Source of the DNA: Oceanimonas pelagia
GTDB taxonomy: Bacteria > Pseudomonadota > Gammaproteobacteria > Enterobacterales > Aeromonadaceae
DNA: 64,000 nucleotides
NCBI RefSeq assembly: GCF_030849025.1
Contig: NZ_CP118224.1
Coordinates: 64,501-128,500, forward strand
Direction of reading: 5' to 3'
The notes under the pieces were generated by a model. The model did not search any database. It saw only the letters and a program-made list of their open reading frames with translations, and was not told where the DNA came from. The position numbers and the translations under genes are program-made. Of this stretch, positions 1-64,000 are shown piece by piece (position 1 is the stretch's first letter; each line of letters opens with the position of its first letter).

Positions 1-1
1 G

Positions 2-76
2 CGCGGCATGGCCTTTAACACCGGGCCGGTTGCCGGGCATCTGGCAGGGAGCGAGCGTCAGCGTCACGCCGGCTGA
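2..76 (+). CDS. Possible C-terminal end of a gene cut by the window edge
   Basis: An open frame runs from the window edge to a TGA at 74-76 and would encode the last 24 residues of a protein whose start lies outside the window. The fragment carries no recognisable motif, so no product is proposed. It would be convergent with the pirin gene, whose stop follows within ten bases, an ordinary arrangement for a tail-to-tail gene pair. A frame this short can arise by chance in GC-rich DNA. Confidence 0.3.
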   Translation, partial: RGMAFNTGPVAGHLAGSERQRHAG

Positions 77-82
77 CTCCGG

Positions 83-964
83 CTATTTTTGTCCGGCCGG
101 CAGCGGCGGTGCCGCCATGGCCTCGCCGTCATAGCCCTTAACCTTGCCAAACCGGGGGCTGCCCGCCTGCCAGTCGGCCAGGGCCTCGGCAATCTCGGCC
201 TCGCTGTGGCCCACCAGATTCCACCAGATATAAATGCGCTCTTCGAGCGGCTCGCCCCCGAGCAACAGCACCCGGGCGCTTTCTTCCAGGCTTAGCTCAA
301 GGCGGTCTTGCGCCGTCCGCACATAGACCAGCTCATTGGGGCCGGTCCACTCACCGTCCAGCTCCATACCGCCTTCCAGCACCAGCAGGCCGTATTCAAA
401 CTCCGGCCGTAGCGCCAGGGTCAGGGTGGTGGGCTGACGGGCGTGCAAATCCAGCCCCACCAGAGGGGAAAACAACAGCGTCGGCGCCCTGTGGCCGGCG
501 TATTCGCCCGCCAGCAGGGTAAAACATACGCCCCGTTGCGACCACATGGGCAGCCGGGGGTAATGATCAAAGCGGGGCGGCGTGTGCCGGTCGGCGTAGG
601 GCAGGGCAATCCACAACTGGGCCGCGTGCAGTTCACGCTCGCCGGCCACCGACTCCTCGCTGTGGGCAATGCCCCGGCCGGCGGTCATCAGGTTGACCTG
701 GCCGGGCTGAATGATCTGCTCGTGGCCCAGGCTGTCTCTGTGCAGCACCCGTCCCCTGATCATCCAGGTAAAGGTTTGCAGACCGATGTGGGGATGGGGC
801 CCCACCCGCAGGCCCGGCTCGCCGGCGGCAAAGTGTGAGGGGCCGGCATGATCGAGAAAACACCAGGCACCGATCAGCCGGCGCTGGCGTACCGGCAGCA
901 GGCGGGTCACCGGAATGCCGCCCACCCTGGAGTGACGGGCGGGCAGTCGTTCGAACGGGCTCAT
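83..964 (-). CDS. Pirin family protein
   Basis: A 293-residue bicupin of the pirin family. The N-terminal cupin carries the family signature: GPHPHIGLQTFTW near residues 55-67 supplies metal-binding histidines, and TAGRGIAHSEE near residues 94-104 supplies the rest of the iron site. Bacterial pirins such as E. coli YhhW have quercetin 2,3-dioxygenase activity in vitro; others modulate metabolic enzymes, so the physiological role here is open. The length is normal for the family and the start ATG is preceded by AAGGAGC. The gene appears to be monocistronic, divergent from nothing obvious and separated from the norB terminator by about 60 bases. Confidence 0.9.
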   Translation of the reverse strand: MSPFERLPARHSRVGGIPVTRLLPVRQRRLIGAWCFLDHAGPSHFAAGEPGLRVGPHPHIGLQTFTWMIRGRVLHRDSLGHEQIIQPGQVNLMTAGRGIAHSEESVAGERELHAAQLWIALPYADRHTPPRFDHYPRLPMWSQRGVCFTLLAGEYAGHRAPTLLFSPLVGLDLHARQPTTLTLALRPEFEYGLLVLEGGMELDGEWTGPNELVYVRTAQDRLELSLEESARVLLLGGEPLEERIYIWWNLVGHSEAEIAEALADWQAGSPRFGKVKGYDGEAMAAPPLPAGQK

Positions 965-1023
965 TATGGCTCCTTGATGCAGTAATGGCTTCCTTGTTCA
1001 GCATAGCGACAAAGCGGCGGGCA

Positions 1024-1049
1024 CAAAAAAGGCCCCGCCATGCGGGGCC
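1024..1049 (-). terminator. Rho-independent terminator of the ytfE-norB operon
   Basis: Read on the minus strand, GGCCCCGC, a 3-nt loop and GCGGGGCC form a perfect 8-bp stem followed by six Ts. It lies about 30 bases after the norB stop. Confidence 0.85.
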
Positions 1050-1080
1050 AAACCAGACTTACAACCAGACTACCGAGAAA

Positions 1081-3381
1081 TCATTTGCTCATCAGCTCGG
1101 GCACATCGCACTCCTGAGGCGCGATGGCGTGGGGCAGGGCATGGCCGGTGGGCTGGCGCAGGCCAATAATCACCTGCCAGGTTACCGCCAGGGCACCGAC
1201 GATAAACACCACGTCGCCAAAGGTGCGCACCCAGCGCAGGGTTTGCAGCAGGCCCTGCTGCATAAAGCTCTCGCTGCGGGCATACCAGAGGCCTTCGCTG
1301 GCGCTGGCCACAAACTGAATGATCCCCACCGGCAGCACGCTGGTAAACAGCATCAGCACCAGGCCGCCGTTCATCCACCAGAAAGCGGTTTTCATCAGCG
1401 ACTCGTTAAACACCATGTTGGGGCGAATGTAGCGCAGCACCAGCAGGGCAAAGCCCAGGGCCAGGAAGCCATACACACCGAACAGGGCCGCATGAGCGTG
1501 AGTGGCCGTGGTGTTCAGACCCTGAATGTAATAGAGCGCCACCGGGGGGTTGATCATAAAGCCCAGCACACCGGCGCCCAGCATGTTCCAGAACGCCACC
1601 GCCACAAAGAACATCAGCGGCCATTTCACATTTTCCATCCAGGGGGCGCTGTTCTTCAGGCGCCAGTTTTCCCAGGCTTCGTAACCCAGCACTATCAGGG
1701 GCACTACTTCCAGGGCGCTGAAGGTGGCGCCCACCGCCATCACCGGGGTGGTGGTGCCGGAGAAATACAGGTGGTGGAAGGTACCGGGAATGCCGCCCAG
1801 CATAAACAGTGAGGCCGAGGCCAGGCTGGCGGTGGTGGCGGCGCGGCGGGACACCAGCCCCATGCTGCAGAAGATAAAGGCCAGGGCGGTGGTGGCGAAC
1901 ACCTCAAAGAAGCCTTCCACCCACAGGTGCACAATCCACCAGCGCCAGTATTCCATGACCGAGATATGGGTGCGTTCGCCGTAGAAGAAGCCGGCACCGT
2001 AAAACAGGCCGATGGCGGCGCAGGAAGCGGTGAGCAGGGCCAGCAGGTTGCGGTCGCCGGGCTGGCGCAGCGCCGGTACCACGCCGCGCAGCATCAGCAC
2101 CAGCCACAGCACGATGCCGGTGAACTTGCCAATCTGCCACAGCCGGCCCAGATCCACATATTCATAGCCCTGATGACCCAGCCAGAAGTTAAGGTTGGCG
2201 GGCATGATTTGCGCAATGGCCAGATAGTTGCCGGCAAAGCTGCCCACCACCACGGCCACCAGCGCCCAGAACAGCACGTTGACCCCCAGCGCCTGATATT
2301 TGGGATCCTTGCCGCCGTTGATGATGGGCGCGAGGAACAGGCCGGCGGCGAGAAAGCCGGTGGCAATCCAGAACAGGGCGCTCTGAATGTGCCAGGTGCG
2401 CAGCAGCGAATAGGGGAACCACTTCGACAGCTCAATGCCGTAGAAATGCTGGCCTTCCACCGTGTAGTGAGCAGTGGCGCCCCCCAGCAGCACCTGAAAG
2501 GTAAACAGCGCCACCACCAGGAATACATACTTGCCCAGGGCCTTTTGCGACGGAGTCAGTTTAAAGCTGGTGAGCGGATCTTTCGCCGGGGCTTTGGGCT
2601 CGGCTTCCTCTTCCTTGCGCAGGAACGACCAGGCCCACACCAGGCCGCCCACGCCGGCGATCAGCAGTACCACGCTGACGATGGACCAGACAATGTTCTC
2701 GGCGGTGGGCTTGTTGCCGATCAGCGGCTCATGGGGCCAGTTGTTGGTGTAGGTGGCGGTGCTGTCCGGGCGCTCGGTAGAGGCGGCCCAGGCGGTCCAG
2801 AAGAAGAAGTTGGTCATATCCGCCCGGCGCTCGGCGCTGGGCAGGGTATTCTCCTTCATGGCAAAGCTCTGGCGGGTGCCTCTGAGTGTCGGGTCGTCGC
2901 CGAACAGCTTGTCGTAATAGGCGGCGGTATCGGCCATGGCCTGAGCACGACGTTCCGACAACACCAGTACATCGGTTTCGGCGTCATAGCCGTTGCGGCG
3001 GTATTCCTGCTTCAGCCGGTGTTGCAGCACCGCCTGCTGCTCGCCGTCGAGGTTGCCATAGCCGGTGCCGAATTCCTCCTGCGCGGCCAGCTCCAGCCAG
3101 GCCATCAGCTCCCGGTGCAGCCAGTCGGCGGTCCAGTCCGGTGCCTGATAGGCACCGTGCCCCCAGATTGAGCCCAGTTGCATGCCACCTACCGACTGCC
3201 AGGCGGTCTGACCGTCGAGAATGCCGTCGTGGGTGGTGAGCAGGGTGCCGTTTTCGGTGACCACCTGAGCGGGAATGGGGGGAGCCACCCGGTACACTTC
3301 GCGGCCAAAATAGCCAAGAACGGAAAAGGTAATGCCGAGGATCACGATTAGCAGGATCCACAGGCGACGATAATTAGCCAT
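1081..3381 (-). CDS. norB: Quinol-dependent nitric oxide reductase (qNOR), single-subunit NorB
   Basis: A 766-residue integral membrane enzyme that reduces two NO to N2O with electrons from quinol. The length is typical of single-chain qNOR, in which a cytochrome c-like N-terminal extension without heme motifs is fused to the 12-helix catalytic domain. No CXXCH is present in the N-terminal 220 residues. Catalytic landmarks include HLWVEGFFEV near residue 485, TFHHLYFSG near 535 (paired histidines at the heme/non-heme iron centre) and THAHAALFG near 630. Its ATG overlaps the end of ytfE by 8 bases and has a strong AGGAGG site, so the two are translated together from the sigma-54 promoter upstream of ytfE. 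Without other denitrification genes in view, NO detoxification is the safest role. Confidence 0.95.
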   Translation of the reverse strand: MANYRRLWILLIVILGITFSVLGYFGREVYRVAPPIPAQVVTENGTLLTTHDGILDGQTAWQSVGGMQLGSIWGHGAYQAPDWTADWLHRELMAWLELAAQEEFGTGYGNLDGEQQAVLQHRLKQEYRRNGYDAETDVLVLSERRAQAMADTAAYYDKLFGDDPTLRGTRQSFAMKENTLPSAERRADMTNFFFWTAWAASTERPDSTATYTNNWPHEPLIGNKPTAENIVWSIVSVVLLIAGVGGLVWAWSFLRKEEEAEPKAPAKDPLTSFKLTPSQKALGKYVFLVVALFTFQVLLGGATAHYTVEGQHFYGIELSKWFPYSLLRTWHIQSALFWIATGFLAAGLFLAPIINGGKDPKYQALGVNVLFWALVAVVVGSFAGNYLAIAQIMPANLNFWLGHQGYEYVDLGRLWQIGKFTGIVLWLVLMLRGVVPALRQPGDRNLLALLTASCAAIGLFYGAGFFYGERTHISVMEYWRWWIVHLWVEGFFEVFATTALAFIFCSMGLVSRRAATTASLASASLFMLGGIPGTFHHLYFSGTTTPVMAVGATFSALEVVPLIVLGYEAWENWRLKNSAPWMENVKWPLMFFVAVAFWNMLGAGVLGFMINPPVALYYIQGLNTTATHAHAALFGVYGFLALGFALLVLRYIRPNMVFNESLMKTAFWWMNGGLVLMLFTSVLPVGIIQFVASASEGLWYARSESFMQQGLLQTLRWVRTFGDVVFIVGALAVTWQVIIGLRQPTGHALPHAIAPQECDVPELMSK

Positions 3382-4051
3382 GCTGCACCTCCTGGCGCTG
3401 AGCAGAGTTGAACAGAATGTTGTTTTCCAGATGAATGTGCTGCATCAGATCGGTTTGCAGCTCGTTAATGCCGGTATACAGTGCCTGCCAGCTGGCGCAG
3501 GCACCGGCAGGCAGGGAAAAGTCGTGGGTAAGCCGGGCCAGCCGGGCCAGCGCCTCGCCGTGGTCGTCGTGCTCCATGCGCATCACGCTGATCGGCCCCT
3601 GGGCAGGGGCAAACAGGCCACGGCGCAGCATGGGGAACAAAATCTGCTCCTCCTTCTGCATATGGCTTTCCAGCTCCTGGCGCATGGCCTCCAGGTGCTC
3701 CGCCAGTCCTTTGGGGCAGAGGGGGTTGTCTTCGTGCACCGCTTCCACCCGCCGGGCCAGTTGCACCAGCTCGGGTAGCTGCTGGCGGTGCACCTGATGA
3801 TAACGGGCCAGAATATGATCAATCAGCTCATTGGTGCCGGCCTCGGCCCAGTTGATGTCGCTTTCGTTACGGGCCGGCAGGGCTTCCAGCCGGGCGAGCA
3901 CCTCGGCGCTGTCGAGGCCGCGCTCCGCCAGCGCCTCGCTCAGCAGGGCATGGCCGCCGCAGCAATAATCCAGCCGGTAATGATGAAATACCCGGGTGGC
4001 CCCCGGAAGGTCCCGGGCCAGTGCGGCCAGGGAGTGATTGAGCAGGCTCAT
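3374..4051 (-). CDS. ytfE: Iron-sulfur cluster repair di-iron protein YtfE/ScdA (RIC)
   Basis: A 225-residue cytoplasmic di-iron protein of the RIC family, which repairs Fe-S clusters damaged by NO and oxidative stress and can also reduce NO. The N-terminal ScdA_N domain includes the hallmark CCGGH at residues 30-34. The hemerythrin-like four-helix domain follows, with iron-ligand histidines and glutamates in RYHQVHR, HMQKEEQILFP, MEHDDHGE and HIHLENNILF. The start has AAGGAG seven bases upstream. It is the first gene of a two-gene operon with norB, preceded by a sigma-54 promoter and NorR operators, so induction by NO through NorR is expected. The pairing of a repair protein with qNOR under one NO-responsive promoter is functionally coherent. 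Confidence 0.95.
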   Translation of the reverse strand: MSLLNHSLAALARDLPGATRVFHHYRLDYCCGGHALLSEALAERGLDSAEVLARLEALPARNESDINWAEAGTNELIDHILARYHQVHRQQLPELVQLARRVEAVHEDNPLCPKGLAEHLEAMRQELESHMQKEEQILFPMLRRGLFAPAQGPISVMRMEHDDHGEALARLARLTHDFSLPAGACASWQALYTGINELQTDLMQHIHLENNILFNSAQRQEVQHG

Positions 4052-4090
4052 GAGATGGCTCCTTGTACATGTTACCCTTGCTCAATAAGT

Positions 4091-4106
4091 GGCAAGTTAT
4101 GTGCCA
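4091..4106 (-). promoter_or_regulatory. Sigma-54 (-24/-12) promoter of ytfE-norB
   Basis: On the minus strand TGGCAC-N5-TTGC matches the sigma-54 consensus at every defined position, with GG and GC at the required spacing. Predicted transcription start is near 4080, about 30 bases before the ytfE ATG. NorR is a sigma-54 activator and its gene is divergent, which fixes the regulatory partner. Confidence 0.92.
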
Positions 4107-4146
4107 CTTTCTAAGTTATTGATTTAAGTTGTTATTAATTTTTTGT

Positions 4147-4204
4147 GGTGTTTTTTACCCTGCTGGAATAGGGTGTATAAAACCCTTTAATGGTAAAAAT
4201 AACC
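4147..4204 (+). promoter_or_regulatory. Three NorR operators, GGT-N7-ACC
   Basis: Three exact GGT-N7-ACC elements lie at 4147-4159, 4172-4184 and 4192-4204. E. coli NorR binds three GT-N7-AC sites between norR and norVW, so the number and form match the known enhancer. The sites sit roughly 40-125 bases upstream of the sigma-54 promoter. The third ends one base before the preferred norR ATG, so bound NorR could repress its own gene. Confidence 0.9.
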
Positions 4205-5740
4205 ATGATTTACGAACTCCTGCTGGCGGATCTGGCCACCGAGCTGCCCAGCGCCGTGCGGCTGCAGAGTCTGGTGCGCATGGTGCGCGAGCATTTTGGC
4301 TGCGGCGCCGTGTGCCTGCTGCGGTTGCAGGACGGTGTACTCAGCCCGGTGGCCACCGACGGCCTGGTGCGTGAGGCGCTGGGGCGTCGCTTTGTGGTGG
4401 CCCAGCACCCGCGGCTGGCGGCCATTCTGGCCAGCCGCAGCACAGTGGCCTTTGCGCCCGACTCACCCCTGCCCGATCCTTACGATGGCCTGTTGGAGCA
4501 CCATGTGGGTGAGGCGCTGCCGGTGCACGACTGCATGGGCATCAGCCTGTATGTGAATGGTGAGCAATGGGGCGCCCTGACCCTGGACGCGCTCACCGCC
4601 GGCACCTTTGATCAGGATGCCCGCGACTCGCTGCAGCGGCTGGCGCTCACCGTGGCCGCCGCGGTGCGCATGACCCGGCTGGAGCGGGACATGCGCGCCC
4701 TGCGGCTGGCCCGGCAGGACGCGCCGGCCTTGCCGGGCGATCACCCGGAAGGGGAAATTCTGGGACAGAGCACAGTGCTCAAGCGGCTGCTGCACGAGCT
4801 GGATGTGGTGGCCGACTCGGATCTGCCGGTGTTGCTCACCGGTGAAACCGGGGTGGGCAAGGACTTGTTCGCCCGCCGTCTGCACCAGCGCTCGCCCCGG
4901 CGGGATCGGCCGCTGGTGCAGGTAAACTGCGCCGCCTTGCCGGAATCCCTGGCCGAAAGCGAGCTGTTCGGTCATGTAAAGGGCGCCTTTTCCGGCGCCG
5001 GCAACGCCAGGCCCGGCCGCTTTGAGGCCGCCGACGGCGGCACCCTGTTTCTGGATGAGGTGGGGGAGCTGCCCCTCGGCATTCAGGCCAAGCTGCTGCG
5101 GGCGCTGCAAAACGGCGAAATTCAGCGGCTGGGGGAAGACGCGCCGCGCAAAGTGAACGTGCGGGTGATTGCCGCCACCAACCGCCAGCTGCACGACAGC
5201 GTGCGCGACGGCCACTTTCGCGCCGATCTCTATCACCGGCTGTCGGTGTATCCGGTGCCCATTCCGCCGCTGCGGGAGCGGGAAAACGACGTGCTGGTGC
5301 TGGCCGGCCATTTTCTGGAGCTGAACCGGGGCCGGCTGGGGCTGCGCAGCCTGCGGCTGTCGCCCGCCGCCGAACAAGCCCTGTGCGCCTATGCCTGGCC
5401 CGGCAATGTGCGTGAGCTGGAGCATGTGATCAGCCGCGCCGCCATCAAGGCCCTGAGTCGGGGCGCCGACCGCGCCGACATCATCACCCTGGAGCCGGAA
5501 CTGCTGGATCTGGCCGGCGACATGCCATTAACCAAACCTGCCCAGGCGGAAAGCAAGCCCGCACCGGTGGCATCGCCGCCCCCGCTGGCCAGCCTGCAAC
5601 AGGTGACCCAGCAGGCCCAGCAACAGGCCATAGCACACGCCCTGGCCGCCACCGACCACAACTGGGCCGCCGCCGCCCGCCTGCTGGACGTGGACCCCAG
5701 CAACCTGCATAAACTGGCGAAGAGGCTGGGGATGAAGTGA
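4205..5740 (+). CDS. norR: NorR, nitric-oxide-sensing sigma-54 activator
   Basis: A 511-residue enhancer-binding protein. The N-terminal GAF domain (about 1-165) keeps the regions that ligate the NO-sensing ferrous iron in E. coli NorR: HPRL, DSPLPDPYDG and HDC. The AAA+ domain follows, with Walker A GETGVGKD near residue 215, the sigma-54 contact loop as GAFSGA near 260 and Walker B FLDEVGEL near 283. A Fis-type helix-turn-helix ends the protein. An in-frame ATG at 4190 would add five residues, but the third NorR operator lies between the two ATGs and the 4205 start matches the length of E. coli NorR; neither start has a clear ribosome-binding site. It is divergent from ytfE-norB. Confidence 0.95.
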   Translation: MIYELLLADLATELPSAVRLQSLVRMVREHFGCGAVCLLRLQDGVLSPVATDGLVREALGRRFVVAQHPRLAAILASRSTVAFAPDSPLPDPYDGLLEHHVGEALPVHDCMGISLYVNGEQWGALTLDALTAGTFDQDARDSLQRLALTVAAAVRMTRLERDMRALRLARQDAPALPGDHPEGEILGQSTVLKRLLHELDVVADSDLPVLLTGETGVGKDLFARRLHQRSPRRDRPLVQVNCAALPESLAESELFGHVKGAFSGAGNARPGRFEAADGGTLFLDEVGELPLGIQAKLLRALQNGEIQRLGEDAPRKVNVRVIAATNRQLHDSVRDGHFRADLYHRLSVYPVPIPPLRERENDVLVLAGHFLELNRGRLGLRSLRLSPAAEQALCAYAWPGNVRELEHVISRAAIKALSRGADRADIITLEPELLDLAGDMPLTKPAQAESKPAPVASPPPLASLQQVTQQAQQQAIAHALAATDHNWAAAARLLDVDPSNLHKLAKRLGMK

Positions 5741-5747
5741 GCGAGGC

Positions 5748-7409
5748 TCAGGCAAAGCGGCCAGTGGCCGCCTTGACTTTGCCGTGTTTGTGTTGATACA
5801 TGCGCTCATCTGCCAACGCCAGACACTGGGACAGGCCATTGCTTTCCAGGCTGGTGGCCATGCCGTGGCTCAGGCCGGTGCTGTGCCAGCCGGCCTGGCG
5901 CAGGGCGGTTTCGGATGCGTGCAAACGTTGCTGCAGTTGCTGTTGCAATGCCATAAACCGGTCGGGTTGCGTGATCGGCACCAGCCACAGAAATTCGTCG
6001 CCGCCGGTGCGATACACACTGCCCAGCTTGTCCAGTTGCATCTGCATTTGCCGGGCGACAAACACCAGAAAGCGATCGCCCTCGTCATGGCCATGGGTGT
6101 CGTTAATGGCCTTGAAGCCGTCAACGTCGATAAACACCAGGCAGTAGGGCCGGTTGCCAAGCTGGTCAATGTGCTCGTGAAAGGCATGGCGGTTGCCTAT
6201 GCCGGTAAGGATATCCAGCCGAGACAGCTGATAGCTGCGCCGGTACTCCTGTTGTTGCATCTGCAGCCATTCGGCCAGCGACAGCAGAATGCAAAAACAG
6301 TCCAGTGCCAGGGCCAGCACCACCATGACCTCGGCGGAGCCGGCAAGATCGAGCCGGCCAATGTGCAGCAGCATGTAGACCAGCAGTGCCGCGCCATACA
6401 GCAGGTTGCCGGCCAGGTAATATTTGGCACGAAAGTCCTTTTTGCCCAGCATGCCCGCTCCGGTGGCAATGGCGGTGGGCACCCACAGCAGGGCAATGGC
6501 GTGGGAGATTTGATAGCCGAGCACAAAGGGCAGCCAGGGCATCAGCAGGCCCAGCCCCAGGCACAGCACGGACAGAACGTTGAAAAACCGGTTCAGCCGG
6601 GGGTGCAGGGAGCGGCAGTCAAACAGCAACCGGGTAAACTGGCTGGCGCAGGCAATGGCGAAGGGAAACAGCATCATGCCCCAGTAGGCCGGGTTGCTGT
6701 CGCCCACTCCCAGAAGAAACCCCCAGGCGCCGGAGGCGGCAAACCAGCCAATGCCGTGCAGACCCACATAGCCGGCACAGGCCAGGGTAACCGGCGCCTT
6801 TGTGCGGATATAGGCAAACAGGGCTATCAGCCCCAAAGTGAGCATGACGGCAATGCCCAGCAGGGTCGTGCTGTTGGTTGCAAATTGCTGTCGGTAAAAC
6901 TCGGCCTCAGGCACAAAATGGGGTTGGACCGGAGTCGGAAACTTTTTGGCCTCTATCAGCAACCACAGCACGCCGGCTTCACCGGGGGCAAGTGTGAGCG
7001 GCAGTGCCTGCTGGTGCAGCAGGCGTGCACTTCGGCTGGCACCCTGGCCAAACCCGGGCAGCGGTCGCAGCCGGCCATCACGGGGTTGCCAGTAGGCCAG
7101 GCCACGGTCGAGGTAGTTGGCGGGCAGGCGCACAAACCAGGTGCCGGACTGGTCGGCCCGGGCCGTTATGTTCAGGCGCAGGCCAAAGGTGCCTTCCCCT
7201 CCGAGGGTGGTGGCCACTGTCTCTGCGTGATTGAGGGCGGCGCGCAGCTGGCTGAAACGTGTGATGGTGTTGCCCTGAGGCAGGGCGTGCCACAGGTGCG
7301 CTTCCGCCAGCGAGGTGGTTGCTTGCTCCGTTAACACCGCTGATGCCGCCGTCAGTGCGCTGCTCCACAATGCCAGCAATAGCACCAGAATAACCCGACA
7401 TCCCTTCAT
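5748..7409 (-). CDS. Membrane diguanylate cyclase with 7TMR-DISM sensor
   Basis: A 553-residue inner-membrane protein predicted to make cyclic di-GMP. Signal peptide at residues 1-22, periplasmic 7TMR-DISMED2-like sensory domain to about 165, seven transmembrane helices from about 175 to 365, then a cytoplasmic GGDEF domain with FIDVDGFKAINDTHGHDEGD and an intact GGDEF near residues 467-471. The RxxD inhibitory site normally five residues before GGDEF is replaced (the positions read D-K-L-G), so feedback inhibition by product may be absent. The stop codon lies only 7 bases from that of norR, in convergent orientation. Periplasmic ligand unknown; DISMED2 domains generally bind carbohydrate-like molecules. 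Confidence 0.88.
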   Translation of the reverse strand: MKGCRVILVLLLALWSSALTAASAVLTEQATTSLAEAHLWHALPQGNTITRFSQLRAALNHAETVATTLGGEGTFGLRLNITARADQSGTWFVRLPANYLDRGLAYWQPRDGRLRPLPGFGQGASRSARLLHQQALPLTLAPGEAGVLWLLIEAKKFPTPVQPHFVPEAEFYRQQFATNSTTLLGIAVMLTLGLIALFAYIRTKAPVTLACAGYVGLHGIGWFAASGAWGFLLGVGDSNPAYWGMMLFPFAIACASQFTRLLFDCRSLHPRLNRFFNVLSVLCLGLGLLMPWLPFVLGYQISHAIALLWVPTAIATGAGMLGKKDFRAKYYLAGNLLYGAALLVYMLLHIGRLDLAGSAEVMVVLALALDCFCILLSLAEWLQMQQQEYRRSYQLSRLDILTGIGNRHAFHEHIDQLGNRPYCLVFIDVDGFKAINDTHGHDEGDRFLVFVARQMQMQLDKLGSVYRTGGDEFLWLVPITQPDRFMALQQQLQQRLHASETALRQAGWHSTGLSHGMATSLESNGLSQCLALADERMYQHKHGKVKAATGRFA

Positions 7410-7547
7410 TGGTGACCGTTATCCCGTATTTAAACGGATCCAGTGTATGCTCACATGCCTCTGAGCAACAGCATCAATTGGCACCTTTTGTTTGCAAAAA
7501 AACCGGTGGCCTGGCGGCATGCCGGTCCTTTTTGCAACGAAACGAAC

Positions 7548-8987
7548 TCAGCTTTCCAGGCTGCGCACCTTGCCGGCGAGAGCAGCAAAGTCAAAGGGCT
7601 GGCGGCTGGGCACCAGCAGCAGCAGGGCGGAGATCGCCACCGGCACAAAGGTGGCCAGCAGGAACGACTCCAGCAAATGAGTGGCGGCCTGCCCCGGTGC
7701 CGGGAACAGCATCAGGCCGGCCACCAGGCCGCCGAGGGTGCTGAGCATGGCATTCCAGCCCTGGTAGCGGGCGTTGTAGAAGCCGAAAAACACCGGAAAG
7801 GCGGCGGCGCAGCACAGCAGATCGGCCAGCAAAAACAGATAGAGCACGCTGAAGCCCTGAGAGGCCACATACAGCACCGGAACAGACGTCAGCACAATCA
7901 GCCAGCGCGACAGCCCCAGCAGGGTATGCACGCTGGTTTGCGGCAGCAGCCGGCGCAGGTCCACCACCAGCATACTGGTCAGGCCGCTGATGGTGGAGTC
8001 GGCGCTGCTCATGATCAGTGCCAGGCCAAAGGGCAGCAGGCCAATGGCAAACCACAGCGGCATGTTGGGCATGAGCACGCTGAACAGCGCCACCGAGCCG
8101 TCACCGTTCGAACCCAGGCCCACAAAGGCCAGGCCAAACAGCCCCATGATGAAGATGACGGGAAAGCTGAGCACACCGCTCAGAATAAAGCCGTTGCGGA
8201 TCACCTTGTTGTCCCGGGCGGCAAACACCCGCTGCCAGGTACCCTGGTAGAACAGGCCGGTCAGCACCACGGCGAGGAAGAAGGTCAGGCCCGACTTCAG
8301 CCCGGTGGTGTCGAGCGGGTCAAGCAGGTGCGGGGCGTTTTCCTGCAGGCCGGCCAGGGCCGGGGCCAGACCGCCGGTGGCCTGCCAGCCGAGCACGATC
8401 AGGGTGAGCAGAAACGGCAGTATCACCAGCATCTGCACCCGGTCGGTGAAAATGGTGACTTTCAGTCCGCCATACAGGGTGTAGAGCAGAGTGGCCACCA
8501 TTACGATGCCGGCGGTGGCCCACAGCGGCACCGGCGCCAGCAGCGCCACCATCTGGGCGATGGCGGTGAGGCCGGCGGTGAGCGAAATAAACATGTAAAA
8601 CAGCATGATCACCAGCACAAAGCCGAACATGCCGCGGCCATAGCGGCCCATGACAAATTCGGTGAGGGTGTGGCCGGCGGGCATCAGCTCGCGAATGCGT
8701 TTGCCGAGCGGAATCATCACCAGCCGGGGCGCCAGCACCCCCAGGGCATAACCGGTAATGGCACCAATGCCGCCCCAGGTGGCGGCCTGGGCCGGGCCGA
8801 ACAAAATCCAGGTGCCCATGGTGGTGGCCAGCAGGGTCAGGGTGGTGGCGGTGCCGCTCTGGCTGTTGCGGGCCACAATAAAGTCTTCCGGCTGATCGTT
8901 TTGCCGGCGGGCGTAAAGCAGCCCGGGTATGGCGAAGACCGCCGCAAATAAACAGAGCCATAAAATGGCGGTGGTGGTGTCCAGCAT
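7548..8987 (-). CDS. Sodium:solute symporter (SSS family), TPP-riboswitch controlled
   Basis: A 479-residue transporter of the SSS/SLC5 family with about 13 hydrophobic helices. The start at 8987 is chosen because AAAGGGAG lies eight bases upstream and the protein then begins directly with helix 1 (MLDTTTAILWLC); a longer frame reaching 9098 would run into the riboswitch. The TPP riboswitch in its leader means expression should rise when thiamine pyrophosphate is scarce, so the cargo is probably thiamine or a biosynthetic precursor. SSS-family carriers under TPP riboswitches have been noted in comparative work (called ThiV). Substrate is inferred from regulation alone; nothing in the sequence fixes it. 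Confidence 0.87.
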   Translation of the reverse strand: MLDTTTAILWLCLFAAVFAIPGLLYARRQNDQPEDFIVARNSQSGTATTLTLLATTMGTWILFGPAQAATWGGIGAITGYALGVLAPRLVMIPLGKRIRELMPAGHTLTEFVMGRYGRGMFGFVLVIMLFYMFISLTAGLTAIAQMVALLAPVPLWATAGIVMVATLLYTLYGGLKVTIFTDRVQMLVILPFLLTLIVLGWQATGGLAPALAGLQENAPHLLDPLDTTGLKSGLTFFLAVVLTGLFYQGTWQRVFAARDNKVIRNGFILSGVLSFPVIFIMGLFGLAFVGLGSNGDGSVALFSVLMPNMPLWFAIGLLPFGLALIMSSADSTISGLTSMLVVDLRRLLPQTSVHTLLGLSRWLIVLTSVPVLYVASQGFSVLYLFLLADLLCCAAAFPVFFGFYNARYQGWNAMLSTLGGLVAGLMLFPAPGQAATHLLESFLLATFVPVAISALLLLVPSRQPFDFAALAGKVRSLES

Positions 8988-9082
8988 GTGTTCTCCCTTT
9001 GCCCCAGTGAGCGCTAAGTGGCCGGGATGTGTGGGCGAAGAGGAAGAGGGCGGATCGGGATGGTGCGGGATCGTTCGTTTCC

Positions 9083-9163
9083 TTCCCTTCGCCGGCATTA
9101 CCCGGATCAGGTTCTAAGGGTTACCGCCGGTGTGGCGGAGTCTCAGCCCGTGTGGGCTCCCCC
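9083..9163 (-). promoter_or_regulatory. TPP riboswitch (THI element) upstream of the SSS symporter
   Basis: The minus strand carries the conserved THI-box core in order: GGGGGAGCCC, GGGCTGAGA, then ACCCTTAGAACCTGATC and GGGTAATGCCGGCGAAGGGA. Paired elements P1, P2/P3 and P4/P5 can be drawn. About 95 bases separate it from the symporter start and would hold the expression platform; I see no strong terminator there, so translational control is more likely. Confidence 0.95.
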
Positions 9164-9283
9164 AGGAATAGTGCGCCGAGAGTAAGGGGCGGGCGATTTA
9201 TTGTCAATGCGGTGTAGTGTGGGGGGGCAGCAGTGGAAGGTGCGGGGGATGGTGTTTAGCCTCTGGTAGCTTCCTGCATGCAT

Positions 9284-9308
9284 AAAAAAACGCGGCCTGA
9301 GCCGCGTT
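9284..9308 (-). terminator. Rho-independent terminator of pyrC
   Basis: On the minus strand AACGCGGC-TCAG-GCCGCGTT folds into a tight hairpin followed by five more Ts, 18 bases after the pyrC stop. Confidence 0.9.
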
Positions 9309-9325
9309 GTTCAAAAGCAAATGGC

Positions 9326-10408
9326 TTATTTTACCTGCCAGCTGATCTCTTCGCCGGCGCGAATCGGCACCAGTTTATCGCCGCCCAGGGGCAGGGTTTC
9401 ACCCACGGTCCAGGCTTGTTTCACCAGGGTGATGGTATCCTGGTTGCGGGGCAGGCCGTAGAAGTCGGGGCCGTGGTGGCTGGCAAAGGCTTCCAGCTTG
9501 TCCAGCGCCCCGGCTTCTTCAAAGGCTTCGGCATACAGCTCAATGGCGGCGTGAGAGGTGTAGGCACCGGCGCAGCCGCAGGCGGCTTCCTTGCGGTGCT
9601 GGAAGTGCGGCGCCGAGTCGGTGCCCAGAAAGAACTTTTTGCTGCCGCTGGTGGCGGCGCGCACCAGCGCCTGCTGATGGGTGTTGCGCTTGAGAATGGG
9701 CAGGCAGTAGTAGTGCGGACGAATGCCGCCCACCAGCATGTGGTTGCGGTTGAACAGCAGGTGGTGGGCGGTGATGGTGGCGGCCACGTTGTCACCGGCC
9801 TGCTCCACGAATTTAACCGCATGCTCGGTGGTGATGTGCTCGAGCACGATTTTCAGATCGGGAAAGTCGCGCACCACGTCGGGCAGCACGGTTTCCAGAA
9901 ACACTTTTTCCCGGTCGAAGATGTCGATGCGGGAATCAGTGACTTCACCGTGCACCAGCAGCAGGGTGCCGGTTTCCTGCATGGCTTCCAGCACCGGGTA
10001 GATGTTTTTCACATCGGTCACGCCGGAGTCGGAGTTGGTGGTAGCACCGGCCGGATAGAGTTTGCAGGCGGCAATCTTGCCGGTGGCCCTGGCCTTGCGG
10101 ATTTCCTCGGGCTGGGTGTTGTCGGTGAGATACAGGCTCATCACCGGCTCAAACCGGCTGCCCTCGGGGCGCACCGCCAGAATGCGGTCGCGGTATTCCA
10201 GCGCCAGCTCGGTGGTGGTGACGGGGGGCACCAGGTTGGGCATGACGAGGGCGCGGCCCAGATAGCGGCTGGCGTCGCGTACCGTGTCTTGCAGTTGCTC
10301 TCCGTCGCGCAGGTGCAGGTGCCAGTCGTCGGGGCGGGTAATGGTCAGTGTGGTCGTAGTTGTGGTCATTGTCGGCTCGGCGTTATCCATGGCTTTCGAT
10401 GCCTTCAT
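9326..10408 (-). CDS. pyrC: Dihydroorotase PyrC
   Basis: A class II dihydroorotase of about 360 residues that interconverts N-carbamoyl-aspartate and dihydroorotate in de novo pyrimidine synthesis. Zinc and substrate motifs are intact: DWHLHLRDG near the N-terminus, [14 protein letters not shown] (the carboxylated lysine), LLVHGEV, VLEHITT and LGTDSAPH. The start at 10408 is chosen for the GGAGG seven bases upstream; the region similar to E. coli PyrC begins only about 14 residues later ([10 protein letters not shown]), and a further in-frame ATG at 10369 has no good ribosome site. It stands alone between two TPP-riboswitch units and has its own terminator, so I do not assign it to either. 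Confidence 0.96.
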
Positions 10409-10447
10409 TATCCACCTCCGGGCCTTTTTCACCAAACTTCTGAACAT

Positions 10448-10530
10448 GTGAGGCGTGAAGGGGGAGGGGAAAGCAGGCGGCCTGGCAGGCAGTTTTACAC
10501 CCTCACTCCTTCCCTCCTCACGCCTCTCGC
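10448..10530. repeat. Imperfect inverted repeat upstream of the second TPP riboswitch
   Basis: TGAGGCGTGA near 10448-10457 is mirrored by TCACGCCTC near 10518-10526, with purine-rich (GAAGGGGGAGGGG) and pyrimidine-rich (CTCCTTCCCTCC) arms extending inwards. It occupies the promoter region between divergent pyrC and the SDR operon. No function is assigned. Confidence 0.45.
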
Positions 10531-10565
10531 CCTTGAGCGCAGGGGTATGTTATGGTTCGAGCCGA

Positions 10566-10645
10566 GACACGGGGTGTCCTGCGATGCAGGGCTGAGATAA
10601 CACCCGTAGAACCTGATCCAGTTCATACTGGCGAAGGGATGTCAG
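10566..10645 (+). promoter_or_regulatory. TPP riboswitch (THI element) upstream of the SDR/monooxygenase operon
   Basis: Canonical core in order: ACGGGGTGTC, GGGCTGAGAT, ACACCCGTAGAACCTGATC, and CAGTTCATACTGGCGAAGGGA. It begins about 140 bases before the SDR start codon and points at it. This is the second THI element in the window and faces away from the first. Confidence 0.95.
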
Positions 10646-10685
10646 CCTGCCGGCCCGGTGCCATTGCTGCCTCATCATGCCTTCG

Positions 10686-10705
10686 CCTCACCGTTGAGGT
10701 AGAAA
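10686..10705 (+). promoter_or_regulatory. Hairpin that masks the SDR ribosome-binding site
   Basis: CCTCA (10686-10690), a CCGT loop and TGAGG (10695-10699) form a stem whose 3' arm contains the Shine-Dalgarno GAGGT, five bases before the ATG. This is a plausible sequestering element for the riboswitch upstream, implying translational control. Confidence 0.65.
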
Positions 10706-11479
10706 ATGCAAACTTCCATCAAGCTGAACGAACAACTGGTGCTGGTCACCGGCGGTGCCCGCGGCCTGGGTGAACATCTGGTGCGCGCCTTTCTGCGCGA
10801 AGGCGCGAAAGTGGTGATCAACTACCTGAACAGCGCCGAGGCGGCGCAGAAACTGGTGGCCGAGGCTCCGGAGCGGGCGCTGGCGGTGCAGGCCGACGTG
10901 CGTGACGCCGCCGCCGTGCAGGCCATGTTCGAGCAGGCCGAGGCCCATTTCGGCTGCCCGGTGACCACGGTAATCAACAACGCCCTGCCGGCGTTTTCCT
11001 TTAACGGCGACGCCCGCACCCATGCCGATGCGCTGGCCTGGGAGCACCTCAACCAGCAGCTGGAAGGCGTGGTGGGCGGTGCCCTCCACACCACTCAAGC
11101 GGCGCTGGGCGGCATGCGCAAGCAGGGCTTTGGCCGCATCGTCAACGTGGGCACCAACCTGTTCCAGAACCCGGTGGTGCCCTACCACGACTACACCGCC
11201 GCCAAGGCGGCGCTGCTGTCGCTGACCCGCACCCTGTCCCAGGATCTGGGCCCGGACGGCATTACCGTTAACATGGTGTCCGGCGGTCTGCTGCGCACCA
11301 CGGATGCCTCTGCGGCGACGCCGGAAGCGGTGTTTGACTATATCGCCGCCAGCACGCCGCTGCGCCGGGTAACCACGCCGGCGGAGTTTGCCGACGCCAC
11401 CCTGTTCTTCGCCTCGCCCTGGTCCCGCTCGGTCACCGGCCAGAACCTGGTGGTGGACGGCGGTCTGGTGAAAAACTGA
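10706..11479 (+). CDS. SDR-family oxidoreductase under TPP-riboswitch control
   Basis: A 257-residue classical short-chain dehydrogenase/reductase. The N-terminal Rossmann motif is TGGARGLG, followed by NNA in the fourth strand and the catalytic pair YTAAK near residue 161. The residue 13 places before the catalytic Tyr, normally Ser, reads Thr (in NVGTN), which may alter but not abolish activity. Such enzymes use NAD(P)H on alcohols or ketones; the substrate cannot be read from sequence. It is the first gene of an operon with the flavin monooxygenase (ATG overlaps its TGA). The riboswitch links it to thiamine status, so a role in salvage or turnover of thiamine or its precursors is inferred. 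I do not recognise it as any named thiamine enzyme. Confidence 0.9.
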   Translation: MQTSIKLNEQLVLVTGGARGLGEHLVRAFLREGAKVVINYLNSAEAAQKLVAEAPERALAVQADVRDAAAVQAMFEQAEAHFGCPVTTVINNALPAFSFNGDARTHADALAWEHLNQQLEGVVGGALHTTQAALGGMRKQGFGRIVNVGTNLFQNPVVPYHDYTAAKAALLSLTRTLSQDLGPDGITVNMVSGGLLRTTDASAATPEAVFDYIAASTPLRRVTTPAEFADATLFFASPWSRSVTGQNLVVDGGLVKN

Positions 11480-12777
11480 TGAGCATGAATGAACGCATGA
11501 TGCACCTGAACCTGTTTCTGTTCGGGTGCGGTCACCACAGGGCGGCCTGGCGTCATCCCAACTCGGCGGTGGAGCAGTTGGGCGACATTCGCTATTACGA
11601 GCGGCTGGCGCAAACCGCCGAGCGCGGCAAACTGGATGCGGTGTTCTTTGCCGACGGCCAGTCTACCGGCAATGTGGCGGACGGCAGCTACTGGTTTCTG
11701 GAGCCGCTCACCGCCATGGCGGCCATGAGCCGGGCCACGGATCGCATCGGCTTTATCAGTACCGTCTCCAGCACCTTTTTCACCCCCTTTCACGCGGCGC
11801 GCATGATGGCCTCGCTGGATCATATCTCCAACGGCCGCATGGGCTGGAACGTGGTGACCTCCATGTTTGACGTGGAAGCCCGTAACCACGGCTACGAGAC
11901 CATGCCGGCCCACGCCGAGCGTTATCGCCGGGCCGAGGAATTTGTAAATGCGGTGATCAAGTTGTGGGATTCCTGGCAGGAAGGGGCCCTGGTGATGGAT
12001 CGCGCCGGCCACTATGCCGACCCGGACAAGGTGACCCCCATCAACCACCAGGGCGAGTTCTTTCTGGTGGACGGCCCGCTCAATGTGCCGCGCCCGCCCC
12101 AGGGGCATCCGGTGCTGTTTCAGGCCGGTGCGTCGGAGCAGGGCCGGGCGCTGGCGGCCAAATGCGCCGAGGCCATCTACGCCGTGGCCTACGATTTGCC
12201 GGCGGCCCAGGACTACTACCGTGACATCAAGCGCCGGGTAAAGGACGCCGGCCGCAACGTGGACGTGCCCATCATGCCCGGGCTGGTGACCTATGTGGCC
12301 TCCACCGAGGCCGAGGCCAGGGCCAAGCAGCGGGAGCTGGACGAGCTGCTGCCCGCCGATGCCTCGCTACGCCAGCTCGGCACCTATGTGGGACAGGACT
12401 GCTCCGGCTGGGAGCTGGACGCCCCGGTGCCGGCATTGCCGTCGCTGGACGCCTTCACCGGCCCCAAGGGCCGCTACGCCACCATACTGCGGATTATCGA
12501 GACCGAGCAGCCCACGGTGCGCCAGCTGCTGGGCCGGCTTGCTGCCGGCGGCGGCCACTGCACCATGGTGGGCACGCCCGAGTCGATAGCCGATCGCATG
12601 GAGCAGTGGTTCCGCAATGAAGGTGCCGACGGCTTCAACCTGATGCCGCCCTCACTGCCCGCCGGCATCGAGGACTTTGTGGATCAGGTGGTGCCCGAGC
12701 TGCAACGCCGCGGCCTGTTCCGCACCGAGTATGAAGGCAGTACCTTGCGGGAGCACTTGGGTTTGGTTAAACCGTGA
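11479..12777 (+). CDS. LLM-class FMN-dependent monooxygenase, NtaA/SnaA/DszA type
   Basis: A 432-residue bacterial luciferase-like flavin monooxygenase. The N-terminus (MHLNLFLFGCGHH, then FFADGQS) and the central RMGWNVVTS segment match the NtaA/SnaA/DszA subgroup, which uses FMNH2 from a separate reductase to oxidise substrates such as nitrilotriacetate or dibenzothiophene sulfone. The start overlaps the SDR stop (TGATG), with further ATGs within 30 bases, so exact initiation is uncertain by a few residues. No flavin reductase gene lies nearby. Being in a TPP-riboswitch operon, it may oxidise a thiazole- or pyrimidine-containing compound; RutA of this broad superfamily opens the uracil ring, a precedent for pyrimidine chemistry. 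Substrate is unassigned. Confidence 0.9.
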   Translation: MSMNERMMHLNLFLFGCGHHRAAWRHPNSAVEQLGDIRYYERLAQTAERGKLDAVFFADGQSTGNVADGSYWFLEPLTAMAAMSRATDRIGFISTVSSTFFTPFHAARMMASLDHISNGRMGWNVVTSMFDVEARNHGYETMPAHAERYRRAEEFVNAVIKLWDSWQEGALVMDRAGHYADPDKVTPINHQGEFFLVDGPLNVPRPPQGHPVLFQAGASEQGRALAAKCAEAIYAVAYDLPAAQDYYRDIKRRVKDAGRNVDVPIMPGLVTYVASTEAEARAKQRELDELLPADASLRQLGTYVGQDCSGWELDAPVPALPSLDAFTGPKGRYATILRIIETEQPTVRQLLGRLAAGGGHCTMVGTPESIADRMEQWFRNEGADGFNLMPPSLPAGIEDFVDQVVPELQRRGLFRTEYEGSTLREHLGLVKP

Positions 12778-12780
12778 TCT

Positions 12781-12851
12781 TGTAGGCCCCGATTTATCGG
12801 GGCAGCAGTGTTGCAGGTGAACGCATTTGCCCGAATAAATTCGGGCCTACA
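12781..12851. repeat. 71-nt palindromic repeat, copy 1 (REPIN/MITE-like)
   Basis: A 71-base unit bounded by TGTAGGCC and GGCCTACA. Each end folds on itself: GGCCCCGATTTATCGGGGC on the left and GCCCGAATAAATTCGGGC on the right, separated by a spacer containing GCAGTG. It lies between the monooxygenase stop and the end of yehW. A second copy of identical length and plan lies at 15726-15796. Confidence 0.85.
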
Positions 12852-12872
12852 TTTTCCCCAATCCCCGCATTT

Positions 12873-13601
12873 TCACCCGCCCGGCGGCGTCAGCCGTTGC
12901 TCCAGGCGGCGGAGCAGGGCGTCAAGCACCATGGCCATCAGCGCCACCATAATGCCGCCCTGCAGCACAAAGGCCAGGTTGTCGGTAAGCAGCCCGGCAA
13001 TGATCACTTCGCCAAAGCCCTTGGCCGCCACCGTGGAGCCAATGGTGGCGGTGCCGATGCTGATGATCAGCGAAATACGAATACCCGCCACCAGGGTGGG
13101 CAGTGCCAGGGGCAGTTCTACCCGCCATAACTGCTGCCAGGGCGTCATGCCCATGCCCCTGGCGGCCTCGCGCACGCTGGCGGGAATTTGCTGCAGGCCG
13201 GTGACCGCATTCTCAAAAATCGGCAGCATGCCGTACAGCAGTAACGCCACCAGGGTGGGGGTCAGCCCAAACCCCAGCGCCGGCACCGCCAGCGCCAGCA
13301 CCGCCACCGGCGGAAAGGTCTGGCCCAGGTTGGCCACGGCCCGGGCCAGCGGAAAGAAGGCCTTGCCCGAAGGCCGGGTCACGGCGATGGCGGCGCCCAG
13401 CGCCAGCAGGGTGGCGGCGGCAATGGCGGCAAACACCGCCAGCGCGTGCCAGCCCAGCAGGTTGGCAAAGCTGTCGCGGGCGTAAATGGCCGGCGCGGGG
13501 GTGTTGACCAGGGGGCGAAACAGCGGGGCCAGCGCCTCCATGTTCAGGGTAAGCAGGGCCAGCAACAGCCCGGGGATCAGCCAGCCCAGCGTGCGGGTCA
13601 T
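12873..13601 (-). CDS. yehW: Osmoprotectant-type ABC permease YehW
   Basis: A 242-residue inner-membrane permease of the glycine betaine/proline-betaine (OpuC/Yeh) ABC family, with about six helices and the EAA-type cytoplasmic loop around REAARGMGMTPWQQLW. The length matches E. coli YehW (243). It is the last gene of a four-gene minus-strand set in the same order as E. coli osmF-yehYXW and its start overlaps the end of yehX by 4 bases. In E. coli this system is a low-affinity betaine importer under RpoS rather than a main osmoregulatory transporter. Repeat copy 1 lies directly downstream. Confidence 0.9.
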   Translation of the reverse strand: MTRTLGWLIPGLLLALLTLNMEALAPLFRPLVNTPAPAIYARDSFANLLGWHALAVFAAIAAATLLALGAAIAVTRPSGKAFFPLARAVANLGQTFPPVAVLALAVPALGFGLTPTLVALLLYGMLPIFENAVTGLQQIPASVREAARGMGMTPWQQLWRVELPLALPTLVAGIRISLIISIGTATIGSTVAAKGFGEVIIAGLLTDNLAFVLQGGIMVALMAMVLDALLRRLEQRLTPPGG

Positions 13602-14536
13602 GCGCCGGCTCCCCGTTTCAGCAGTTCGTTCAGGGTCACTTCGCCCACCGGTTGGCCGGCGTCATTGACCACGGTCAGCCGGTCGGCGCCCTGCCAGATA
13701 AGCCCGGCCAGGGCGTCACGCAGGCTGGTGCCGGCGCTCATGGCAGGATCACAGGGCTGAGTAACCGGGGTCATTATCTTCGCCAGGGTCTGAGTGGCCA
13801 GCAGCCGCAGGGATCTGTCCTGGCCGCCCACCAGGCTTTGCACAAAGCCGGGCCTGGGGTGGCGCAGCAGGACGTCGGGGCTGTCCATCTGCAGTATTTC
13901 GCCCTTGTCCATCACCGCAATCACGTCGGCCATTTTAATGGCCTCTTCCAGATCGTGGGTCACCATGATGATGGTGATGCCCAGCAGCTGCTGTATATGC
14001 AGCAGCTCGTCCTGCAGGTGTTCCCGGGTGAGCGGATCCAGGGCACCAAAGGGCTCGTCCATCAGCAGCAGCTCAGGGTGAGCCGCCAGCGCCCGTGCCA
14101 CGCCCACCCGCTGTTGCTCGCCGCCGGACAACTGGTGCGGATATTTGCCGGCAAAGGTGGCGGGATCGAGCCGGAACAGGCTCAGCAGCTCGCTCACCCG
14201 GGCGTCGATGTCGGTTTTGCTCCAGCCCAGCAGGCGCGGCACGGTGGCAATGTTGCGGGCAATGGTCTGATGCGGAAACAGCCCCACTCCCTGAATGGCG
14301 TAACCAATGCGCCGGCGCAGCTGCTCGGCGGGAAGGGTGGTGACGTTTTGCCCCTGAATGAAAATCTCGCCCGAACTGGGTTCAATCAGCCGGTTGAGCA
14401 TGCGCAGGGTGGTGGACTTGCCGCAGCCGGAGGTGCCCACCAGGGCGCAGACTCGGCCGCTGTCCACCTTGAACGACAGATCCTTTACCGCAGTCTGCCC
14501 GCCGAATTGTTTGCTCAGGTTTCTTACTTCAATCAT
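13598..14536 (-). CDS. yehX: ABC transporter ATP-binding protein YehX
   Basis: A 312-residue ATPase that powers the Yeh-type betaine importer. Walker A GTSGCGKST, signature LSGGEQQR, Walker B LLLMDEPFGALD and the H-loop (TH in IIMVTHDLEE) are all intact. The C-terminal 60-70 residues resemble a CBS-like extension typical of osmoprotectant ABC ATPases. The start at MIEVRNLSKQF is set by the ATGA overlap with yehY; a longer upstream frame is an out-of-frame reading of yehY. Co-translated with both permeases. Confidence 0.93.
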   Translation of the reverse strand: MIEVRNLSKQFGGQTAVKDLSFKVDSGRVCALVGTSGCGKSTTLRMLNRLIEPSSGEIFIQGQNVTTLPAEQLRRRIGYAIQGVGLFPHQTIARNIATVPRLLGWSKTDIDARVSELLSLFRLDPATFAGKYPHQLSGGEQQRVGVARALAAHPELLLMDEPFGALDPLTREHLQDELLHIQQLLGITIIMVTHDLEEAIKMADVIAVMDKGEILQMDSPDVLLRHPRPGFVQSLVGGQDRSLRLLATQTLAKIMTPVTQPCDPAMSAGTSLRDALAGLIWQGADRLTVVNDAGQPVGEVTLNELLKRGAGA

Positions 14537-15708
14537 TCGCGAGTGCCTTGTTGCAGGGCGATCAGGGTGTCGATAAGCATGGCGGCCAGAAACGCCAGCA
14601 GCAGAGTGGGCAGGGCACCGAGGATCACCAGATCGGTGGCGGTCTGACCCAGCCCCTGAAAGATGTAGGTGCCGTAGCCACCGCCGCCCACCAGGGCCGC
14701 CACCGCCACCAGACCGATATTGAGGGTCACCACCACCCGCAGGCCGCTCAGGATCACCGGCATGGCCAGGGGAAATTCCACCTGCCACAGCCGCTGGCGG
14801 CGGCTCATGCCCATGGCGGTGGCCGCCTCGCGTATGCTGGCATCCACCCGGTCAAAACCCAGTGCCGTGTTGCTGACGATCGGCAGCAGCGAATACAGAA
14901 ACAGGGCGATTACCGCCGGCGCCGCGCCGATGCCGCGAATGCCCAGCTCACCCAGCCAGGGGTATGCGGTGGCCAGCAGGCTGAGCGGCACCATCAGCAG
15001 GCCAAACATGGCCAGGCTGGGCACTGTCTGCAAAATATTGAGCACCGGAAACAGCGCCGCCCGTAGTCCCGGCGAGCGATGGCAGGCCACCCCCAGCGGA
15101 ATGCCTGCCAGCACCGCCGGCACCATGCTGCCCAGGGCCAGCTGCAGATGGCGCAGGCCCTGCCGCCAGAAGTCGCTGCGGTTGTGAAACTCCTTCAGTA
15201 ACGAAAGATCGTCACAGCGGCCTGCGGCCAGCAGGGCGATAACGGCACCGGTAAGGACGGTTACCAGCGCCAGCCGGGACAATGGCCCGAGCTTCAGCCG
15301 CAGGGCGGTGTCGGTGATCAGCAGGCACAGCCAGAACAAGGCCAGCCAGAAACCGGCACCCAGCGAGACCCGGGCCAGGGGGCCGGCATTTTCCAGCAGG
15401 GCGGTGGCGGTGTGACCGGCGGTATAAAGCAGCAGCGGCAGAGCGGCGGTGGTGAGCAACAGCCGCAGGGGCAGGGCACGGTTAGTCAGGCACAGGGGCA
15501 GCAACAGCAGCGGCCATAAGCCGGTGATACCTGCTGAATTCAGCAGACTCAGGGCCTCGCCGGGAAAAAGACGGTTGGGTTGCAGGCCGACAAAGGGCAG
15601 TGCCAGCAGGCTGGCCACCAGCGCCGCCGCCAGCAGGCCGCCGACCTTGTCGGGTTTTAATGACAAAAGAATGGGTGACTCCCCGAGATAAATTTTTGCG
15701 TTCTTCAT
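14533..15708 (-). CDS. yehY: ABC permease YehY
   Basis: A 391-residue permease, longer than YehW because of an N-terminal block of about five extra hydrophobic helices (residues 25-180) before the permease domain with its EAA loop (REAATAMGMSRRQRLW). E. coli YehY has 385 residues and the same plan. It precedes yehX with a 4-base overlap. Upstream, repeat copy 2 separates it from osmF, so the transcript reads through a structured element that could change stability or dosage between the binding protein and the membrane parts. Confidence 0.92.
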   Translation of the reverse strand: MKNAKIYLGESPILLSLKPDKVGGLLAAALVASLLALPFVGLQPNRLFPGEALSLLNSAGITGLWPLLLLPLCLTNRALPLRLLLTTAALPLLLYTAGHTATALLENAGPLARVSLGAGFWLALFWLCLLITDTALRLKLGPLSRLALVTVLTGAVIALLAAGRCDDLSLLKEFHNRSDFWRQGLRHLQLALGSMVPAVLAGIPLGVACHRSPGLRAALFPVLNILQTVPSLAMFGLLMVPLSLLATAYPWLGELGIRGIGAAPAVIALFLYSLLPIVSNTALGFDRVDASIREAATAMGMSRRQRLWQVEFPLAMPVILSGLRVVVTLNIGLVAVAALVGGGGYGTYIFQGLGQTATDLVILGALPTLLLAFLAAMLIDTLIALQQGTRE

Positions 15709-15725
15709 TGCCGGCCTGCGTATGC

Positions 15726-15796
15726 CGTAGGCCCGGTTTTAACCGGGCGGCAGTGCCGTATGTCGCATGGTTTGCCCCAATAAATGGGGGCCTACA
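15726..15796. repeat. 71-nt palindromic repeat, copy 2
   Basis: Same 71-base length and architecture as the unit at 12781-12851: CGTAGGCCC at the left, GGGCCTACA at the right, hairpins GCCCGGTTTTAACCGGGC and GCCCCAATAAATGGGGGC, and the shared GGCAGTG motif in the spacer. The stem sequences differ but stay paired, indicating compensatory change. It sits inside the osmF-yehY gap. Confidence 0.85.
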
Positions 15797-15802
15797 GGTT
15801 CA

Positions 15803-16714
15803 TCAGTCCTGAGTCAGGCCCGCCAGATAATCGGCGGCCACGGCCTCGGCGCTTTCACCGCCGATGGCGATGCGGCTGTTAAGGGTTTGCAGGGTTTTCA
15901 CATCCAGCGACTGAAACACCGGCTCCAGAATGCCGGCGATCTCCGGGTGCGCCTTGAGCACGCTTTCCCGCACTATGGGAGCGGGGGCGTAGACCGGCTG
16001 CACGCCCTTGTCGTCGTCCATCACTACCAGACCCACGGAGGCGATGGCGCCGTCGGTACCATAGACCATGGCGGCGTTGGTATTGTCGGTTTGCAGGGCG
16101 GCGGCCTTGATGGTGGCGGCGGTGTTGCCGCCGGAGAGCACCAGCAGCTGGTCGTCGCTCAGCTCAAAGCCGTAGGTCTGCTGAAAGGCGGGCAGCACGG
16201 CGGGGCTGGACACAAACTCCGCCGAGGCCGCCAGCTTGATGTCGCCGCCTGCGCTCACATAGCGGCCAAAATCCGACATGGTGGCCAGGTTATTGGGGCC
16301 GGCAATTTCCTGGCGCACGGCAATGGCCCAGGTGTTGTTGGCGTTGGCCGGGGTCAGCCACACCAGTTGATGGGCGTCGTAATCCAGCTGCCTGGCCAGG
16401 GCATAGCCATTGTCAAAGTGCTTCCAGGCGTCGCTGTCTTCTTTCTGATGAAAAAAGGCGGCGTTGCCGGTGTACTCCGGGTAGATATCGATTTCACCGG
16501 CGATAATGGCCTTGCGCACGATGGGCGTGCCGCCCAGCTGGCTGCGGTTTTCCACCTCCAGTCCGGCGTTGTTCAGGGCCTGATAGATCAGGTTGCCGAG
16601 CAGGCCGCCTTCGGTGTCGATTTTGGACGATACCACAATGGGGTCCGCCGCCATGGCCGGCAGGGCAAGGGCGGCAGAAAGGGTAAACATGGCCGAAGCC
16701 AGCAGCTTTTTCAT
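15803..16714 (-). CDS. osmF: Periplasmic betaine-type substrate-binding protein OsmF/YehZ
   Basis: A 303-residue periplasmic binding protein (OpuAC/QAT fold). The start at 16714 (MKKLLASAMF) has AAGGA eight bases upstream and gives a normal Sec signal peptide cut after AMA near residue 22; a longer frame to 16747 would spoil it. Conserved family features include GGLLGNLIYQAL and the PEYTGN motif. As the first gene of the set it supplies substrate to YehY, YehX and YehW. Homologues bind glycine betaine and related compounds weakly, so the true ligand may be another quaternary amine. Repeat copy 2 begins just after its stop. Confidence 0.92.
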   Translation of the reverse strand: MKKLLASAMFTLSAALALPAMAADPIVVSSKIDTEGGLLGNLIYQALNNAGLEVENRSQLGGTPIVRKAIIAGEIDIYPEYTGNAAFFHQKEDSDAWKHFDNGYALARQLDYDAHQLVWLTPANANNTWAIAVRQEIAGPNNLATMSDFGRYVSAGGDIKLAASAEFVSSPAVLPAFQQTYGFELSDDQLLVLSGGNTAATIKAAALQTDNTNAAMVYGTDGAIASVGLVVMDDDKGVQPVYAPAPIVRESVLKAHPEIAGILEPVFQSLDVKTLQTLNSRIAIGGESAEAVAADYLAGLTQD

Positions 16715-16798
16715 GACGTTATTCCTTATTCGGCGAAATGGGGGCACCTTTATTGAATACAGGATTAAGGGTACCCCATGGCAGATCTCATCTGAACC

Positions 16799-19700
16799 CT
16801 ATTCCGGGGCTTTTGGCGTTTTCCAGGGCGCCTTGTCGCTCCGCTTCAGTAACTGTAGCGGTCGCCACAGTCCATCGCGGGTAAAGCTTAGCCAGCCCCA
16901 GCGCAGCCAGCCCAGCAGGGCAAAGGCCAGCCACAGCGCCCACACCAGCATCAGCAGCCGGTAAATCAGCAGCGGCACCGACAGTACCCAGCCGGTGGGC
17001 AAGGTGGCTTCGGTGCGATCCTGATACCAGTTCAGCCGGTTCCCCCAGGAGCCGTTGCCGGCTATCTGCATATCGGGCAGACCCAGCAGGCCCTGCTGAA
17101 TGGCATGGAACAAATAGCCCAGCGCCAACAGGGTGAGCAGCACCAGGCCAATTTGCGCCAGGTTGAACCAGCCCCCGGCCTGCTGGTGCTGCCAGCGTTC
17201 ACGCAGCCCCAGGGCCAGCAGCCAGAGCACCACGGTGGCGGCCATCCACAGCGGCACCTGAGTCAGGCCCAGTCCCAGCAGCAGCCAGTGATGAAAGCGC
17301 AGCGGAGTCAGTGGCAGCCGCGCCAGTCCCGCTGCCAGCAGCACGGTTATGGCCACCAGGCTCCAGAACAGTACCGCCGGCCCCAGCCGGGGGCCGCCGG
17401 CAAACAGCACCCAGCGATCCTGGCCCAGAGTCAGTGCAATACGATGGTTGACGCTGTCGTTGTTGAGACTGACCCCGGGTGTGGTGAACACAGTGCCGAT
17501 GCCCGGCGTCTGCCGCCAGTGAATGCGCACGGTCTGGCTGCCGGGAGTTAACGGCAGGGTCAGTGTCTGCTCGTTCAGGCGCAGGGGCAGGGTGCGGCCG
17601 TTGATGGCCACCGACTGCAGCTCGGCGCCCTCGGGCAGTTGCAGGCTGTGCTGGCCGCCCTGGCTGCTGCGCAGGGTCAGTTCCAGGTGAGCATCGGTGG
17701 CATGCTTGCCGGGCTGCACTTCAAGGGTGCTGGCATCCAGAGTGAGCGTGCTTCCGGGCACGGCGGCTGGCCGGGCAATGGCAAGGGTGAGCTGCTCGCC
17801 GGGCCAGGGCCGCCATTCGGGCAAGGCGCTTCCCTGAGGGTGCACCGGGGCCAGCCCGGTGCTGTTCACATGCCAGATGGGGCTGGCATTCAGCCGCCAG
17901 GTTTCGGTCCAGCCTTGAGTTTGCGGTGCCTCAAGGGTGAGTGAGTCAACCCGCGCCAGCGCCGACTGCCAGCTCAGCTGGCGCTGGCCGGCGGCCAGGC
18001 TGATCAGGGCCTTGCCGTTTTCCACCCTGATGCCGTCGGTAAGCACCGACTCACCGGGAAGCAGCGGCACTTCAAGGCGCAGAGCCCGTTCGGTGTCGTT
18101 CTGGCGCACCAGCTGGTTGTCCACCCGCCAGTCCAGCCCCAGCTGCAGGGTGCGGGTCAGTTGCGCAAAGTCCGGCAGCACGCCGGGCTTCAGGCCGGCG
18201 TTTTCCGGCTTGCCGTCGGCGGCCAGCCGCGTGAGCTGCAGCCGGCCTTCGGGCACACCGTTTTCGTTTACCCCCTGCAGCCGCCAGCCCTCAAGCCGGG
18301 CCTCCACCCGTTTGGGCGGCAGCGGCAGGGGCAGCTGCAGCCGGTCCTGCGCCGGCAACGGGCCGGCGAGCTCTATGTTGTGAATGCCGACCGGCAGGGG
18401 CAAATGCAGTATTCCCCGGTCATTGCGCCACAGCCCGTCTGCGGGAGCGCCGTTCAGCCATACCCGCTCTGGCAGCCAGGCATGATGCTGGGCCGGCAGG
18501 GGCACGGCCAGGCCGGTGTGAGTATGAATAGTCAGCGTGAGCGTCAGTTGCTCCCTTGTGGCGTCCAGCTGCATGCTGGAAGTAAGCGCACACTCGGGCA
18601 GGCACTCGGGCGGTGCGGTCAGCCGGGTTTTAAGCTCATTCAGCAGCTCGGGTGAAGGGAACTCGGCCCGGGCCCCGGGGGCAACGGTGAGCAGCGGCAG
18701 CACCAGCAGGGCGGGCAGCCAGCTCCACAGTGTTTGTTGCAAATGCAGACCCTTGCTCCGGCTGACACTCATGCCCGCCATGCGCAGCACCAGCAGGCAC
18801 AGCAGCGCCACCCTCAGCAGGTTAAGCAGGGTATTGACCGTGGGCGAGAGCAGCACCAGCCGCAGCGGTTGCGCTGGCGTGACCGGACCGTTCCAGCCGA
18901 GCTCCACACTGCGCCACTGCCAGTCCGGCAGACCGGGGCCGGTTTGCACCAGGGCATTTGGATCCAGCCGGGGCAGAGGCCTGGGCTCCCGTGAGGGAGC
19001 CCCCGATAATGTCATGACTTCATCTCCCATGGCTTCTGCCTTGGCTTCCAGTTCGGTTCTGGCCTGATGCGGGCTGCCGGCCACGGCGGCGGGGGCCACC
19101 GCACCCGGCCGCGCCAGCTGCGGATAGAGGGCGGTGCGCAGCTCGTCCACCATAAAGGGAATGGCAATGAGAGTGAGCACCAACAACGCCAGCAGCCGGT
19201 AGCCCGACACCCAGTGGTGCAGTCTGCCGGCGGGCAGCGCCTTCAGCAGGGCGCAGGCCGCCAGCAGATGCAGCCAGATCCAGCGTGGCGGTCCCACTCC
19301 GGAAGGCTGATGCCAGATAAGCCCCAGAGTGATCAGGGTGAGCAGGCCCCAGTGCCAGCCCCACAGCCGGTATGCCGCCACGGCGGCGATCAGCACCAGA
19401 AACAAATCCAGCAGGGTCCAGCGTTGCAGCCAGGTGTGCGGGGTGTTGTCCATGCCAAAGGCGGCCAGCAGGCTCCAGCCCGGCGGCAGGTGCAGCCGGC
19501 TGCTTAACTCCTTTACCGTGAGCGTCCAGCCCACCGCCGGCAGGGTGCCGGTGTTGCCTTCCCACCGGCTGTCGGCCACCAGGCTCAGCGCTCCGGGTCG
19601 CAGTTCCACGCCGGGCTGGCCGGCTTCAAGCTCGGTCACCAGCCGGGGCTCGCCATTGACCGCCACCCGGCCCAGGGCCAGGGAAGTATTCAGCCGCATG

Positions 19701-20815
19701 CTGTGCTCAAGGGTGCCGGTAAAGACGTCCTTCAGGGTGTAACCGCCGCCGTCAAAGTCCAGCCACAGCTCCCGGCGCAGGGCCAGCTGACCGGGCTCGG
19801 GGGCCGGATTGCCCCGGCGCAGCACCTTGAAGGCCATGGTGGTTCCCGGCGTCATCAGAAAGGCGGGCAGTGACTGCCACCGGGGCGGCAGGCCACTCTG
19901 GCCCGCATCCACCGTCACAGGGCCGGAAATTTCCGTCAGTCGCAGCTGGGGATAGGCCTGCACCACCCAGACTTCTTGTTCAGGCCAGGGCGCGGGAATG
20001 GCGGGCAGGGTCAGCGAGTGCACCTCGGCGGGGTGACGGCTGCTCAGGTTGAGTTGCCAGCGGCCCGGCCGCGCCTGAATGCGCAGGCGGCCGTCCGGCT
20101 CCAGCCGGGCCGGCAGGGGGCTGTTGAGCGCCAGTGGAATATGATCCTGTAGCAGGGCCGGACCCAGCAGCAGCGCTCTGGGCTCGCCGGCCACGTTCAG
20201 CTCAATGCGGGTGTTCACCCGCAGCGGAATGTCGTCGGCGATATGGCGATAGACGTTGATATCCAGGCGATTGCTGGAGGGAGCCTGAGCTTGGGGGCGC
20301 CGGCCCGGCCACAGCCGGCCCTGTTTATCCAGCTCGGGGCTGGCCACGGCCTGACCATTGAGGCTGAGCGCCAGCAGGCCGGTGCCGGCATCCAGCTGCA
20401 GGCTCACCGGCAGCCGGGCCCATTGCCAGCGTCCTGCCACCCGGTATTCACCGGCGGGCAGGCTGAGTAGCGGCCGGCCTTCGCGCTCGGTCAGGATGGC
20501 GGGCTTGCCGTTGACCGTTACGTTCAGAGGCCAGTGTTCCCGGCTGCCGGGCAGGGGAATATCGGCGTCAGCATACAGCTGCCAGTTTTGCTCAAAGCGG
20601 CCGTCGTCGTCGGTTAAATCCAGCATCAGCCGGCCCGGCCAGGCGCAGCGGCGCTCGGTATTTTGCCGGTACAGCAGCGGACAGCGGGCCTGCGTTTCGC
20701 CGTGCAGCACCCATTCCTGCCAGGGCTGAAGAGAGTCGGGCACATGGAGTGCAGAAGCGGTCTGGGCCGCCACCGGCAGCGCAAACAGCGAGAGCAATAA
20801 AGGCAGCAGGTGCAT
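16799..20815 (-). CDS. Unrecognised 1338-residue membrane protein with repeated beta modules
   Basis: I do not recognise this protein. It begins with a signal peptide (residues 1-18) and AAAGGA lies seven bases before the ATG. A large periplasmic, beta-rich part (about 19-470) is followed by a membrane block (about 475-600 and 690-760), a second periplasmic part (about 765-1150) and a C-terminal membrane block (about 1155-1325). A short module recurs in both periplasmic parts: hydrophobic strand, NG turn, a variable stretch, then L-x-LPxG (NVTVNGK...LSLPAGEYRV near 98-126; VWLNGA...LHLPLPVGIHNI; VAINGRT...LTLPLTPGSQTV), so it appears to be built from duplicated beta-sandwich units. Cys pairs occur in the second half (PPECLPECAL). 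Transcribed towards osmF, 84 bases away, but no functional link is evident. Confidence 0.85.
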   Translation of the reverse strand: MHLLPLLLSLFALPVAAQTASALHVPDSLQPWQEWVLHGETQARCPLLYRQNTERRCAWPGRLMLDLTDDDGRFEQNWQLYADADIPLPGSREHWPLNVTVNGKPAILTEREGRPLLSLPAGEYRVAGRWQWARLPVSLQLDAGTGLLALSLNGQAVASPELDKQGRLWPGRRPQAQAPSSNRLDINVYRHIADDIPLRVNTRIELNVAGEPRALLLGPALLQDHIPLALNSPLPARLEPDGRLRIQARPGRWQLNLSSRHPAEVHSLTLPAIPAPWPEQEVWVVQAYPQLRLTEISGPVTVDAGQSGLPPRWQSLPAFLMTPGTTMAFKVLRRGNPAPEPGQLALRRELWLDFDGGGYTLKDVFTGTLEHSMRLNTSLALGRVAVNGEPRLVTELEAGQPGVELRPGALSLVADSRWEGNTGTLPAVGWTLTVKELSSRLHLPPGWSLLAAFGMDNTPHTWLQRWTLLDLFLVLIAAVAAYRLWGWHWGLLTLITLGLIWHQPSGVGPPRWIWLHLLAACALLKALPAGRLHHWVSGYRLLALLVLTLIAIPFMVDELRTALYPQLARPGAVAPAAVAGSPHQARTELEAKAEAMGDEVMTLSGAPSREPRPLPRLDPNALVQTGPGLPDWQWRSVELGWNGPVTPAQPLRLVLLSPTVNTLLNLLRVALLCLLVLRMAGMSVSRSKGLHLQQTLWSWLPALLVLPLLTVAPGARAEFPSPELLNELKTRLTAPPECLPECALTSSMQLDATREQLTLTLTIHTHTGLAVPLPAQHHAWLPERVWLNGAPADGLWRNDRGILHLPLPVGIHNIELAGPLPAQDRLQLPLPLPPKRVEARLEGWRLQGVNENGVPEGRLQLTRLAADGKPENAGLKPGVLPDFAQLTRTLQLGLDWRVDNQLVRQNDTERALRLEVPLLPGESVLTDGIRVENGKALISLAAGQRQLSWQSALARVDSLTLEAPQTQGWTETWRLNASPIWHVNSTGLAPVHPQGSALPEWRPWPGEQLTLAIARPAAVPGSTLTLDASTLEVQPGKHATDAHLELTLRSSQGGQHSLQLPEGAELQSVAINGRTLPLRLNEQTLTLPLTPGSQTVRIHWRQTPGIGTVFTTPGVSLNNDSVNHRIALTLGQDRWVLFAGGPRLGPAVLFWSLVAITVLLAAGLARLPLTPLRFHHWLLLGLGLTQVPLWMAATVVLWLLALGLRERWQHQQAGGWFNLAQIGLVLLTLLALGYLFHAIQQGLLGLPDMQIAGNGSWGNRLNWYQDRTEATLPTGWVLSVPLLIYRLLMLVWALWLAFALLGWLRWGWLSFTRDGLWRPLQLLKRSDKAPWKTPKAPE

Positions 20816-21039
20816 AGGGTTCCTTTAATGGTGCGGCCGCGGGGGCGACCGGATCTGTAAAGCCTAGCAGGCGTGACAATAAAAGGAGCCAAACGAAAAT
20901 TATTGTGGTGTCTTGTGGTTAAAAAACTGCGTATGGCGCTGCAAAAAACTGCCATTGTGGTTTTTTGTTAGCCATATCTGCTATAAAGTCGTTCTGTCTT
21001 TAGTGTAAGAGATGGATTTTTCACCATCAAAGGATGACT

Positions 21040-22263
21040 ATGAACCAAACCCAACCCCTTATGCTGCGCATGGTCTATGGCGGCAGCCTGGTAACCCGAA
21101 TTCTGATCGGCATTGTGGCCGGCGCCCTGCTGGCGATGCTGGCCCCTGCTGCCGCCGAGTCGGCCGGCCTGCTTGGCAGCCTGTTTGTGGGCGCGCTCAA
21201 GGCCGTCGCCCCGGTGCTGGTGTTTGTGCTGGTGATGTCGTCCATCGCCAATCACAAGAAAGGCGAGCAGACCAGCATCAAGCCTATTCTCTATCTCTAT
21301 CTGCTGGGCACCTTTGCCGCCGCGCTTACCGCCGTGCTGCTGAGCTTTGCCTTTCCCACCGAGCTGGTGCTGGTCGGTCACGGCGGCGACGCCTCACCGC
21401 CGGAGGGCATTGGCGAAGTGCTGCAGACCCTGGTGTTCAATATTGTCGACAACCCGGTGAACGCCCTGCTGACCGGCAACTTTATCGGTGTGCTGGCCTG
21501 GGCCGTGGGGCTGGGGCTGGCGTTTCACCATGCCGGTGACAGCACCAAAACCCTGCTGGGCGATCTGTCCATGGGCGTGTCGGCCATCGTCAAATTCGTG
21601 ATCCGGCTGGCGCCGGTGGGTATTTTTGGCCTGGTGGCCAACACCATTGCCAGCACCGGCTTTGATGCCCTCTGGGGTTATGCGCAATTGCTGGCGGTGC
21701 TGCTGGGCGCCATGCTGATCATCGCCCTGGTGGTCAACCCGGTGCTGGTGTACCTGAAAATCGGCCGCAACCCTTATCCGTTGGTGCTGCAATGCCTGCG
21801 TGAAAGCGGCGTGACCGCCTTCTTTACCCGCAGCTCCGCCGCCAACATTCCGGTGAACATGGAGCTGTGCAAAAAGCTCAGGCTGCATGAAGACACCTAC
21901 TCGGTGTCCATTCCGCTCGGGGCCACCATCAACATGGGCGGCGCCGCCATTACCATTACCGTGCTCACTCTGGCTGCGGTGCATACGCTGGGCATTGAGG
22001 TGGATCTGATGACCGCCCTGCTGCTGAGTGTGGTGGCCTCGGTCTCCGCCTGTGGAGCTTCCGGTGTGGCCGGCGGCTCACTGCTGCTGATCCCTCTGGC
22101 CTGCAGCCTGTTCGGCATTCCCAACGAGGTTGCCATGCAGGTAGTGGCCGTGGGCTTTATTATCGGTGTGCTGCAGGACTCTGCCGAAACCGGCCTGAAC
22201 AGCTCCACCGACGTGCTGTTTACCGCCGCGGCCTGCATGGCCGATGAGCAAAAAGCAAAGTAA
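21040..22263 (+). CDS. sstT: Sodium:serine/threonine symporter SstT
   Basis: A 407-residue dicarboxylate/amino acid:cation symporter that imports serine and threonine with Na+. Strong family segments are present: [34 protein letters not shown] (the SSXXNXP reentrant region), [17 protein letters not shown] and the end [15 protein letters not shown]. Length equals that of E. coli SstT (414). Two ATGs lie six bases apart; the second is chosen because AAGGA is at proper distance from it and overlaps the first. The gene is monocistronic and ends at a shared bidirectional terminator. Confidence 0.96.
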
Positions 22264-22280
22264 CCCGCCCTCATGTAAAT

Positions 22281-22317
22281 AAAAAGGCCGGTGAGCGTAA
22301 ACTCACCGGCCTTTTTT
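22281..22317. terminator. Bidirectional terminator between sstT and the YfcC gene
   Basis: AAGGCCGGTGAG, a 6-nt loop and CTCACCGGCCTT form a 12-bp stem with Ts on one side and As on the other, so it serves both convergent genes. Confidence 0.93.
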
Positions 22318-22334
22318 GTTGCCTGATTTCAGCC

Positions 22335-23741
22335 TCAGGCGATCATCACACCCAGGCTGAGCAGGGCCATCACCATGGCGCTGAGCATGAGCAGCAGTGG
22401 GCCGATGAACTTCAGCCAGGCGCCGAAAGAGACCCGGCCAATGGCCAGGGCGCCCATCACGATGCCGGAGGTGGGCATGATCAGGTTGGGCAGGCCGGAA
22501 GCGGACTGATAGGCGGTCACCACCAGCTCGCGGCTGACGCCGGAGAAGTCGGCCAGGGGCGCCAGTATGGGCATGGACAACACCGCCAGGCCGGACGACG
22601 AAGGCACAATCAGGCTCATAAAGGCTTCTATCCAGTAAATGGCGTTGATAAAGGCCACCTGATGCAGATCCGCCAGCATGCCTTCGGCGTAGTGAAGAAT
22701 GGTGTGGGTGATATTGCCGTTGTCCATCACCACCACCAGACCGCGGGCAATGGCGATGATCAGCGCCACGCCCACCAGATCCCGGGCGCCGTCGATAAAG
22801 CTGCCGGTCATATCGGCTTCCGACAGCCGCCCCACCAGGCCCACTACGATGCTGGCACCGATAAACAGCGCCGACAGCTCGGCCATCCACCAGCCGCCCG
22901 CCGATACACCCCAGATCATGATGCCGAACGATACCGCGAAAATGGCGAGAATGAGCTTGTGCCTGCCGGTCAGGGCCGGCACTTCATGGTTTTTATCTCC
23001 CAAAAAGTGATATTCGTTTTCTTCCTTCTGGTGGGCTACCACGGAGCGGGACGGATCCTGTTTTACCTTTTCGGCATAACGCATTACGTAGATCACACAG
23101 GCCAGCCAGCCCAGCAGCAGAATGGCCAGGCGCAGACCGATGCCGTCCATAAAACTGATCTCGGCGGCGTTGGAAGCGATCACGGTGGCAAAGGGATTGA
23201 TGGTGGAGCCCAGACAGCCGATGCCGGCGCCGATCATGATAACGGCCACGCCCACCACGCTGTCGTAGCCGGCGGCGATCATCACCGGGATTAACAGGGC
23301 ATAAAAGGGCAGGGTTTCCTCGGCGGCGCCATACACGGTGCCTCCAAGAGCAAACAGGCCCATCAGCAGGGGAATCATCCATTTTTCCCGGCCCTTGAGC
23401 CGGGTCATGCTGGCATTGATGCCGGCGTCAATGGCGCCGGTGCGGGTCATGACACCGAGAAAACCGCCGATCACCAGCACAAACAGCGCCACATCCGCAG
23501 CCCGGGCCACGTAGCTGGCCGGATCGTAAAAGCCCTGCACCGGAGCCATCAGCACTTCAAAAATGCCCTGTGGGTTGGCGTCTGTCGCTTCATAGGTGCC
23601 CACCTTGGGCACCATGCGGCCCAGCTCTTCGTTCTTGGTCATCTGGTACTGGCCGGCGGGCACCACCCAGGTGAGCACGGCCATGATGATGGTCAGAAAG
23701 AACAGTATGGTGCAGGCAGAAGGGAACTTTATTTTGGTCAT
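22335..23741 (-). CDS. YfcC/ArcD-like amino acid carrier
   Basis: A 468-residue transporter with about 12-13 helices belonging to the YfcC family (related to C4-dicarboxylate and arginine/ornithine carriers of the AbgT/IT superfamily). Segments such as GGTVYGAAEETLPFYALLIP and GCLGSTINPFATVIASN are typical. It lies 61 bases downstream of the opine dehydrogenase in the same direction, so a shared transcript and a shared substrate (an opine or its parent amino acid) are inferred. Substrate is not proven for most family members. Confidence 0.87.
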   Translation of the reverse strand: MTKIKFPSACTILFFLTIIMAVLTWVVPAGQYQMTKNEELGRMVPKVGTYEATDANPQGIFEVLMAPVQGFYDPASYVARAADVALFVLVIGGFLGVMTRTGAIDAGINASMTRLKGREKWMIPLLMGLFALGGTVYGAAEETLPFYALLIPVMIAAGYDSVVGVAVIMIGAGIGCLGSTINPFATVIASNAAEISFMDGIGLRLAILLLGWLACVIYVMRYAEKVKQDPSRSVVAHQKEENEYHFLGDKNHEVPALTGRHKLILAIFAVSFGIMIWGVSAGGWWMAELSALFIGASIVVGLVGRLSEADMTGSFIDGARDLVGVALIIAIARGLVVVMDNGNITHTILHYAEGMLADLHQVAFINAIYWIEAFMSLIVPSSSGLAVLSMPILAPLADFSGVSRELVVTAYQSASGLPNLIMPTSGIVMGALAIGRVSFGAWLKFIGPLLLMLSAMVMALLSLGVMIA

Positions 23742-23802
23742 GGTAATGTCCTTATTGAGGGGTGGTGACCGGCGGCGAAAACCGGGTTTTCGCCGCGCGG
23801 GA

Positions 23803-24912
23803 TCAGGCCACGATAGCCATGATTTCCTGAACCGATTTACCGGTCAGGCCCATTTTTTCCAGGGTGCGTCCGTTGCTGAAATAGTCGGTATTGTTATAGG
23901 CGTTATCGATATGCAGACAGGACTCCACCAGGGGCGTGCGCACCCCGGCCAGCCGTCCCAGCTCAAAGCAGGGCACCAGCAGAAAGGCGGCGTCTTCGGT
24001 GATGTAGCGATCCTGGGAGGATTTGGGCGCGCTGTTGAGCTTGCCGTGGGTTTCCGAAGTGCGGTTAAGCTCATACACGCTGCCGGCGTTCAGGCCATAG
24101 AGGCTGTTCATGGCCTCCAGCTCGGTTTTCAGCGACAACCCAAGGGCCCGGCCCACCGCCAGCCGTTCTTGCTCCATCACCGCCGCGGCCCGGGCGGTGG
24201 CCGGTGAACAGCAGTCCTTGTAGTAGTTGTACTGGCCGTTGAAGTTCTCCAGCAGGCCCATGTTGAGGGTGGTGAGCAGGGGATGACCACCAAAATTGAT
24301 ATTTTCCAGGCCGGCGGCAATCACGTTGTCGAGGGCGGTGAGCGGCAGGGGCATCAGCGGCTGCAGCTGTTCAATGGCCTGTTGGGTGCGGCTGGCGGGC
24401 AGGGCGGCCACCGGCAGCTGCTCCTTCATGCCCAGAATGGCCAGTTGAGCCGGGCCCACGATGCGGGTGGCCCAGGGTATGGAAATGGCGTCTACCAGGG
24501 TCACGTCGAGGGTGTCATAGCCCTGCTCCCGGCGCAGGCGATCAAACACCAAGGAGCCGTAGTTGCCCGGCATCAGCATCAGGGTCTGGCCATTTTTCAG
24601 GTGCGGCAGCATGGCCCGGAACAGCGGCTCCTGGGCAAAGGACGGCACCGGCAGCACCAGCACATCGGCAAAGGCCACCGTCTCGGCCAGATCCCGGCTC
24701 AGGGTGTGAATGGGCTGAACGCCGGCAAATTCCAGTGGCACGCCGTTGAATTCGGCCAAGGCTTCAATGCCGCCGCGTTCGGCGATGTCGGCAAGGGGCT
24801 GATCAAAGCCGGGAGCGCCATAGAGGCACACATTCGCGCCCAGCAGGGAAAAATGGTAGGCGGCGGTCAGGCCGGCATTGCCGGAGCCGATAACGGAAAC
24901 ACGCAAGCTCAT
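23803..24912 (-). CDS. NAD(P)-dependent opine (octopine/nopaline-type) dehydrogenase
   Basis: A 369-residue cytoplasmic oxidoreductase of the octopine/nopaline dehydrogenase family. The N-terminal Rossmann fold carries VIGSGNAGLTAA (GxGxxG), and the C-terminal alpha-helical domain contains the conserved NxxxHP-like element (ENINFGGHPLL). The family reductively condenses an amino acid with a 2-oxo acid, or runs in reverse to split opines. The gene precedes a YfcC carrier and follows a LysR gene, with a CRP-like site in the gap; this resembles a catabolic unit in which an imported opine is oxidised. Direction of catalysis and substrate are inferred, not visible. Confidence 0.88.
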   Translation of the reverse strand: MSLRVSVIGSGNAGLTAAYHFSLLGANVCLYGAPGFDQPLADIAERGGIEALAEFNGVPLEFAGVQPIHTLSRDLAETVAFADVLVLPVPSFAQEPLFRAMLPHLKNGQTLMLMPGNYGSLVFDRLRREQGYDTLDVTLVDAISIPWATRIVGPAQLAILGMKEQLPVAALPASRTQQAIEQLQPLMPLPLTALDNVIAAGLENINFGGHPLLTTLNMGLLENFNGQYNYYKDCCSPATARAAAVMEQERLAVGRALGLSLKTELEAMNSLYGLNAGSVYELNRTSETHGKLNSAPKSSQDRYITEDAAFLLVPCFELGRLAGVRTPLVESCLHIDNAYNNTDYFSNGRTLEKMGLTGKSVQEIMAIVA

Positions 24913-25091
24913 GGTGGTTACCTCTGTGTATGACGAATGCCGCCAGACTAGAAAAAACCATGAGCGCGGAATAATGCCCGGCCCGTTTCCAAGTATTACA
25001 AAAATGCATGGTCGGACCGAAGGAGTGATGTAATTAACTGATGATTAAGTTGTTAATTGAATGATGCGGCGCCGAGGCATGGCGCAAAAAG

Positions 25092-25107
25092 CGTGATATT
25101 TATCACA
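25092..25107. promoter_or_regulatory. CRP-like site upstream of the opine dehydrogenase
   Basis: CGTGA-N6-TCACA differs from the CRP consensus TGTGA-N6-TCACA at one base. It overlaps the LysR stop codon and lies about 180 bases upstream of the opine dehydrogenase start, suggesting catabolite control of that transcript. Confidence 0.65.
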
Positions 25108-26032
25108 CTTGCTCCTGCAGGGATCGCCTGGGATCGATACGCAGCTCAATGTTCATCTCGGCGGCGAGGCCGGCAAAGGCTTCCACAAAGCGATCCGCAT
25201 GGCGGCTGGCCGGGCGCAGCGCCGGAAACAGAATGTCGAACTCAAAGGGCAGGGAGAAGGCCAGCGGCCGGGTCAGCACGGCTTGCTGCTCGCTGGCCAT
25301 GCGGGCGGTAAAGGGATCGGTAATGGCCACGCCCAGCCCTTCGCGCACCAGCGCCGCCGCCGAGGTGGCCAGAGAGACCTCAATATGTTCGCTCAGGCTG
25401 AGCTGGTAGCGGCGCAGCAGGGCGTCTATCTTGCGCTGGCTGATGTCCTTTTCGTGGCGGATCAGTGGCGATTCGGCGAGATCGGATACATCTATACAGG
25501 TTTTTTCCGCCAGGGGTGAAGAGGCGGGTAACAGACAGACCGACTCGCATTTCACCCGGCGGGCATTCACGCCGGCCAGGGGCGCATCGACAAAGGCAAA
25601 ACCGATATCCAAGGTCTGACTCTGTACCCTGTGCATTACCTCTTCCGAGCGGAAAGTCTTGAGGGACACCTTCATTTGCGGCGCCTGGCGTAAAAACCGC
25701 GCCAGGGTGCGGGGCAGAAAAGCACCGGACAGCAGCGGCATGGCGGCCATATTGAGGCGGCCAAAACGATGCTCGCGAATGGAAGCGGCGGCCTGATCCA
25801 GGCCGGAGAACGCTTCAAAGGCCCGGGCCACTTCCAGATAAAAGGCCTCGCCGTCGTCGCTGAGTTGCAGGCGGTTGCCCTTGCGCACAAACAGCTGAAA
25901 TCCCAGCCGCTGCTCCAGCGCCGCCAGCAACCGGCTCACCGCCGGCTGGCTGAGGTTGAGCCGCTCCGCGGCGGCGGTAACGGTCTGGCATTCCACAATG
26001 GCCTTGAAGGCATTGAGCTGGGAAAGTTTCAT
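25103..26032 (-). CDS. LysR-family regulator, probable regulator of the opine genes
   Basis: A 309-residue LysR-type transcription factor with the N-terminal winged helix (LNAFKAIVECQTVTAAAERL, then LSQPAVSRLLAALE) and a C-terminal effector domain. The start at MKLSQLNAFK is chosen because it aligns with the family N-terminus; a longer frame adds a Gly/Ser-rich stretch without support. It is upstream of and codirectional with the opine dehydrogenase and YfcC genes, 190 bases away. Known LysR proteins OccR and NocR control octopine and nopaline catabolism in Agrobacterium, a close functional parallel. Target assignment is from position. Confidence 0.9.
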   Translation of the reverse strand: MKLSQLNAFKAIVECQTVTAAAERLNLSQPAVSRLLAALEQRLGFQLFVRKGNRLQLSDDGEAFYLEVARAFEAFSGLDQAAASIREHRFGRLNMAAMPLLSGAFLPRTLARFLRQAPQMKVSLKTFRSEEVMHRVQSQTLDIGFAFVDAPLAGVNARRVKCESVCLLPASSPLAEKTCIDVSDLAESPLIRHEKDISQRKIDALLRRYQLSLSEHIEVSLATSAAALVREGLGVAITDPFTARMASEQQAVLTRPLAFSLPFEFDILFPALRPASRHADRFVEAFAGLAAEMNIELRIDPRRSLQEQV

Positions 26033-26129
26033 GGGGCAGGCCCTTGCTGCTGAGTATCCGGCGTTCAGTATGGTGCGAAGCTTACCAGAGCCGGAGCCAC
26101 TCCCGAACAAGGCGAGCAGTCAGCCGTAC

Positions 26130-26573
26130 TCACACCACCAGCACCGGGCATCTGGCGGCGCTGGTCACCCGGTGGGACACGCTGCCGAGCAGCATGCCTT
26201 CCTTGTCGCTGTGGGTGCCGCGGGTGCCCACCACAATCAGATCTGCGTCCTTTTCTCTGGCGAACTGCACTATCACTTTGGAAGGCCGGCCGCCGCGCAC
26301 AAAGCCGCGCAAATGGGTGGCGCCCTGCGCCTGAGCATGGGTTTTGGCGTGGTTGACCACCTCCCGGGCGTATTCCGACAGCACCTTGTCGGGTATGTCC
26401 ATCTCTGCCGGCCGGCCGATGGACAGGCTGGCTTCGAACAGGCTGTGGTGCTTGTACACGCAAATCAGCAAAATCTCGGCCTCGGGCAGCAGCTGTTGCA
26501 GCCGCACCGCCTTGTCTACCGCCCGCAGGGCGCTGTCGGAGCCGTCCACGGCCACCACGATTCGTTTAAACAC
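26130..26573 (-). CDS. teaD: TeaD, UspA-type regulator of the ectoine TRAP transporter
   Basis: A 147-residue universal stress protein with the ATP-binding motif G-2x-G-9x-G(S) seen in VGTRGTHSDKEGMLLGS near residues 114-130. In Halomonas elongata the equivalent gene, also 147 codons, is fourth in teaABCD; TeaD binds ATP, oligomerises and restrains ectoine uptake. Here it likewise follows the large permease with an 11-base gap, so the same negative role is inferred. Last gene of the operon. Confidence 0.88.
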   Translation of the reverse strand: MFKRIVVAVDGSDSALRAVDKAVRLQQLLPEAEILLICVYKHHSLFEASLSIGRPAEMDIPDKVLSEYAREVVNHAKTHAQAQGATHLRGFVRGGRPSKVIVQFAREKDADLIVVGTRGTHSDKEGMLLGSVSHRVTSAARCPVLVV

Positions 26574-26584
26574 TCAGCCTCCTG

Positions 26585-27871
26585 TCAGTCCGCAAAGGCC
26601 AGATCCCGGAAATACAGCGCAATGTCGGGAAAGGCGATAATCAGCCCGGCGGCGGCCACCAGCATAAAGATAAAGGGCGGGGTGCCGCGGATCACTTCCA
26701 TATAGGGTCGCTTGAAAATGGCGATGGCGGTGAAAATGTCACAGCCAAAGGGCGGCGTGGCCGAGCCGATGGCCACCTGCAGGGTGATCAGCACCCCCAC
26801 CAGCACCGGATCCAGCCCGGTAGACTGAATGGCCGGGGCGAAAATGGGCGTCAGCACCAGGATCACCACAATGGGGTCCACAAACATGCAGGCGATAAAA
26901 AAGGCCACGCAAATGGCGATAAGCACACCCACCGGGCCGGCCTCGTTCACGCCCACCGACTCCAGAATGGTCTGCGGCACCTGGGCGAATGACAATATCC
27001 AGGAAAAGCCGTTGCCCACCGCCACCAGAATAAACACCACGGCGGTAATCAGTCCGGTGGACTTGGCGATGCGGTAGATATCGGGCAGCTTCAGCGAGCG
27101 GAATACCACGAACTCCAGCAAAAAGGCATAAAGCACGCACACGGCGGCGGCTTCGGTGGGGCTGAATATACCGCCGTAAATGCCGCCCACGATAATCACC
27201 GGAAAGAACAGCGGCCACAGCGCCTGGCGCACGGCCACGCCGCGCTCGCGCCAGCTGGCCCTGGGCTCGGTGGGCACTTCGTTCTTGTGGGCGTAATACA
27301 GGCAGTAGAGCGAGAACATCACCAGGATCAGCAGCCCCGGGCCAATGCCGGCGATAAACAGCTCGGCAATGGAGGTTTCCGAAATCACCCCGTAGATGAT
27401 CATGCCGATGCTCGGCGGGATCAGAAAGGCGATATCGCTGGCATTGATGATCAGTGCCAGGGTGAAGGGGTCGGAATAACCGGCGCGCAGCATTTTGGGC
27501 CGCAGCGGCGAGCCCACCGCCACCACGGTGGCCTGGGTGGAGCCGGACACGGCGCCGAACAGGGTGCAGGAGGTGGCGGTGCTGATGGCAAGCCCCCCCT
27601 TGATGTGACCGATAAAGGCCATCACCATGTTGATCAGCCGGTCGGCGGAATGGCCCCGGGTCATGATGTCGGCGGCCAGAATAAACATGGGCACGGCAAT
27701 CAGCGAGGCCGGGCGAATGCCGCCCATCATCTGCTGAATAAAGGTGCCCATCTGACCAAAGCCGTCGAACATCATCACAAAGCCCACCACGGCGGCGGTG
27801 ATCAGCGGAATCATCATGGGAAAGCCCAGCAGCAGCAGGCCAATCATGATCGACATTAACAGTGTTGCCAT
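26585..27871 (-). CDS. teaC: TeaC, TRAP transporter large permease (ectoine)
   Basis: A 428-residue DctM-type membrane subunit with about 12 helices, the ion-coupled translocator of a TRAP system. The ATG at 27871 is preferred over a GTG three codons earlier because AAGGTG lies six bases before the ATG. Sequence is typical of the family (MGGIRPASLIAVPMFILAAD, FGAVSGSTQATVVAVG). It is between teaB (12-base gap) and teaD. With TeaA and TeaB it should import ectoine and hydroxyectoine using the sodium gradient. Confidence 0.92.
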   Translation of the reverse strand: MATLLMSIMIGLLLLGFPMMIPLITAAVVGFVMMFDGFGQMGTFIQQMMGGIRPASLIAVPMFILAADIMTRGHSADRLINMVMAFIGHIKGGLAISTATSCTLFGAVSGSTQATVVAVGSPLRPKMLRAGYSDPFTLALIINASDIAFLIPPSIGMIIYGVISETSIAELFIAGIGPGLLILVMFSLYCLYYAHKNEVPTEPRASWRERGVAVRQALWPLFFPVIIVGGIYGGIFSPTEAAAVCVLYAFLLEFVVFRSLKLPDIYRIAKSTGLITAVVFILVAVGNGFSWILSFAQVPQTILESVGVNEAGPVGVLIAICVAFFIACMFVDPIVVILVLTPIFAPAIQSTGLDPVLVGVLITLQVAIGSATPPFGCDIFTAIAIFKRPYMEVIRGTPPFIFMLVAAAGLIIAFPDIALYFRDLAFAD

Positions 27872-27883
27872 GGAGTTCACCTT

Positions 27884-28480
27884 TTACACTTCGGTTTCGG
27901 TGTCGCCATAGCCGTCCGGCACACCGGTGGAAAGAAATACCCCCCGGCTGGTGAGGTTTTTGACGGCGGTCAGCAAATACTGAATGCCGGTTATGGCAAA
28001 ACCCACCGGCACCCACAGGTAAATCCACCAGATCTCAAAGCCCAGTGCCGGCAGAATGCGACCGCGGCTGTACAGGGTCTCGATATAGCCGTAGGCGTGA
28101 TAACAGAGAAAAAACATGACGGCCGAGGTAAACAGCGCGATCAGCACCATCAGCACCTTGCGCAACCGAACGGAGAGCGAGTCGTACAGGGCCGACATGC
28201 GAATATGGCGGCCGTGACGGGCGGCGTAGCCCAGGCCGGCAAAGGTGATCAGAATAATCAGAATGCGGTTGATTTCGCCGGAGAAGAAAAAACCCTCACC
28301 AAACACAAAGCGGGCAATGACGTTGGCGCAGGTGTTGATGGCCATCAGCAGCACGCCGGCGGCCAGCATGACCGCCTCGATGCGGGCAATCCATTCGTCC
28401 AGCCAGCCCAGTACCCCGGGCAGGCCGGAATGATAACTGGCGGTGTCGTCCTCGACGATGTCCTGGTTGTTGTTGTTCAT
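27884..28480 (-). CDS. teaB: TeaB, TRAP transporter small permease (ectoine)
   Basis: A 198-residue DctQ-type membrane subunit with four predicted helices (about residues 35-55, 70-90, 110-130 and 150-170) and acidic termini. AAGGAG precedes the ATG at seven bases. It lies between teaA and teaC, the order found in Halomonas. The 72-base gap from teaA contains a GC-rich hairpin that probably lowers expression of the membrane subunits relative to the binding protein. Confidence 0.9.
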
Positions 28481-28527
28481 ACCGTGCTCCTTGACCGGTT
28501 AAAAGAGCCGGCCAGGGTAAAAGAGAA

Positions 28528-28544
28528 GGGGCGCAAAGCGCCCC
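28528..28544 (-). terminator. Attenuator-like hairpin between teaA and teaB
   Basis: GGGGCGC-TTT-GCGCCCC on the minus strand, followed by TTCTCTTTT. The interrupted T tract suggests partial termination or 3'-end protection of the teaA message, a common device for producing excess binding protein. Confidence 0.6.
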
Positions 28545-28552
28545 GTTATCGG

Positions 28553-29575
28553 TTAGTTGGTCACTTTTTCGAGATCTTCTTTAAAGGTGTTGAGCAGTTC
28601 CTGGCCACGCTCACCGGTCATTTCAATGAACTTGGCTTCCACCTGGGGGGCGCGGGCACGGAAGGCGGCAATCTGCTCTTCGTTCAGGCGGGTAACAGTC
28701 ACCTCGTCGCTGCTGCTGGTGATCTTTTCCAGCGCGCGCTCGGCCAGGCCGTCGATATGTTCTATGGTCTGTTCAAAGGCGTAGTCGGAGGCCTTTTGCA
28801 CCAGTTGCTTGTCCTGGTCCGACAGGCCGTTGTAGAAGTCCTGGTTGGCCATCATGGCGGTGGTGAACCAACCGTGGCCGGTGAAGATAAGGTTGGGCGA
28901 CACCTCATACAGGCCGCCGGACTCGATCCAGAAAATGGGGTTTTCCTGGCCCTGAATCATGTTGGTCTGCAGTGCGCCGTACACTTCGCCCCAGGGCAGG
29001 GGGGTGGGGGTGGCGCCAAAGGCGGAGTAGGTTTCCGACAGCAGCGGGTTGGTCATCACCCGTACCTTCTTGTTCTTCAGCTCTTCGGGGGTGGTGATGG
29101 GCTCGTCCAGCGTGACCACAAACTCCCCTTCCGGGTACATTTTCAGCAGCTTCAGGCCTTTTTCCGCGTAGAGTTTCGGAAATTTCTCGTTGATGGCGTC
29201 ACTTTCCCGAAAGAAGCTCACCACGTCCTTCATGTCGGTGGGCATCAGGTAGGGAATAAAAAAGATCTGCGCTTCGGGGATCAGAGCACCGGTAAAGCCG
29301 GGGGACTGATTCACGAAATTCAGAATGCCCGCCTGGGTCTGCTCCATGATGTCGTCCGACTCGCCCAGCTCGCCAAAGCGGTAGATCTGCAGCTGGTGCG
29401 CCGAGTTGTCCTCGATGTATTCCTTGAACTTGTGGGCGAACACATCCTGCACGTCGCCTTCGTATTCCTCATGGGCGTAACGCCAGGTATCGGCCTGGGC
29501 GGCGCCACAGGCGAACAGGGCCAGGGCCGACACACCGGCCAGTTGCTTGAGCTTGAATCCCTTTTGCATATCCAT
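28553..29575 (-). CDS. teaA: TeaA, periplasmic ectoine/hydroxyectoine-binding protein
   Basis: A 340-residue DctP-type TRAP binding protein with a Sec signal peptide (cleavage near residue 28, after AQA). From memory of the Halomonas elongata TeaA sequence, long stretches agree: WRYAHEEYEGDVQDVFA, YRFGELGESDDIMEQTQ, FFIPYLMPTDM and GQENPIFWIESGGLYEV. GGAG precedes the ATG by six bases. It heads an operon laid out exactly as teaABCD. TeaA captures ectoine at high affinity, allowing recovery of leaked compatible solute and uptake as osmoprotectant or nutrient. No ectoine synthesis or degradation genes are in the window. Confidence 0.94.
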   Translation of the reverse strand: MDMQKGFKLKQLAGVSALALFACGAAQADTWRYAHEEYEGDVQDVFAHKFKEYIEDNSAHQLQIYRFGELGESDDIMEQTQAGILNFVNQSPGFTGALIPEAQIFFIPYLMPTDMKDVVSFFRESDAINEKFPKLYAEKGLKLLKMYPEGEFVVTLDEPITTPEELKNKKVRVMTNPLLSETYSAFGATPTPLPWGEVYGALQTNMIQGQENPIFWIESGGLYEVSPNLIFTGHGWFTTAMMANQDFYNGLSDQDKQLVQKASDYAFEQTIEHIDGLAERALEKITSSSDEVTVTRLNEEQIAAFRARAPQVEAKFIEMTGERGQELLNTFKEDLEKVTN

Positions 29576-29838
29576 TTGGTGCTCCGTTATGGTTTCGTGC
29601 TCTAACTTTAATTGCGTTTATAGACTGGCAAAATAAGCAACAAGACGCAAGAAAAGGGGCTCGTTCAAATACGTTTTTAAGAGGTGGAAAGAAAGGATTC
29701 TGATGTGTTTTGGTTATTATGCTTGCGTTGTTATGATTTTTTGGCGGTTTTTGGGTGACTTTGTTGGCTTTTGCAAGTGCGGGAACATGAGTGGGATGAT
29801 AGGGGGCGAAAGATTACAGTGGTAAGCAAGTTGACCGC

Positions 29839-30048
29839 TCAGACTGAAACATCAGCGTAGACGACGAAACGCAAAACAGGCAAGCCGGGTTGCCTGAACC
29901 CCTCACACCGGCGGCGCCGGTATGACATGAAGCAGTAGCAGGGATTGCCGTAGCCGACCGGCACATGGAAGTACTTGTCGCGTGCCGGTGGAGGCAAGCC
30001 TGCTGCTGCTTCGCATTGCGGAGTCTGGCCGACATGCTCCTCGGCCAA
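29839..30048 (-). other. Repeat-derived sequence or small gene remnant downstream of mipA
   Basis: A frame from a TTG five bases after the mipA stop could encode 69 residues rich in Cys, Tyr and Arg, with no recognised family. The segment contains several hairpins (CAGGCAA-GCCGGG-TTGCCTG near 29878; CCGGCAC and GTGCCGG arms near 29959 and 29981) and a 15-mer, CAAGTACTTCCATGT on the minus strand at 29963-29977, that recurs exactly at 59412-59426. I therefore favour a diverged dispersed repeat over a gene. The rest of the 29576-29838 gap is AT-rich and should carry the teaA promoter; no clear motif seen. Confidence 0.4.
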
Positions 30049-30052
30049 AGGC

Positions 30053-30805
30053 TCAGAAGTGGTAGCTCAGCACCATACCGGCCAGGGCCTGGGTGGCCTC
30101 GCCGGCCCGTTTGACGATGGGGCTGTCTTCGGCATCGCCGGTGAGTTGAGTGATGCCGGCCAGGCCGGTGACCGACCAGTTTGCGGCAACACGGTAATTG
30201 ATGTTGCCGCTCAGGCCCAGACGCCAGTAACCCTCGCCGGGCTCATAACGGCTGAAGCCACTGCGGGCGGCATCGCCGGCGGACACGCGAAACAGGCTTT
30301 GGGTCCACTCCTTGCTGCTGTAGGTCAGGCTGGGGCCAAAGCCGGCGGTCCAGCCCGGTGCAATTTGATCCCGCCAGCCGGCGCGCAGGGTCAGCTGGTA
30401 GCCGTCCACATCACCGGTCAGCGGCGTTTGGCCCTGCAGGCTGAAGCGCCAGAAGCCGGGCTGGTAGCTCAGGCGCAGGCCGCCGGTCAGGCCGCCGTCC
30501 ACGCGCGCAAAACGGTGCAGGTCACCGTCGTTATCCCGCCCCGGGGTGTAGCCGACAAAGGGCGACAGGCTCCAGTCCTGTTGCTGATACAGGTTCCAGC
30601 CCAGACCATCGCGCCAGTTGAGGTAAAACAGCTCACCGTATTTGAGGTTGGCGTCCGGCAGCACTCTGGTCTCGTAGTCATCGCTGCCCAGGTAATCGGG
30701 GGCCTGGGTGGCGGAAAGACCAACGCTGCCGCTCCAGGACTGGGCCATGGCCGGTGCGGCCAGCAGTGACAGGGCGGCAAGGGAACAGACAATGGATCGG
30801 TTCAT
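30053..30805 (-). CDS. MipA/OmpV family outer-membrane protein
   Basis: A 250-residue beta-barrel protein. Signal peptide residues 1-21 (cleavage after AMA), then alternating amphipathic strands and a C-terminal Phe (LSYHF), the usual outer-membrane barrel ending. The sequence ATQAPDYLGSDDYETRVLP near the mature N-terminus is the family signature. Members act as a scaffold for murein-synthesising enzymes (MipA) or as osmotically and metal-responsive porins (OmpV); which applies here cannot be decided. Monocistronic by spacing, with no close codirectional partner. Confidence 0.9.
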   Translation of the reverse strand: MNRSIVCSLAALSLLAAPAMAQSWSGSVGLSATQAPDYLGSDDYETRVLPDANLKYGELFYLNWRDGLGWNLYQQQDWSLSPFVGYTPGRDNDGDLHRFARVDGGLTGGLRLSYQPGFWRFSLQGQTPLTGDVDGYQLTLRAGWRDQIAPGWTAGFGPSLTYSSKEWTQSLFRVSAGDAARSGFSRYEPGEGYWRLGLSGNINYRVAANWSVTGLAGITQLTGDAEDSPIVKRAGEATQALAGMVLSYHF

Positions 30806-30987
30806 GAGGGTGGCTGTGCTCCTGAGGATTGAAGATGGAATGTTCGCCGCTCCCTGGCGTTGCCGGTCAGGCGGGTTACCGGCGGCTCCGTTTGCATCCT
30901 TAACTAACCGGTAAGGCCAAGTCTAGCATGATGATCCTCGCCGTCACCGTTGTGAGCGCCCAGATTGGGTGAAGGTGAATACCGGCC

Positions 30988-31015
30988 AATAAAAAACCCG
31001 GCCGTGGCCGGGTTT
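30988..31015 (-). terminator. Rho-independent terminator of icd
   Basis: Minus strand AAACCCGGCC-AC-GGCCGGGTTT followed by TTTATT, 27 bases past the icd stop. Confidence 0.9.
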
Positions 31016-31041
31016 GCATGTTGTTGCTGTCGGAGGCCGGC

Positions 31042-33273
31042 TTAGCCGTTCAGCTGGGCCAGGGCCTGGTTCAGGGTGGTGCTGGGGCGCATCACCTTTT
31101 CCAGAACGGCCGGATCGGCATGGTAGTAGCCCTGAACGCCGGCGGGCTGGCCCTGCACGGCGTTCAGTTCGCTGACGATCTGGTCTTCGTTGTCGGCCAG
31201 GGCCTTGGCCAGGGGCGCGAAGTGGGCGGCCAGTTCGGCGTCCTCGGTCTGGGTGGCCAGCTGCTGAGCCCAGTACAGGGCCAGATAGAAGTGGCTGCCG
31301 CGGTTGTCCAGCTCGCCGGCGCGACGGGACGGTGACTTGCCGTTGTCCAGCAGCAGCTCGGTGGCCTTGTCCAGACACCTGGCCAGCAGCTTGGCGCGGT
31401 CGTTGCCTTCCTTGATGCCCAGCTCCTCCAGCGACACTGCCAGGGCCAGGAACTCACCCAGGGAATCCCAGCGCAGGTGGTTTTCTTCCATCAGCTGCTG
31501 CACGTGCTTGGGCGCGGAGCCGCCGGCACCGGTCTCGTACATGCCGCCGCCGGCCAGCATGGGCACGATGGACAGCATCTTGGCGGAGGTGCCCAGTTCC
31601 ATGATGGGGAACAGATCGGTCAGGTAGTCACGCAGCACGTTGCCGGTCACGGAAATGGTGTCCTTGCCGCGCTTCATGCGCTCCATGGAGAAGCGAATGG
31701 CCTCGTTGTAGGCCATGATGCGAATGTCCAGGCCGGACAGGTCATGCTCCTGCAGGTAGGCTTCCACCTTCTTGCGCAGCTCGTTGTCGTGGGCGCGTTC
31801 GTCGTCCAGCCAGAACACCGCCGGGGTGTCGGAGTTGCGGGCGCGGTTCACCGCCAGTTTGACCCAGTCGCGAATGGCGGCGTCCTTGGTCTGGCAGGCA
31901 CGCCAGATGTCGCCTTTTTCCACGTCGTGCTGCATCAGCACCTCGCCGGCCTCGTTGACCACCCGCATGGTGCCGTTTTCGGTCAGCTCAAAGGTCTTGT
32001 CGTGCGAGCCGTATTCCTCGGCCTTCATCGCCATCAGGCCCACGTTGGACACCGAGCCCATGGTGCGCGGATCAAAGGCGCCGTTGGTCTTGCAGAAGTT
32101 GATCACTTCCTGATAGATGCGGGCATAGGTGGACTCGGGCATCACCGCCTTGGTGTCCTTCAGCTTGCCGTCGCGGCCCCACATCTGACCGGAGTTGCGG
32201 ATCATGGCGGGCATGGAGGCGTCCACGATCACGTCGCTCGGCACGTGCAGGTTGGTGATGCCTTTCACCGAGTCCACCATGGCCAGCTCCGGACGGTGCT
32301 CGTAGCAGTCGTGAATGGCTTCTTCGATTTCTTCCTGAGTGGACTGGGGCAGGCTCTTGATCTTCTCCAGTACGCTGCTCATGCCGTTGTTGGGGTTTAC
32401 ACCCAGCTCGTCAAACAGCTTGCCGTACTTGTCGAACACTTCCTTGTAGAACACCTTGACCGCGTGGCCGAACACGATGGGGTGAGACACCTTCATCATG
32501 GTGGCCTTGACGTGCAGGGACCACATCACGCCGGTTTCCTTGCAGTCCTGCAGGGTCTGCTCAAAGAAGCTTTCCAGCGCCCTGGCGCTCATGAACATGC
32601 TGTCGAGCACTTCACCTTGCTGCAGCGCCAGCTCTTTTTTCAGCTGGGGCTTGCCGTCCTGACCGATGAACTCGATGCGCACGGTCTGGGCCTTGTCCAT
32701 GGTCACGGACTGCTCGCTGGAGAAGAAGTCACCGCCGGTCATGTAGTCGGCGTGGGAGCGGGACGCCTTGCTCCAGGCTCCCATGGAATGGGGGTATTTG
32801 CGGGCAAAGGCCTTGACCGCGGCCGGGGCGCGACGGTCGGAGTTACCCTGGCGCAGCACCGGGTTTACTGCGCTGCCCAGCACCTTGGAGTAGGCCTCGC
32901 GGATGGCTTTTTCTTCGTCGGTCTTCGGCTCTTCCGGGAAATCGGGCACGTTATAACCCTGGGACTGCAGCTCCTTGATGCAGGCGCGCAGCTGGGGCAC
33001 CGAAGCACTGATGTTGGGCAGCTTGATGATGTTGGCGTGCGGGTCCTGGGTCAGCTCACCCAGCTCGGCCAGGCCGTCGGCCACGCGCTGCTCGTCGGTC
33101 AGGCGCTCGGGAAAGGCGGCCAGTACGCGGCCGGCCAGGGAGATGTCGCTCAGGGTAACATCAATGCCGGCGGCGTCGGTGAAGGTGCGAATAATGGGCA
33201 GCAGAGAGTAGGTGGCCAGAGCGGGGGCTTCGTCGGTCAGGGTATAGACGATGGTCGATTGTTTGGTGGTCAT
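31042..33273 (-). CDS. icd: Monomeric NADP-dependent isocitrate dehydrogenase
   Basis: A 743-residue monomeric IDH (IDH-II class), which oxidises isocitrate to 2-oxoglutarate with NADP+ in the TCA cycle. The size and segments such as the N-terminal [17 protein letters not shown] and [16 protein letters not shown] leave no doubt of the class, which is unrelated in sequence to dimeric E. coli Icd. The start at 33273 is chosen by alignment to the family and a nearby AGGGA; the longer upstream frame contains promoter DNA. The strand opposite this gene also lacks stops for 655 codons, an effect of its biased composition rather than a second gene. Confidence 0.96.
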
Positions 33274-33512
33274 TATTTCCCTATTTCCCAGGTTGATGTT
33301 GGGGGAGCAGCGGCCGCGCCTGGTACCAGAGGATATTGGGTACTGGCGCTGGACTTGAATCCGCTGCGCGGAATTTCCGGCGCCCATTGTATGACACTTG
33401 GGCGCGCGGACTTAAGTGTTCAAGTTCAAATAAGCAAGAAATAGTCGCGGGGCAAGCGGATTGAACCAATACTCATACGGCCAGCATCCCCGGCACCCGG
33501 CGATCAAGTAGT

Positions 33513-33560
33513 GTGATCCGGATCAAGAAAAGAGCGGTTGGTGACGTTATTCCCTATAAT
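33513..33560 (+). promoter_or_regulatory. FNR/ANR-like box and -10 element before the chemoreceptor
   Basis: GTGAT-CCGG-ATCAA at 33513-33526 matches the FNR consensus TTGAT-N4-ATCAA except for its first base. A perfect TATAAT lies at 33555-33560. The box centre would be about 47 bases before the predicted start site, slightly further than the classical -41.5. The rest of the 33274-33616 gap holds the divergent icd promoter, with an ACTTAAGT palindrome near 33410. Confidence 0.6.
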
Positions 33561-33616
33561 CCCTCCGGGCTTGTCCGTCGGGACATGTGGTACCCGCTGT
33601 TATGTAAGGATGCACT

Positions 33617-35170
33617 ATGAGAGAGAACCTTCCCGTTACCCACCGGGAACGCACCTTCGACGCCAGTGAGCGGCTGGTCTCGACCACCGATATTCACGGC
33701 AATATTCTTCACTGCAACGACGCCTTTGTGAACGTCAGCGGCTATCCCCGTGAGGAGCTGATTGGCCAGCCCCACAATCTGGTGCGTCATCCGGACATGC
33801 CACCGGCCGCCTTTAAGGTCATGTGGGAGCATCTCAAGGCGGGACAGCCCTGGATGGGCCTGGTCAAAAACCGCTGCAAGAACGGCGACCACTACTGGGT
33901 GGATGCCTATGTGTCGCCCATTACCGAGGGCGGCAAGGTGGTGGGGTTTGAATCGGTGCGCGCCTGCCCCGACCGGGAAGACGTGGCCCGGGCCGAGCGG
34001 CTTTACGCCCGGCTGCGGGCGGGGGCGTCCCTGCCACGCGCCTCCATACTGTCCCGGCCCTGGTGCTGGCTGGGGGCCGCCCAGCTTCCGGTTGCCGCCC
34101 TGCTGGTCAGTGGCAATACCGACGCCGCGGTGATGCTCGAATTACTGTCGCTGGCCGCCTTTGGCGGCTGGGTGAGCCACTGGCACCGGCACACCCTGAT
34201 CCGGCTCGATGAACTGCTGGGCGGTGCCTTTCGCCACGAGCTGGCCGTGCATACCCACAGCCGGGAGCAGGGCATGCTGGGCCGGCTCAAGGCGGGCATT
34301 CGCAGTGAAAAGGCCCGGCTGACGGCCACCATTACCCGCATTGAAGACGCCGCCGGCCAGGTGACCCGCAGCTCCGACAGCGGCCAGGCAAGGTCCCGCC
34401 AGGCCCGGAATGGCATGGCCGGTCTGCGTCAGGAAACCGAGCAGGTGGCCACCGCCATGCACGAGATGAGCGCCAGCATCAACGACGTCACCGCCCATGT
34501 GCAGGAAACCGCCACGCAGGCCGACAGGGCCAGCCAGATGGCTTACCAGGGCCTGGAGATGGCCGGTGTCACCCGGGAAGCCATTGCCGGGCTGAAAAAT
34601 ACCGTGGACGATATCGGTGCCGAGGTGCAGCGGCTGGCGCAGCAGATCACCGGCATTGCTCAGGTTGCGGACATGATTGAAACCCTGTCGGAGCAGACCA
34701 ACCTGCTGGCGCTCAATGCCGCCATCGAGGCGGCCCGGGCCGGCGAGCAGGGCCGGGGCTTCGCGGTGGTGGCCGACGAAGTGCGCCGGCTGGCGGCGCG
34801 GACCCGGGAGTCCACCGGCGAGATCCACCGTATTGTGGCGGAGCTGAGCGATCGCGCCGGCTCGTCGGTGGCGGTGGCCGAGCAGGGCAAGATTGGTGCC
34901 GAGGCGGGGCTGGGCCGTGTGGTGGAAACGGAAAAGAGCCTGAGCGGCATTACGTCGGCGGTGTCGCGCATTGCCGACATGTCAATGCAAATGGCCACGG
35001 CGGTGGAGCAGCAGGCGCGGGTGGCGGAAGACATCAACCGGCAGGCGGTGCACATGGCCAGTCTGTCGGACTCGGGGCTGGCCCAGGCCGACTCTGCCGC
35101 CGGCAGCATGGCCGAGTTGCAGTCGGTGGCCGGCGAACTGCACGATCTGGTGGTGCGGCTGAGGCGGTGA
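33617..35170 (+). CDS. PAS-domain methyl-accepting chemotaxis protein (Aer-like)
   Basis: A 517-residue chemoreceptor. Residues about 15-115 form a PAS domain close to that of E. coli Aer ([35 protein letters not shown]), which binds FAD in aerotaxis. A short hydrophobic hairpin (about 155-190) anchors it without a periplasmic domain, and the C-terminal signalling rod includes the conserved tip [20 protein letters not shown]. Binding of FAD is inferred from PAS similarity. Together with an FNR-type box upstream, a redox or oxygen taxis role is likely. It stands alone, away from other chemotaxis genes. Confidence 0.92.
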
Positions 35171-35199
35171 AGGGGCACTCAGCCCGGCTGACACCATGC

Positions 35200-35376
35200 C
35201 TACTTGCGTTTGGCGTAGGTGCGGCAGAGCCGGCGCAGCACCGGCAGTTGCTGCTGAAAGTTGCTGCAGGCGTCGCACATCAGGGTGTGCAGCCGCAGCG
35301 ACAGTGTTTCCCGGGTGGTAAGGGGCCGCTCCTGGCTTTCGGACATCAGCCGGGTGGCCTGACGACATTTCAGCAT
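35200..35376 (-). CDS. Small zinc-finger (zf-HC2-like) anti-sigma factor
   Basis: A 58-residue protein with the anti-sigma zinc motif: an N-terminal Cys (LKCRQAT) and HTLMCDAC (HxxxCxxC) near residue 32. It lacks any membrane segment, so it would be a soluble anti-sigma. AAGGAG precedes the ATG and the gene overlaps the sigma factor by 7 bases, a translational coupling usual for sigma/anti-sigma pairs. It ends the bufferin transcript. Assigned as partner of the ECF sigma factor by position and motif. Confidence 0.8.
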   Translation of the reverse strand: MLKCRQATRLMSESQERPLTTRETLSLRLHTLMCDACSNFQQQLPVLRRLCRTYAKRK

Positions 35377-35957
35377 GAGCAGTCTCCTTGCCGTTGCCAG
35401 CGGTTCTCCAGGCATTCGCGCAGCCGTAGTCGTGCCCGGTACAGAATGACATTGAGATTGCTGACGGTGAGCGCCAGCTCGGCGCAGATCTCCGGGCTTT
35501 CCAGCCCCACGAATTCCCGCATCATGAATACCCGGCCCTGACGGGCGGGCAGGCCCTCGAGACAGGCCTCGAAGACTTGCCAGAAGCGCTCGTCTTCCAG
35601 GCTGTCATCGGGAGAGCTCCAGCGCATGGGACGCTCTTCCTTGTGCCAGCGTCCGGCCTGGTTGAACAGGGTGTCTTCAAACTGCTGATCGGTGTCGTCG
35701 TGCAGCTCGCTGACGCTGGTCAGGCGCTGGCGCCGGCGGATCTGGTCGGCGATCTTGTGCTTGAGAATGGCAAACACCCAGGTCTTGTAGGCGGAGTGGC
35801 CGTGAAAGGAGTCGGCATAGCGAAAGGCGCCCAGCATGGCTTCCTGCACCGCGTCTTCCGCCAGGTGGGGATCCCGCAGCTGCAGGGTGGCGAATTTCAG
35901 CATTTGCAGCCGCAGTTGTTCGTTCAGCTCGGGCGAAAACGCCGACGATTCAGCCAT
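35370..35957 (-). CDS. ECF RNA polymerase sigma factor of the bufferin operon
   Basis: A 195-residue ECF sigma factor with region 2 (DPHLAEDAVQEAMLGAF, YKTWVFAILKHKIADQIRRR) and region 4 (LPARQGRVFMMREFVGLESPEICAELALTVSNLNVILYRAR). The start at MAESSAFSPEL has AAGGA eight bases upstream. It lies 40 bases after the DoxX gene and is followed by an overlapping zinc-finger anti-sigma. Homologous DUF2282/DUF692/DUF2063/DoxX sets elsewhere are transcribed by an ECF sigma factor (SigF in Caulobacter), so it probably autoregulates the whole operon in response to metal stress, most likely copper. Confidence 0.9.
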   Translation of the reverse strand: MAESSAFSPELNEQLRLQMLKFATLQLRDPHLAEDAVQEAMLGAFRYADSFHGHSAYKTWVFAILKHKIADQIRRRQRLTSVSELHDDTDQQFEDTLFNQAGRWHKEERPMRWSSPDDSLEDERFWQVFEACLEGLPARQGRVFMMREFVGLESPEICAELALTVSNLNVILYRARLRLRECLENRWQRQGDCSC

Positions 35958-35997
35958 GACAATCCTTGTCTGTTGAGTCTGGGGGTATGACTGCAAG

Positions 35998-36480
35998 TTA
36001 ATCACAACGTCCTCGAGTTAGCCAATGATCCAATGACACTACACCGGGGCCGCGGGCGATCAGCAGCAGCAGTACCGTGGCCCAGATGCCATGCAGCGGC
36101 CAGGCTCCCGGGTACACCAACACCTGGATCACCAGGGTCATGCCCAGCAGCGCCAGTGCCGACAACCGGGTAGCCAGCCCCAGCAGCAGCAGCAGCGGAA
36201 ACACATGCTCGGCGGTGGCCGCCAGCAGCGCCCCCAGCTCGGGGGAGAGCAGCGGCAGCCGGTATTCTTCCCGAAACAGAAACACCGCCGACGGATTCAG
36301 ACTGGGCCACCCCAGGCTGAACTCGCCGCTGACGATATCGAGGCTGAAGTTGTTCACCTTGGTCTGGCCCGAGCGCCAGAACACGGCGGCGATGGAGAAC
36401 CGCCCCAGCAGGGCGAGCAGGGAATGGGGCAGGCGGTTGAGCGAGGCCCGCAGCCGGCAGCACCGTTGGGTAAAGGTCAT
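35998..36480 (-). CDS. DoxX family membrane protein
   Basis: A 160-residue protein with four predicted helices, of the DoxX family. DoxX genes commonly follow DUF2063 in bufferin-type clusters, where their exact part is unsettled (redox support or quinone-linked electron transfer has been suggested). ATG overlaps the bufC stop (ATGA). The long reading frame upstream of this start is an out-of-frame reading of bufC. Confidence 0.87.
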   Translation of the reverse strand: MTFTQRCCRLRASLNRLPHSLLALLGRFSIAAVFWRSGQTKVNNFSLDIVSGEFSLGWPSLNPSAVFLFREEYRLPLLSPELGALLAATAEHVFPLLLLLGLATRLSALALLGMTLVIQVLVYPGAWPLHGIWATVLLLLIARGPGVVSLDHWLTRGRCD

Positions 36481-37238
36481 GAGGCGTCTCCTTGCGTAAT
36501 AAATCCGGTCACGGCCCGCCATTCCAGCAGGCCCTGCAGTATGGCCGCAGGATTGAAATCTGCCTGCTGTTGCAGGCTGTGCTCCAGGGCGGCTGCCAGG
36601 GGCGCGCCTGCCCGCAGGCACTCAATAAAGGTGGCGTCGGCGTCAGCGAGGCGCAGCAGCCTGACCGACAGCCCAATCCGCAGTACCAGCACGTTTTCCG
36701 GTGTGGCGGTGCGAATTTCCTGCAGGCGACCTTCGCCGTGGTGTGCCAGCCAGATGGAAGCCACCGCAAAGGCCGAACGCAGCAGGGCGCAGGCAGGCGT
36801 CAACTGCAAACCCTGGCGAGCCAGGCGCTCCGGATCGGTCAGCAATGCCTGCAACCGGTCGGCGGTGACCGGCTCGGTGTCGGCGGCATGCTGCACTCGT
36901 TGCACCAGCAGCTCCAGCCGGGCCATGTCGGCCAGCCAGGGCAGGCGGTTGGCGGGAGCAAAGCCCTCGATAAACGCCGGCAGGCTGTCGCCGTAGCCGG
37001 TCAGCAGCGGCGATGACGGCGGTGACTGTTCGATATAAATACCGGCCATGGCGTTAAAAAAGTCGTCGCCCACCAGCTGTTTGCACACCGGAAACAGTGC
37101 CGCCAGCGCCTCGGTGAGCGAGACCCGTACATTGTTGCGATACACGTTGAAGCGGGCCCGCTGGCCGGGGTGAGCGGCGACCCCGGCGGGCACCGGCAGG
37201 GCCGGATCGAGCAGGGCGTGAAGAAAGGCATTATGCAT
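36477..37238 (-). CDS. bufC: DUF2063 protein, MNIO partner BufC
   Basis: A 253-residue cytoplasmic protein with the N-terminal DUF2063 domain (FNVYRNNVRVSLTEALAALF near residues 30-49, and FIEQSPPSSPLL-like segment before residue 90). DUF2063 proteins bind the precursor peptide and deliver it to the DUF692 enzyme. The start at MHNAFLHALL gives an 8-base overlap with bufB. It is the third gene of the operon. Confidence 0.88.
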   Translation of the reverse strand: MHNAFLHALLDPALPVPAGVAAHPGQRARFNVYRNNVRVSLTEALAALFPVCKQLVGDDFFNAMAGIYIEQSPPSSPLLTGYGDSLPAFIEGFAPANRLPWLADMARLELLVQRVQHAADTEPVTADRLQALLTDPERLARQGLQLTPACALLRSAFAVASIWLAHHGEGRLQEIRTATPENVLVLRIGLSVRLLRLADADATFIECLRAGAPLAAALEHSLQQQADFNPAAILQGLLEWRAVTGFITQGDAS

Positions 37239-38118
37239 GGCGGCGCTCCCGCTGGCCGGCCTGGCCCAGCAATCGTTGAATATGACCGGTTTCCGCCAGC
37301 AGCGCGCTGAGGGCGGGCACATTGTTGTCCCGCTCCAGCAGGGTGGGCAGCGGGCCGGTGCGGGCCAGCACTTCGCGGTACAGCGCCCATACCGGCTCGG
37401 CCACCGGGCTGCCGTGGCTGTCGAGCAGCAGCCGGGCGCCGCTGTCATCGGCCTGCTCGTCAAAGCCGGCCAGGTGCACCTCGCCCACCCGATCCAGGGG
37501 CAGGGCCGTTATGTAGTCGTGCGCGTCGAAGTCATGATTAACCGCCGACACATACACATTGTTCACATCCAGCAGCAGGCCGCAGCCGGTGCGGCGTACC
37601 GCCTTGTGAATAAAATCGGCCTCCTCCATTGTGGACTCGGCAAAACGCAGATAGGTGGCGGGATTTTCCAGTAAAATGGGGCGGTGCAGCACCTGCTGCA
37701 CGCGGTCCACGTGATCGCACAGCCGTTGCAGGCTGGCGGGGGTGTAGGGCAAAGGCAGCAAGTCGTTGGCATAGCGGCCACCGAAGCCGGCCCAGGCGAT
37801 GTGCTCCGACACCGCCTCGGGCTGGTAGCGGGCCACCAGCCTGGCCAGCCGGGTCAGATGATCCTCGTCGAGGGGGTCCATGCCCCCCAGCGACAGGCCC
37901 ACGCCGTGCACCGACAGGGCATACCGTTCACGCAGACGGCCCAGCCAGTGATGGCGCGGGCCGCCCTCAACCATAAAGTTTTCGGCGTGAATTTCCACAA
38001 ACCCCAGCTCGGGGCGGGTGGCCAGTATCTCTTCGGCGTGCTGCAGCTTGAGCCCGAGGCCGGCCATGGCCGGCAGCCGGGAGGCACCCGCCGGTGCCGT
38101 GTTCAGGGCAGTGGTCAT
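37231..38118 (-). CDS. bufB: DUF692 multinuclear non-heme iron oxidase (MNIO), BufB
   Basis: A 295-residue TIM-barrel enzyme of the MNIO family, which includes MbnB (methanobactin) and HvfB. Conserved metal-site segments are present: FVEIHAENFM, SVHGVGLSLGG, SEHIAW, LLENPATY, DVNNVYVSAVNHDFD and EVHLAGFDE. MNIOs use an Fe(II)Fe(III) pair and O2 to modify cysteines of ribosomal peptides. The precursor gene bufA ends 15 bases upstream and the DUF2063 partner overlaps downstream, so the assignment as the cysteine-modifying enzyme of a bufferin is firm. Cytoplasmic. Confidence 0.94.
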   Translation of the reverse strand: MTTALNTAPAGASRLPAMAGLGLKLQHAEEILATRPELGFVEIHAENFMVEGGPRHHWLGRLRERYALSVHGVGLSLGGMDPLDEDHLTRLARLVARYQPEAVSEHIAWAGFGGRYANDLLPLPYTPASLQRLCDHVDRVQQVLHRPILLENPATYLRFAESTMEEADFIHKAVRRTGCGLLLDVNNVYVSAVNHDFDAHDYITALPLDRVGEVHLAGFDEQADDSGARLLLDSHGSPVAEPVWALYREVLARTGPLPTLLERDNNVPALSALLAETGHIQRLLGQAGQRERRHA

Positions 38119-38133
38119 GGTGCCTCCTCAGCC

Positions 38134-38442
38134 TCAGGCCTTGACCTCTTCAAAGGCGTCCAGCTGGCCCTTGCCGGTGGGCGAGGTGGGCGAGTCGGTT
38201 TCCAGGCAGGTGCCGGCGGGTACCAGCTTCCAGGCGTTGCCCTGATAGTCGGTTTTTGAAGTACCGGCGCAGGTGGTACCGGGGCCGGCGGCGCAGTCAT
38301 TCTGGCCGGCCAGGGCCACGCCGTAGCATTTTTCCATGTCGTGCTCGGCGCCGGCATGGTTGTCGGCCAAGGCGGTGCCCGAAGCGGCCAGGGCGGTGCT
38401 CAGGGCAAAGGCGAGGGTGGTGGCGGTGTTGACCTTGTTCAT
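38134..38442 (-). CDS. bufA: DUF2282 bufferin precursor peptide BufA
   Basis: A 102-residue peptide precursor. Residues 1-26 form a Sec signal peptide (hydrophobic core, cleavage after ALA), unusual for RiPPs but typical of bufferins, so the modified peptide should reach the periplasm. The mature part holds exactly four cysteines (39, 50, 58 and 79) in the DUF2282 pattern [14 protein letters not shown] ... TTCAG ... VPAGTC. Bufferins have cysteines turned into 5-thiooxazole groups by the MNIO and bind copper. Start [10 protein letters not shown] has a weak AAGGA upstream. First gene of the six-gene operon. Confidence 0.93.
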
Positions 38443-38470
38443 AATCAGTATCCTTCTGTAAGTGATAAAA

Positions 38471-38531
38471 GAAAGGCGGCGTATCACCGTCTTTCTGTTT
38501 TCTTGGTCGAAGGACACGGCGGGATTCTTAC
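38471..38531 (-). promoter_or_regulatory. Candidate ECF promoter and leader hairpin of the bufferin operon
   Basis: On the minus strand GTAAGA (38526-38531) and CGACC (38505-38509) are spaced by 16 bases, resembling the GTAAC/CGA type of ECF promoter. Downstream, GAAAGACGG and CCGCCTTTC (38471-38495) form a stem with one A-C mismatch followed by TTTTATC. If the promoter is right, this terminator-like hairpin lies in the bufA leader; otherwise it terminates the gene at 38534-39898. Neither has been tested. Confidence 0.45.
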
Positions 38532-38533
38532 AA

Positions 38534-39898
38534 CTATTTTTCGTTTTTTGTGGGGCGGGGAATTTCCTCCACCTCCACGATTTTGGAGCGGCTGACCACC
38601 ACCTTCCAGCGTTGCAGCACCGGTGGCTTCTGGCCCTGCACTTCCCGGGTAACCAGGTTGAGCAGGTAGCGTTTTTCCACCGGCTGACGGGAAACCTGAT
38701 TGTCCTTCAGCTGGTAAACATGATGGGAGCCCTTTTCCATCAGCCGTGCCAGCAGGGCCAGATCCAGCTGCAGGCTCTCCCGGGTCTGTTCATAGCCGGT
38801 GAGAAAACGGGTGGGCAGCATGCGCGAGTGGCTGCCGTAGTGCATCACTACCTCTTCCCGCTGGCTGATGTTGGCCCGGCGCACGGCGCGCACCTCCTCG
38901 GGCACCCGTGACGGACGCTGGTAGTCGAACCATTCCAGCTGGCGCCCCACCGGCTGCGCGCTGTGCACGTCAAAGTATTGCCGCCGCCACTTGGGCCGGC
39001 CCTTGCGCAGCCAGCGCCACAGGGTGTTGCGCAGATCGTCCTTGAACAGCTCGCGCAGGGCGTACAGCAGAGCCAGGGCGAAGATCACCATCATGGAGAT
39101 GCCGCCCAGGGTTTCACGCACCTCGTAGGCGGCCAGCGACACCGTGGTCATCACCACGGCGGTGACCGCCGCCTTGAGCAGCTTCTGCTCGCCGCCACCC
39201 AGCTCCCGGGTTTTTTCCTTGAGGGTCACCGGATATTCGATCAGCCGGCGCAGCAGCCGCATCTTGTTGGAAATACGCGACAGCGAGTCGCTGCTGTGGG
39301 CGGTGTTGTACTGGTTGTCGATGCGGTGCCGGCGTTCAACGGCGCACACCTCCAGCAGCAGTGACTTGACGTGCCGGTAGTCGCCGTTGCGAGGCAGGTG
39401 GGCCACCAGCGACAGCAGCCGCTGCTCGGTAAACCAGGACACATAATTGTCGATATTGGCGTAATACTTGCGCAGCGTATCGTCACTGGGCACCCGACGG
39501 CGCAGCCGGCCGAGAATGTCCTGGGCCAGGGCCACCACGGCTTCCACTTCGGCCAGCTCCACCTCTTCCATGCGGTGGCGCAGATCGTGGCAGGACTGCT
39601 CCAGCCCCACCACATACTGGTAGCCGTAGAGGCTCAGGCTCAGCCGGTATTGTTCGGGCGTGAGCTTGCCCCGCTCCGCCAGCCGGCTGTGCACCAGCGG
39701 CAGGAGAGGGCGGTCGCTGAAGTAGGTGCGGCTGGTGTGAATGGCGTGATGGTAAAAGCTCTCTTCCGGTATGACATGGCTGTTCAGCCCCAGCTCGCCG
39801 GGCACGAACAAATAGAGATCGAGCCGGTGCTCGGTGGCTTCCCGCAAAATGCGCGAGAGCCTGAGGGTGTGGCCGTCCTTGCGTTCAGCGGTGATCAC
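38534..39898 (-). CDS. Unrecognised 454-residue membrane protein
   Basis: I do not recognise the family. The product is highly charged, with two adjacent hydrophobic helices near residues 243-285 ([16 protein letters not shown] and [15 protein letters not shown]) and large soluble regions on both sides, probably cytoplasmic. The N-terminal part starts from GTG ([11 protein letters not shown]), just inside an upstream stop, so the true start cannot lie much further out. No catalytic motif is visible; the C-terminal part is rich in basic residues. It lies upstream of bufA in the same direction, with a 91-base gap that may hold the bufferin promoter, so it is probably a separate transcription unit. 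Confidence 0.82.
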
Positions 39899-39970
39899 GA
39901 AATATGGCTTTCCCAGTTAAACCAGCATGTTGTGATTATGCTACGCCGGCCGGAAAGGCCTTTAAAGGGT

Positions 39971-40531
39971 TTATTGCAGCAGCCGGCCGCTGCGCCCGAG
40001 CAGGCCGTGCACCAGGGTGCGGGTGGTGTGCAGGTTGTCGCTGGTGTCCACCACAAAGCTGGCCACGGCGGTGAGATAAATGCCGGTGAGGGTGACTTCG
40101 GCGGCACTGCGGCGCCAGCCGGTGGCCTGCCAGTCGGCGGCTTCCAGCAGCCACTGTACGGTGCGGCTGATGCGGGTAATGCCGTGAGCCTGCAGGTGAA
40201 GGTGGCCGGGCTCCAGCTTGTAGCCGAGCATTTCCTTCACCAGCGGGCGATAGGGCGCCAGGTAGTCGAGCCAGACCATGATGCCGGTGAGCAACCGCTC
40301 ACGCATGGGCTCTTGCGGGTCCAGCGGCAGGCCGAGCAGGGCGTCGTCGGCCCGGTCAAACAGGGCCTCGGCCAGGTCATCCCGGGAGCGAAAGTGCCGG
40401 TTCAGCGTCGCCAGGGGCAGCTCCCGGACCTCGGCCAGCTCGCGCAGGCTGAAACTGTGCCAGCCCCGGTGCAGGCCCAGGTGCAGGGCGGTGTCGAGAA
40501 GGGCATCCCGTTCGGCGCTTGGGTGGGTCAT
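39971..40531 (-). CDS. TetR/AcrR family transcriptional regulator
   Basis: A 186-residue regulator with an N-terminal TetR helix-turn-helix (LLDTALHLGLHRGWHSFSLRELAEVRELPLATLNRHF compressed into residues 11-47) and a C-terminal ligand domain of about 130 residues without recognisable ligand motifs. It lies between the TAXI-TRAP terminator and the unknown membrane protein, 72 bases from the latter in the same direction, so it may regulate that gene. Effector unknown. Confidence 0.85.
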   Translation of the reverse strand: MTHPSAERDALLDTALHLGLHRGWHSFSLRELAEVRELPLATLNRHFRSRDDLAEALFDRADDALLGLPLDPQEPMRERLLTGIMVWLDYLAPYRPLVKEMLGYKLEPGHLHLQAHGITRISRTVQWLLEAADWQATGWRRSAAEVTLTGIYLTAVASFVVDTSDNLHTTRTLVHGLLGRSGRLLQ

Positions 40532-40575
40532 GGTGCGCTCCGGTTGAAAGACTGTTGTTCAGTATAGAAGGCGGG

Positions 40576-40606
40576 ACAAAACAAAACGGGCCCTCATGGG
40601 CCCGTT
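40576..40606 (-). terminator. Rho-independent terminator of the TAXI-TRAP operon
   Basis: Minus strand AACGGGCCC-ATGA-GGGCCCGTT followed by TTGTTTTG, 26 bases past the TAXI gene stop. Confidence 0.85.
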
Positions 40607-40631
40607 GTTATTAACACGATGCGCCGGCAGC

Positions 40632-41624
40632 TTACTGTTGCTGCTCGGTCAGGGTTTTACCCTGCTCGGTCCAGAACGCCTTGGCGCCGTCGTGCAGCGG
40701 GGTCACTATGCCCAGGGTGCCGGAGTCAATGCTCATGGCGGAGGCGGCCTGGGACACGGAGCGCATAAAGGTCAGGCCTTCTTCGGAGTAGATTTGCTTC
40801 AGGCTGTCGGCCACCTGCTCGGCGGACAGGTGCCGTCCGGCTACCCACAGGGCGGAATCCTGTACCGTGACCACGTCGTAGTCCACCCCCGGGTAGGTGC
40901 CGGCGGGAATGGTGACTTCGGCGTAGTAGGGGTGATCCTGGAACAGGGTGCCTGCGCTTGCGGCCTCGTGCACCTGCAGCAGGCGAATGTCGTTGCTGGA
41001 GGCGGCCTGGATCACGGACGCGTTGGGGAAGCCGGCAAACACCCAGAGGGCGTCAATCTGGCGATCTCCCAGGGCCGAGGCGCCCTGGTTGTAGCCGATG
41101 TATTGCGGGGTGATCTTGTCCCACAGGCCCACGCTTTCAAAAAAGCGCTGGGCCGAGGCGGCGGCCCCGGAGCCGGCCGGGCCCACGGCCACGCTCTTGC
41201 CTTCCAGCTGGGAGACCTCGGTAATGCCGGAGCCATCGAGCACGATCAGGTGGGCGGGTGCACCGTAGAGGTAGGATACCGCCTTGGCGTTGCGGTATTT
41301 GCGGGTGTCGTTGGTCAGCTTGCCGTTCAGGCCCAGGAACATGTCGCCGGAATAGACGATGCCGAAGTCGGCGTCCCTGGAATTCACCCGGCGCAGGTTT
41401 TCCACCGAGCCGGCAGAGGCCATGTTGGACACTTCCACGCCGTCCAGGGTACGGGACAGGCGGGTGGAAATGCCGTTGGAGAAATACTGAAAGGTGCCGC
41501 CGTCGGGGCCGCCGGAAAAGGCCAGTCGTTCGGTCTGGGCCTGAGGGGCGGTGGTGCCCAGGCTGGCGACGGTGGCCACGGCCAGGGTGGTCAGAACACG
41601 AAAGGACTTGCTGTGCTTGGTCAT
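40632..41624 (-). CDS. TAXI-family TRAP solute-binding protein
   Basis: A 330-residue periplasmic binding protein of the TAXI (TRAP-associated extracytoplasmic immunogenic) family. Signal peptide residues 1-30 (cleavage after AQA), then LAFSGGPDGGTFQYFSNGI, the family's glycine-rich N-terminal motif. The start at 41624 has GAGG eight bases upstream; an ATG two codons earlier is too close to it. The gene is third after the fused permease and a universal stress protein. TAXI systems import dicarboxylates, glutamate or 2-oxoglutarate in characterised cases; the cargo here is open. Confidence 0.9.
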   Translation of the reverse strand: MTKHSKSFRVLTTLAVATVASLGTTAPQAQTERLAFSGGPDGGTFQYFSNGISTRLSRTLDGVEVSNMASAGSVENLRRVNSRDADFGIVYSGDMFLGLNGKLTNDTRKYRNAKAVSYLYGAPAHLIVLDGSGITEVSQLEGKSVAVGPAGSGAAASAQRFFESVGLWDKITPQYIGYNQGASALGDRQIDALWVFAGFPNASVIQAASSNDIRLLQVHEAASAGTLFQDHPYYAEVTIPAGTYPGVDYDVVTVQDSALWVAGRHLSAEQVADSLKQIYSEEGLTFMRSVSQAASAMSIDSGTLGIVTPLHDGAKAFWTEQGKTLTEQQQ

Positions 41625-41673
41625 GATCATTTCCTCATTGTCGTTGTGTTTATGGTCTTCCGGTGAATCGGTG

Positions 41674-42123
41674 TCAGTCACGCTCGGGCACGGTCAGTAC
41701 CGGAATGCGAGACTGGCGCAGCACCCGCTCGGCGGTGGAGCCGAGCAGCCACTTTTCCATGCCGCGCCGGCCTTGCGTGCCGAGCACAATCAGATCGGCG
41801 CCGTACGCGTCGGCACCGGCCAGAATTTCGTCCGCGCCGTGGCCCAGACGCAGCTCGGTGGTCAGCTCGTTCGCCAGGCCCTGAAAATGACGCTCCTTGA
41901 AGGCGTGCAGATCGCTCATGGCCTGGGTTTTCACCTCCCTGGTAAAGGCGTCCATCACGCTGGCGGGAATGCCGCGGCGGTGGCGGTTGTCGAGCTCGGT
42001 GATCACATGCAGCAGATGCAGCCGCGCGCCATGAGCCTCGGCCAGCTCCCGCGCCAGGGACGCCGCCCCGGCGGCGCCCTCGGAGAAGTCGGTGGCATAG
42101 AGTATGTGGGTAATCCGTGACAT
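41674..42123 (-). CDS. Universal stress protein within the TAXI-TRAP operon
   Basis: A 149-residue UspA-type protein with the nucleotide-binding motif GTQGRRGMEKWLLGST near residues 117-132. It sits between the fused permease (9-base gap) and the TAXI binding protein. TeaD offers a precedent for a Usp that damps a TRAP transporter; a similar regulatory role is inferred. AAGGAG precedes the ATG. Confidence 0.88.
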   Translation of the reverse strand: MSRITHILYATDFSEGAAGAASLARELAEAHGARLHLLHVITELDNRHRRGIPASVMDAFTREVKTQAMSDLHAFKERHFQGLANELTTELRLGHGADEILAGADAYGADLIVLGTQGRRGMEKWLLGSTAERVLRQSRIPVLTVPERD

Positions 42124-42132
42124 GGGCTCTCC

Positions 42133-44337
42133 TTAATGAGCGTTGGAGTGGTTAACGGCGGAGCGGGCGCTGCCTTCGCGCTGCAGCCACCACACCAGGG
42201 CCACCAGCGCCAGGCCGGCGATATCCGACACAAAGGTGGGCCAGTACAGCAGCAGGGTGCCGGCGCCCAGCAGCAACCACTCGTGCACGCGGGTCTGGCG
42301 GCGCAGGTAGCCCATGGCAAAGGCGCCAAAGGCCAGGGTGCCGAGGGTGGCGGAAACAAAGGCGGTGATGATTTCAAGCCAAGTGCCGTCCAGCAGCATG
42401 GCCGGCACATAGGCGAACAGCAGCGGCATCACGTACAGCATCTTGGCGAACTTGAACGAGGTCCAGCCGGTTTTCCACGGATCCGAGCCGGCAATGGCGG
42501 CGCCGGCATAGGCGGCCACGCACACCGGCGGGGTAATGTTGGAGTCCTGGGACAGCCAGTACACGATCATGTGGGCGGCGATGGCCGACACGCCGAACTC
42601 GCCCAGTGCCGGCACCGCCAGCACGGCCACGATCAGGTAGGCGGCGGTCACCGGCACCCCCATGCCCAGCACCAGCGAGGCGATGGCCACCAGCACCAGG
42701 GCCATGAACAGACTGTCGCCGGCCATGGAGATGATCAGATCCGAGAACTTGAGGCCCATGCCGGTGAGCGAGATGGTGCCCACAATGACGCCGATCACGC
42801 CGATGGTGGCGCCCACGATCAGGGTATTGCGCGCGCCCACCTGAATGGCCTCCCAGATCTCTTTCGGCCCCATGCGGGTGTCCTTGTTGACCCAGCTCAC
42901 CGCAATGCACGACAGCGTGGCCCAGAACGCCGAGTTGCCGGCGGAGCGGCCGGTGAGCAGCAGCACGGTAATGATCACCAGCGGCAACGCATAGTACCAG
43001 CCGCTCTTGAACACGGTTTTCCAGTGGGGGATCTCTTCCCCCTGTACACCCACCAGCCCGTGTTTTTTGGCTTCGAAGTGCACCATGCAGTACACCGCCA
43101 GGAAGTACAGAATGGCCGGCCCGATGGACAGGATCATGATGGTGGAATAGGGGGTACCGGTGAGCTCGGCCATCAGAAAGCCGCCGGCGCCCATGATGGG
43201 GGGCAGGAACATGCCGCCGATGGAGGCGGCGGGCTCGATGGCGCCGGCCACGTGGGGCTTGAAGCCGGCCCGCTTCATCATGGGAATGGTGAAGGCGCCG
43301 GACGACACCGTGTTGGCGATGGCGGAGCCGGACACGGATCCGAACAGGGCGGAAGAGATCACCGCCACCTTGGCCGGACCGCCGGTGGAGCGGCCGGCCA
43401 TGGCCAGCGGCAGATCGATAAAGAACTTGCCGGCGCCGGACTTCTGCAAAAAGGCACCAAAAAAGATAAACAAAATCACATAGGTGGCCAGCACGTTGGC
43501 CATGACCCCGAACACGCCGTTGGTGGTCAGGAACAGGGCGGTGGCCAGGCGTTCGAAACGAAAGCCCCGGTGGGCAAACAGCTCCGGCAGGTAAGGGCCG
43601 AACAGGGCAAAGGCGATCATGCCCACGCCGATCAGGGTGATGGACCAGCCCAGCACCCGGCGGCAGATCTCCAGGGACAGCAGCAGGCCGACCACGCTCA
43701 CCAGCATGTCCACCTCGTTCTCGGCGCCGGCCCGGTAGTTGAGCGCCTCGAACTGGCTGATCCAGTAGAGCACGGTGCCCGCCACCATCAGCGCCAGCAC
43801 CACGTCGCTGGCGGTGGGGCTGTTACCGTTGCGCCGGCTCAGCCACTGATCCAGCGGGAGCATCAGGGCGGCAAAGGGCAGGATGAGGGCCAGCACATAG
43901 GGCAGCCGGTCGGCATCCTGTTCCAGCGCCACGCTCAGGCCGTCGTATTCCCAGGTCTCCTTGAACAGGGTGAATTGCTGGTAAAGGGCGGTGGGCGAGT
44001 CGTAGATGACAAAGCAGCCCGCCAGCAGGGCCAGCAGGGCGGCGCTCACCAGCGACAGGCCGGCATGGGCGGTGCGGCCGCCGGCGGGGTAGAGCAGAAA
44101 CACCAGCACAAAGGTGATCAGCACATAAATGCCGAGGTGATACTGGGTGCTGAGTGCGGCCACGCCGGCACCATAAAAGTAGAGGGCCACCATGGCGGCG
44201 GCCAGCGCCGCTACCAGCCAGGCCCAGGGCCCGGTGAGTTTGCGCTCGGTTTTGGCGTCCTTTTCCATCAGCTCCTTGAGCTTTTTCTGCTCTTCCGGGC
44301 TGAGTCCATCAAGGGACTGTTGTTGCTGTTGTGACAT
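42133..44337 (-). CDS. TRAP transporter permease, 4TM/12TM fusion
   Basis: A 734-residue fused small and large TRAP permease, the form that accompanies TAXI binding proteins. About 40 charged N-terminal residues precede the first helix. The large-subunit part contains FFGAFLQKSGAGKFFIDLPL and SGSAIANTVSSGAFTIPMMK. AAAGGA lies just before the ATG. It is the first gene of the operon with the Usp and TAXI genes and follows a sigma-54 promoter, so it should respond to the DctB/DctD-like pair encoded upstream. Confidence 0.92.
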   Translation of the reverse strand: MSQQQQQSLDGLSPEEQKKLKELMEKDAKTERKLTGPWAWLVAALAAAMVALYFYGAGVAALSTQYHLGIYVLITFVLVFLLYPAGGRTAHAGLSLVSAALLALLAGCFVIYDSPTALYQQFTLFKETWEYDGLSVALEQDADRLPYVLALILPFAALMLPLDQWLSRRNGNSPTASDVVLALMVAGTVLYWISQFEALNYRAGAENEVDMLVSVVGLLLSLEICRRVLGWSITLIGVGMIAFALFGPYLPELFAHRGFRFERLATALFLTTNGVFGVMANVLATYVILFIFFGAFLQKSGAGKFFIDLPLAMAGRSTGGPAKVAVISSALFGSVSGSAIANTVSSGAFTIPMMKRAGFKPHVAGAIEPAASIGGMFLPPIMGAGGFLMAELTGTPYSTIMILSIGPAILYFLAVYCMVHFEAKKHGLVGVQGEEIPHWKTVFKSGWYYALPLVIITVLLLTGRSAGNSAFWATLSCIAVSWVNKDTRMGPKEIWEAIQVGARNTLIVGATIGVIGVIVGTISLTGMGLKFSDLIISMAGDSLFMALVLVAIASLVLGMGVPVTAAYLIVAVLAVPALGEFGVSAIAAHMIVYWLSQDSNITPPVCVAAYAGAAIAGSDPWKTGWTSFKFAKMLYVMPLLFAYVPAMLLDGTWLEIITAFVSATLGTLAFGAFAMGYLRRQTRVHEWLLLGAGTLLLYWPTFVSDIAGLALVALVWWLQREGSARSAVNHSNAH

Positions 44338-44396
44338 TCCTTTACCTCATTGTTCACTGGCCGCCAACAGGCTGCCGTTTTTATTAACATGTTGTT

Positions 44397-44445
44397 AGCA
44401 AGAGGCAGGCCAACTTTGGTGCATGCCGGCGGATCCCGCACCAAA
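44397..44445 (-). promoter_or_regulatory. Sigma-54 promoter with adjacent inverted repeat, TAXI-TRAP operon
   Basis: Minus strand TGGCCTGCCTCTTGCT (44397-44412) fits the 16-base sigma-54 consensus with GG and GC in register. Three bases further upstream TTTGGTGC (44415-44422) and GCACCAAA (44438-44445) form a perfect 8-bp inverted repeat with a 15-base spacer, a likely activator or repressor site, though closer to the promoter than usual for an enhancer. Confidence 0.75.
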
Positions 44446-44759
44446 AGGGGAACTGGGAAGGAACAATGGCGGTGCATGGCCACAGGGGAGTGTGAAAATG
44501 GGTGGAAATCCCCCCATCTGCAAGGGGCCATGAGCGGGTTTTCACCCATTCACGGTACGGGCCGCTCACCCTCGTCGTCTCCGCGAAGGAGCGTTATTCA
44601 CCGCGAAGGCGGAGACGGGACCTGTGTGGGTCGGCAGACAACGCAGGGGACAGGTACAGCGTGCCCGGGACACCCTCCCTATGAGGGCATGACGGATTAA
44701 ATTCCGCCGCTTTCGCGGCAGCGCCGAACCCAATGGGTGGAATTCCACCCATTGGGGGA
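44446..44759. other. Gene-free stretch with repeated ATGGGT motifs and hairpins
   Basis: No plausible gene. It contains four copies of AATGGGT or its complement ACCCATT (near 44498, 44543, 44732 and 44748), a hairpin with CGTCTCCGC and GCGGAGACG arms (about 44574-44616), a GCCGC-TTTC-GCGGC hairpin near 44707, and a 28-base perfect palindrome centred on GAATTC at 44729-44756 just after the OsmC gene's stop. Confidence 0.6.
44729..44756. repeat. 28-base perfect palindrome after the OsmC gene
   Basis: CCCAATGGGTGGAA followed immediately by its exact reverse complement, 3 bases beyond the OsmC stop. With no loop and no T tract it is a poor terminator; a protein-binding site is as likely. Confidence 0.7.
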
Positions 44760-45185
44760 TTAATGGCTTTGGTGGCGGAGCGGGGTGGCGCGCAGCAGGT
44801 TGTCGTGTACCGGGCAGCGGGCGCACACCAGGTCAAGAAAGGCCTGTTTCCCGGCCTCGTCGAGATCGGCATCTATGTCGGCCTGAATGTCGATGTGCCT
44901 GAAGCCCACCGGGTCGTCGCTGGGCTTGCCGGCCAGCCCTGCCGGATTGATCTCGCCGGTCACCTCCACCTCAATGCCGCGCAGTTCAACTCCCTGCTCC
45001 CGGGCGGTCATTTTGGCGATGGTGGACACACAGCCGGCCAGGGCAAACAGAAAGGTATCCAGCGGGTTGGGGCCGGTATCGCCGGCGGCCGGCTGGTCGA
45101 TCACCATTCGATGCTTGCCCACTTCGGCCCGCACCTGCCAGCCATCGGTCATTTTGGTGTTTACTCTGTAGCGCTTTATGTTCAT
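44760..45185 (-). CDS. OsmC-like peroxidase-family protein
   Basis: A 141-residue OsmC/Ohr-fold protein. Two cysteines mark the family's peroxidatic site: ALAGCVSTIA near residue 50 and ARCPVHDNL near residue 123. Close to the YhfA subgroup rather than true OsmC or Ohr, so hydroperoxide reduction is likely but substrate is uncertain. It lies between the DctD-like gene and the TRAP operon and has its own AT-rich promoter region, with no clear operon membership. Confidence 0.88.
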   Translation of the reverse strand: MNIKRYRVNTKMTDGWQVRAEVGKHRMVIDQPAAGDTGPNPLDTFLFALAGCVSTIAKMTAREQGVELRGIEVEVTGEINPAGLAGKPSDDPVGFRHIDIQADIDADLDEAGKQAFLDLVCARCPVHDNLLRATPLRHQSH

Positions 45186-45245
45186 GGCAACCTCTAATTT
45201 AGTTTTTTCTTATATTAAGGCCGCCAGAGTAAAAAGCAAGCGGGT

Positions 45246-46601
45246 TCAGCCCTTGTAGTCGTTCTTGTCGAGGCCGTGTTTTTTCATTTTGTCGTACAGG
45301 GTTTTGCGCGGCAGTTGCAGGCTTTCCAGGGTGTGCTTGATGGAGCCGCCGTGGCGGGCCAGCTCGGTCTGGATCAGGGTTTTCTCGAACTGATCGACCC
45401 GGGCCGCCAGCCCCTGGCCAAAGACCGGGCTGTCGTGCTGGAGGTGGTTGTCCAGATCAAAGGAGCAGGCCTCGCCCAGCAGCACGTAGCGCTCCGCCAG
45501 GTTGCGCAGCTCGCGCACATTGCCCGGCCAGTTGTGGCTCATCAGCATATGCAGCCGCTCCGCCGACAGGGGGGGGATTTCCCGTTCATACAGGGCCGAG
45601 GCCAGCAGGGCAAAATGCTGAAACAGCAGGGGAATGTCTTCCGGGCGGGCACGCAGGGGCGGAATGTCGATGCGCACCACGTTGAGCCGGTAATAGAGGT
45701 CTTCCCGGAACTCGCCGGCATCGGCCAGGGCGCGCAGATCCGCCTTGGTGGCGGCCACAATGCGAATGTCCAGCGGGATCAGGCGGTTGGAGCCCAGCCG
45801 CTCGATGGCCCGCTCTTCCAGTACCCGCAGCAGCTTGATTTGCAGGCTCATGGGCATGCTTTCGATTTCGTCGAGAAACAGGGTGCCGCCGTGGGCATGC
45901 TCGAACTTGCCGATGCGCTTTTCCCGGGCGTCGGTGAAGGCGCCCTTCTCATGGCCGAACAGCTCCGACTCGATCAGGCTTTCGGGCATGCCGCCGCAGT
46001 TGATGGCCACAAAGTTCTGGTCACGGCGCGGACTGTGTTCGTGAATGTAGCGGGCCAGCAGATCCTTGCCCGAGCCGGTTTCTCCCATCAGCAGAATGTC
46101 CGCCGGGCTGGACGCTACCGTCTGCACCAGCCGGCGCAGCTCCTGCACTGCGGCTGAGCGTCCGATAATGCGTGGTCCGGGAGCGCTCTGGGCCTGTAAC
46201 TCCTGGCGCAGGCGGCGGTTGTCCAGGGTGAGGGCGCGTTTCTCCAGGGCCCGGTGCACGACATCAAGCAGCAGATCCGACGAAAAGGGCTTTTCAATAA
46301 AGTCGTAGGCACCGTTGCGGATGGCGCTTACCGCCATGGAAATATCGCCAAAGCCGGTGATCAGGATCACCGGAATGTCGGCGTCGATGGCGCCGATCCG
46401 CTCCAGCAGTTCCAGCCCGGAAGTGCCCGGCATATTGATGTCGGTAATGACGATGCCGGCAAAGTCTTCGGTTATCAGCGACAGCGCCTTGTCGGCGCTG
46501 TCGAGGGCACAGACGTCATAATCTTCCAGCTCCAGGGTCTGGCCGGCGGAGCGCCGAATGGCGGCGTCATCGTCGATCAGCAAAATGTGGGGCGAGGTCA
46601 T
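45246..46601 (-). CDS. DctD-like sigma-54 response regulator
   Basis: A 451-residue response regulator. Receiver domain with phospho-acceptor D54 (VITDINMPGTSG), AAA+ domain with Walker A GETGSGKD near 173, and a C-terminal Fis-type HTH. The sigma-54 contact loop reads GAFTDA instead of GAFTGA, a change at a normally invariant Gly. The start overlaps the kinase stop by 4 bases (ATGA). DctB/DctD pairs activate C4-dicarboxylate transporters; the nearest sigma-54 promoter is that of the TAXI-TRAP operon, which I propose as the target. Confidence 0.92.
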   Translation of the reverse strand: MTSPHILLIDDDAAIRRSAGQTLELEDYDVCALDSADKALSLITEDFAGIVITDINMPGTSGLELLERIGAIDADIPVILITGFGDISMAVSAIRNGAYDFIEKPFSSDLLLDVVHRALEKRALTLDNRRLRQELQAQSAPGPRIIGRSAAVQELRRLVQTVASSPADILLMGETGSGKDLLARYIHEHSPRRDQNFVAINCGGMPESLIESELFGHEKGAFTDAREKRIGKFEHAHGGTLFLDEIESMPMSLQIKLLRVLEERAIERLGSNRLIPLDIRIVAATKADLRALADAGEFREDLYYRLNVVRIDIPPLRARPEDIPLLFQHFALLASALYEREIPPLSAERLHMLMSHNWPGNVRELRNLAERYVLLGEACSFDLDNHLQHDSPVFGQGLAARVDQFEKTLIQTELARHGGSIKHTLESLQLPRKTLYDKMKKHGLDKNDYKG

Positions 46602-48445
46602 GCAGGCTCCTTGTCGGCTCGGTTTAACACAAGAGTAAAGACGGCGCCGCCCTGCGGGTGGTTGGCGGCGGTGAGCTCGCCGTCCAGGCTTTCCGCGATG
46701 CGGTGAGAGATGGACAGCCCCAGCCCCAGTCCGGTGGACTTGGTGGTGAAGAAGGGCTCAAAGATATGTGCCAGCACCTGCTCGCTCAGTCCGGGGCCGT
46801 GATCGCGCACCGCTATGATGACGCGTCCGGCGCTGGTGGACACGTTAATGTCGATGCGTGGCTCGGGCTCGCCGGCCATGGCCTGCAGGGCGTTGCCGAT
46901 CAGGTTGACCAGCACCTGCTCCAGCCGGCCCGGATCACCGGTTACCGCGAGCGCATCGTGCGTTGTTGGCCAGTGCAGCACGGCCTGGCGTTTTTCCAGC
47001 TCGCCGCCCATCAGCACCATGACGCCGCGGCGAAGCTGTTCAAGCCGGGTTTGCGCACCGCCGGCATCGCGCTGGCGGGCGAATTCCCTGAGGGGCTGCA
47101 AAATGGCGGCCATGCGCTGCGCCAGGCCGCCAATTTCTTCCAGGTTGCCCGCTGCTGCCTCGATGCGGCCCCGTTCCAGCAGCTTGCGTGCGTTGTCGGC
47201 GAACTGGCGAATGGCGGTGAGCGGCTGGTTCAGCTCGTGGTTGATGCCCGCCGACAACTGACCCAGTACCGCCAGCTTGGCGGCCTGCACCAGCTGATTC
47301 TGGGTTTGCCGGTGTTGCTCCACCTCCTGCTTGAGCCGCCGGTTGCTGTCGGTCAGCTGCTGGGTGCGTTGTTCTACCCGCCGCTCCAGAGTGGCATGAG
47401 CCTGTTGCAGCTCGCGTTCGTGGCGCAGCTTCATGCGGTGGCGGGCGCGCAGAAACAGCAGCAGGGCGACGCTGGCCCAGAAGGCCCCCAGCCCCGTGAT
47501 CAGGGTGCGGGCAATGCGTGACTTGAGCGGGCTCAGGTTGGCCAGCACCGCCACCCGCATGCCCGCTTCCGGCAGCAGCTCACTCACCAGCAGGTAGTGG
47601 CCGGCGGCATCCTGGCCATCCAGCGTCAGCAACTGGTTGCCTCTGGCAGTCATGGCCCTGTGTTGCAGCGGCAGCGGCCTGACCTCGGCATTTTCGTAGC
47701 GACGGCTGGCTTCAATGCGTGCCAGCAATTGCGGAGCCGGTGTCAGGGCGCCGGTTTGCGGCAGCAGGCGAAAGCGCCAGTCATGGCGGGTGGAGATAAA
47801 GATGACGCCGTCTTCGTCCATTACCAGAATGTCCTGCAGGGCATCGTTCCAGCTGTCTTCAATGTCTTCCAGGTCCACCTTGACCACGGTGACGCCGATG
47901 ATCTGATCGGCCTCGCGCACCGGGGCGGAAAAGAAATATCCCCGTACTCTTGAGGTGTTGCCCAGGGCAAAGTAACGGCCCTGGCCGCCTTCCATGGCCT
48001 GCTGAAAATAGGGCCGGAAGCTGTAGTCGTTACCAATAAAGGGCCGGGGGTGATCCCAGTTGCTGGCGGCCAGGGTGAGGCCGTTGCTGTTGATCAGGTA
48101 GCTGTCGGTGGCTCCCATGGTGGCGTTGACCCAGGCCAGGTAGCGGTTGGCGGCGTCGGTCTTGCGTGCATTGTGGGGATCGGTAAGCAGGGCTTTCAGC
48201 TGTTGCTGGGCCGCCAGCAGACGGGGCAGATCCCGGTGCCGGGCCAGCTGGTGGCGCAGGTTGATGATATAGCGACCCAGGCTGGCCTCGGCATCCTGAC
48301 GGATCTGCGCCAGCCCCTGCTCCCGCGCGTGCCAGAATAACCCGCCGGCCACCAGCAGGGTGCCGAGCAACAGCAGCAGCGGCAGGGCAAGGCGGCGCAG
48401 GCGGGTAAGGGAAGGCGGCGTATTCTGGCTCATGATGGCCGGCAT
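46598..48445 (-). CDS. DctB-like sensor histidine kinase
   Basis: A 615-residue membrane sensor. One helix near residues 15-35, a periplasmic dCache/PDC sensor domain to about 310, a second helix, a coiled coil (about 340-390) and the kinase core with H-box GINHELNQPLTAIRQF and ATP-binding motifs DHGPGLSEQ and TKSTGLGLGLSI. The ATG at 48445 is preferred for its AAGG at eight bases; the frame extends far upstream only through the divergent small gene. DctB-type PDC domains bind succinate and related acids. It is the first gene of the pair. Confidence 0.9.
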   Translation of the reverse strand: MPAIMSQNTPPSLTRLRRLALPLLLLLGTLLVAGGLFWHAREQGLAQIRQDAEASLGRYIINLRHQLARHRDLPRLLAAQQQLKALLTDPHNARKTDAANRYLAWVNATMGATDSYLINSNGLTLAASNWDHPRPFIGNDYSFRPYFQQAMEGGQGRYFALGNTSRVRGYFFSAPVREADQIIGVTVVKVDLEDIEDSWNDALQDILVMDEDGVIFISTRHDWRFRLLPQTGALTPAPQLLARIEASRRYENAEVRPLPLQHRAMTARGNQLLTLDGQDAAGHYLLVSELLPEAGMRVAVLANLSPLKSRIARTLITGLGAFWASVALLLFLRARHRMKLRHERELQQAHATLERRVEQRTQQLTDSNRRLKQEVEQHRQTQNQLVQAAKLAVLGQLSAGINHELNQPLTAIRQFADNARKLLERGRIEAAAGNLEEIGGLAQRMAAILQPLREFARQRDAGGAQTRLEQLRRGVMVLMGGELEKRQAVLHWPTTHDALAVTGDPGRLEQVLVNLIGNALQAMAGEPEPRIDINVSTSAGRVIIAVRDHGPGLSEQVLAHIFEPFFTTKSTGLGLGLSISHRIAESLDGELTAANHPQGGAVFTLVLNRADKEPA

Positions 48446-48541
48446 TATGCGCCTTGCGGAGCCGAATTGGCGTGATGTTGGCCGCACTCTTGAGCCTGAG
48501 CACGGTTTGCAGCGACAATGGCGCCTTTTACGGAGCACCTC

Positions 48542-48787
48542 ATGGCCTTTCGCATTCGTTACCACTACCGCAAGCAGCAAAAAGAGATAGGTTACGCCAA
48601 CGACAAGCACCACAGCATTTATGATGCCATTGCCGCCGCCGAGGGCCTGAACCTGGCGGAGTTTCGCTGCATGGAAGATCAGCTGGCCAATATCAGCCGC
48701 AACGATAAAAAAACCATGAAGGAATTTCGGGAGGAATACTTCCGCAAGCTGGGTTTCAGCCAGATCACCATTTTCCGGGAAGAGTAA
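48542..48787 (+). CDS. Small conserved-looking hypothetical protein (81 residues)
   Basis: Not assigned to a family. The product is basic and hydrophilic, with Lys/Arg-rich start (MAFRIRYHYRKQQKEIGYAN) and an alternating charged C-terminal helix (KTMKEFREEYFRKLGF). GGAG precedes the ATG by six bases; an upstream ATG lacks a site. It is divergent from the DctB-like kinase over a 96-base gap. Codon use is like its neighbours, which supports a real gene. Confidence 0.75.
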   Translation: MAFRIRYHYRKQQKEIGYANDKHHSIYDAIAAAEGLNLAEFRCMEDQLANISRNDKKTMKEFREEYFRKLGFSQITIFREE

Positions 48788-48980
48788 TACCGATTTAGTG
48801 GCGGTGTGCATTGCTCTTGTTTTTGCTCTTTTTATAGTGGCATTAACTGCTGGCGCGTCACACTGTGGTTAATATTGTTGAGTGATTGCGTCGGCTCGGT
48901 TTTTCATGATTTCAGCTCTTTTGAGTGTCATTTGAATTTGTTGTTACCGTATTGATTCTTCATGGCTTTTCCTTTTTATT

Positions 48981-49018
48981 GGGGCCGTTCAGGCCCCGGT
49001 TTGACGATACCGGAAATG
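48981..49018 (+). promoter_or_regulatory. Two hairpins in the cstA leader
   Basis: GGGGCC-GTTCA-GGCCCC (48981-48997) and a weaker CCGG...CCGG stem (48997-49013) lie 45-80 bases before the cstA start. The 48788-48980 stretch is AT-rich and should hold the promoter; no clear CRP site is seen. Post-transcriptional control is possible, as E. coli cstA is CsrA-regulated. Confidence 0.45.
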
Positions 49019-49059
49019 CCAACAATGATAAAAACAACTCTTTACGGGAGAGCAGGTAA

Positions 49060-50742
49060 ATGAATGCCATATTCCTGATGCTGATCGGGCTGGGTGCCAT
49101 GGCGCTCGGCTATTTTGTGTATTCAAAATTCGTGGCCGAAAAAATATTCCGGCTGGACCCCGGTTTTCGCACACCGGCTCATGAATTTGAAGACGGGGTG
49201 GATTATGTGCCCACCAACAAGTTTGTGCTCTGGGGTCACCACTTTACCTCGGTAGCCGGGGCCGCCCCCATAGTGGGGCCGGCCATCGCGGTGATCTGGG
49301 GCTGGGTGCCGGCCTTTTTGTGGGTGGTGTTCGGCACCATCTTCTTTGCTGGTGTGCACGATGCAGGGGCCATCTGGGCCAGTAACCGTAACAAGGCCAA
49401 ATCGGTGGGGGCCCTCACCGGCGATGTGGTGGGCAAGCGCGCCCGCAGCATTTTCATGATTGTCATCTTCCTGGTGCTGCTGATGGTGAACGCGGTGTTC
49501 GCCGTGGTGATCGCCGGCCTGCTCACCCAGTTCCAGACCTCGGTGGTGCCGGTGTGGGGCGCCATTGTGGTGGCACTGATCATCGGCCAGCTGATTTACC
49601 GCAAGATGATTGGCCTGCTCACCGTGTCCGTGGTGGGGGTGATCGCCCTTTACGCCCTGATCTGGGCCGGCCCTTCCATGCCGCTGGCACTGCCCGAGCT
49701 GTTTATGGGGCTGACCGACAAGGCCCAGTGGATCATTTTGCTGTTTGTCTACGCCGCCATAGCCTCGCTGCTGCCGGTGTGGATGCTGCTGCAGCCCCGG
49801 GACTACATCAATGGCCTGCAGCTGTTTGTGGGTCTGGGCCTGCTCTACGGCGCCGTGCTGCTCTCGGCCCCGGATGTGGTGGCGCCGGCCTTTAACGACA
49901 ATGTGCCGGAAGGCACGCCCTCGCTGGTGCCCTTGCTGTTTGTCACCATTGCCTGTGGCGCCATCTCCGGCTTTCACGGTCTGGTGTCATCCGGCACCAC
50001 TTCCAAGCAGCTCGACAAGGAAACCGATCTGCGCTTTGTGGGCTATTTCGGTGCCATAGGTGAAGGCTGTCTGGCGCTGGCCGCCATTATTGCCGCCACC
50101 GCCGGCTTTGCGACCCTGGCCGACTGGCAGGCCATTTACAGCGGCTTTGGTCAGGGCGGTGTGGCCGCCTTTGTGCAGGGCGGCGCCAATATTCTGAGCA
50201 ACGGTCTGGGCTTTGATATTGAGTTGTCCCAGACCATTCTCACCGTGATGGCGGTGCTGTTTGCCGGCACCACCATGGATACCGGCCTGCGGCTGCAGCG
50301 CTACATCTTTCAGGAATGGGGCGTTATCTACAAAATCAACTGGATGCAGAAGGCGGCTCCGGCCACCCTGCTGGCGGTGGGTTCATGCCTGTTGCTGGCC
50401 TTTGGCTCCGGCGGTGACGGCTCCGGCGGCCTGCTGATCTGGCCGCTGTTCGGCACCACCAACCAGCTGCTGGCGGGTCTGACCCTGCTGGTGATCACCG
50501 TGATGCTGGCGCGTCTGGGCCGGCCCATGCTGGTGACCCTGATCCCCCTGCTGTTCCTGCTGGTGATGACGGTGCTGGCGCTGCTGATCCAGCTCAAGGG
50601 CTTTTACGATCAGGCCAACTGGTTCCTGTTTGCGCTGGATCTGGTGGTGCTGGGCGCGGCCATTCTGGTAGCGCTGGAATGCGGCGCCACCCTGACCAAA
50701 CTGCGCAGCGGCAAGGCCGAGCAGGCCGGAGACCAGTCGTGA
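49060..50742 (+). CDS. cstA: CstA-family carbon-starvation peptide/pyruvate transporter
   Basis: A 560-residue membrane protein with about 16 helices in the CstA family. Landmarks include the N-terminal DYVPTNKFVLWGHHFTSVAG, GPAIAVIWGWVPAFLW and GAISGFHGLVSSGTTSKQL. Members import pyruvate (BtsT, CstA) or peptides. It is shorter than E. coli CstA (701). SD GGGAGAG precedes the ATG. A 90-residue Cys-Cys protein overlaps its stop and an ArsA-type ATPase follows, a fixed-looking trio. Confidence 0.92.
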   Translation: MNAIFLMLIGLGAMALGYFVYSKFVAEKIFRLDPGFRTPAHEFEDGVDYVPTNKFVLWGHHFTSVAGAAPIVGPAIAVIWGWVPAFLWVVFGTIFFAGVHDAGAIWASNRNKAKSVGALTGDVVGKRARSIFMIVIFLVLLMVNAVFAVVIAGLLTQFQTSVVPVWGAIVVALIIGQLIYRKMIGLLTVSVVGVIALYALIWAGPSMPLALPELFMGLTDKAQWIILLFVYAAIASLLPVWMLLQPRDYINGLQLFVGLGLLYGAVLLSAPDVVAPAFNDNVPEGTPSLVPLLFVTIACGAISGFHGLVSSGTTSKQLDKETDLRFVGYFGAIGEGCLALAAIIAATAGFATLADWQAIYSGFGQGGVAAFVQGGANILSNGLGFDIELSQTILTVMAVLFAGTTMDTGLRLQRYIFQEWGVIYKINWMQKAAPATLLAVGSCLLLAFGSGGDGSGGLLIWPLFGTTNQLLAGLTLLVITVMLARLGRPMLVTLIPLLFLLVMTVLALLIQLKGFYDQANWFLFALDLVVLGAAILVALECGATLTKLRSGKAEQAGDQS

Positions 50743-51011
50743 AGATCAAGCGGGTGCTGGCCTGGATAAACCGGGCCAGCCGTTATGCGGAAGAGGTGTA
50801 TAACGCGCCCTACCGGGCGGCCATTGCCCGGGCCCGGCGCGAAGAGGATGACCTCTTTATGCTGCTGGTGTTCTCGGAAATGATGGGGGTGCCGAACCCG
50901 GCCTCCTATTACACCCTGGAGCTGCAGCCCCTGCTGCTGGAGCGGTTTCACGATTGGCACAAGCGCATGGGCATGGAGCACTCGCCGCTGGATCACTTCC
51001 GCTGCTGCTGA
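50739..51011 (+). CDS. Small protein ending in Cys-Cys, coupled to CstA
   Basis: A 90-residue soluble protein starting at a GTG that overlaps the cstA stop (GTGA), so it is translationally coupled. It is basic at the N-terminus (MKIKRVLAWINRASRYAEE) and ends in FRCC, leaving Cys89-Cys90 at the extreme C-terminus. I believe it resembles proteins labelled cory-CC-star in some annotations, from memory only. Terminal vicinal cysteines can bind metal or receive a modification. The next gene encodes an ArsA-family ATPase. Confidence 0.8.
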   Translation: MKIKRVLAWINRASRYAEEVYNAPYRAAIARARREEDDLFMLLVFSEMMGVPNPASYYTLELQPLLLERFHDWHKRMGMEHSPLDHFRCC

Positions 51012-51035
51012 TTGAGTTGTCTTTTGATGTGCTGC

Positions 51036-51103
51036 GTAGGTTGGTGATGAGCGAAGCGAATCCCAACATTTCGCACACCGGGGCCGGCTTCAATGCCGGC
51101 CTT
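51036..51103. repeat. Palindromic dispersed repeat between the Cys-Cys and ArsA genes
   Basis: GTAGGTTGGTGATGAGCG followed by AAGCGAATCCCAACATTTCG forms a stem-loop of a widely seen proteobacterial repeat type (GTAGGTTGGGT-GCG-ACCCAACA). Next to it GGCCGGC-TTCAAT-GCCGGCC forms a second hairpin. It separates two codirectional genes of one presumed operon. Confidence 0.6.
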
Positions 51104-51121
51104 ACTGTCTGGAGAGATTAC

Positions 51122-52120
51122 ATGTTACTGACCGACAAGCGCGTGCTGCTGGTGGGGGGCAAGGGCGGCGTGGGCAAGACGACTGTGTCGTCGTCGCTGG
51201 CGCTGCTGGCGGCCCGCCGGGGCAAGCGCTGCCTGCTGGTATCCACCGACCCCGCCCACAGCCTGGCCGACGCCTTTGACCGGGAGATCGGCGATACCAT
51301 TACCCGGCTGGCCCCCAACCTAGACGGCCTGGAGCTGGATCCGGATCACGAGGTGGAGCAGCACCTGGCCCGGGTGCTGGCCCAGCTCAAGCGCTTTACC
51401 CGGCCCGAGATGTACGGCGAGGTGGAGCGGCAGATGCGCCTTACCCGCCAGTCACCGGGGGCTCAGGAGGCGGCGTTGCTGGAACGCATGGCCCGGGTGA
51501 TGGAAGAAGGGATGCAGACCCATGACCTGGTGATTTTCGACACCGCACCCACCGGCCACACTCTGCGTCTGCTCAGCCTGCCCGAGGCCATGGCCGCCTG
51601 GACGCAAGGGATGCTGAAAAGCAACCAGCGTTCGGAAAAACTGGGGCAAGTGCTGGACCACCTGACCCCGGGCAAGGACGTGGACAGCCCCTTTGGCGAT
51701 CCGCGGGCCCACGAAACCGCCGGCATGGACGAACGCACCAAATCCATTACCGACACCCTGCTGGCGCGCCAGCGGCTGTTTCAGCGCACCCGCCGGCTGC
51801 TGACCGACGGTGAGCAGACCGCGCTGCTGTTTGTGCTGACCCCCGAAAAACTGCCGATACTGGAAACCGGGCGGGCGGTAACCGCCTTGCAGCAAGAAAA
51901 ACTGCCCCTGGCCGGCCTGGTGGTGAACCGCATTCTGCCCGATGAAGCCGACGGCACCTTTCTGGCGCAGCGGCGGGAACAGGAAAAAACGCATCTGGCC
52001 GAGATTGCACGGCTGTTTGCCGATTTGTCCCGTTATCCGCTGTATCTGCAGCCCACGGATATTCAGGGCCTCGATGGACTGAGCGACATGGCCACCCGGC
52101 TGGAGCGAGCCGGACTCTGA
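51122..52120 (+). CDS. ArsA/Get3-family ATPase
   Basis: A 332-residue soluble P-loop ATPase with the deviant Walker A GGKGGVGKTT at residues 12-21 and switch segment DTAPTGHTLRLLSLP. Family members energise arsenite efflux (ArsA) or insert tail-anchored membrane proteins (Get3). No arsenic resistance genes (arsB, arsC, arsR) are nearby, so arsenite pumping is unlikely; Get3-like handling of a membrane protein, possibly CstA, is a speculative alternative. GGAG lies eight bases before the start chosen; an earlier ATG would include the repeat. Confidence 0.9.
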   Translation: MLLTDKRVLLVGGKGGVGKTTVSSSLALLAARRGKRCLLVSTDPAHSLADAFDREIGDTITRLAPNLDGLELDPDHEVEQHLARVLAQLKRFTRPEMYGEVERQMRLTRQSPGAQEAALLERMARVMEEGMQTHDLVIFDTAPTGHTLRLLSLPEAMAAWTQGMLKSNQRSEKLGQVLDHLTPGKDVDSPFGDPRAHETAGMDERTKSITDTLLARQRLFQRTRRLLTDGEQTALLFVLTPEKLPILETGRAVTALQQEKLPLAGLVVNRILPDEADGTFLAQRREQEKTHLAEIARLFADLSRYPLYLQPTDIQGLDGLSDMATRLERAGL

Positions 52121-52202
52121 GCGGTACGGAATTGAATTTACAGCCTGTTTTGCCATTGGGTAGAATTTGCCCGAGGGTTTTCTTTTTGATTAACGGAGCA
52201 AC

Positions 52203-52781
52203 ATGACAACGGCGAAGCAGGGCGGCGACGACACCAACGATGTGGGCACCCGCCTCAAGGCGGTGCGCCTGATGCGCAATATTTCCCAGCGGGAGCTGGC
52301 CAAACGCACCGGCGTGACCCACTCCAGCCTGTCGCTGATTGAGCAGGGCAAGGTCAGTCCGTCGGTGAGCTCCCTGAAGAAGATTCTGGATGGCATTCCC
52401 ATGACGGTGGGGGAGTTCTTTACTCTGGATCTGGAAAACACCGATCAGATCTTTTTCAGCCCCGACGAGCTGCAGGACGTGGGCAGTGGCAACCTGTCCC
52501 TGAAACTGGTGGGCTATAACCGAAAAAACCGGGCCATGTCCTTTATTGTGGAAACCTACCCTCCCGGCGTGGACACCGGCCACGACATGATGGCCTATCA
52601 CGGCGAGGAAGCCGGCGTGGTGATCGAAGGGGAAATTGAAATCACCATAGGTGCCCAGCACCGGCTGCTGAAGGAAGGCGACAGCTACTACTTCTCCACC
52701 ACCCAGCCTCACCGCTTTCGCAATAACAGCGATAAGCCCTGCCGCATCGTCAGCTGCTCGACGCCGGCCAAGCATTTTTGA
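52203..52781 (+). CDS. PuuR-like XRE/cupin repressor of polyamine genes
   Basis: A 192-residue regulator: HTH of the XRE type (ISQRELAKRTGVTHSSLSLI near residues 29-48) followed by a cupin domain (about 105-190, with ETYPPGVDTGH and YHGEEAGVVIEGEIEI). The architecture, length and several stretches match E. coli PuuR (185), the putrescine-responsive repressor of the puu genes. GGAG precedes the ATG by five bases. It is the first gene on the left edge of the polyamine island and is followed by a CRP-site-bearing promoter. Confidence 0.88.
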   Translation: MTTAKQGGDDTNDVGTRLKAVRLMRNISQRELAKRTGVTHSSLSLIEQGKVSPSVSSLKKILDGIPMTVGEFFTLDLENTDQIFFSPDELQDVGSGNLSLKLVGYNRKNRAMSFIVETYPPGVDTGHDMMAYHGEEAGVVIEGEIEITIGAQHRLLKEGDSYYFSTTQPHRFRNNSDKPCRIVSCSTPAKHF

Positions 52782-52858
52782 ACCTCAGCGAGGGCAGCCA
52801 GCCCTCGCCATTCTTAATTCACCTGATTCAACGCTGCTGGTTAACAGCTGACCAATCA

Positions 52859-52896
52859 TGTGATCTATATCACACCAAATGTCCCTGAAGGGACAT
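52859..52896 (+). promoter_or_regulatory. CRP site and palindrome before the first NhaC-type gene
   Basis: TGTGA-N6-TCACA at 52859-52874 is an exact CRP consensus. Five bases further a 7-bp inverted repeat ATGTCCC-TGAA-GGGACAT (52879-52896) could be an operator, perhaps for the PuuR-like protein. They lie 60-100 bases before the start codon. Confidence 0.8.
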
Positions 52897-52956
52897 GTCT
52901 GCCTCTTTCCGTCCCCTTTTATGATGAAGCGTCAATGGACAGACGAGGAAGAAGCG

Positions 52957-54396
52957 ATGGAGAAAATACTGACCCCCCGGGTGGAGAAACTGCCTGTCGG
53001 CTGGATTCGGTTGGCAATATTAACCGCTCTGTTTCTGCTGGTGGTGATGCTTGGTACGGGCAATACCGAAGGCGAGTTCGGGCTCTTTGCCCTGGTGCCG
53101 ACGCTAGTGGTGCTGGGGCTGGCGCTGCTTACCCGGCGCACGCTGGAGCCACTGTTGGCGGGCGCCCTTGCCGGCTTTGCGCTGGTTGAACCGGAGCGCA
53201 CACTGCACAACTTTGTGGCCAGCACCCTGGAGGTGATGCAGGGGCCCATTATGGGCTGGCTGATCCTGGTGTGCGGCCTGCTCGGCAGTCTGATTGCACT
53301 GCTGCAGTTTTCCGGTGCCACCCTGGCCTTCAGCGACAGCCTGGGCAAATACGTCAAACGTCGCTCCCATGCCCTGATGGCCAGCTGGCTGCTGGGCATT
53401 GTCATTTTTATTGATGACTACCTCAACGCCCTGACCGTCAGTACCGCCATGCGCAAGCTGTCGGACAAGCTGAAAATCTCCCGGGACATGCTGGCCTATG
53501 TGGTGGATTCCACCTCGGCGCCGGTGTGCCTGCTGATCCCGTTTTCCACCTGGGGGATTTATCTCGCTGGCCTGATTGAAGTTAACGGCCTGGTGCCTGA
53601 AGGGGAAGGGTTCAATTATTACCTGAGCCTGTTGCCCTATCTGGTGTACCCCTGGGTGGCGCTGCTGCTGGTCCCCCTGGTGGCCTTTGGCGTGATACCG
53701 CTGCTTGGCAGCATGAAACAGGCGGAGCGGGACTGCCTTGAGGGCAACAGTGAGGTTACCGAACAGGACGAGCCGGGTCATCGGCAGCCGCCGCGGCTGG
53801 TGAACTTTATGTTGCCGGTGCTGACCCTGCTGCTGGCCACCTGGTATTTCGACATCGATGCCCTGATGGGTGTGGGCTGTGCCCTGGTGGTGTCGCTGGT
53901 GCTGTACCGGCTGCAGGGGCTGGCCAGTCTGCCTCGGCTGTTTGATGAAATCATTCAGGGCATGGCCACCATGCTGCTGCCCCTTGGCATCGTGTTTACA
54001 GCCTTCGTGCTGCAGGCGGTGAACGAGAAGCTGGGGCTGGCGCCTTATCTTATCGATACCATTACCCCCTACATGAACGCCCAGTGGCTGCCGGCGCTCA
54101 GCTTTCTGGTACTGGCCGGGCTGACCTTTGCCACCGGCTCTTTCTGGGGCGTTTATGCCATCGCCTTTCCCATCATGATCCCCTTGGCTCAGGCCCTGGA
54201 TGCCAACATGGCGCTGACTCTGGGGGCCGTGGTGTCGGCAGGTGCCTTTGGCAGCCATGCCTGCTTCTTTGGCGACTCCACCGTGATCTCCGCCAGAGGC
54301 TGTGGCATCAGCCCGATGCAGCATGCCCTTAGCCAGCTGCCCTATACCCTGATTGCCGCCGCCGTCACCACTGTGTTGCTGTGGCTGCTGACCTGA
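52957..54396 (+). CDS. NhaC-family carrier, first copy
   Basis: A 479-residue antiporter-family membrane protein with about 12 helices (NhaC/Na+-H+ exchanger type). Segments FIDDYLNALTVSTAM and VDSTSAPVCLLIPFSTW are family landmarks. The start is set by GAGG at eight bases before MEKILTP. It follows the PuuR-like gene and precedes a deacetylase gene, so it may move polyamines or acetylpolyamines rather than, or besides, sodium. Substrate is inferred from context only. Confidence 0.9.
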   Translation: MEKILTPRVEKLPVGWIRLAILTALFLLVVMLGTGNTEGEFGLFALVPTLVVLGLALLTRRTLEPLLAGALAGFALVEPERTLHNFVASTLEVMQGPIMGWLILVCGLLGSLIALLQFSGATLAFSDSLGKYVKRRSHALMASWLLGIVIFIDDYLNALTVSTAMRKLSDKLKISRDMLAYVVDSTSAPVCLLIPFSTWGIYLAGLIEVNGLVPEGEGFNYYLSLLPYLVYPWVALLLVPLVAFGVIPLLGSMKQAERDCLEGNSEVTEQDEPGHRQPPRLVNFMLPVLTLLLATWYFDIDALMGVGCALVVSLVLYRLQGLASLPRLFDEIIQGMATMLLPLGIVFTAFVLQAVNEKLGLAPYLIDTITPYMNAQWLPALSFLVLAGLTFATGSFWGVYAIAFPIMIPLAQALDANMALTLGAVVSAGAFGSHACFFGDSTVISARGCGISPMQHALSQLPYTLIAAAVTTVLLWLLT

Positions 54397-54416
54397 TTTT
54401 GAACAAGGAGAGCACA

Positions 54417-55523
54417 ATGAAACGAACCGGATTCGCCTTTCACGAACACTGCCTGTGGCACGATGCCGGCCCCTGTTCGGTATTTGACCGCCCCGGTGGC
54501 TTTGTGCAGCCCGCCGTGGCCGCCGAACACCCGGAAACCAAGCGCCGGCTGCGCAACCTGCTGGCGGTGAGCGGCCTGCTGGAGCAGCTGACTCCGGTAC
54601 ATGCCGAGCCGGCAACGAGGGAAGATTTGTTACGTTTTCATACCGAGCGTTATATCGATGAGCTCAGCGCCATGAGTGAGCGGGGTTTCGGTGATGCCGG
54701 CCAGTATGCGCCCTTTCGTCAGGATGCCTTTCCCATTGCCTGCCGCTCGGCGGGGCTGGCCATGGCCACGGTGGCGGCGGTGCTCAACGGCGAAGTCGAT
54801 AACGGCTACTGTCTGTCGCGCCCTCCCGGCCATCATGCCGAAGCGGACAGGGGAATGGGATTTTGCCTGCTGGGTAATATACCCATCGCCATTCGGTCGG
54901 CACAGGCGCGGGGCCTGGTGCGCCGGGTGGCGGTGATCGACTGGGACGTGCACCATGGTAACGGCACTCAGCAGGCGTTTTATGAGGATGCAGAGGTGCT
55001 GACCATTTCACTGCATCACGACAACAACTATCCCATCGGCTCGGGCAGCGCGGACGAGCGAGGCCGAGGGGCCGGTTTCGGCTATAACCTCAATGTGCCG
55101 CTGCCGGCCGGATCCGGGATCGGCACCTACTTGGCGGCCATGGATCAACTGGTGATCCCGGCACTGGATCGTTTCAAGCCGGAACTGATCGTGGTGGCCT
55201 GTGGCTTTGATGCCGGCGCCATGGATCCGCTCGGCTGCATGTTGCTTAATGCCGATGCCTTTGGTCGGCTGACCGAGAAGGTGATGATCGCCGCCGACCG
55301 ACTGTGCCGGGGCCGGTTGGTGATGGTGCATGAAGGAGGCTATTCGGAGGGATATGTGCCTTTTTGCGGCCACCGGGTGATCGAAACCCTGAGTCGAAGC
55401 GATATTCACGTGCCCGATCCGGCGGGAGATGATATTGCCCGCTGGGGCCAGCAGGAGTTGCAGCCTCATCAGGCGGCACTGCTCGAAAGTCTTGTGCCCT
55501 TGCTGAAGGATATTCACGCCTGA
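54417..55523 (+). CDS. HDAC-type acetylpolyamine amidohydrolase
   Basis: A 368-residue zinc-dependent deacetylase of the histone deacetylase superfamily. Active-site motifs are intact: RPPGHHAE near residue 135, DWDVHHGNGTQ near 175 (zinc-ligand Asp and His) and CGFDAGAMD near 265. Bacterial relatives remove acetyl groups from acetylputrescine, acetylcadaverine or acetylspermidine. AAGGAG precedes the start by seven bases. It lies 20 bases after the NhaC-type gene, suggesting an uptake-plus-deacetylation pair feeding putrescine into the pathway to the right. Confidence 0.92.
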   Translation: MKRTGFAFHEHCLWHDAGPCSVFDRPGGFVQPAVAAEHPETKRRLRNLLAVSGLLEQLTPVHAEPATREDLLRFHTERYIDELSAMSERGFGDAGQYAPFRQDAFPIACRSAGLAMATVAAVLNGEVDNGYCLSRPPGHHAEADRGMGFCLLGNIPIAIRSAQARGLVRRVAVIDWDVHHGNGTQQAFYEDAEVLTISLHHDNNYPIGSGSADERGRGAGFGYNLNVPLPAGSGIGTYLAAMDQLVIPALDRFKPELIVVACGFDAGAMDPLGCMLLNADAFGRLTEKVMIAADRLCRGRLVMVHEGGYSEGYVPFCGHRVIETLSRSDIHVPDPAGDDIARWGQQELQPHQAALLESLVPLLKDIHA

Positions 55524-55608
55524 TGATCCGGCCCTGAACCAGCGCAAAAACTGGTCATGGTCTTTTTTGAGTGTTACATTTTATTCACCGTTTTATTGAT
55601 CGGTGAAC

Positions 55609-56375
55609 ATGGCGTTCATGCAAAAGGATATTGCACCCACTTCTCTTGAACCCCTGGCGCAGCTGCTTTCAGCCCTTGACGGCAGAGAGTTTTTGCACGA
55701 GCTTCAGGCTTGCCTGGAAAGTTACTTTGCCGGTATCGATCTGGTGTTATGCCGGTTTCACCGCCGGCGCAGCCCCGAAATACTGTTGCACAATCTGAAC
55801 CACCGTCAGGAAACGAAAACCCTTACTGTGCCGGCATGTATCAGCTCGATCCATTTTACCAGCACTGGCTGAGCCACCCGACTACCGGCGTATTTCGTCT
55901 GGATGACATAGCTCCCTCGGAATTCCGGCGCAGTGAGTATTTTCTGACCTACTACACCGGACTGGGCCTGCATGACGAGCTGATGTGTTTTTTCTCATCC
56001 AACACGAATACCACCCTGGCTTTTTCCTTTGGCTTTTATCAGCCTCCGCCGCACCCTGATGGTTGCCTGCTGAGCGACAAAATGGCTTATCTGTTTCCCT
56101 TGTTGCAGGCGCTGCTGGAAAAGCATCACTGGCAGTCTGCGATCAATGACGATAGGGCGGGCTCCGAGGAGTTTATTGATGAGCGCCTGAGCGAGCGCGA
56201 GCAGCAGGTGGCACGGCTGTTTTTGCAGGGACACAGTGCCCCGGCCATTGCCGAGCTGCTGTGCATCAGTCCGGGCACGGTGAAAAATCACCGCAAGAAT
56301 ATTTACGGCAAGCTTGCCATCAACAGCCAGGCCGAACTGTTTCAGCTGTTTCTGCGTCAGTTGGGAGTGGAGTAA
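55609..56375 (+). pseudogene. LuxR-family regulator split by a frameshift
   Basis: Two overlapping frames together encode a LuxR-type regulator of about 255 residues: the first (from ATG 55609, GTG 55603 also possible) gives the N-terminal half and the second gives the sensory remainder and the C-terminal HTH (SEREQQVARLFLQGHSAPAIAE, ISPGTVKNHRKNIYGKL). The change of frame falls at the run AAAA at 55816-55819: reading back one base there joins TKNPYCAGMYQLDPFYQ, which fits the family. Either a base has been lost (pseudogene), an assembly error is present, or -1 slippage makes the protein. It sits inside the polyamine island. Confidence 0.8.
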
Positions 56376-56387
56376 GGCAGGGGAAAA

Positions 56388-56417
56388 CAGAAAAAGGGCG
56401 CTGCTGTAGCGCCCTTT
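56388..56417 (-). terminator. Terminator of puuC, shared with the LuxR locus
   Basis: AAAGGGCGCT, 5-nt loop and AGCGCCCTTT form a 10-bp stem. On the minus strand TTTTTCTGTTTT follows, on the plus strand only TTTG, so it mainly serves the minus-strand operon. Confidence 0.88.
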
Positions 56418-56482
56418 GATGTCTGGCAAGTGTTGCCGCATTGCGGCAAATTGCGGGCGGGCGGCCCGCGCTCCAGGGCTAA

Positions 56483-57976
56483 TCACCCCGTCCCAAACTC
56501 AATCCAGGTGGTTTTCAGCTGGCTGTATTCGGCCAGGGAGTGCAGTGACTTGTCGCGGCCGTTGCCGGACTGCTTGTAACCGCCAAAGGGCACCGTCATG
56601 TCGCCGCCGGCGTAGTTGTTGACGAACACCTGGCCCGCCTCCAGTCGCCGGGCCGTGGTCAGGGCGCGGTCGAGGTTTTGGGTCCAGACCGCCGCCGCCA
56701 GGCCGTAGGGGGAGTCGTTGGCGATGGCCACCGCTTCGTCGGCGCTGTCAAAGCCGATCACCGCCAGCACCGGGCCGAATACTTCTTCCCGCGCCAGGGC
56801 CATGTTGTTGGTGACGTTATCAAACACCGTGGGGGCAAAATACAGGCCGCCATTGATGCTTACCGGCTCGCCGCCGGTACGCAGGCGCGCCCCCTGTTTC
56901 AGCGCCGCCGCCACATGGCCGGCAATGCCGTCGAGCTGGGTGGCATCCACAATGGCGCCCATGGGGCTGGCCGGATCCAGGGGGTTGCCGGGTTGCCAGG
57001 CGGCGGCCTGGTGCACAAGGCGCTCCACCAGTTCATCTTTAATACTGTTTTCCACCAGCAGCCGGGAGCCGGCGATGCACACCTCGCCCTGGTTGTAGAA
57101 AATGGCCTGGGCCGCCTGCTGCGCCACATGCTCCAGGTTGCCGGCGTCGGCAAACACGATATTGGCGCTCTTGCCGCCGCACTCCATAAAGGTACGCTTC
57201 ATATTGGACTCGCCCGCATACTGGATAAGCAGCTTGCCCACGCCGGTAGAGCCGGTAAAGGCCAGGGCGTTAACGTCCATGTGCAGCGCCAGGGCCTTGC
57301 CCACGGTATGGCCGTAGCCGGGCAGCACCTGCAGCACGCCGGCGGGCAGGCCGGCCTCATGGGCCAGGGCCGCCAGCCGCAGGGCGCTTAAGGGTGACTT
57401 TTCCGACGGCTTTAAAATCACCGTATTGCCGGCGGCCAGCGCCGGGGCGATTTTCCAGCAGGCCATCATCAGCGGAAAGTTCCAGGGCACGATGGCGGCC
57501 ACCACCCCCAGCGGTTCCCGGGTGACCAGCCCCAGGCTGCTGGCGGCGGTGGGGGCGATTTCGCCATACACCTTGTCGATGGCTTCGGCGTTCCAGCGCA
57601 GGCAGCGCACCGCCGCCGGCAGATCCACATTCAGGCTGTTGGCGATGGGTTTGCCCATGTCCAGGGTTTCCAGCAGCGCCAGCTCCTCGGCGTGGCTTTC
57701 GACCCGTTCGGCAAAGCGCAGCAATACCTGTTTGCGCTCCGCCGGGGCCAGTCCGGCCCAGTGGGGCAGGGCGGTGCGCGCGTGGGCCACCGCCAGGCTG
57801 GCGTCCTGCTCGTCGCAACTGGCCACCTCGGCCAGTTGGGCGCCGGTGGCCGGGTTAAAGCTGGCAAAGCGTTCGCCGGACAGGGCGTCGCAGTAGCGGC
57901 CATTGATAAAGGCGCGGCCCTCGGGCCGCAGTCCTTCACTCAGGGCTTGCCAGTGGGCAAGGGGGTGTTGTGCCAT
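56483..57976 (-). CDS. puuC: Gamma-glutamyl-gamma-aminobutyraldehyde dehydrogenase PuuC
   Basis: A 497-residue NAD(P)-dependent aldehyde dehydrogenase. It is close to E. coli PuuC (495): AIVPWNFPLMMACWKIAPAL, the catalytic Cys in NQGEVCIAG and the C-terminal MTVPFGGYKQSGNGRDKSLH. It oxidises gamma-glutamyl-gamma-aminobutyraldehyde or, in the KauB type of pseudomonads, aminobutyraldehyde directly. GAGGAGG precedes the ATG chosen, and its start lies 10 bases from the spuC stop, so the two are one transcript. Confidence 0.92.
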   Translation of the reverse strand: MAQHPLAHWQALSEGLRPEGRAFINGRYCDALSGERFASFNPATGAQLAEVASCDEQDASLAVAHARTALPHWAGLAPAERKQVLLRFAERVESHAEELALLETLDMGKPIANSLNVDLPAAVRCLRWNAEAIDKVYGEIAPTAASSLGLVTREPLGVVAAIVPWNFPLMMACWKIAPALAAGNTVILKPSEKSPLSALRLAALAHEAGLPAGVLQVLPGYGHTVGKALALHMDVNALAFTGSTGVGKLLIQYAGESNMKRTFMECGGKSANIVFADAGNLEHVAQQAAQAIFYNQGEVCIAGSRLLVENSIKDELVERLVHQAAAWQPGNPLDPASPMGAIVDATQLDGIAGHVAAALKQGARLRTGGEPVSINGGLYFAPTVFDNVTNNMALAREEVFGPVLAVIGFDSADEAVAIANDSPYGLAAAVWTQNLDRALTTARRLEAGQVFVNNYAGGDMTVPFGGYKQSGNGRDKSLHSLAEYSQLKTTWIEFGTG

Positions 57977-57986
57977 GGTGGCCTCC

Positions 57987-59348
57987 TCAGTCCATGATGC
58001 CCAGCTGGCGGGCGGTGGCGTCCAGGCTTTCCCGGGCCAGACGCACCAGCTCGTCAATTTCGGCCCTGGTGATCACCAGGGGCGGCGACACCACCATGGT
58101 TTCGCCCACGGAGCGCATTACTATGCCGGTGTTAAAACAGTTGTCCCGGCAACGGCCGCCGATGCCTGGCTCAAAGCGGGCCAGGGTGGTCTTGTCGGCC
58201 ACCAGCTCAAGCGCGCCCAGCAGCCCCAGGCTGCGGGTCTCGCCCACCAGCGGGTGATCCGCCAGGCTGGCCCAGCGCTCGGCAAAGTAGGGCGCGGCTT
58301 CTTCACGCACATGCTCCAGTACATTCTCTTCTTCCATCAGCTCCAGGTTGCGCAGGGCCACGGCAGCGCAGGCCGGGTGACCGGAGTAGGTAAAGCCGTG
58401 GTAGAACTCGCCGCCCTGCTCGATCAGGGTGTCGGCCACCCGGTCTCCCACCAGCACGCCGCCGATGGGCAGGTAGCCGGAAGACAGGCCCTTGGCGACG
58501 GGCATCAGATCGGGCTTGATATTGAAGTGCTGGCTGCCAAACCACTGCCCCAGCCGGCCAAAGCCGCAGATCACCTCGTCGGCGATCAGCAGAATGCCGT
58601 AGTGGTCGCAGATGCGCTGAATTTCGGGCCAGTAGCTCTCGGGCGGAATGATCACGCCGCCGGCACCCTGCACCGGCTCGGCGATAAAGGCCGCCACCCG
58701 GTTCACCCCCAGCTCCTTGATTTTCTGCTCCAGGGAGCGCGCCGCCAGCAGGCCGAACTCTTCCGGGCTCATTTCCCGGCCTTCGCCAAACCAGTAGGGT
58801 TGGGCGATGTGCTCCACGTCTGGCAGCATGGGGCCGCCCTGCTCGTGCATGGGGGCCATGCCGCCCAGGCTGGCGCCGGCCACGGTGGATCCGTGGTAGC
58901 CGTTGCGCCGGCCTATGATCACGGTTTTTTCCGGCTGGCCCTTGAGCTGCCAGTAGCGGCGCACCATGCGCACGACCGTGTCGTTGGACTCGGAGCCGGA
59001 GCCGGTAAAGAACACATGATTGATGTGCTCCGGGGCCAGCTCGGTGAGCTTTTTGGCCAGTTTGATCGCCGGCGGATGGGCGGTCTTGAAGAAGTTGTTG
59101 TAGTAGGGCAACTCGGTCATCTGGGCGGTGGCGGCCTCCACCAGCTCCTGGCGGCCATAGCCCAGGTTCACGCACCACAGGCCGGCCATGGCATCGAGAA
59201 TGCGGTTGCCTTCCGAATCGTGAATATAGATGCCCTCGGCGCCGGTGATGATGCGGCTGTTGCTGCCCAGCTCCCTGGTGTCGGTAAAGGGGTGCAGGTG
59301 GTGCTGGCCGTCCTGCTGGCGCAATTCTTGAGTGTTGTACTGATGCAT
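57987..59348 (-). CDS. spuC: Putrescine aminotransferase SpuC (class III, PLP)
   Basis: A 453-residue class III aminotransferase. The PLP site is DEVICGFGRLG and the Schiff-base lysine lies in VAKGLSSGY near residue 287. Length and sequence match the SpuC/putrescine-pyruvate aminotransferase group. It converts putrescine to 4-aminobutyraldehyde with pyruvate or 2-oxoglutarate as acceptor. Start MHQYNTQELR has AAGGA upstream; two longer in-frame ATGs read into a repeat. It stands between puuD and puuC. Confidence 0.9.
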   Translation of the reverse strand: MHQYNTQELRQQDGQHHLHPFTDTRELGSNSRIITGAEGIYIHDSEGNRILDAMAGLWCVNLGYGRQELVEAATAQMTELPYYNNFFKTAHPPAIKLAKKLTELAPEHINHVFFTGSGSESNDTVVRMVRRYWQLKGQPEKTVIIGRRNGYHGSTVAGASLGGMAPMHEQGGPMLPDVEHIAQPYWFGEGREMSPEEFGLLAARSLEQKIKELGVNRVAAFIAEPVQGAGGVIIPPESYWPEIQRICDHYGILLIADEVICGFGRLGQWFGSQHFNIKPDLMPVAKGLSSGYLPIGGVLVGDRVADTLIEQGGEFYHGFTYSGHPACAAVALRNLELMEEENVLEHVREEAAPYFAERWASLADHPLVGETRSLGLLGALELVADKTTLARFEPGIGGRCRDNCFNTGIVMRSVGETMVVSPPLVITRAEIDELVRLARESLDATARQLGIMD

Positions 59349-59404
59349 GATGGTGTCCTTTTTCTTCATGTGACTATCTCGGGTACAGACCATTGCCACA
59401 CCAA

Positions 59405-59460
59405 CACGCAGCAAGTACTTCCATGTATGCTCGACGATGGCATCCCTGCCATCGACGGTT
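59405..59460. repeat. Dispersed repeat element between puuD and spuC
   Basis: Contains CAAGTACTTCCATGT (59412-59426), shared exactly with the minus strand at 29963-29977, followed by a perfect hairpin CGATGGCA-TCCC-TGCCATCG (59435-59454). Sequences of this plan recur in many proteobacterial genomes. Confidence 0.65.
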
Positions 59461-59503
59461 GGCTTCGGCAACGGCCTATCCCCTCTTGTTTGAATGAGCC
59501 TTT

Positions 59504-60265
59504 TTAAGCCTTGATGGTGTCCCGGTAGTGGGCGCAGGCGGTGCCAAAGGCGGTAAAGATGGCGGCGTAGAGCGGATGTTCATCGGTGCGCCATTCCGGG
59601 TGCCACTGCACGCCCAGGGCAAAGGGCAGGGTGGGGTCGCTGATGGCTTCCACCAGGCCGTCCGGCGCCAGCGCCTCGGCCAGCAGGCCCTCGCCCAGGC
59701 GGTCGATGCCCTGCTGGTGCAGCGAGTTCACCTCGAAGTTCAGCTCGCCGGTCAGCCGGTACAGCATGCCGTCCGGGTTCAGGCTGAGGGCGTGGGCCGG
59801 TTCGTAATGAGAGTTCACCCCGCCAGTGTCCGGCTCGCGGTGATCCATCAGGCCGGGCAGCGCCTGCAGTGGCTGGCGCAGGCTGCCGCCCCAGGCCACG
59901 TTCATTTCCTGCAGACCGCGGCAAATGCCGAGCAGCGGCAGCTTGAGCCGACGGGCGGCCCGGATCAGCGACAGTGCGGATCCGTCCCGATCCGGATCCA
60001 GCCGGCAGTCGGGGTGATCCTGATCGGCGGCGTAATGACGCGGATCCACATTGCTGTAGCTGCCGGTGAGGCAGAGACCGTCGAGGCGCTCAAGGATCCC
60101 TTCATTCAGACCTTCGGCCAGGGCCGGTAGCACCACCACCTCCACGTTGGCGGAGTGGCGCAGGGCGTCCACGTACTTGTTCACCACCATATGGCAATGA
60201 TGCCCTTCAATCTGTCGCTGACAGGCGGTCACGCCGATCAGAGGCTTGTGCATTATTCTTTCCAT
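59504..60265 (-). CDS. puuD: Gamma-glutamyl-GABA hydrolase PuuD (SpuA-like)
   Basis: A 253-residue class I glutamine-amidotransferase-fold hydrolase that cleaves gamma-glutamyl-GABA to GABA and glutamate. The catalytic Cys is in GICRGLQE near residue 114 and the His-Glu pair in VQWHPEW near residue 220. The first ATG (MERIMHKPLIGV) parallels E. coli MENIMNNPVIGV, so the longer start is kept although a second ATG four codons later also has a fair site. Divergent from puuA over 263 bases. Confidence 0.92.
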   Translation of the reverse strand: MERIMHKPLIGVTACQRQIEGHHCHMVVNKYVDALRHSANVEVVVLPALAEGLNEGILERLDGLCLTGSYSNVDPRHYAADQDHPDCRLDPDRDGSALSLIRAARRLKLPLLGICRGLQEMNVAWGGSLRQPLQALPGLMDHREPDTGGVNSHYEPAHALSLNPDGMLYRLTGELNFEVNSLHQQGIDRLGEGLLAEALAPDGLVEAISDPTLPFALGVQWHPEWRTDEHPLYAAIFTAFGTACAHYRDTIKA

Positions 60266-60528
60266 TGTGTCACCTGCTCAAACCATGTGGTTTATATATT
60301 TAACGGCCCTGTGTGCCGAATCCATAGCGGCATGGAAGCACGGCAATCACACAAAATCCAGTGAATGACGGCTTTAAAAGCGAACATTGGTTTAAATAAT
60401 GTGACGAGGTTAACTCTTTTTTACAATGCGTTAACTTTTGTAGTGCTCGAGCGATTGTCTTGTGTTGTTCATTATCCTATAACAAATGGCATTCTGGATG
60501 GTTATTAAAAAACAACATGGAGGTCACC
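60266..60528. promoter_or_regulatory. Divergent puuD/puuA control region
   Basis: An AT-rich 263-base gap. An interrupted inverted repeat AAACCA-TG-TGGTTT lies at 60280-60293, close to the puuD start. GTTAAC occurs twice about 20 bases apart near 60408 and 60429. Either could be a PuuR-like operator; none is proven. Confidence 0.5.
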
Positions 60529-61902
60529 ATGAGTGACAGGGGCATGCAAGAGGCCCGGGAGTTTCTGGAGCGAAACCCGGATATCAATTCCATCGATCTG
60601 ATGATCGGTGACATCAACGGGGTGATCCGCGGCAAGCGCATTCCCCGGGACAGTCTGCTCAAGGCCTATGAAGAGGGGGTCTGCCTGCCGGCCTCGCTGT
60701 TTGCCCTCGACATTAACGGTAACACCATTGAGGAAACCGGCCTGGGGCTGGATCAGGGCGAGGGCGACCGGTTGTGCTTTCCGGTGCCCGGCACCCTGAG
60801 CCGGGTGCCCTGGCAGGACAGGCCCTGCGCCCAGCTGCTGATGAGCATGTATGAAAATGATCACAGCCCCTTTGTGTACGATCCCCGCCATGTGCTGCAG
60901 CGGGTGCTGGATCGTTTCTCCGATCTGGGGCTGACGCCGGTGGTGGCGGTGGAAACCGAGTTTTATGTGATCGACCGGGATCGGGACGACGAGCATCAGT
61001 TGCAGCCGCCGGTGTCGCCGGTCAGCGGCAAGCGGGATCGTCAGTGTCAGGTGTATTCGCTGTCGGATCTCGATGACTACTGCGATTTCCTTGAGAGCAT
61101 TCAGCAGGCGGCCATGACTCAGAACCTGCCGGTGGACACCGCCATTGCCGAGTGCGCCCCGGGCCAGTTCGAGATCAACCTCAAGCACAGACCCGATGCC
61201 ATGCAGGCCTGCGACGAGGCGGTGCTGCTCAAGCGGCTGATTAAAGGGGTGGCGGCCCGCCACAGCATGGAAGCCACCTTTATGGCCAAGCCCTACAACC
61301 AGGAGGCGGGCAGCGGCACTCATATTCATGTGAGCCTGATCGACAGCGAGGGCAATAACCGTTTCTGCAGCCGGGACGACAGCCCGCTGGGCAACGAGCT
61401 GCTGCAACAGGCGGTGGCCGGGGTGCTGGCGCTGATGCCCGAGTCCATGGTGGTGTTTGCGCCCAACGCCAACAGCTACCGCCGCTTTCAGCCCGGCTTT
61501 TACGTGCCCATGAGTCAGACCTGGGGCGCCGACAACCGCACCGTGGCGGTGCGCATTCCCGGTGGCAACCCCGCCGCCCGCCGGCTGGAACACCGCGTGG
61601 CCGGCGCCGATGCCAACCCCTATCTGCTGGTGGCCAGCATACTGGCCGGCATTCATTATGGCCTGACCCACCGGCTTGATGTTCCCGAGCCCGTCTCCGG
61701 TAACGCCTACGCCAGCCACCCGCCCAGCCTGCCCAACAGCTGGATCCAGGCGCTGGATCAGTGGCAGCAAAACGAGATCCTGCCGGAATACCTGGGCCAG
61801 GAGTTCTGCCGGGTGTATCACGCCAACCGCTACGGCGAACGGCAATTGTTTATGCGCCACGTCAGCTCTCAGGAGTATGACTGGTATCTGCGTTCGGTCT
61901 GA
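60529..61902 (+). CDS. puuA: Gamma-glutamylputrescine synthetase PuuA (SpuB-like)
   Basis: A 457-residue glutamine-synthetase-family enzyme. It ligates glutamate to putrescine with ATP, the entry step of the Puu pathway. Family motifs are visible: DINGVIRGKRIP near the N-terminus, ETEFYVID, AECAPGQFEINLKH and GSGTHIHVS. GGAGG precedes MSDRGMQEAR by six bases; a longer frame is upstream leader. Divergent from puuD and followed at 14 bases by an NhaC-type carrier. Confidence 0.93.
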   Translation: MSDRGMQEAREFLERNPDINSIDLMIGDINGVIRGKRIPRDSLLKAYEEGVCLPASLFALDINGNTIEETGLGLDQGEGDRLCFPVPGTLSRVPWQDRPCAQLLMSMYENDHSPFVYDPRHVLQRVLDRFSDLGLTPVVAVETEFYVIDRDRDDEHQLQPPVSPVSGKRDRQCQVYSLSDLDDYCDFLESIQQAAMTQNLPVDTAIAECAPGQFEINLKHRPDAMQACDEAVLLKRLIKGVAARHSMEATFMAKPYNQEAGSGTHIHVSLIDSEGNNRFCSRDDSPLGNELLQQAVAGVLALMPESMVVFAPNANSYRRFQPGFYVPMSQTWGADNRTVAVRIPGGNPAARRLEHRVAGADANPYLLVASILAGIHYGLTHRLDVPEPVSGNAYASHPPSLPNSWIQALDQWQQNEILPEYLGQEFCRVYHANRYGERQLFMRHVSSQEYDWYLRSV

Positions 61903-61916
61903 CAGGAGAAAGTCCC

Positions 61917-63857
61917 ATGGAAGGATGTAACATGCGCCGCTGGCTGTTGCCGCTGCTGACCCTTGTTTTACTGCTGCCCGGGCTGGCCCGGGCCGATGGC
62001 CCCACCCTTGATGCCCCGGCCCTGGTGCTGAAGGGCATTCCCTTTGAAGTAACGGTCACCGGCACCGGGCCGCTGTGGCTGGTGCAGGAAGACAACCGCC
62101 AGCCGGTGACGCTTGAGAACGGCGAAGCGACCATAGCGCTGGTGACTCAGGCCGACAGCCTGACGCTCAGCCTGCAGAGCGAGGCCGGCATGGTGCTGGC
62201 CGAAGCGGCCAGCTCGGCCATTGCCGCCTGGCTGTCGGTGGTGCCGGCGCTGCTGGCCATCGTGCTGGCGTTGGCGTTCCGGCAGGTGATACTGGCGCTG
62301 TTCGTGGCCATCTGCTGTGGCGGCTGGCTGGGTTATGGTCTGGCCGGCGACAAGCTGCTCAGCAGTGTACTCGACTCGGTGAATGTGCACGTGCTGGCCG
62401 CCGCCAGCGACGCCGAGCATATGTCGGTGGTGCTGTTCTGCCTGCTGATCGGCGGCATGGTGGGCATTATTTCCCGCAACGGCGGCACCGTGGGCATTGC
62501 CCGGCACATTACCCGCTTTGTGCGCGGCCGGCGCAGCGCCCAGACCACCACGGGGCTGCTGGGTACCGCCATTTTCTTTGACGACTACGCCAATGCGCTG
62601 ATTGTCGGCAATACCATGCGCAACATTACCGACCGGCTGCGCATCTCCCGGGAAAAGCTGGCCTATCTGGTGGACTCCACCGCCGCCCCGGTATCGGCCA
62701 TTTTGCTGGTGACTACCTGGATCGGTTTTCAGGTAGGGCTGATTGACGAGGCCCTCGGGCTGGTGGACGGCTTTGACGGCTCCGCTTACGGGGTGTTTAT
62801 GGCCTCCATCAGCTACAGCTTTTATCCCATTCTGGCGCTGGTGTTCGTGTTTATGATCAGCCTCAGCGGCCGGGACTTTGGCCCCATGCTCAGGGCCGAG
62901 CAGCGGGCGGTTCGCCAGCAAGCAGAGGCGGACGATGAACTGACCGACCGGGAAGCCATTGCCGAGGAAGCCAGCATCGACGCCAAGCCGGGCATTCCTC
63001 ACCGCGCGCTGAACGCCATTATTCCCATGACGGTGCTGGTGCTCACCACCCTTGGCGGCATCTGGTACACCGGCATGAGCGAGCTGGGCTTTCCCGCCGA
63101 GGCCGGCCTGCGCGACGTGTTTGGCAACAGCGACTCTTTTACCGCCATGATGTGGGGCTCGCTGCTCAGTACCCTGGTGGCGCTGGTGATGACCCGCATT
63201 CAGGGCCTGCTGAGCATGGACGAGGCCGCCCATTACTGGTTTGAAGGCGTGAAGTCGATGCTGCTGCCCATCACCATTCTGATGATGGCCTGGGCGCTGT
63301 CGTCGGTGAATGAGACCCTGAACACCAGCGACTACCTGGTGAGCGTGCTCAGCGACAGCCTGCAGCCGGAGCTGATTCCGGTGAGCGTGTTTGTGCTGTC
63401 GGCCTTTACCGCCTTTGCCACCGGCTCGTCCTGGGGCGTCATGGGCATTATGATGCCCCTGGTGGTGCCCCTGGCCTGGGCGGTGCTGCAGCACCATGGC
63501 CTGGCCGGCGACCCGGACGCCATGCACCTGTTCTATGCCTCGGTGGCGGCGGTGCTGGCCGGCGCGGTGTGGGGAGATCATTGTTCGCCCCTGGCCGAGA
63601 CCACCCTGCTGGCCGCCATGGCCTCGGGCTGTGGCCTGGTGGAGCATGTGCGCACCCAGTTGCCCTATGCGCTGTTTGTGGGGGTAATCGCCACCCTGTT
63701 TGGTGTGGTGCCGGTGGCCTACGGCATGCCCTGGTGGCTGGGCATTATCATCTGCACCCTGGCCATGGCCGCCGGTCTGCGCCTGCTGGGCCGGCGTGCC
63801 GATGAGGGAGAAGGTGAGCCGGAGAGCACAGTGAGCGCCGAAACCGCAGCATTATAA
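61917..63857 (+). CDS. NhaC-family carrier, second copy, with signal-peptide-like N-terminus
   Basis: A 646-residue membrane protein. A cleavable-looking signal peptide (MRRWLLPLLTLVLLLPGLARA) and a periplasmic beta-rich segment (to about 95) precede an NhaC-type core of about 12 helices with FFDDYANALIVGNTM and VDSTAAPVSAILLVTTW. Two starts are possible: 61917 (GGAG) and 61932 (AAGGA), the latter giving a cleaner signal peptide. Coupled to puuA, so polyamine or amine transport is suggested. About 170 residues longer than the first copy. Confidence 0.88.
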   Translation: MEGCNMRRWLLPLLTLVLLLPGLARADGPTLDAPALVLKGIPFEVTVTGTGPLWLVQEDNRQPVTLENGEATIALVTQADSLTLSLQSEAGMVLAEAASSAIAAWLSVVPALLAIVLALAFRQVILALFVAICCGGWLGYGLAGDKLLSSVLDSVNVHVLAAASDAEHMSVVLFCLLIGGMVGIISRNGGTVGIARHITRFVRGRRSAQTTTGLLGTAIFFDDYANALIVGNTMRNITDRLRISREKLAYLVDSTAAPVSAILLVTTWIGFQVGLIDEALGLVDGFDGSAYGVFMASISYSFYPILALVFVFMISLSGRDFGPMLRAEQRAVRQQAEADDELTDREAIAEEASIDAKPGIPHRALNAIIPMTVLVLTTLGGIWYTGMSELGFPAEAGLRDVFGNSDSFTAMMWGSLLSTLVALVMTRIQGLLSMDEAAHYWFEGVKSMLLPITILMMAWALSSVNETLNTSDYLVSVLSDSLQPELIPVSVFVLSAFTAFATGSSWGVMGIMMPLVVPLAWAVLQHHGLAGDPDAMHLFYASVAAVLAGAVWGDHCSPLAETTLLAAMASGCGLVEHVRTQLPYALFVGVIATLFGVVPVAYGMPWWLGIIICTLAMAAGLRLLGRRADEGEGEPESTVSAETAAL

Positions 63858-63884
63858 TCAGCGCCCTGTCATCACGCGCCGTAA

Positions 63885-63924
63885 GCCGGAAGTGCATTAT
63901 TTCAACGCACTTCCGGCGTTTTTA
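63885..63924 (+). terminator. Terminator of puuA-nhaC
   Basis: GCCGGAAGTGC, an 11-nt loop and GCACTTCCGGC form a perfect 11-bp stem followed by five Ts, 28 bases after the stop. Confidence 0.92.
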
Positions 63925-63962
63925 TCGTGTTAACATGGCGCTTTGTGATGACGTTTCCGGCT

Positions 63963-64000
63963 GCCCGGATCCGGGCGCTGTCTTTTTGTTTTCAGGAGTA
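63963..64000 (+). promoter_or_regulatory. Leader of a gene beginning beyond the window
   Basis: A 14-base palindrome GCCCGGATCCGGGC at 63963-63976 precedes a T-rich stretch, and AGGAG at the window's end looks like a ribosome-binding site. A plus-strand gene probably starts within the next ten bases. Confidence 0.45.

Follow-up and report, generated by a model that had tools for sequence, protein, structure and literature searches.

In Corynebacterium glutamicum, the gene cg0825 encodes a short-chain oxidoreductase and is preceded by a mapped TPP riboswitch; the cited passages of that account mention no LLM monooxygenase (PMC3890552). On the pyrimidine side of thiamine salvage, TenA (PF03070) converts AmMP to HMP. 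The cited parts of two further studies describe ThiV, an HMP symporter of SAR11 that belongs to the sodium:solute symporter family and lies behind a TPP riboswitch (PMC11452348), and the riboflavin lyase RcaE, an enzyme that splits the ribityl chain off a vitamin by oxidation (PMC12746152). According to passages of PMC10470507, the known pyrimidine-salvage enzymes leave some observed uses unexplained.

Like cg0825, an SDR gene in the window (the whole 64-kb stretch of Oceanimonas pelagia DNA analyzed here) is preceded by a TPP riboswitch and, unlike in the cg0825 account, it is followed by an LLM gene (Table 1). The stop codon of the SDR gene and the start codon of the LLM gene overlap (ACTGATGAGC), therefore the two almost certainly form one operon. 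The preliminary description had placed such an operon behind a TPP riboswitch and linked it to a TPP-controlled symporter, and RF00059 matches above the gathering threshold bear out both points. The symporter resembles ThiV in its family and in its riboswitch. Its ORF, listed as 7548-9098, begins within the aptamer, and a reading of the sequence suggests a true start at about 8987. SiaT, whose numbering is used for the ThiV residues Tyr78/Asp139/Phe254, was not among the matches of the symporter search. The four TPP riboswitches of the O. pelagia genome belong to the SDR-LLM operon, the symporter, the thiC operon and a stand-alone thiD.

Table 1. Positions of the SDR-LLM operon, the neighboring symporter gene and their riboswitches in the window
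Feature	Position	Strand	Basis
Sodium:solute symporter (SSF), candidate ThiV-like thiamine-precursor importer	7548..8987	-	PF00474, 66.5 bits
Second TPP riboswitch, before the symporter	9067..9173	-	Rfam RF00059, 76.8 bits (gathering 54.3)
TPP riboswitch aptamer	10560..10656	+	Rfam RF00059, 68.1 bits, E 3e-11 (gathering 54.3)
Predicted expression platform, translational OFF switch	10680..10699	+	Leader comparison and fold
PRK08642-family SDR oxidoreductase; the pair's putative aldehyde reductase in salvage	10706..11479	+	NF006393, 438.5 bits
FMN-dependent monooxygenase of the LLM class (TPP-linked group within the NtaA/DmoA subfamily)	11479..12777	+	TIGR03860, 544.1 bits

The platform sequence CCTTCGCC (10680-10687) is complementary to GGCGAAGG in the aptamer (10630-10637) and overlaps CCTC (10686-10689), which is complementary to the Shine-Dalgarno GAGG (10696-10699). 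By eye, the pattern CCTTCGCCT(C/T)...(G/A)AGG was present in all 17 leaders compared, which were of the Oceanimonas/Oceanisphaera type or from Marinobacter and Alcaligenaceae; the pattern search itself matched 14. The leader of L026 displayed a paired change from CCTC/GAGG to CCTT/AAGG. A covariance model built from the aptamers captured 11 base pairs only and worked mainly as a sequence profile. The SDR-LLM leader thus has the appearance of an OFF switch that acts on translation in response to TPP, and with such a switch both genes would therefore be expected to be expressed when TPP is low.

The SDR (257 aa) exceeded the NF006393 cut-off of 292 bits. Its Tyr163 and Lys167 are invariant, and Thr150 occupies the usual Ser site. 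The label of the PRK08642 family, 3-oxoacyl-ACP reductase, is annotation only, and the thiamine context argues against an acyl-ACP as the probable substrate. A PDB search with the SDR profile at 1e-30 gave 26 matches, which were general SDRs. In a draw of 398 genomes, 12 SDR-family matches were detected (two just under the family cut-off), eight of which had neither an LLM gene nor an Rfam-level TPP riboswitch nearby. The LLM-linked SDRs intermixed in the tree with some of the seven included SDRs that lack both LLM and riboswitch; thus, the family overall is not thiamine-specific. The name oarX was reportedly given to a thiamine-regulated SDR in a comparative-genomics paper of 2002, and no bacterial use of it was seen among the matches listed for the open-access literature. 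NF006393 also matched in C. glutamicum, used in the control set, possibly at cg0825. The pair had been put forward as a candidate undescribed pathway. An SDR behind a TPP riboswitch is already in print (cg0825, cited passages of PMC3890552); no report linking the LLM to a TPP riboswitch was seen among the matches listed for the open-access literature. A paper containing both "TPP riboswitch" and "monooxygenase" concerns, in the passages cited, an algal gene and dimethylamine monooxygenase (PMC9870897).

The LLM (432 aa) matched TIGR03860 (NtaA/DmoA) over residues 10-426, the cut-off being 279.7 bits. The suggestion that its relatives open pyrimidine rings was misleading, as the RutA model TIGR03612 scored 69.3 bits against a cut-off of 498.3, and RutA-like ring opening was rejected on this score. 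Phylogenetic analysis set the TPP-linked LLMs apart from 15 other LLMs (support 1.000, unrooted tree). His137 was found in 14/14 TPP-linked LLMs and in 0/15 non-TPP homologues; YtnJ also has His at this position. In the PDB, the LLM profile matched YtnJ/MoxC, NtaA, DszA, the alkane, DMS and EDTA monooxygenases and riboflavin lyase, the first three being nearest by sequence. These three cleave C-S or C-N bonds, and together with RcaE and the EDTA and DMS monooxygenases they are degradative enzymes. The LLM group differs from these named NtaA/DmoA-type enzymes, which its profile also matches, by the link to TPP and by a signature of its own to which His137 belongs. By analogy, we infer that the LLM may catalyze FMNH2/O2-dependent cleavage of a C-N or C-S bond. 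RcaE is not a close orthologue (257 bits with the LLM profile vs 387 for YtnJ/MoxC). That this relative, according to the part of its description cited above, strips a vitamin's side chain oxidatively favors a role of the LLM on the HMP side.

On the reading favored here, which is quite possible though short of probable, the SDR-LLM operon is a thiamine-salvage module of the pyrimidine (HMP) side that works via a 5-formylpyrimidine. The LLM, using O2 and FMN that a flavin reductase of the host has reduced, would oxidize the methylene carbon of (4-amino-2-methylpyrimidin-5-yl)methyl-X and so cleave the C-N or C-S bond. Candidates for X are an amine (AmMP or thiaminase-exchange products), a sulfonate (from thiamine cleavage by sulfite) and the thiazolium of thiamine or damaged thiamine. 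With X leaving, 4-amino-5-formyl-2-methylpyrimidine would be formed, which the SDR would reduce to HMP. ThiD and ThiE would turn HMP back into thiamine phosphate; in O. pelagia the two are fused (ThiDE), and a further ThiD is under TPP control. The pyrimidine branch was pointed to by Rhodococcus HNM0569 (G019) and Alcaligenaceae CGII-43 (G022), which should need the pyrimidine only, because thiC and thiM are missing and thiG is kept; both key absences rest on these two draft genomes of unstated completeness. TenA, although of a different protein family, likewise yields HMP and often co-occurs with the pair. AmMP was weakened as a substrate, and lowered as the sole one, because tenA matched in 14/24 carriers, G019 included.

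Wherever the LLM identity was at least 66%, the SDR gene was located upstream of the LLM gene and behind a TPP riboswitch (23/23 loci), with thiM and thiE intervening in two of them; at identities of 46% or less, neither SDR nor TPP riboswitch was found (12/12 loci). The unit was also detected in L074, L081, L084 and L086 and in all 16 further loci of the family survey, some of which came from the same species. Carriers belonged to Pseudomonadota, Actinomycetota and Bacillota, so that the link reaches beyond one strain; the preliminary description had named confinement to this strain as its refutation, and a strain-specific link was rejected. The order SDR-LLM was fixed, and the SDR and LLM distances of 16 loci were correlated (r = 0.93, reached by 0/2000 permutations). 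The unit is rare and patchy. The draw from its own class matched in 1/369 genomes at E 1e-170 (O. pelagia itself), and a draw from the class of G476 in 1/385 (G476 itself). Within Aeromonadaceae the LLM was found in 17/75 genomes, all of its own genus (17/23), with no carrier among the 52 genomes of other genera. An LLM relative was encoded in 394 plasmid records. Among the nine examined from the 30 matches listed, H1, H5 and H8 had both SDR and riboswitch, and H6, H7, H13, H21, H22 and H28 had no riboswitch; the SDR was present in 16 plasmid records, of which H44, H45 and H39 were examined. A symporter homologue with its own TPP riboswitch was located near the pair in 10 of the 23 loci, as well as in L074 and L122-L125. 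No homologue was found near it in the other 13, including all five from Actinomycetota and all five of the Pseudochrobactrum type (L010 and L013 were cut by a contig end). SDR and LLM thus go together in distribution and in divergence, and part of the carriers have the symporter as well; this fits an HMP role.

The order thiM-thiE-thiD behind one TPP riboswitch was not found in the window and is present in SDR-carrying relatives. In the thiMED operons of Alphaproteobacteria (the family of G476, Rhizobium, Neorhizobium, Gemmobacter), an SDR of the same family is the last gene behind the same kind of riboswitch. Of 295 genomes of the G476 family, 12 carry the SDR, and each of these has this arrangement, as do L079 (same family), L082, L083 and L087; tenA was inserted in one such operon (L116). 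The presence of PRK08642-family SDRs in these salvage operons is in favor of the HMP side; the lack of the LLM from them, in which they differ from the operon here, is against it. Residue 91 is Asn in 13/13 LLM-linked SDRs and His in 16/16 thiMED SDRs. The idea that a thiamine moiety is regained at low TPP is supported by the regulon or operon shared with thiM, thiE, thiD and once tenA in relatives, and by the predicted OFF switch; the wider proposal of uptake, oxidation and reduction is partly supported.

The same operons bear on thiazole-side salvage, in which the LLM and SDR would supply ThiM with hydroxyethylthiazole made from an oxidized or substituted thiazole (e.g., a carboxythiazole, a sulfoxide or an aldehyde of the side chain). 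The genes thiM and thiE are located directly upstream of the pair in L021 and L034 (TPP-thiM-thiE-SDR-LLM), thiM is part of all 16 thiMED-SDR operons examined, and the PDB relatives of the LLM act on sulfur compounds. The thiM gene adjoining the pair in Pseudarthrobacter would suit this side too, a point against the HMP side. However, 8/24 carriers were without a full-length thiM match, which lowered the thiazole reading, and G019 and G022, with thiG but neither thiM nor thiC, would gain little from a thiazole product; we consider the thiazole reading unlikely.

Rather improbable is a narrower form of pyrimidine-side salvage, in which the LLM is an O2-dependent thiamine lyase. It would hydroxylate the methylene bridge of unphosphorylated thiamine to give the thiazole and 4-amino-5-formyl-2-methylpyrimidine, an aldehyde that the SDR would reduce to HMP. 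No match to thiamine pyrophosphokinase (TPK) was found in 20/25 carriers, and ThiK, a possible alternative route for thiamine, was above the model cut-off in 0/27 genomes or records; in ten of the 20 carriers a ThiK-type kinase may be present. At E <= 0.001 the ThiK model gave some match in 18/27, ten Oceanimonas/Oceanisphaera-type genomes matching over the full length with 84-106 bits, below the cut-off, and the other eight weakly. If the lyase were real, TPK-less bacteria could use outside thiamine by dismantling and rebuilding it, and no futile cycle would arise because free thiamine is not an intermediate of their de novo route.

We give a low probability to detoxification or repair, i.e., removal of a thiamine antivitamin (bacimethrin, methoxythiamin) or of oxidized thiamine that blocks TPP enzymes. 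Antivitamin release in fresh water is reported in the cited part of PMC12345177, and induction at low TPP would suit this role, but the predicted OFF response and the tie to thiM, thiE, thiD, tenA and the symporter suit precursor supply better. Internal recycling, in which the pair would recover pyrimidine fragments released as the cell breaks down its thiamine and not imported ones, appears similarly doubtful. The thiC and thiG genes were found in 17/24 and 20/24 carriers, respectively, and the 13 loci without a nearby symporter homologue agree with internal recycling, while the TPP-controlled symporter near the pair in the window and in 10 of the 23 loci speaks against it. Carriers with thiC need no outside HMP, which also counts against HMP-side salvage. 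That the two enzymes catalyze unrelated reactions and merely share TPP control (e.g., an oxygenase that scavenges sulfur and a reductase serving some TPP-dependent pathway) likewise has a low probability; the eight family SDRs without LLM or riboswitch would fit this, but the fixed gene order and strong co-divergence do not.

In the ocean, many plankton depend on thiamine precursors, which are scarce there. That an oxygenase-reductase pair, probably repressed by TPP, is conserved in three phyla suggests an uncharacterized salvage reaction with few candidate substrates.

The short-chain oxidoreductase (SDR) and FMN-dependent monooxygenase (LLM) genes had been described as one operon led by a TPP riboswitch. 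This arrangement was confirmed, as the aptamer scored 68.1 bits, both proteins exceeded the cut-offs of their family models, and the SDR stop codon and the LLM start codon overlap in the window sequence. A sodium:solute symporter gene (PF00474) is located downstream of a second TPP riboswitch; its ORF as listed starts within the aptamer, and position 8987 is the likely start as judged from the sequence. The pyrC gene at this locus looks like a bystander. Glycine-betaine-type ABC transporter genes, including one for an OsmF-type binding protein, adjoin the SDR-LLM locus and are apparently unrelated.

Features of the SDR-LLM locus (window positions)
Feature	Position	Strand	Evidence or remark
TPP riboswitch before symporter	9067-9173	-	76.8 bits, gathering score 54.3
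pyrC	9326-10447	-	TIGR00856; between the two riboswitch-led units
TPP riboswitch before SDR	10560-10656	+	68.1 bits, gathering score 54.3
SDR	10706-11479		NCBIfam PRK08642, 438.5 bits, cut-off 292
LLM flavin monooxygenase	11479-12777		NtaA/DmoA TIGR03860, 544.1 bits, cut-off 279.7
Glycine-betaine-type ABC transporter genes	12873-16747	-	
OsmF-type binding protein	15803-16747		within the ABC transporter genes

A scan of a species-level genome collection (84,980 genomes) with short peptide patterns detected 35 LLM relatives. The survey for TPP riboswitches before SDR+LLM pairs, proposed in the preliminary description, gave a uniform result at LLM identities of at least 66%: all 23 loci had an SDR upstream (68.6-95.3% identical) and a TPP riboswitch before it, with thiM and thiE between riboswitch and SDR in the two Pseudarthrobacter loci (TPP-thiM-thiE-SDR-LLM; L021, L034). 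At identities of 46% or less, none of the 12 loci had an SDR match at E <= 1e-8 or a TPP riboswitch, searched with Rfam and with our own covariance model, which captures 11 base pairs and is mainly a sequence profile. Six other loci, L085 and L127-L131, whose LLM homologues fall at 49-52% identity, likewise showed no riboswitch. Additional riboswitch-SDR-LLM loci came from another gammaproteobacterial family (L074), Rhodococcus DMU1 (L081), Pseudochrobactrum algeriensis (L086) and a Bacillota plasmid of Mesobacillus foraminis (L084; SDR 46%, LLM 51%, riboswitch 49.6 bits by our own model, not Rfam). LLM was detected in 17 genomes of the O. pelagia family, and the 16 besides O. pelagia all had SDR and riboswitch, some being species already among the 35 relatives. 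An unrooted tree split 14 TPP-linked from 15 other LLMs with support of 1.000, and signature positions such as His137 occurred in 14/14 versus 0/15. SDR and LLM distances were correlated over 16 loci (r = 0.93, reached by none of 2000 permutations). The riboswitch-SDR-LLM arrangement is a real, conserved unit, and its regulation by TPP is predicted. The record titled Bacillus subtilis SK6B4 (L017), with a locus layout near-identical to that of Pseudochrobactrum, is probably a mislabelled or mixed assembly.

The window leader is predicted to form a translational OFF switch. Its segment CCTTCGCC (10680-10687) is complementary to GGCGAAGG of the aptamer (10630-10637), with which it pairs in the ligand-free fold, and overlaps a CCTC complementary to the Shine-Dalgarno GAGG (10696-10699). 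By eye, this type of arrangement was present in all 17 printed leaders of Oceanimonas/Oceanisphaera-type, Marinobacter and Alcaligenaceae loci; a sequence pattern matched 14 of them, the remaining three having a longer tail than it permitted. In the L026 leader the stem is altered on both sides (CCTT/AAGG). Visual inspection of L015, L016 and L074 revealed other stems able to hide the ribosome-binding site; none was apparent in L014, L019 and L023.

The symporter homologue with its own TPP riboswitch was close to the pair in 10 of the 23 loci at LLM identity of at least 66% (seven Oceanimonas/Oceanisphaera, two Halomonas and Alcaligenaceae CGII-43), a count limited by L010 and L013, which end at a contig edge, in L013 with a second riboswitch there. 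It was also found in L074 and L122-L125, and was not found close to the pair in L007, L126, the five Actinomycetota and the five Pseudochrobactrum-type loci. A TPP-controlled HMP symporter, ThiV, is known (PMC11452348).

The SDR also occurs without LLM. In the family of genome G476, it was detected in 12 of 295 genomes drawn, always in the order TPP-thiM-thiE-thiD-SDR, and no LLM matched at 40% or more in the stretch examined. The same order was found in L079 of that family, Gemmobacter, Rhizobium and Neorhizobium. In L116, one of the 12, tenA (4437-5138, plus strand; PF03070, 143.6 bits) lies between thiD and SDR, giving TPP-thiM-thiE-thiD-tenA-SDR. In L121, another of the 12, the SDR of the thiMED-SDR operon contains a stop codon, and a second, divergent TPP riboswitch-like match is located beside the operon (3369-3473, minus strand; 54.2 bits, own model). 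SDR position 91 (window numbering) is His in 16/16 thiMED-linked SDRs and Asn in 13/13 LLM-linked and 7/7 unlinked SDRs, which may mark a substrate difference. In Corynebacterium sp. SN15 (L030:4146-6344), thiM immediately precedes an LLM that is not orthologous (39% identity), possibly another thiamine-LLM link; no TPP riboswitch was found there with Rfam or our own model.

Among 12 SDR-family matches in a 398-genome draw, eight (two of them SDR matches just under the family cut-off) lacked both a nearby LLM and an Rfam-level TPP riboswitch, seven being checked over about 14 kb and one over 3.8 kb. Our own model gave one weak riboswitch match (48.5 bits), in L080, on the SDR strand and 5.3 kb upstream. 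In the SDR tree, LLM-linked SDRs intermingled with some of the seven unlinked ones included. The unlinked members and this intermixing argue against thiamine specificity of the SDR family.

In 24 carrier genomes, thiC was found in 17, thiG in 20, tenA in 14 and full-length thiM in 16 (13 over the cut-off). Thiamine pyrophosphokinase matched in 5/25 (four over the cut-off), all five Pseudochrobactrum-type; these five carry thiMED, which follows a TPP riboswitch in the 3/3 loci checked by Rfam, and lack thiC and tenA (0/5 each) and, in four, thiG. Rhodococcus HNM0569 (tenA present) and CGII-43 (no tenA) lack thiC and thiM and keep thiG, and therefore should need the pyrimidine alone. Mainly for this reason the pair is placed on the HMP side, a suggestive rather than firm assignment, as both genomes are drafts of unstated completeness. 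Marine pyrimidine vitamers and TenA have been treated elsewhere (PMC10470507).

The O. pelagia genome (3.59 Mb, one contig) contains four TPP riboswitches, two of them in the window. The third precedes a thiC operon (thiC, a ThiD/ThiE fusion, a ThiF/MoeB-type protein, thiG and thiH), with thiM and thiE farther downstream, and the fourth a stand-alone ThiD (L041:8192-8998; TIGR00097, 307.7 bits). Gene content thus points to de novo thiamine synthesis and extra HMP-kinase capacity under TPP control. A ThiK-like protein (1789248-1789982, minus strand; 95.6 bits, under the family cut-off) could be a thiamine kinase, which bears on the usability of intact thiamine.

An SDR under TPP control was already known, since an RNA-seq study of C. 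glutamicum mapped such a riboswitch ahead of cg0825, which encodes a putative short-chain oxidoreductase, and speculated on a thiamine role (PMC3890552). The LLM-TPP riboswitch link appears to be new: no such connection was found in titles and abstract openings of the open-access papers listed or in passages of PMC9870897.

PDB relatives of LLM include YtnJ/MoxC (387 bits), NtaA (355), DszA (352), riboflavin lyase (257) and alkane, DMS and EDTA monooxygenases. Many NtaA/DmoA-type monooxygenases oxidise the carbon beside N or S, whereupon the heteroatom leaves. Riboflavin lyase oxidatively strips the ribityl chain from its vitamin substrate (PMC12746152). By analogy, we infer that LLM would act on pyrimidinyl-CH2-X, so that X leaves and a 5-formylpyrimidine is formed, and an SDR would be a natural enzyme for its reduction to HMP; thiamine itself would be the boldest substrate. 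The evidence narrows the putative function of the unit. This scheme would account for the pairing of oxygenase and reductase, and also for organisms that keep the SDR alone, provided that the aldehyde has another source there.
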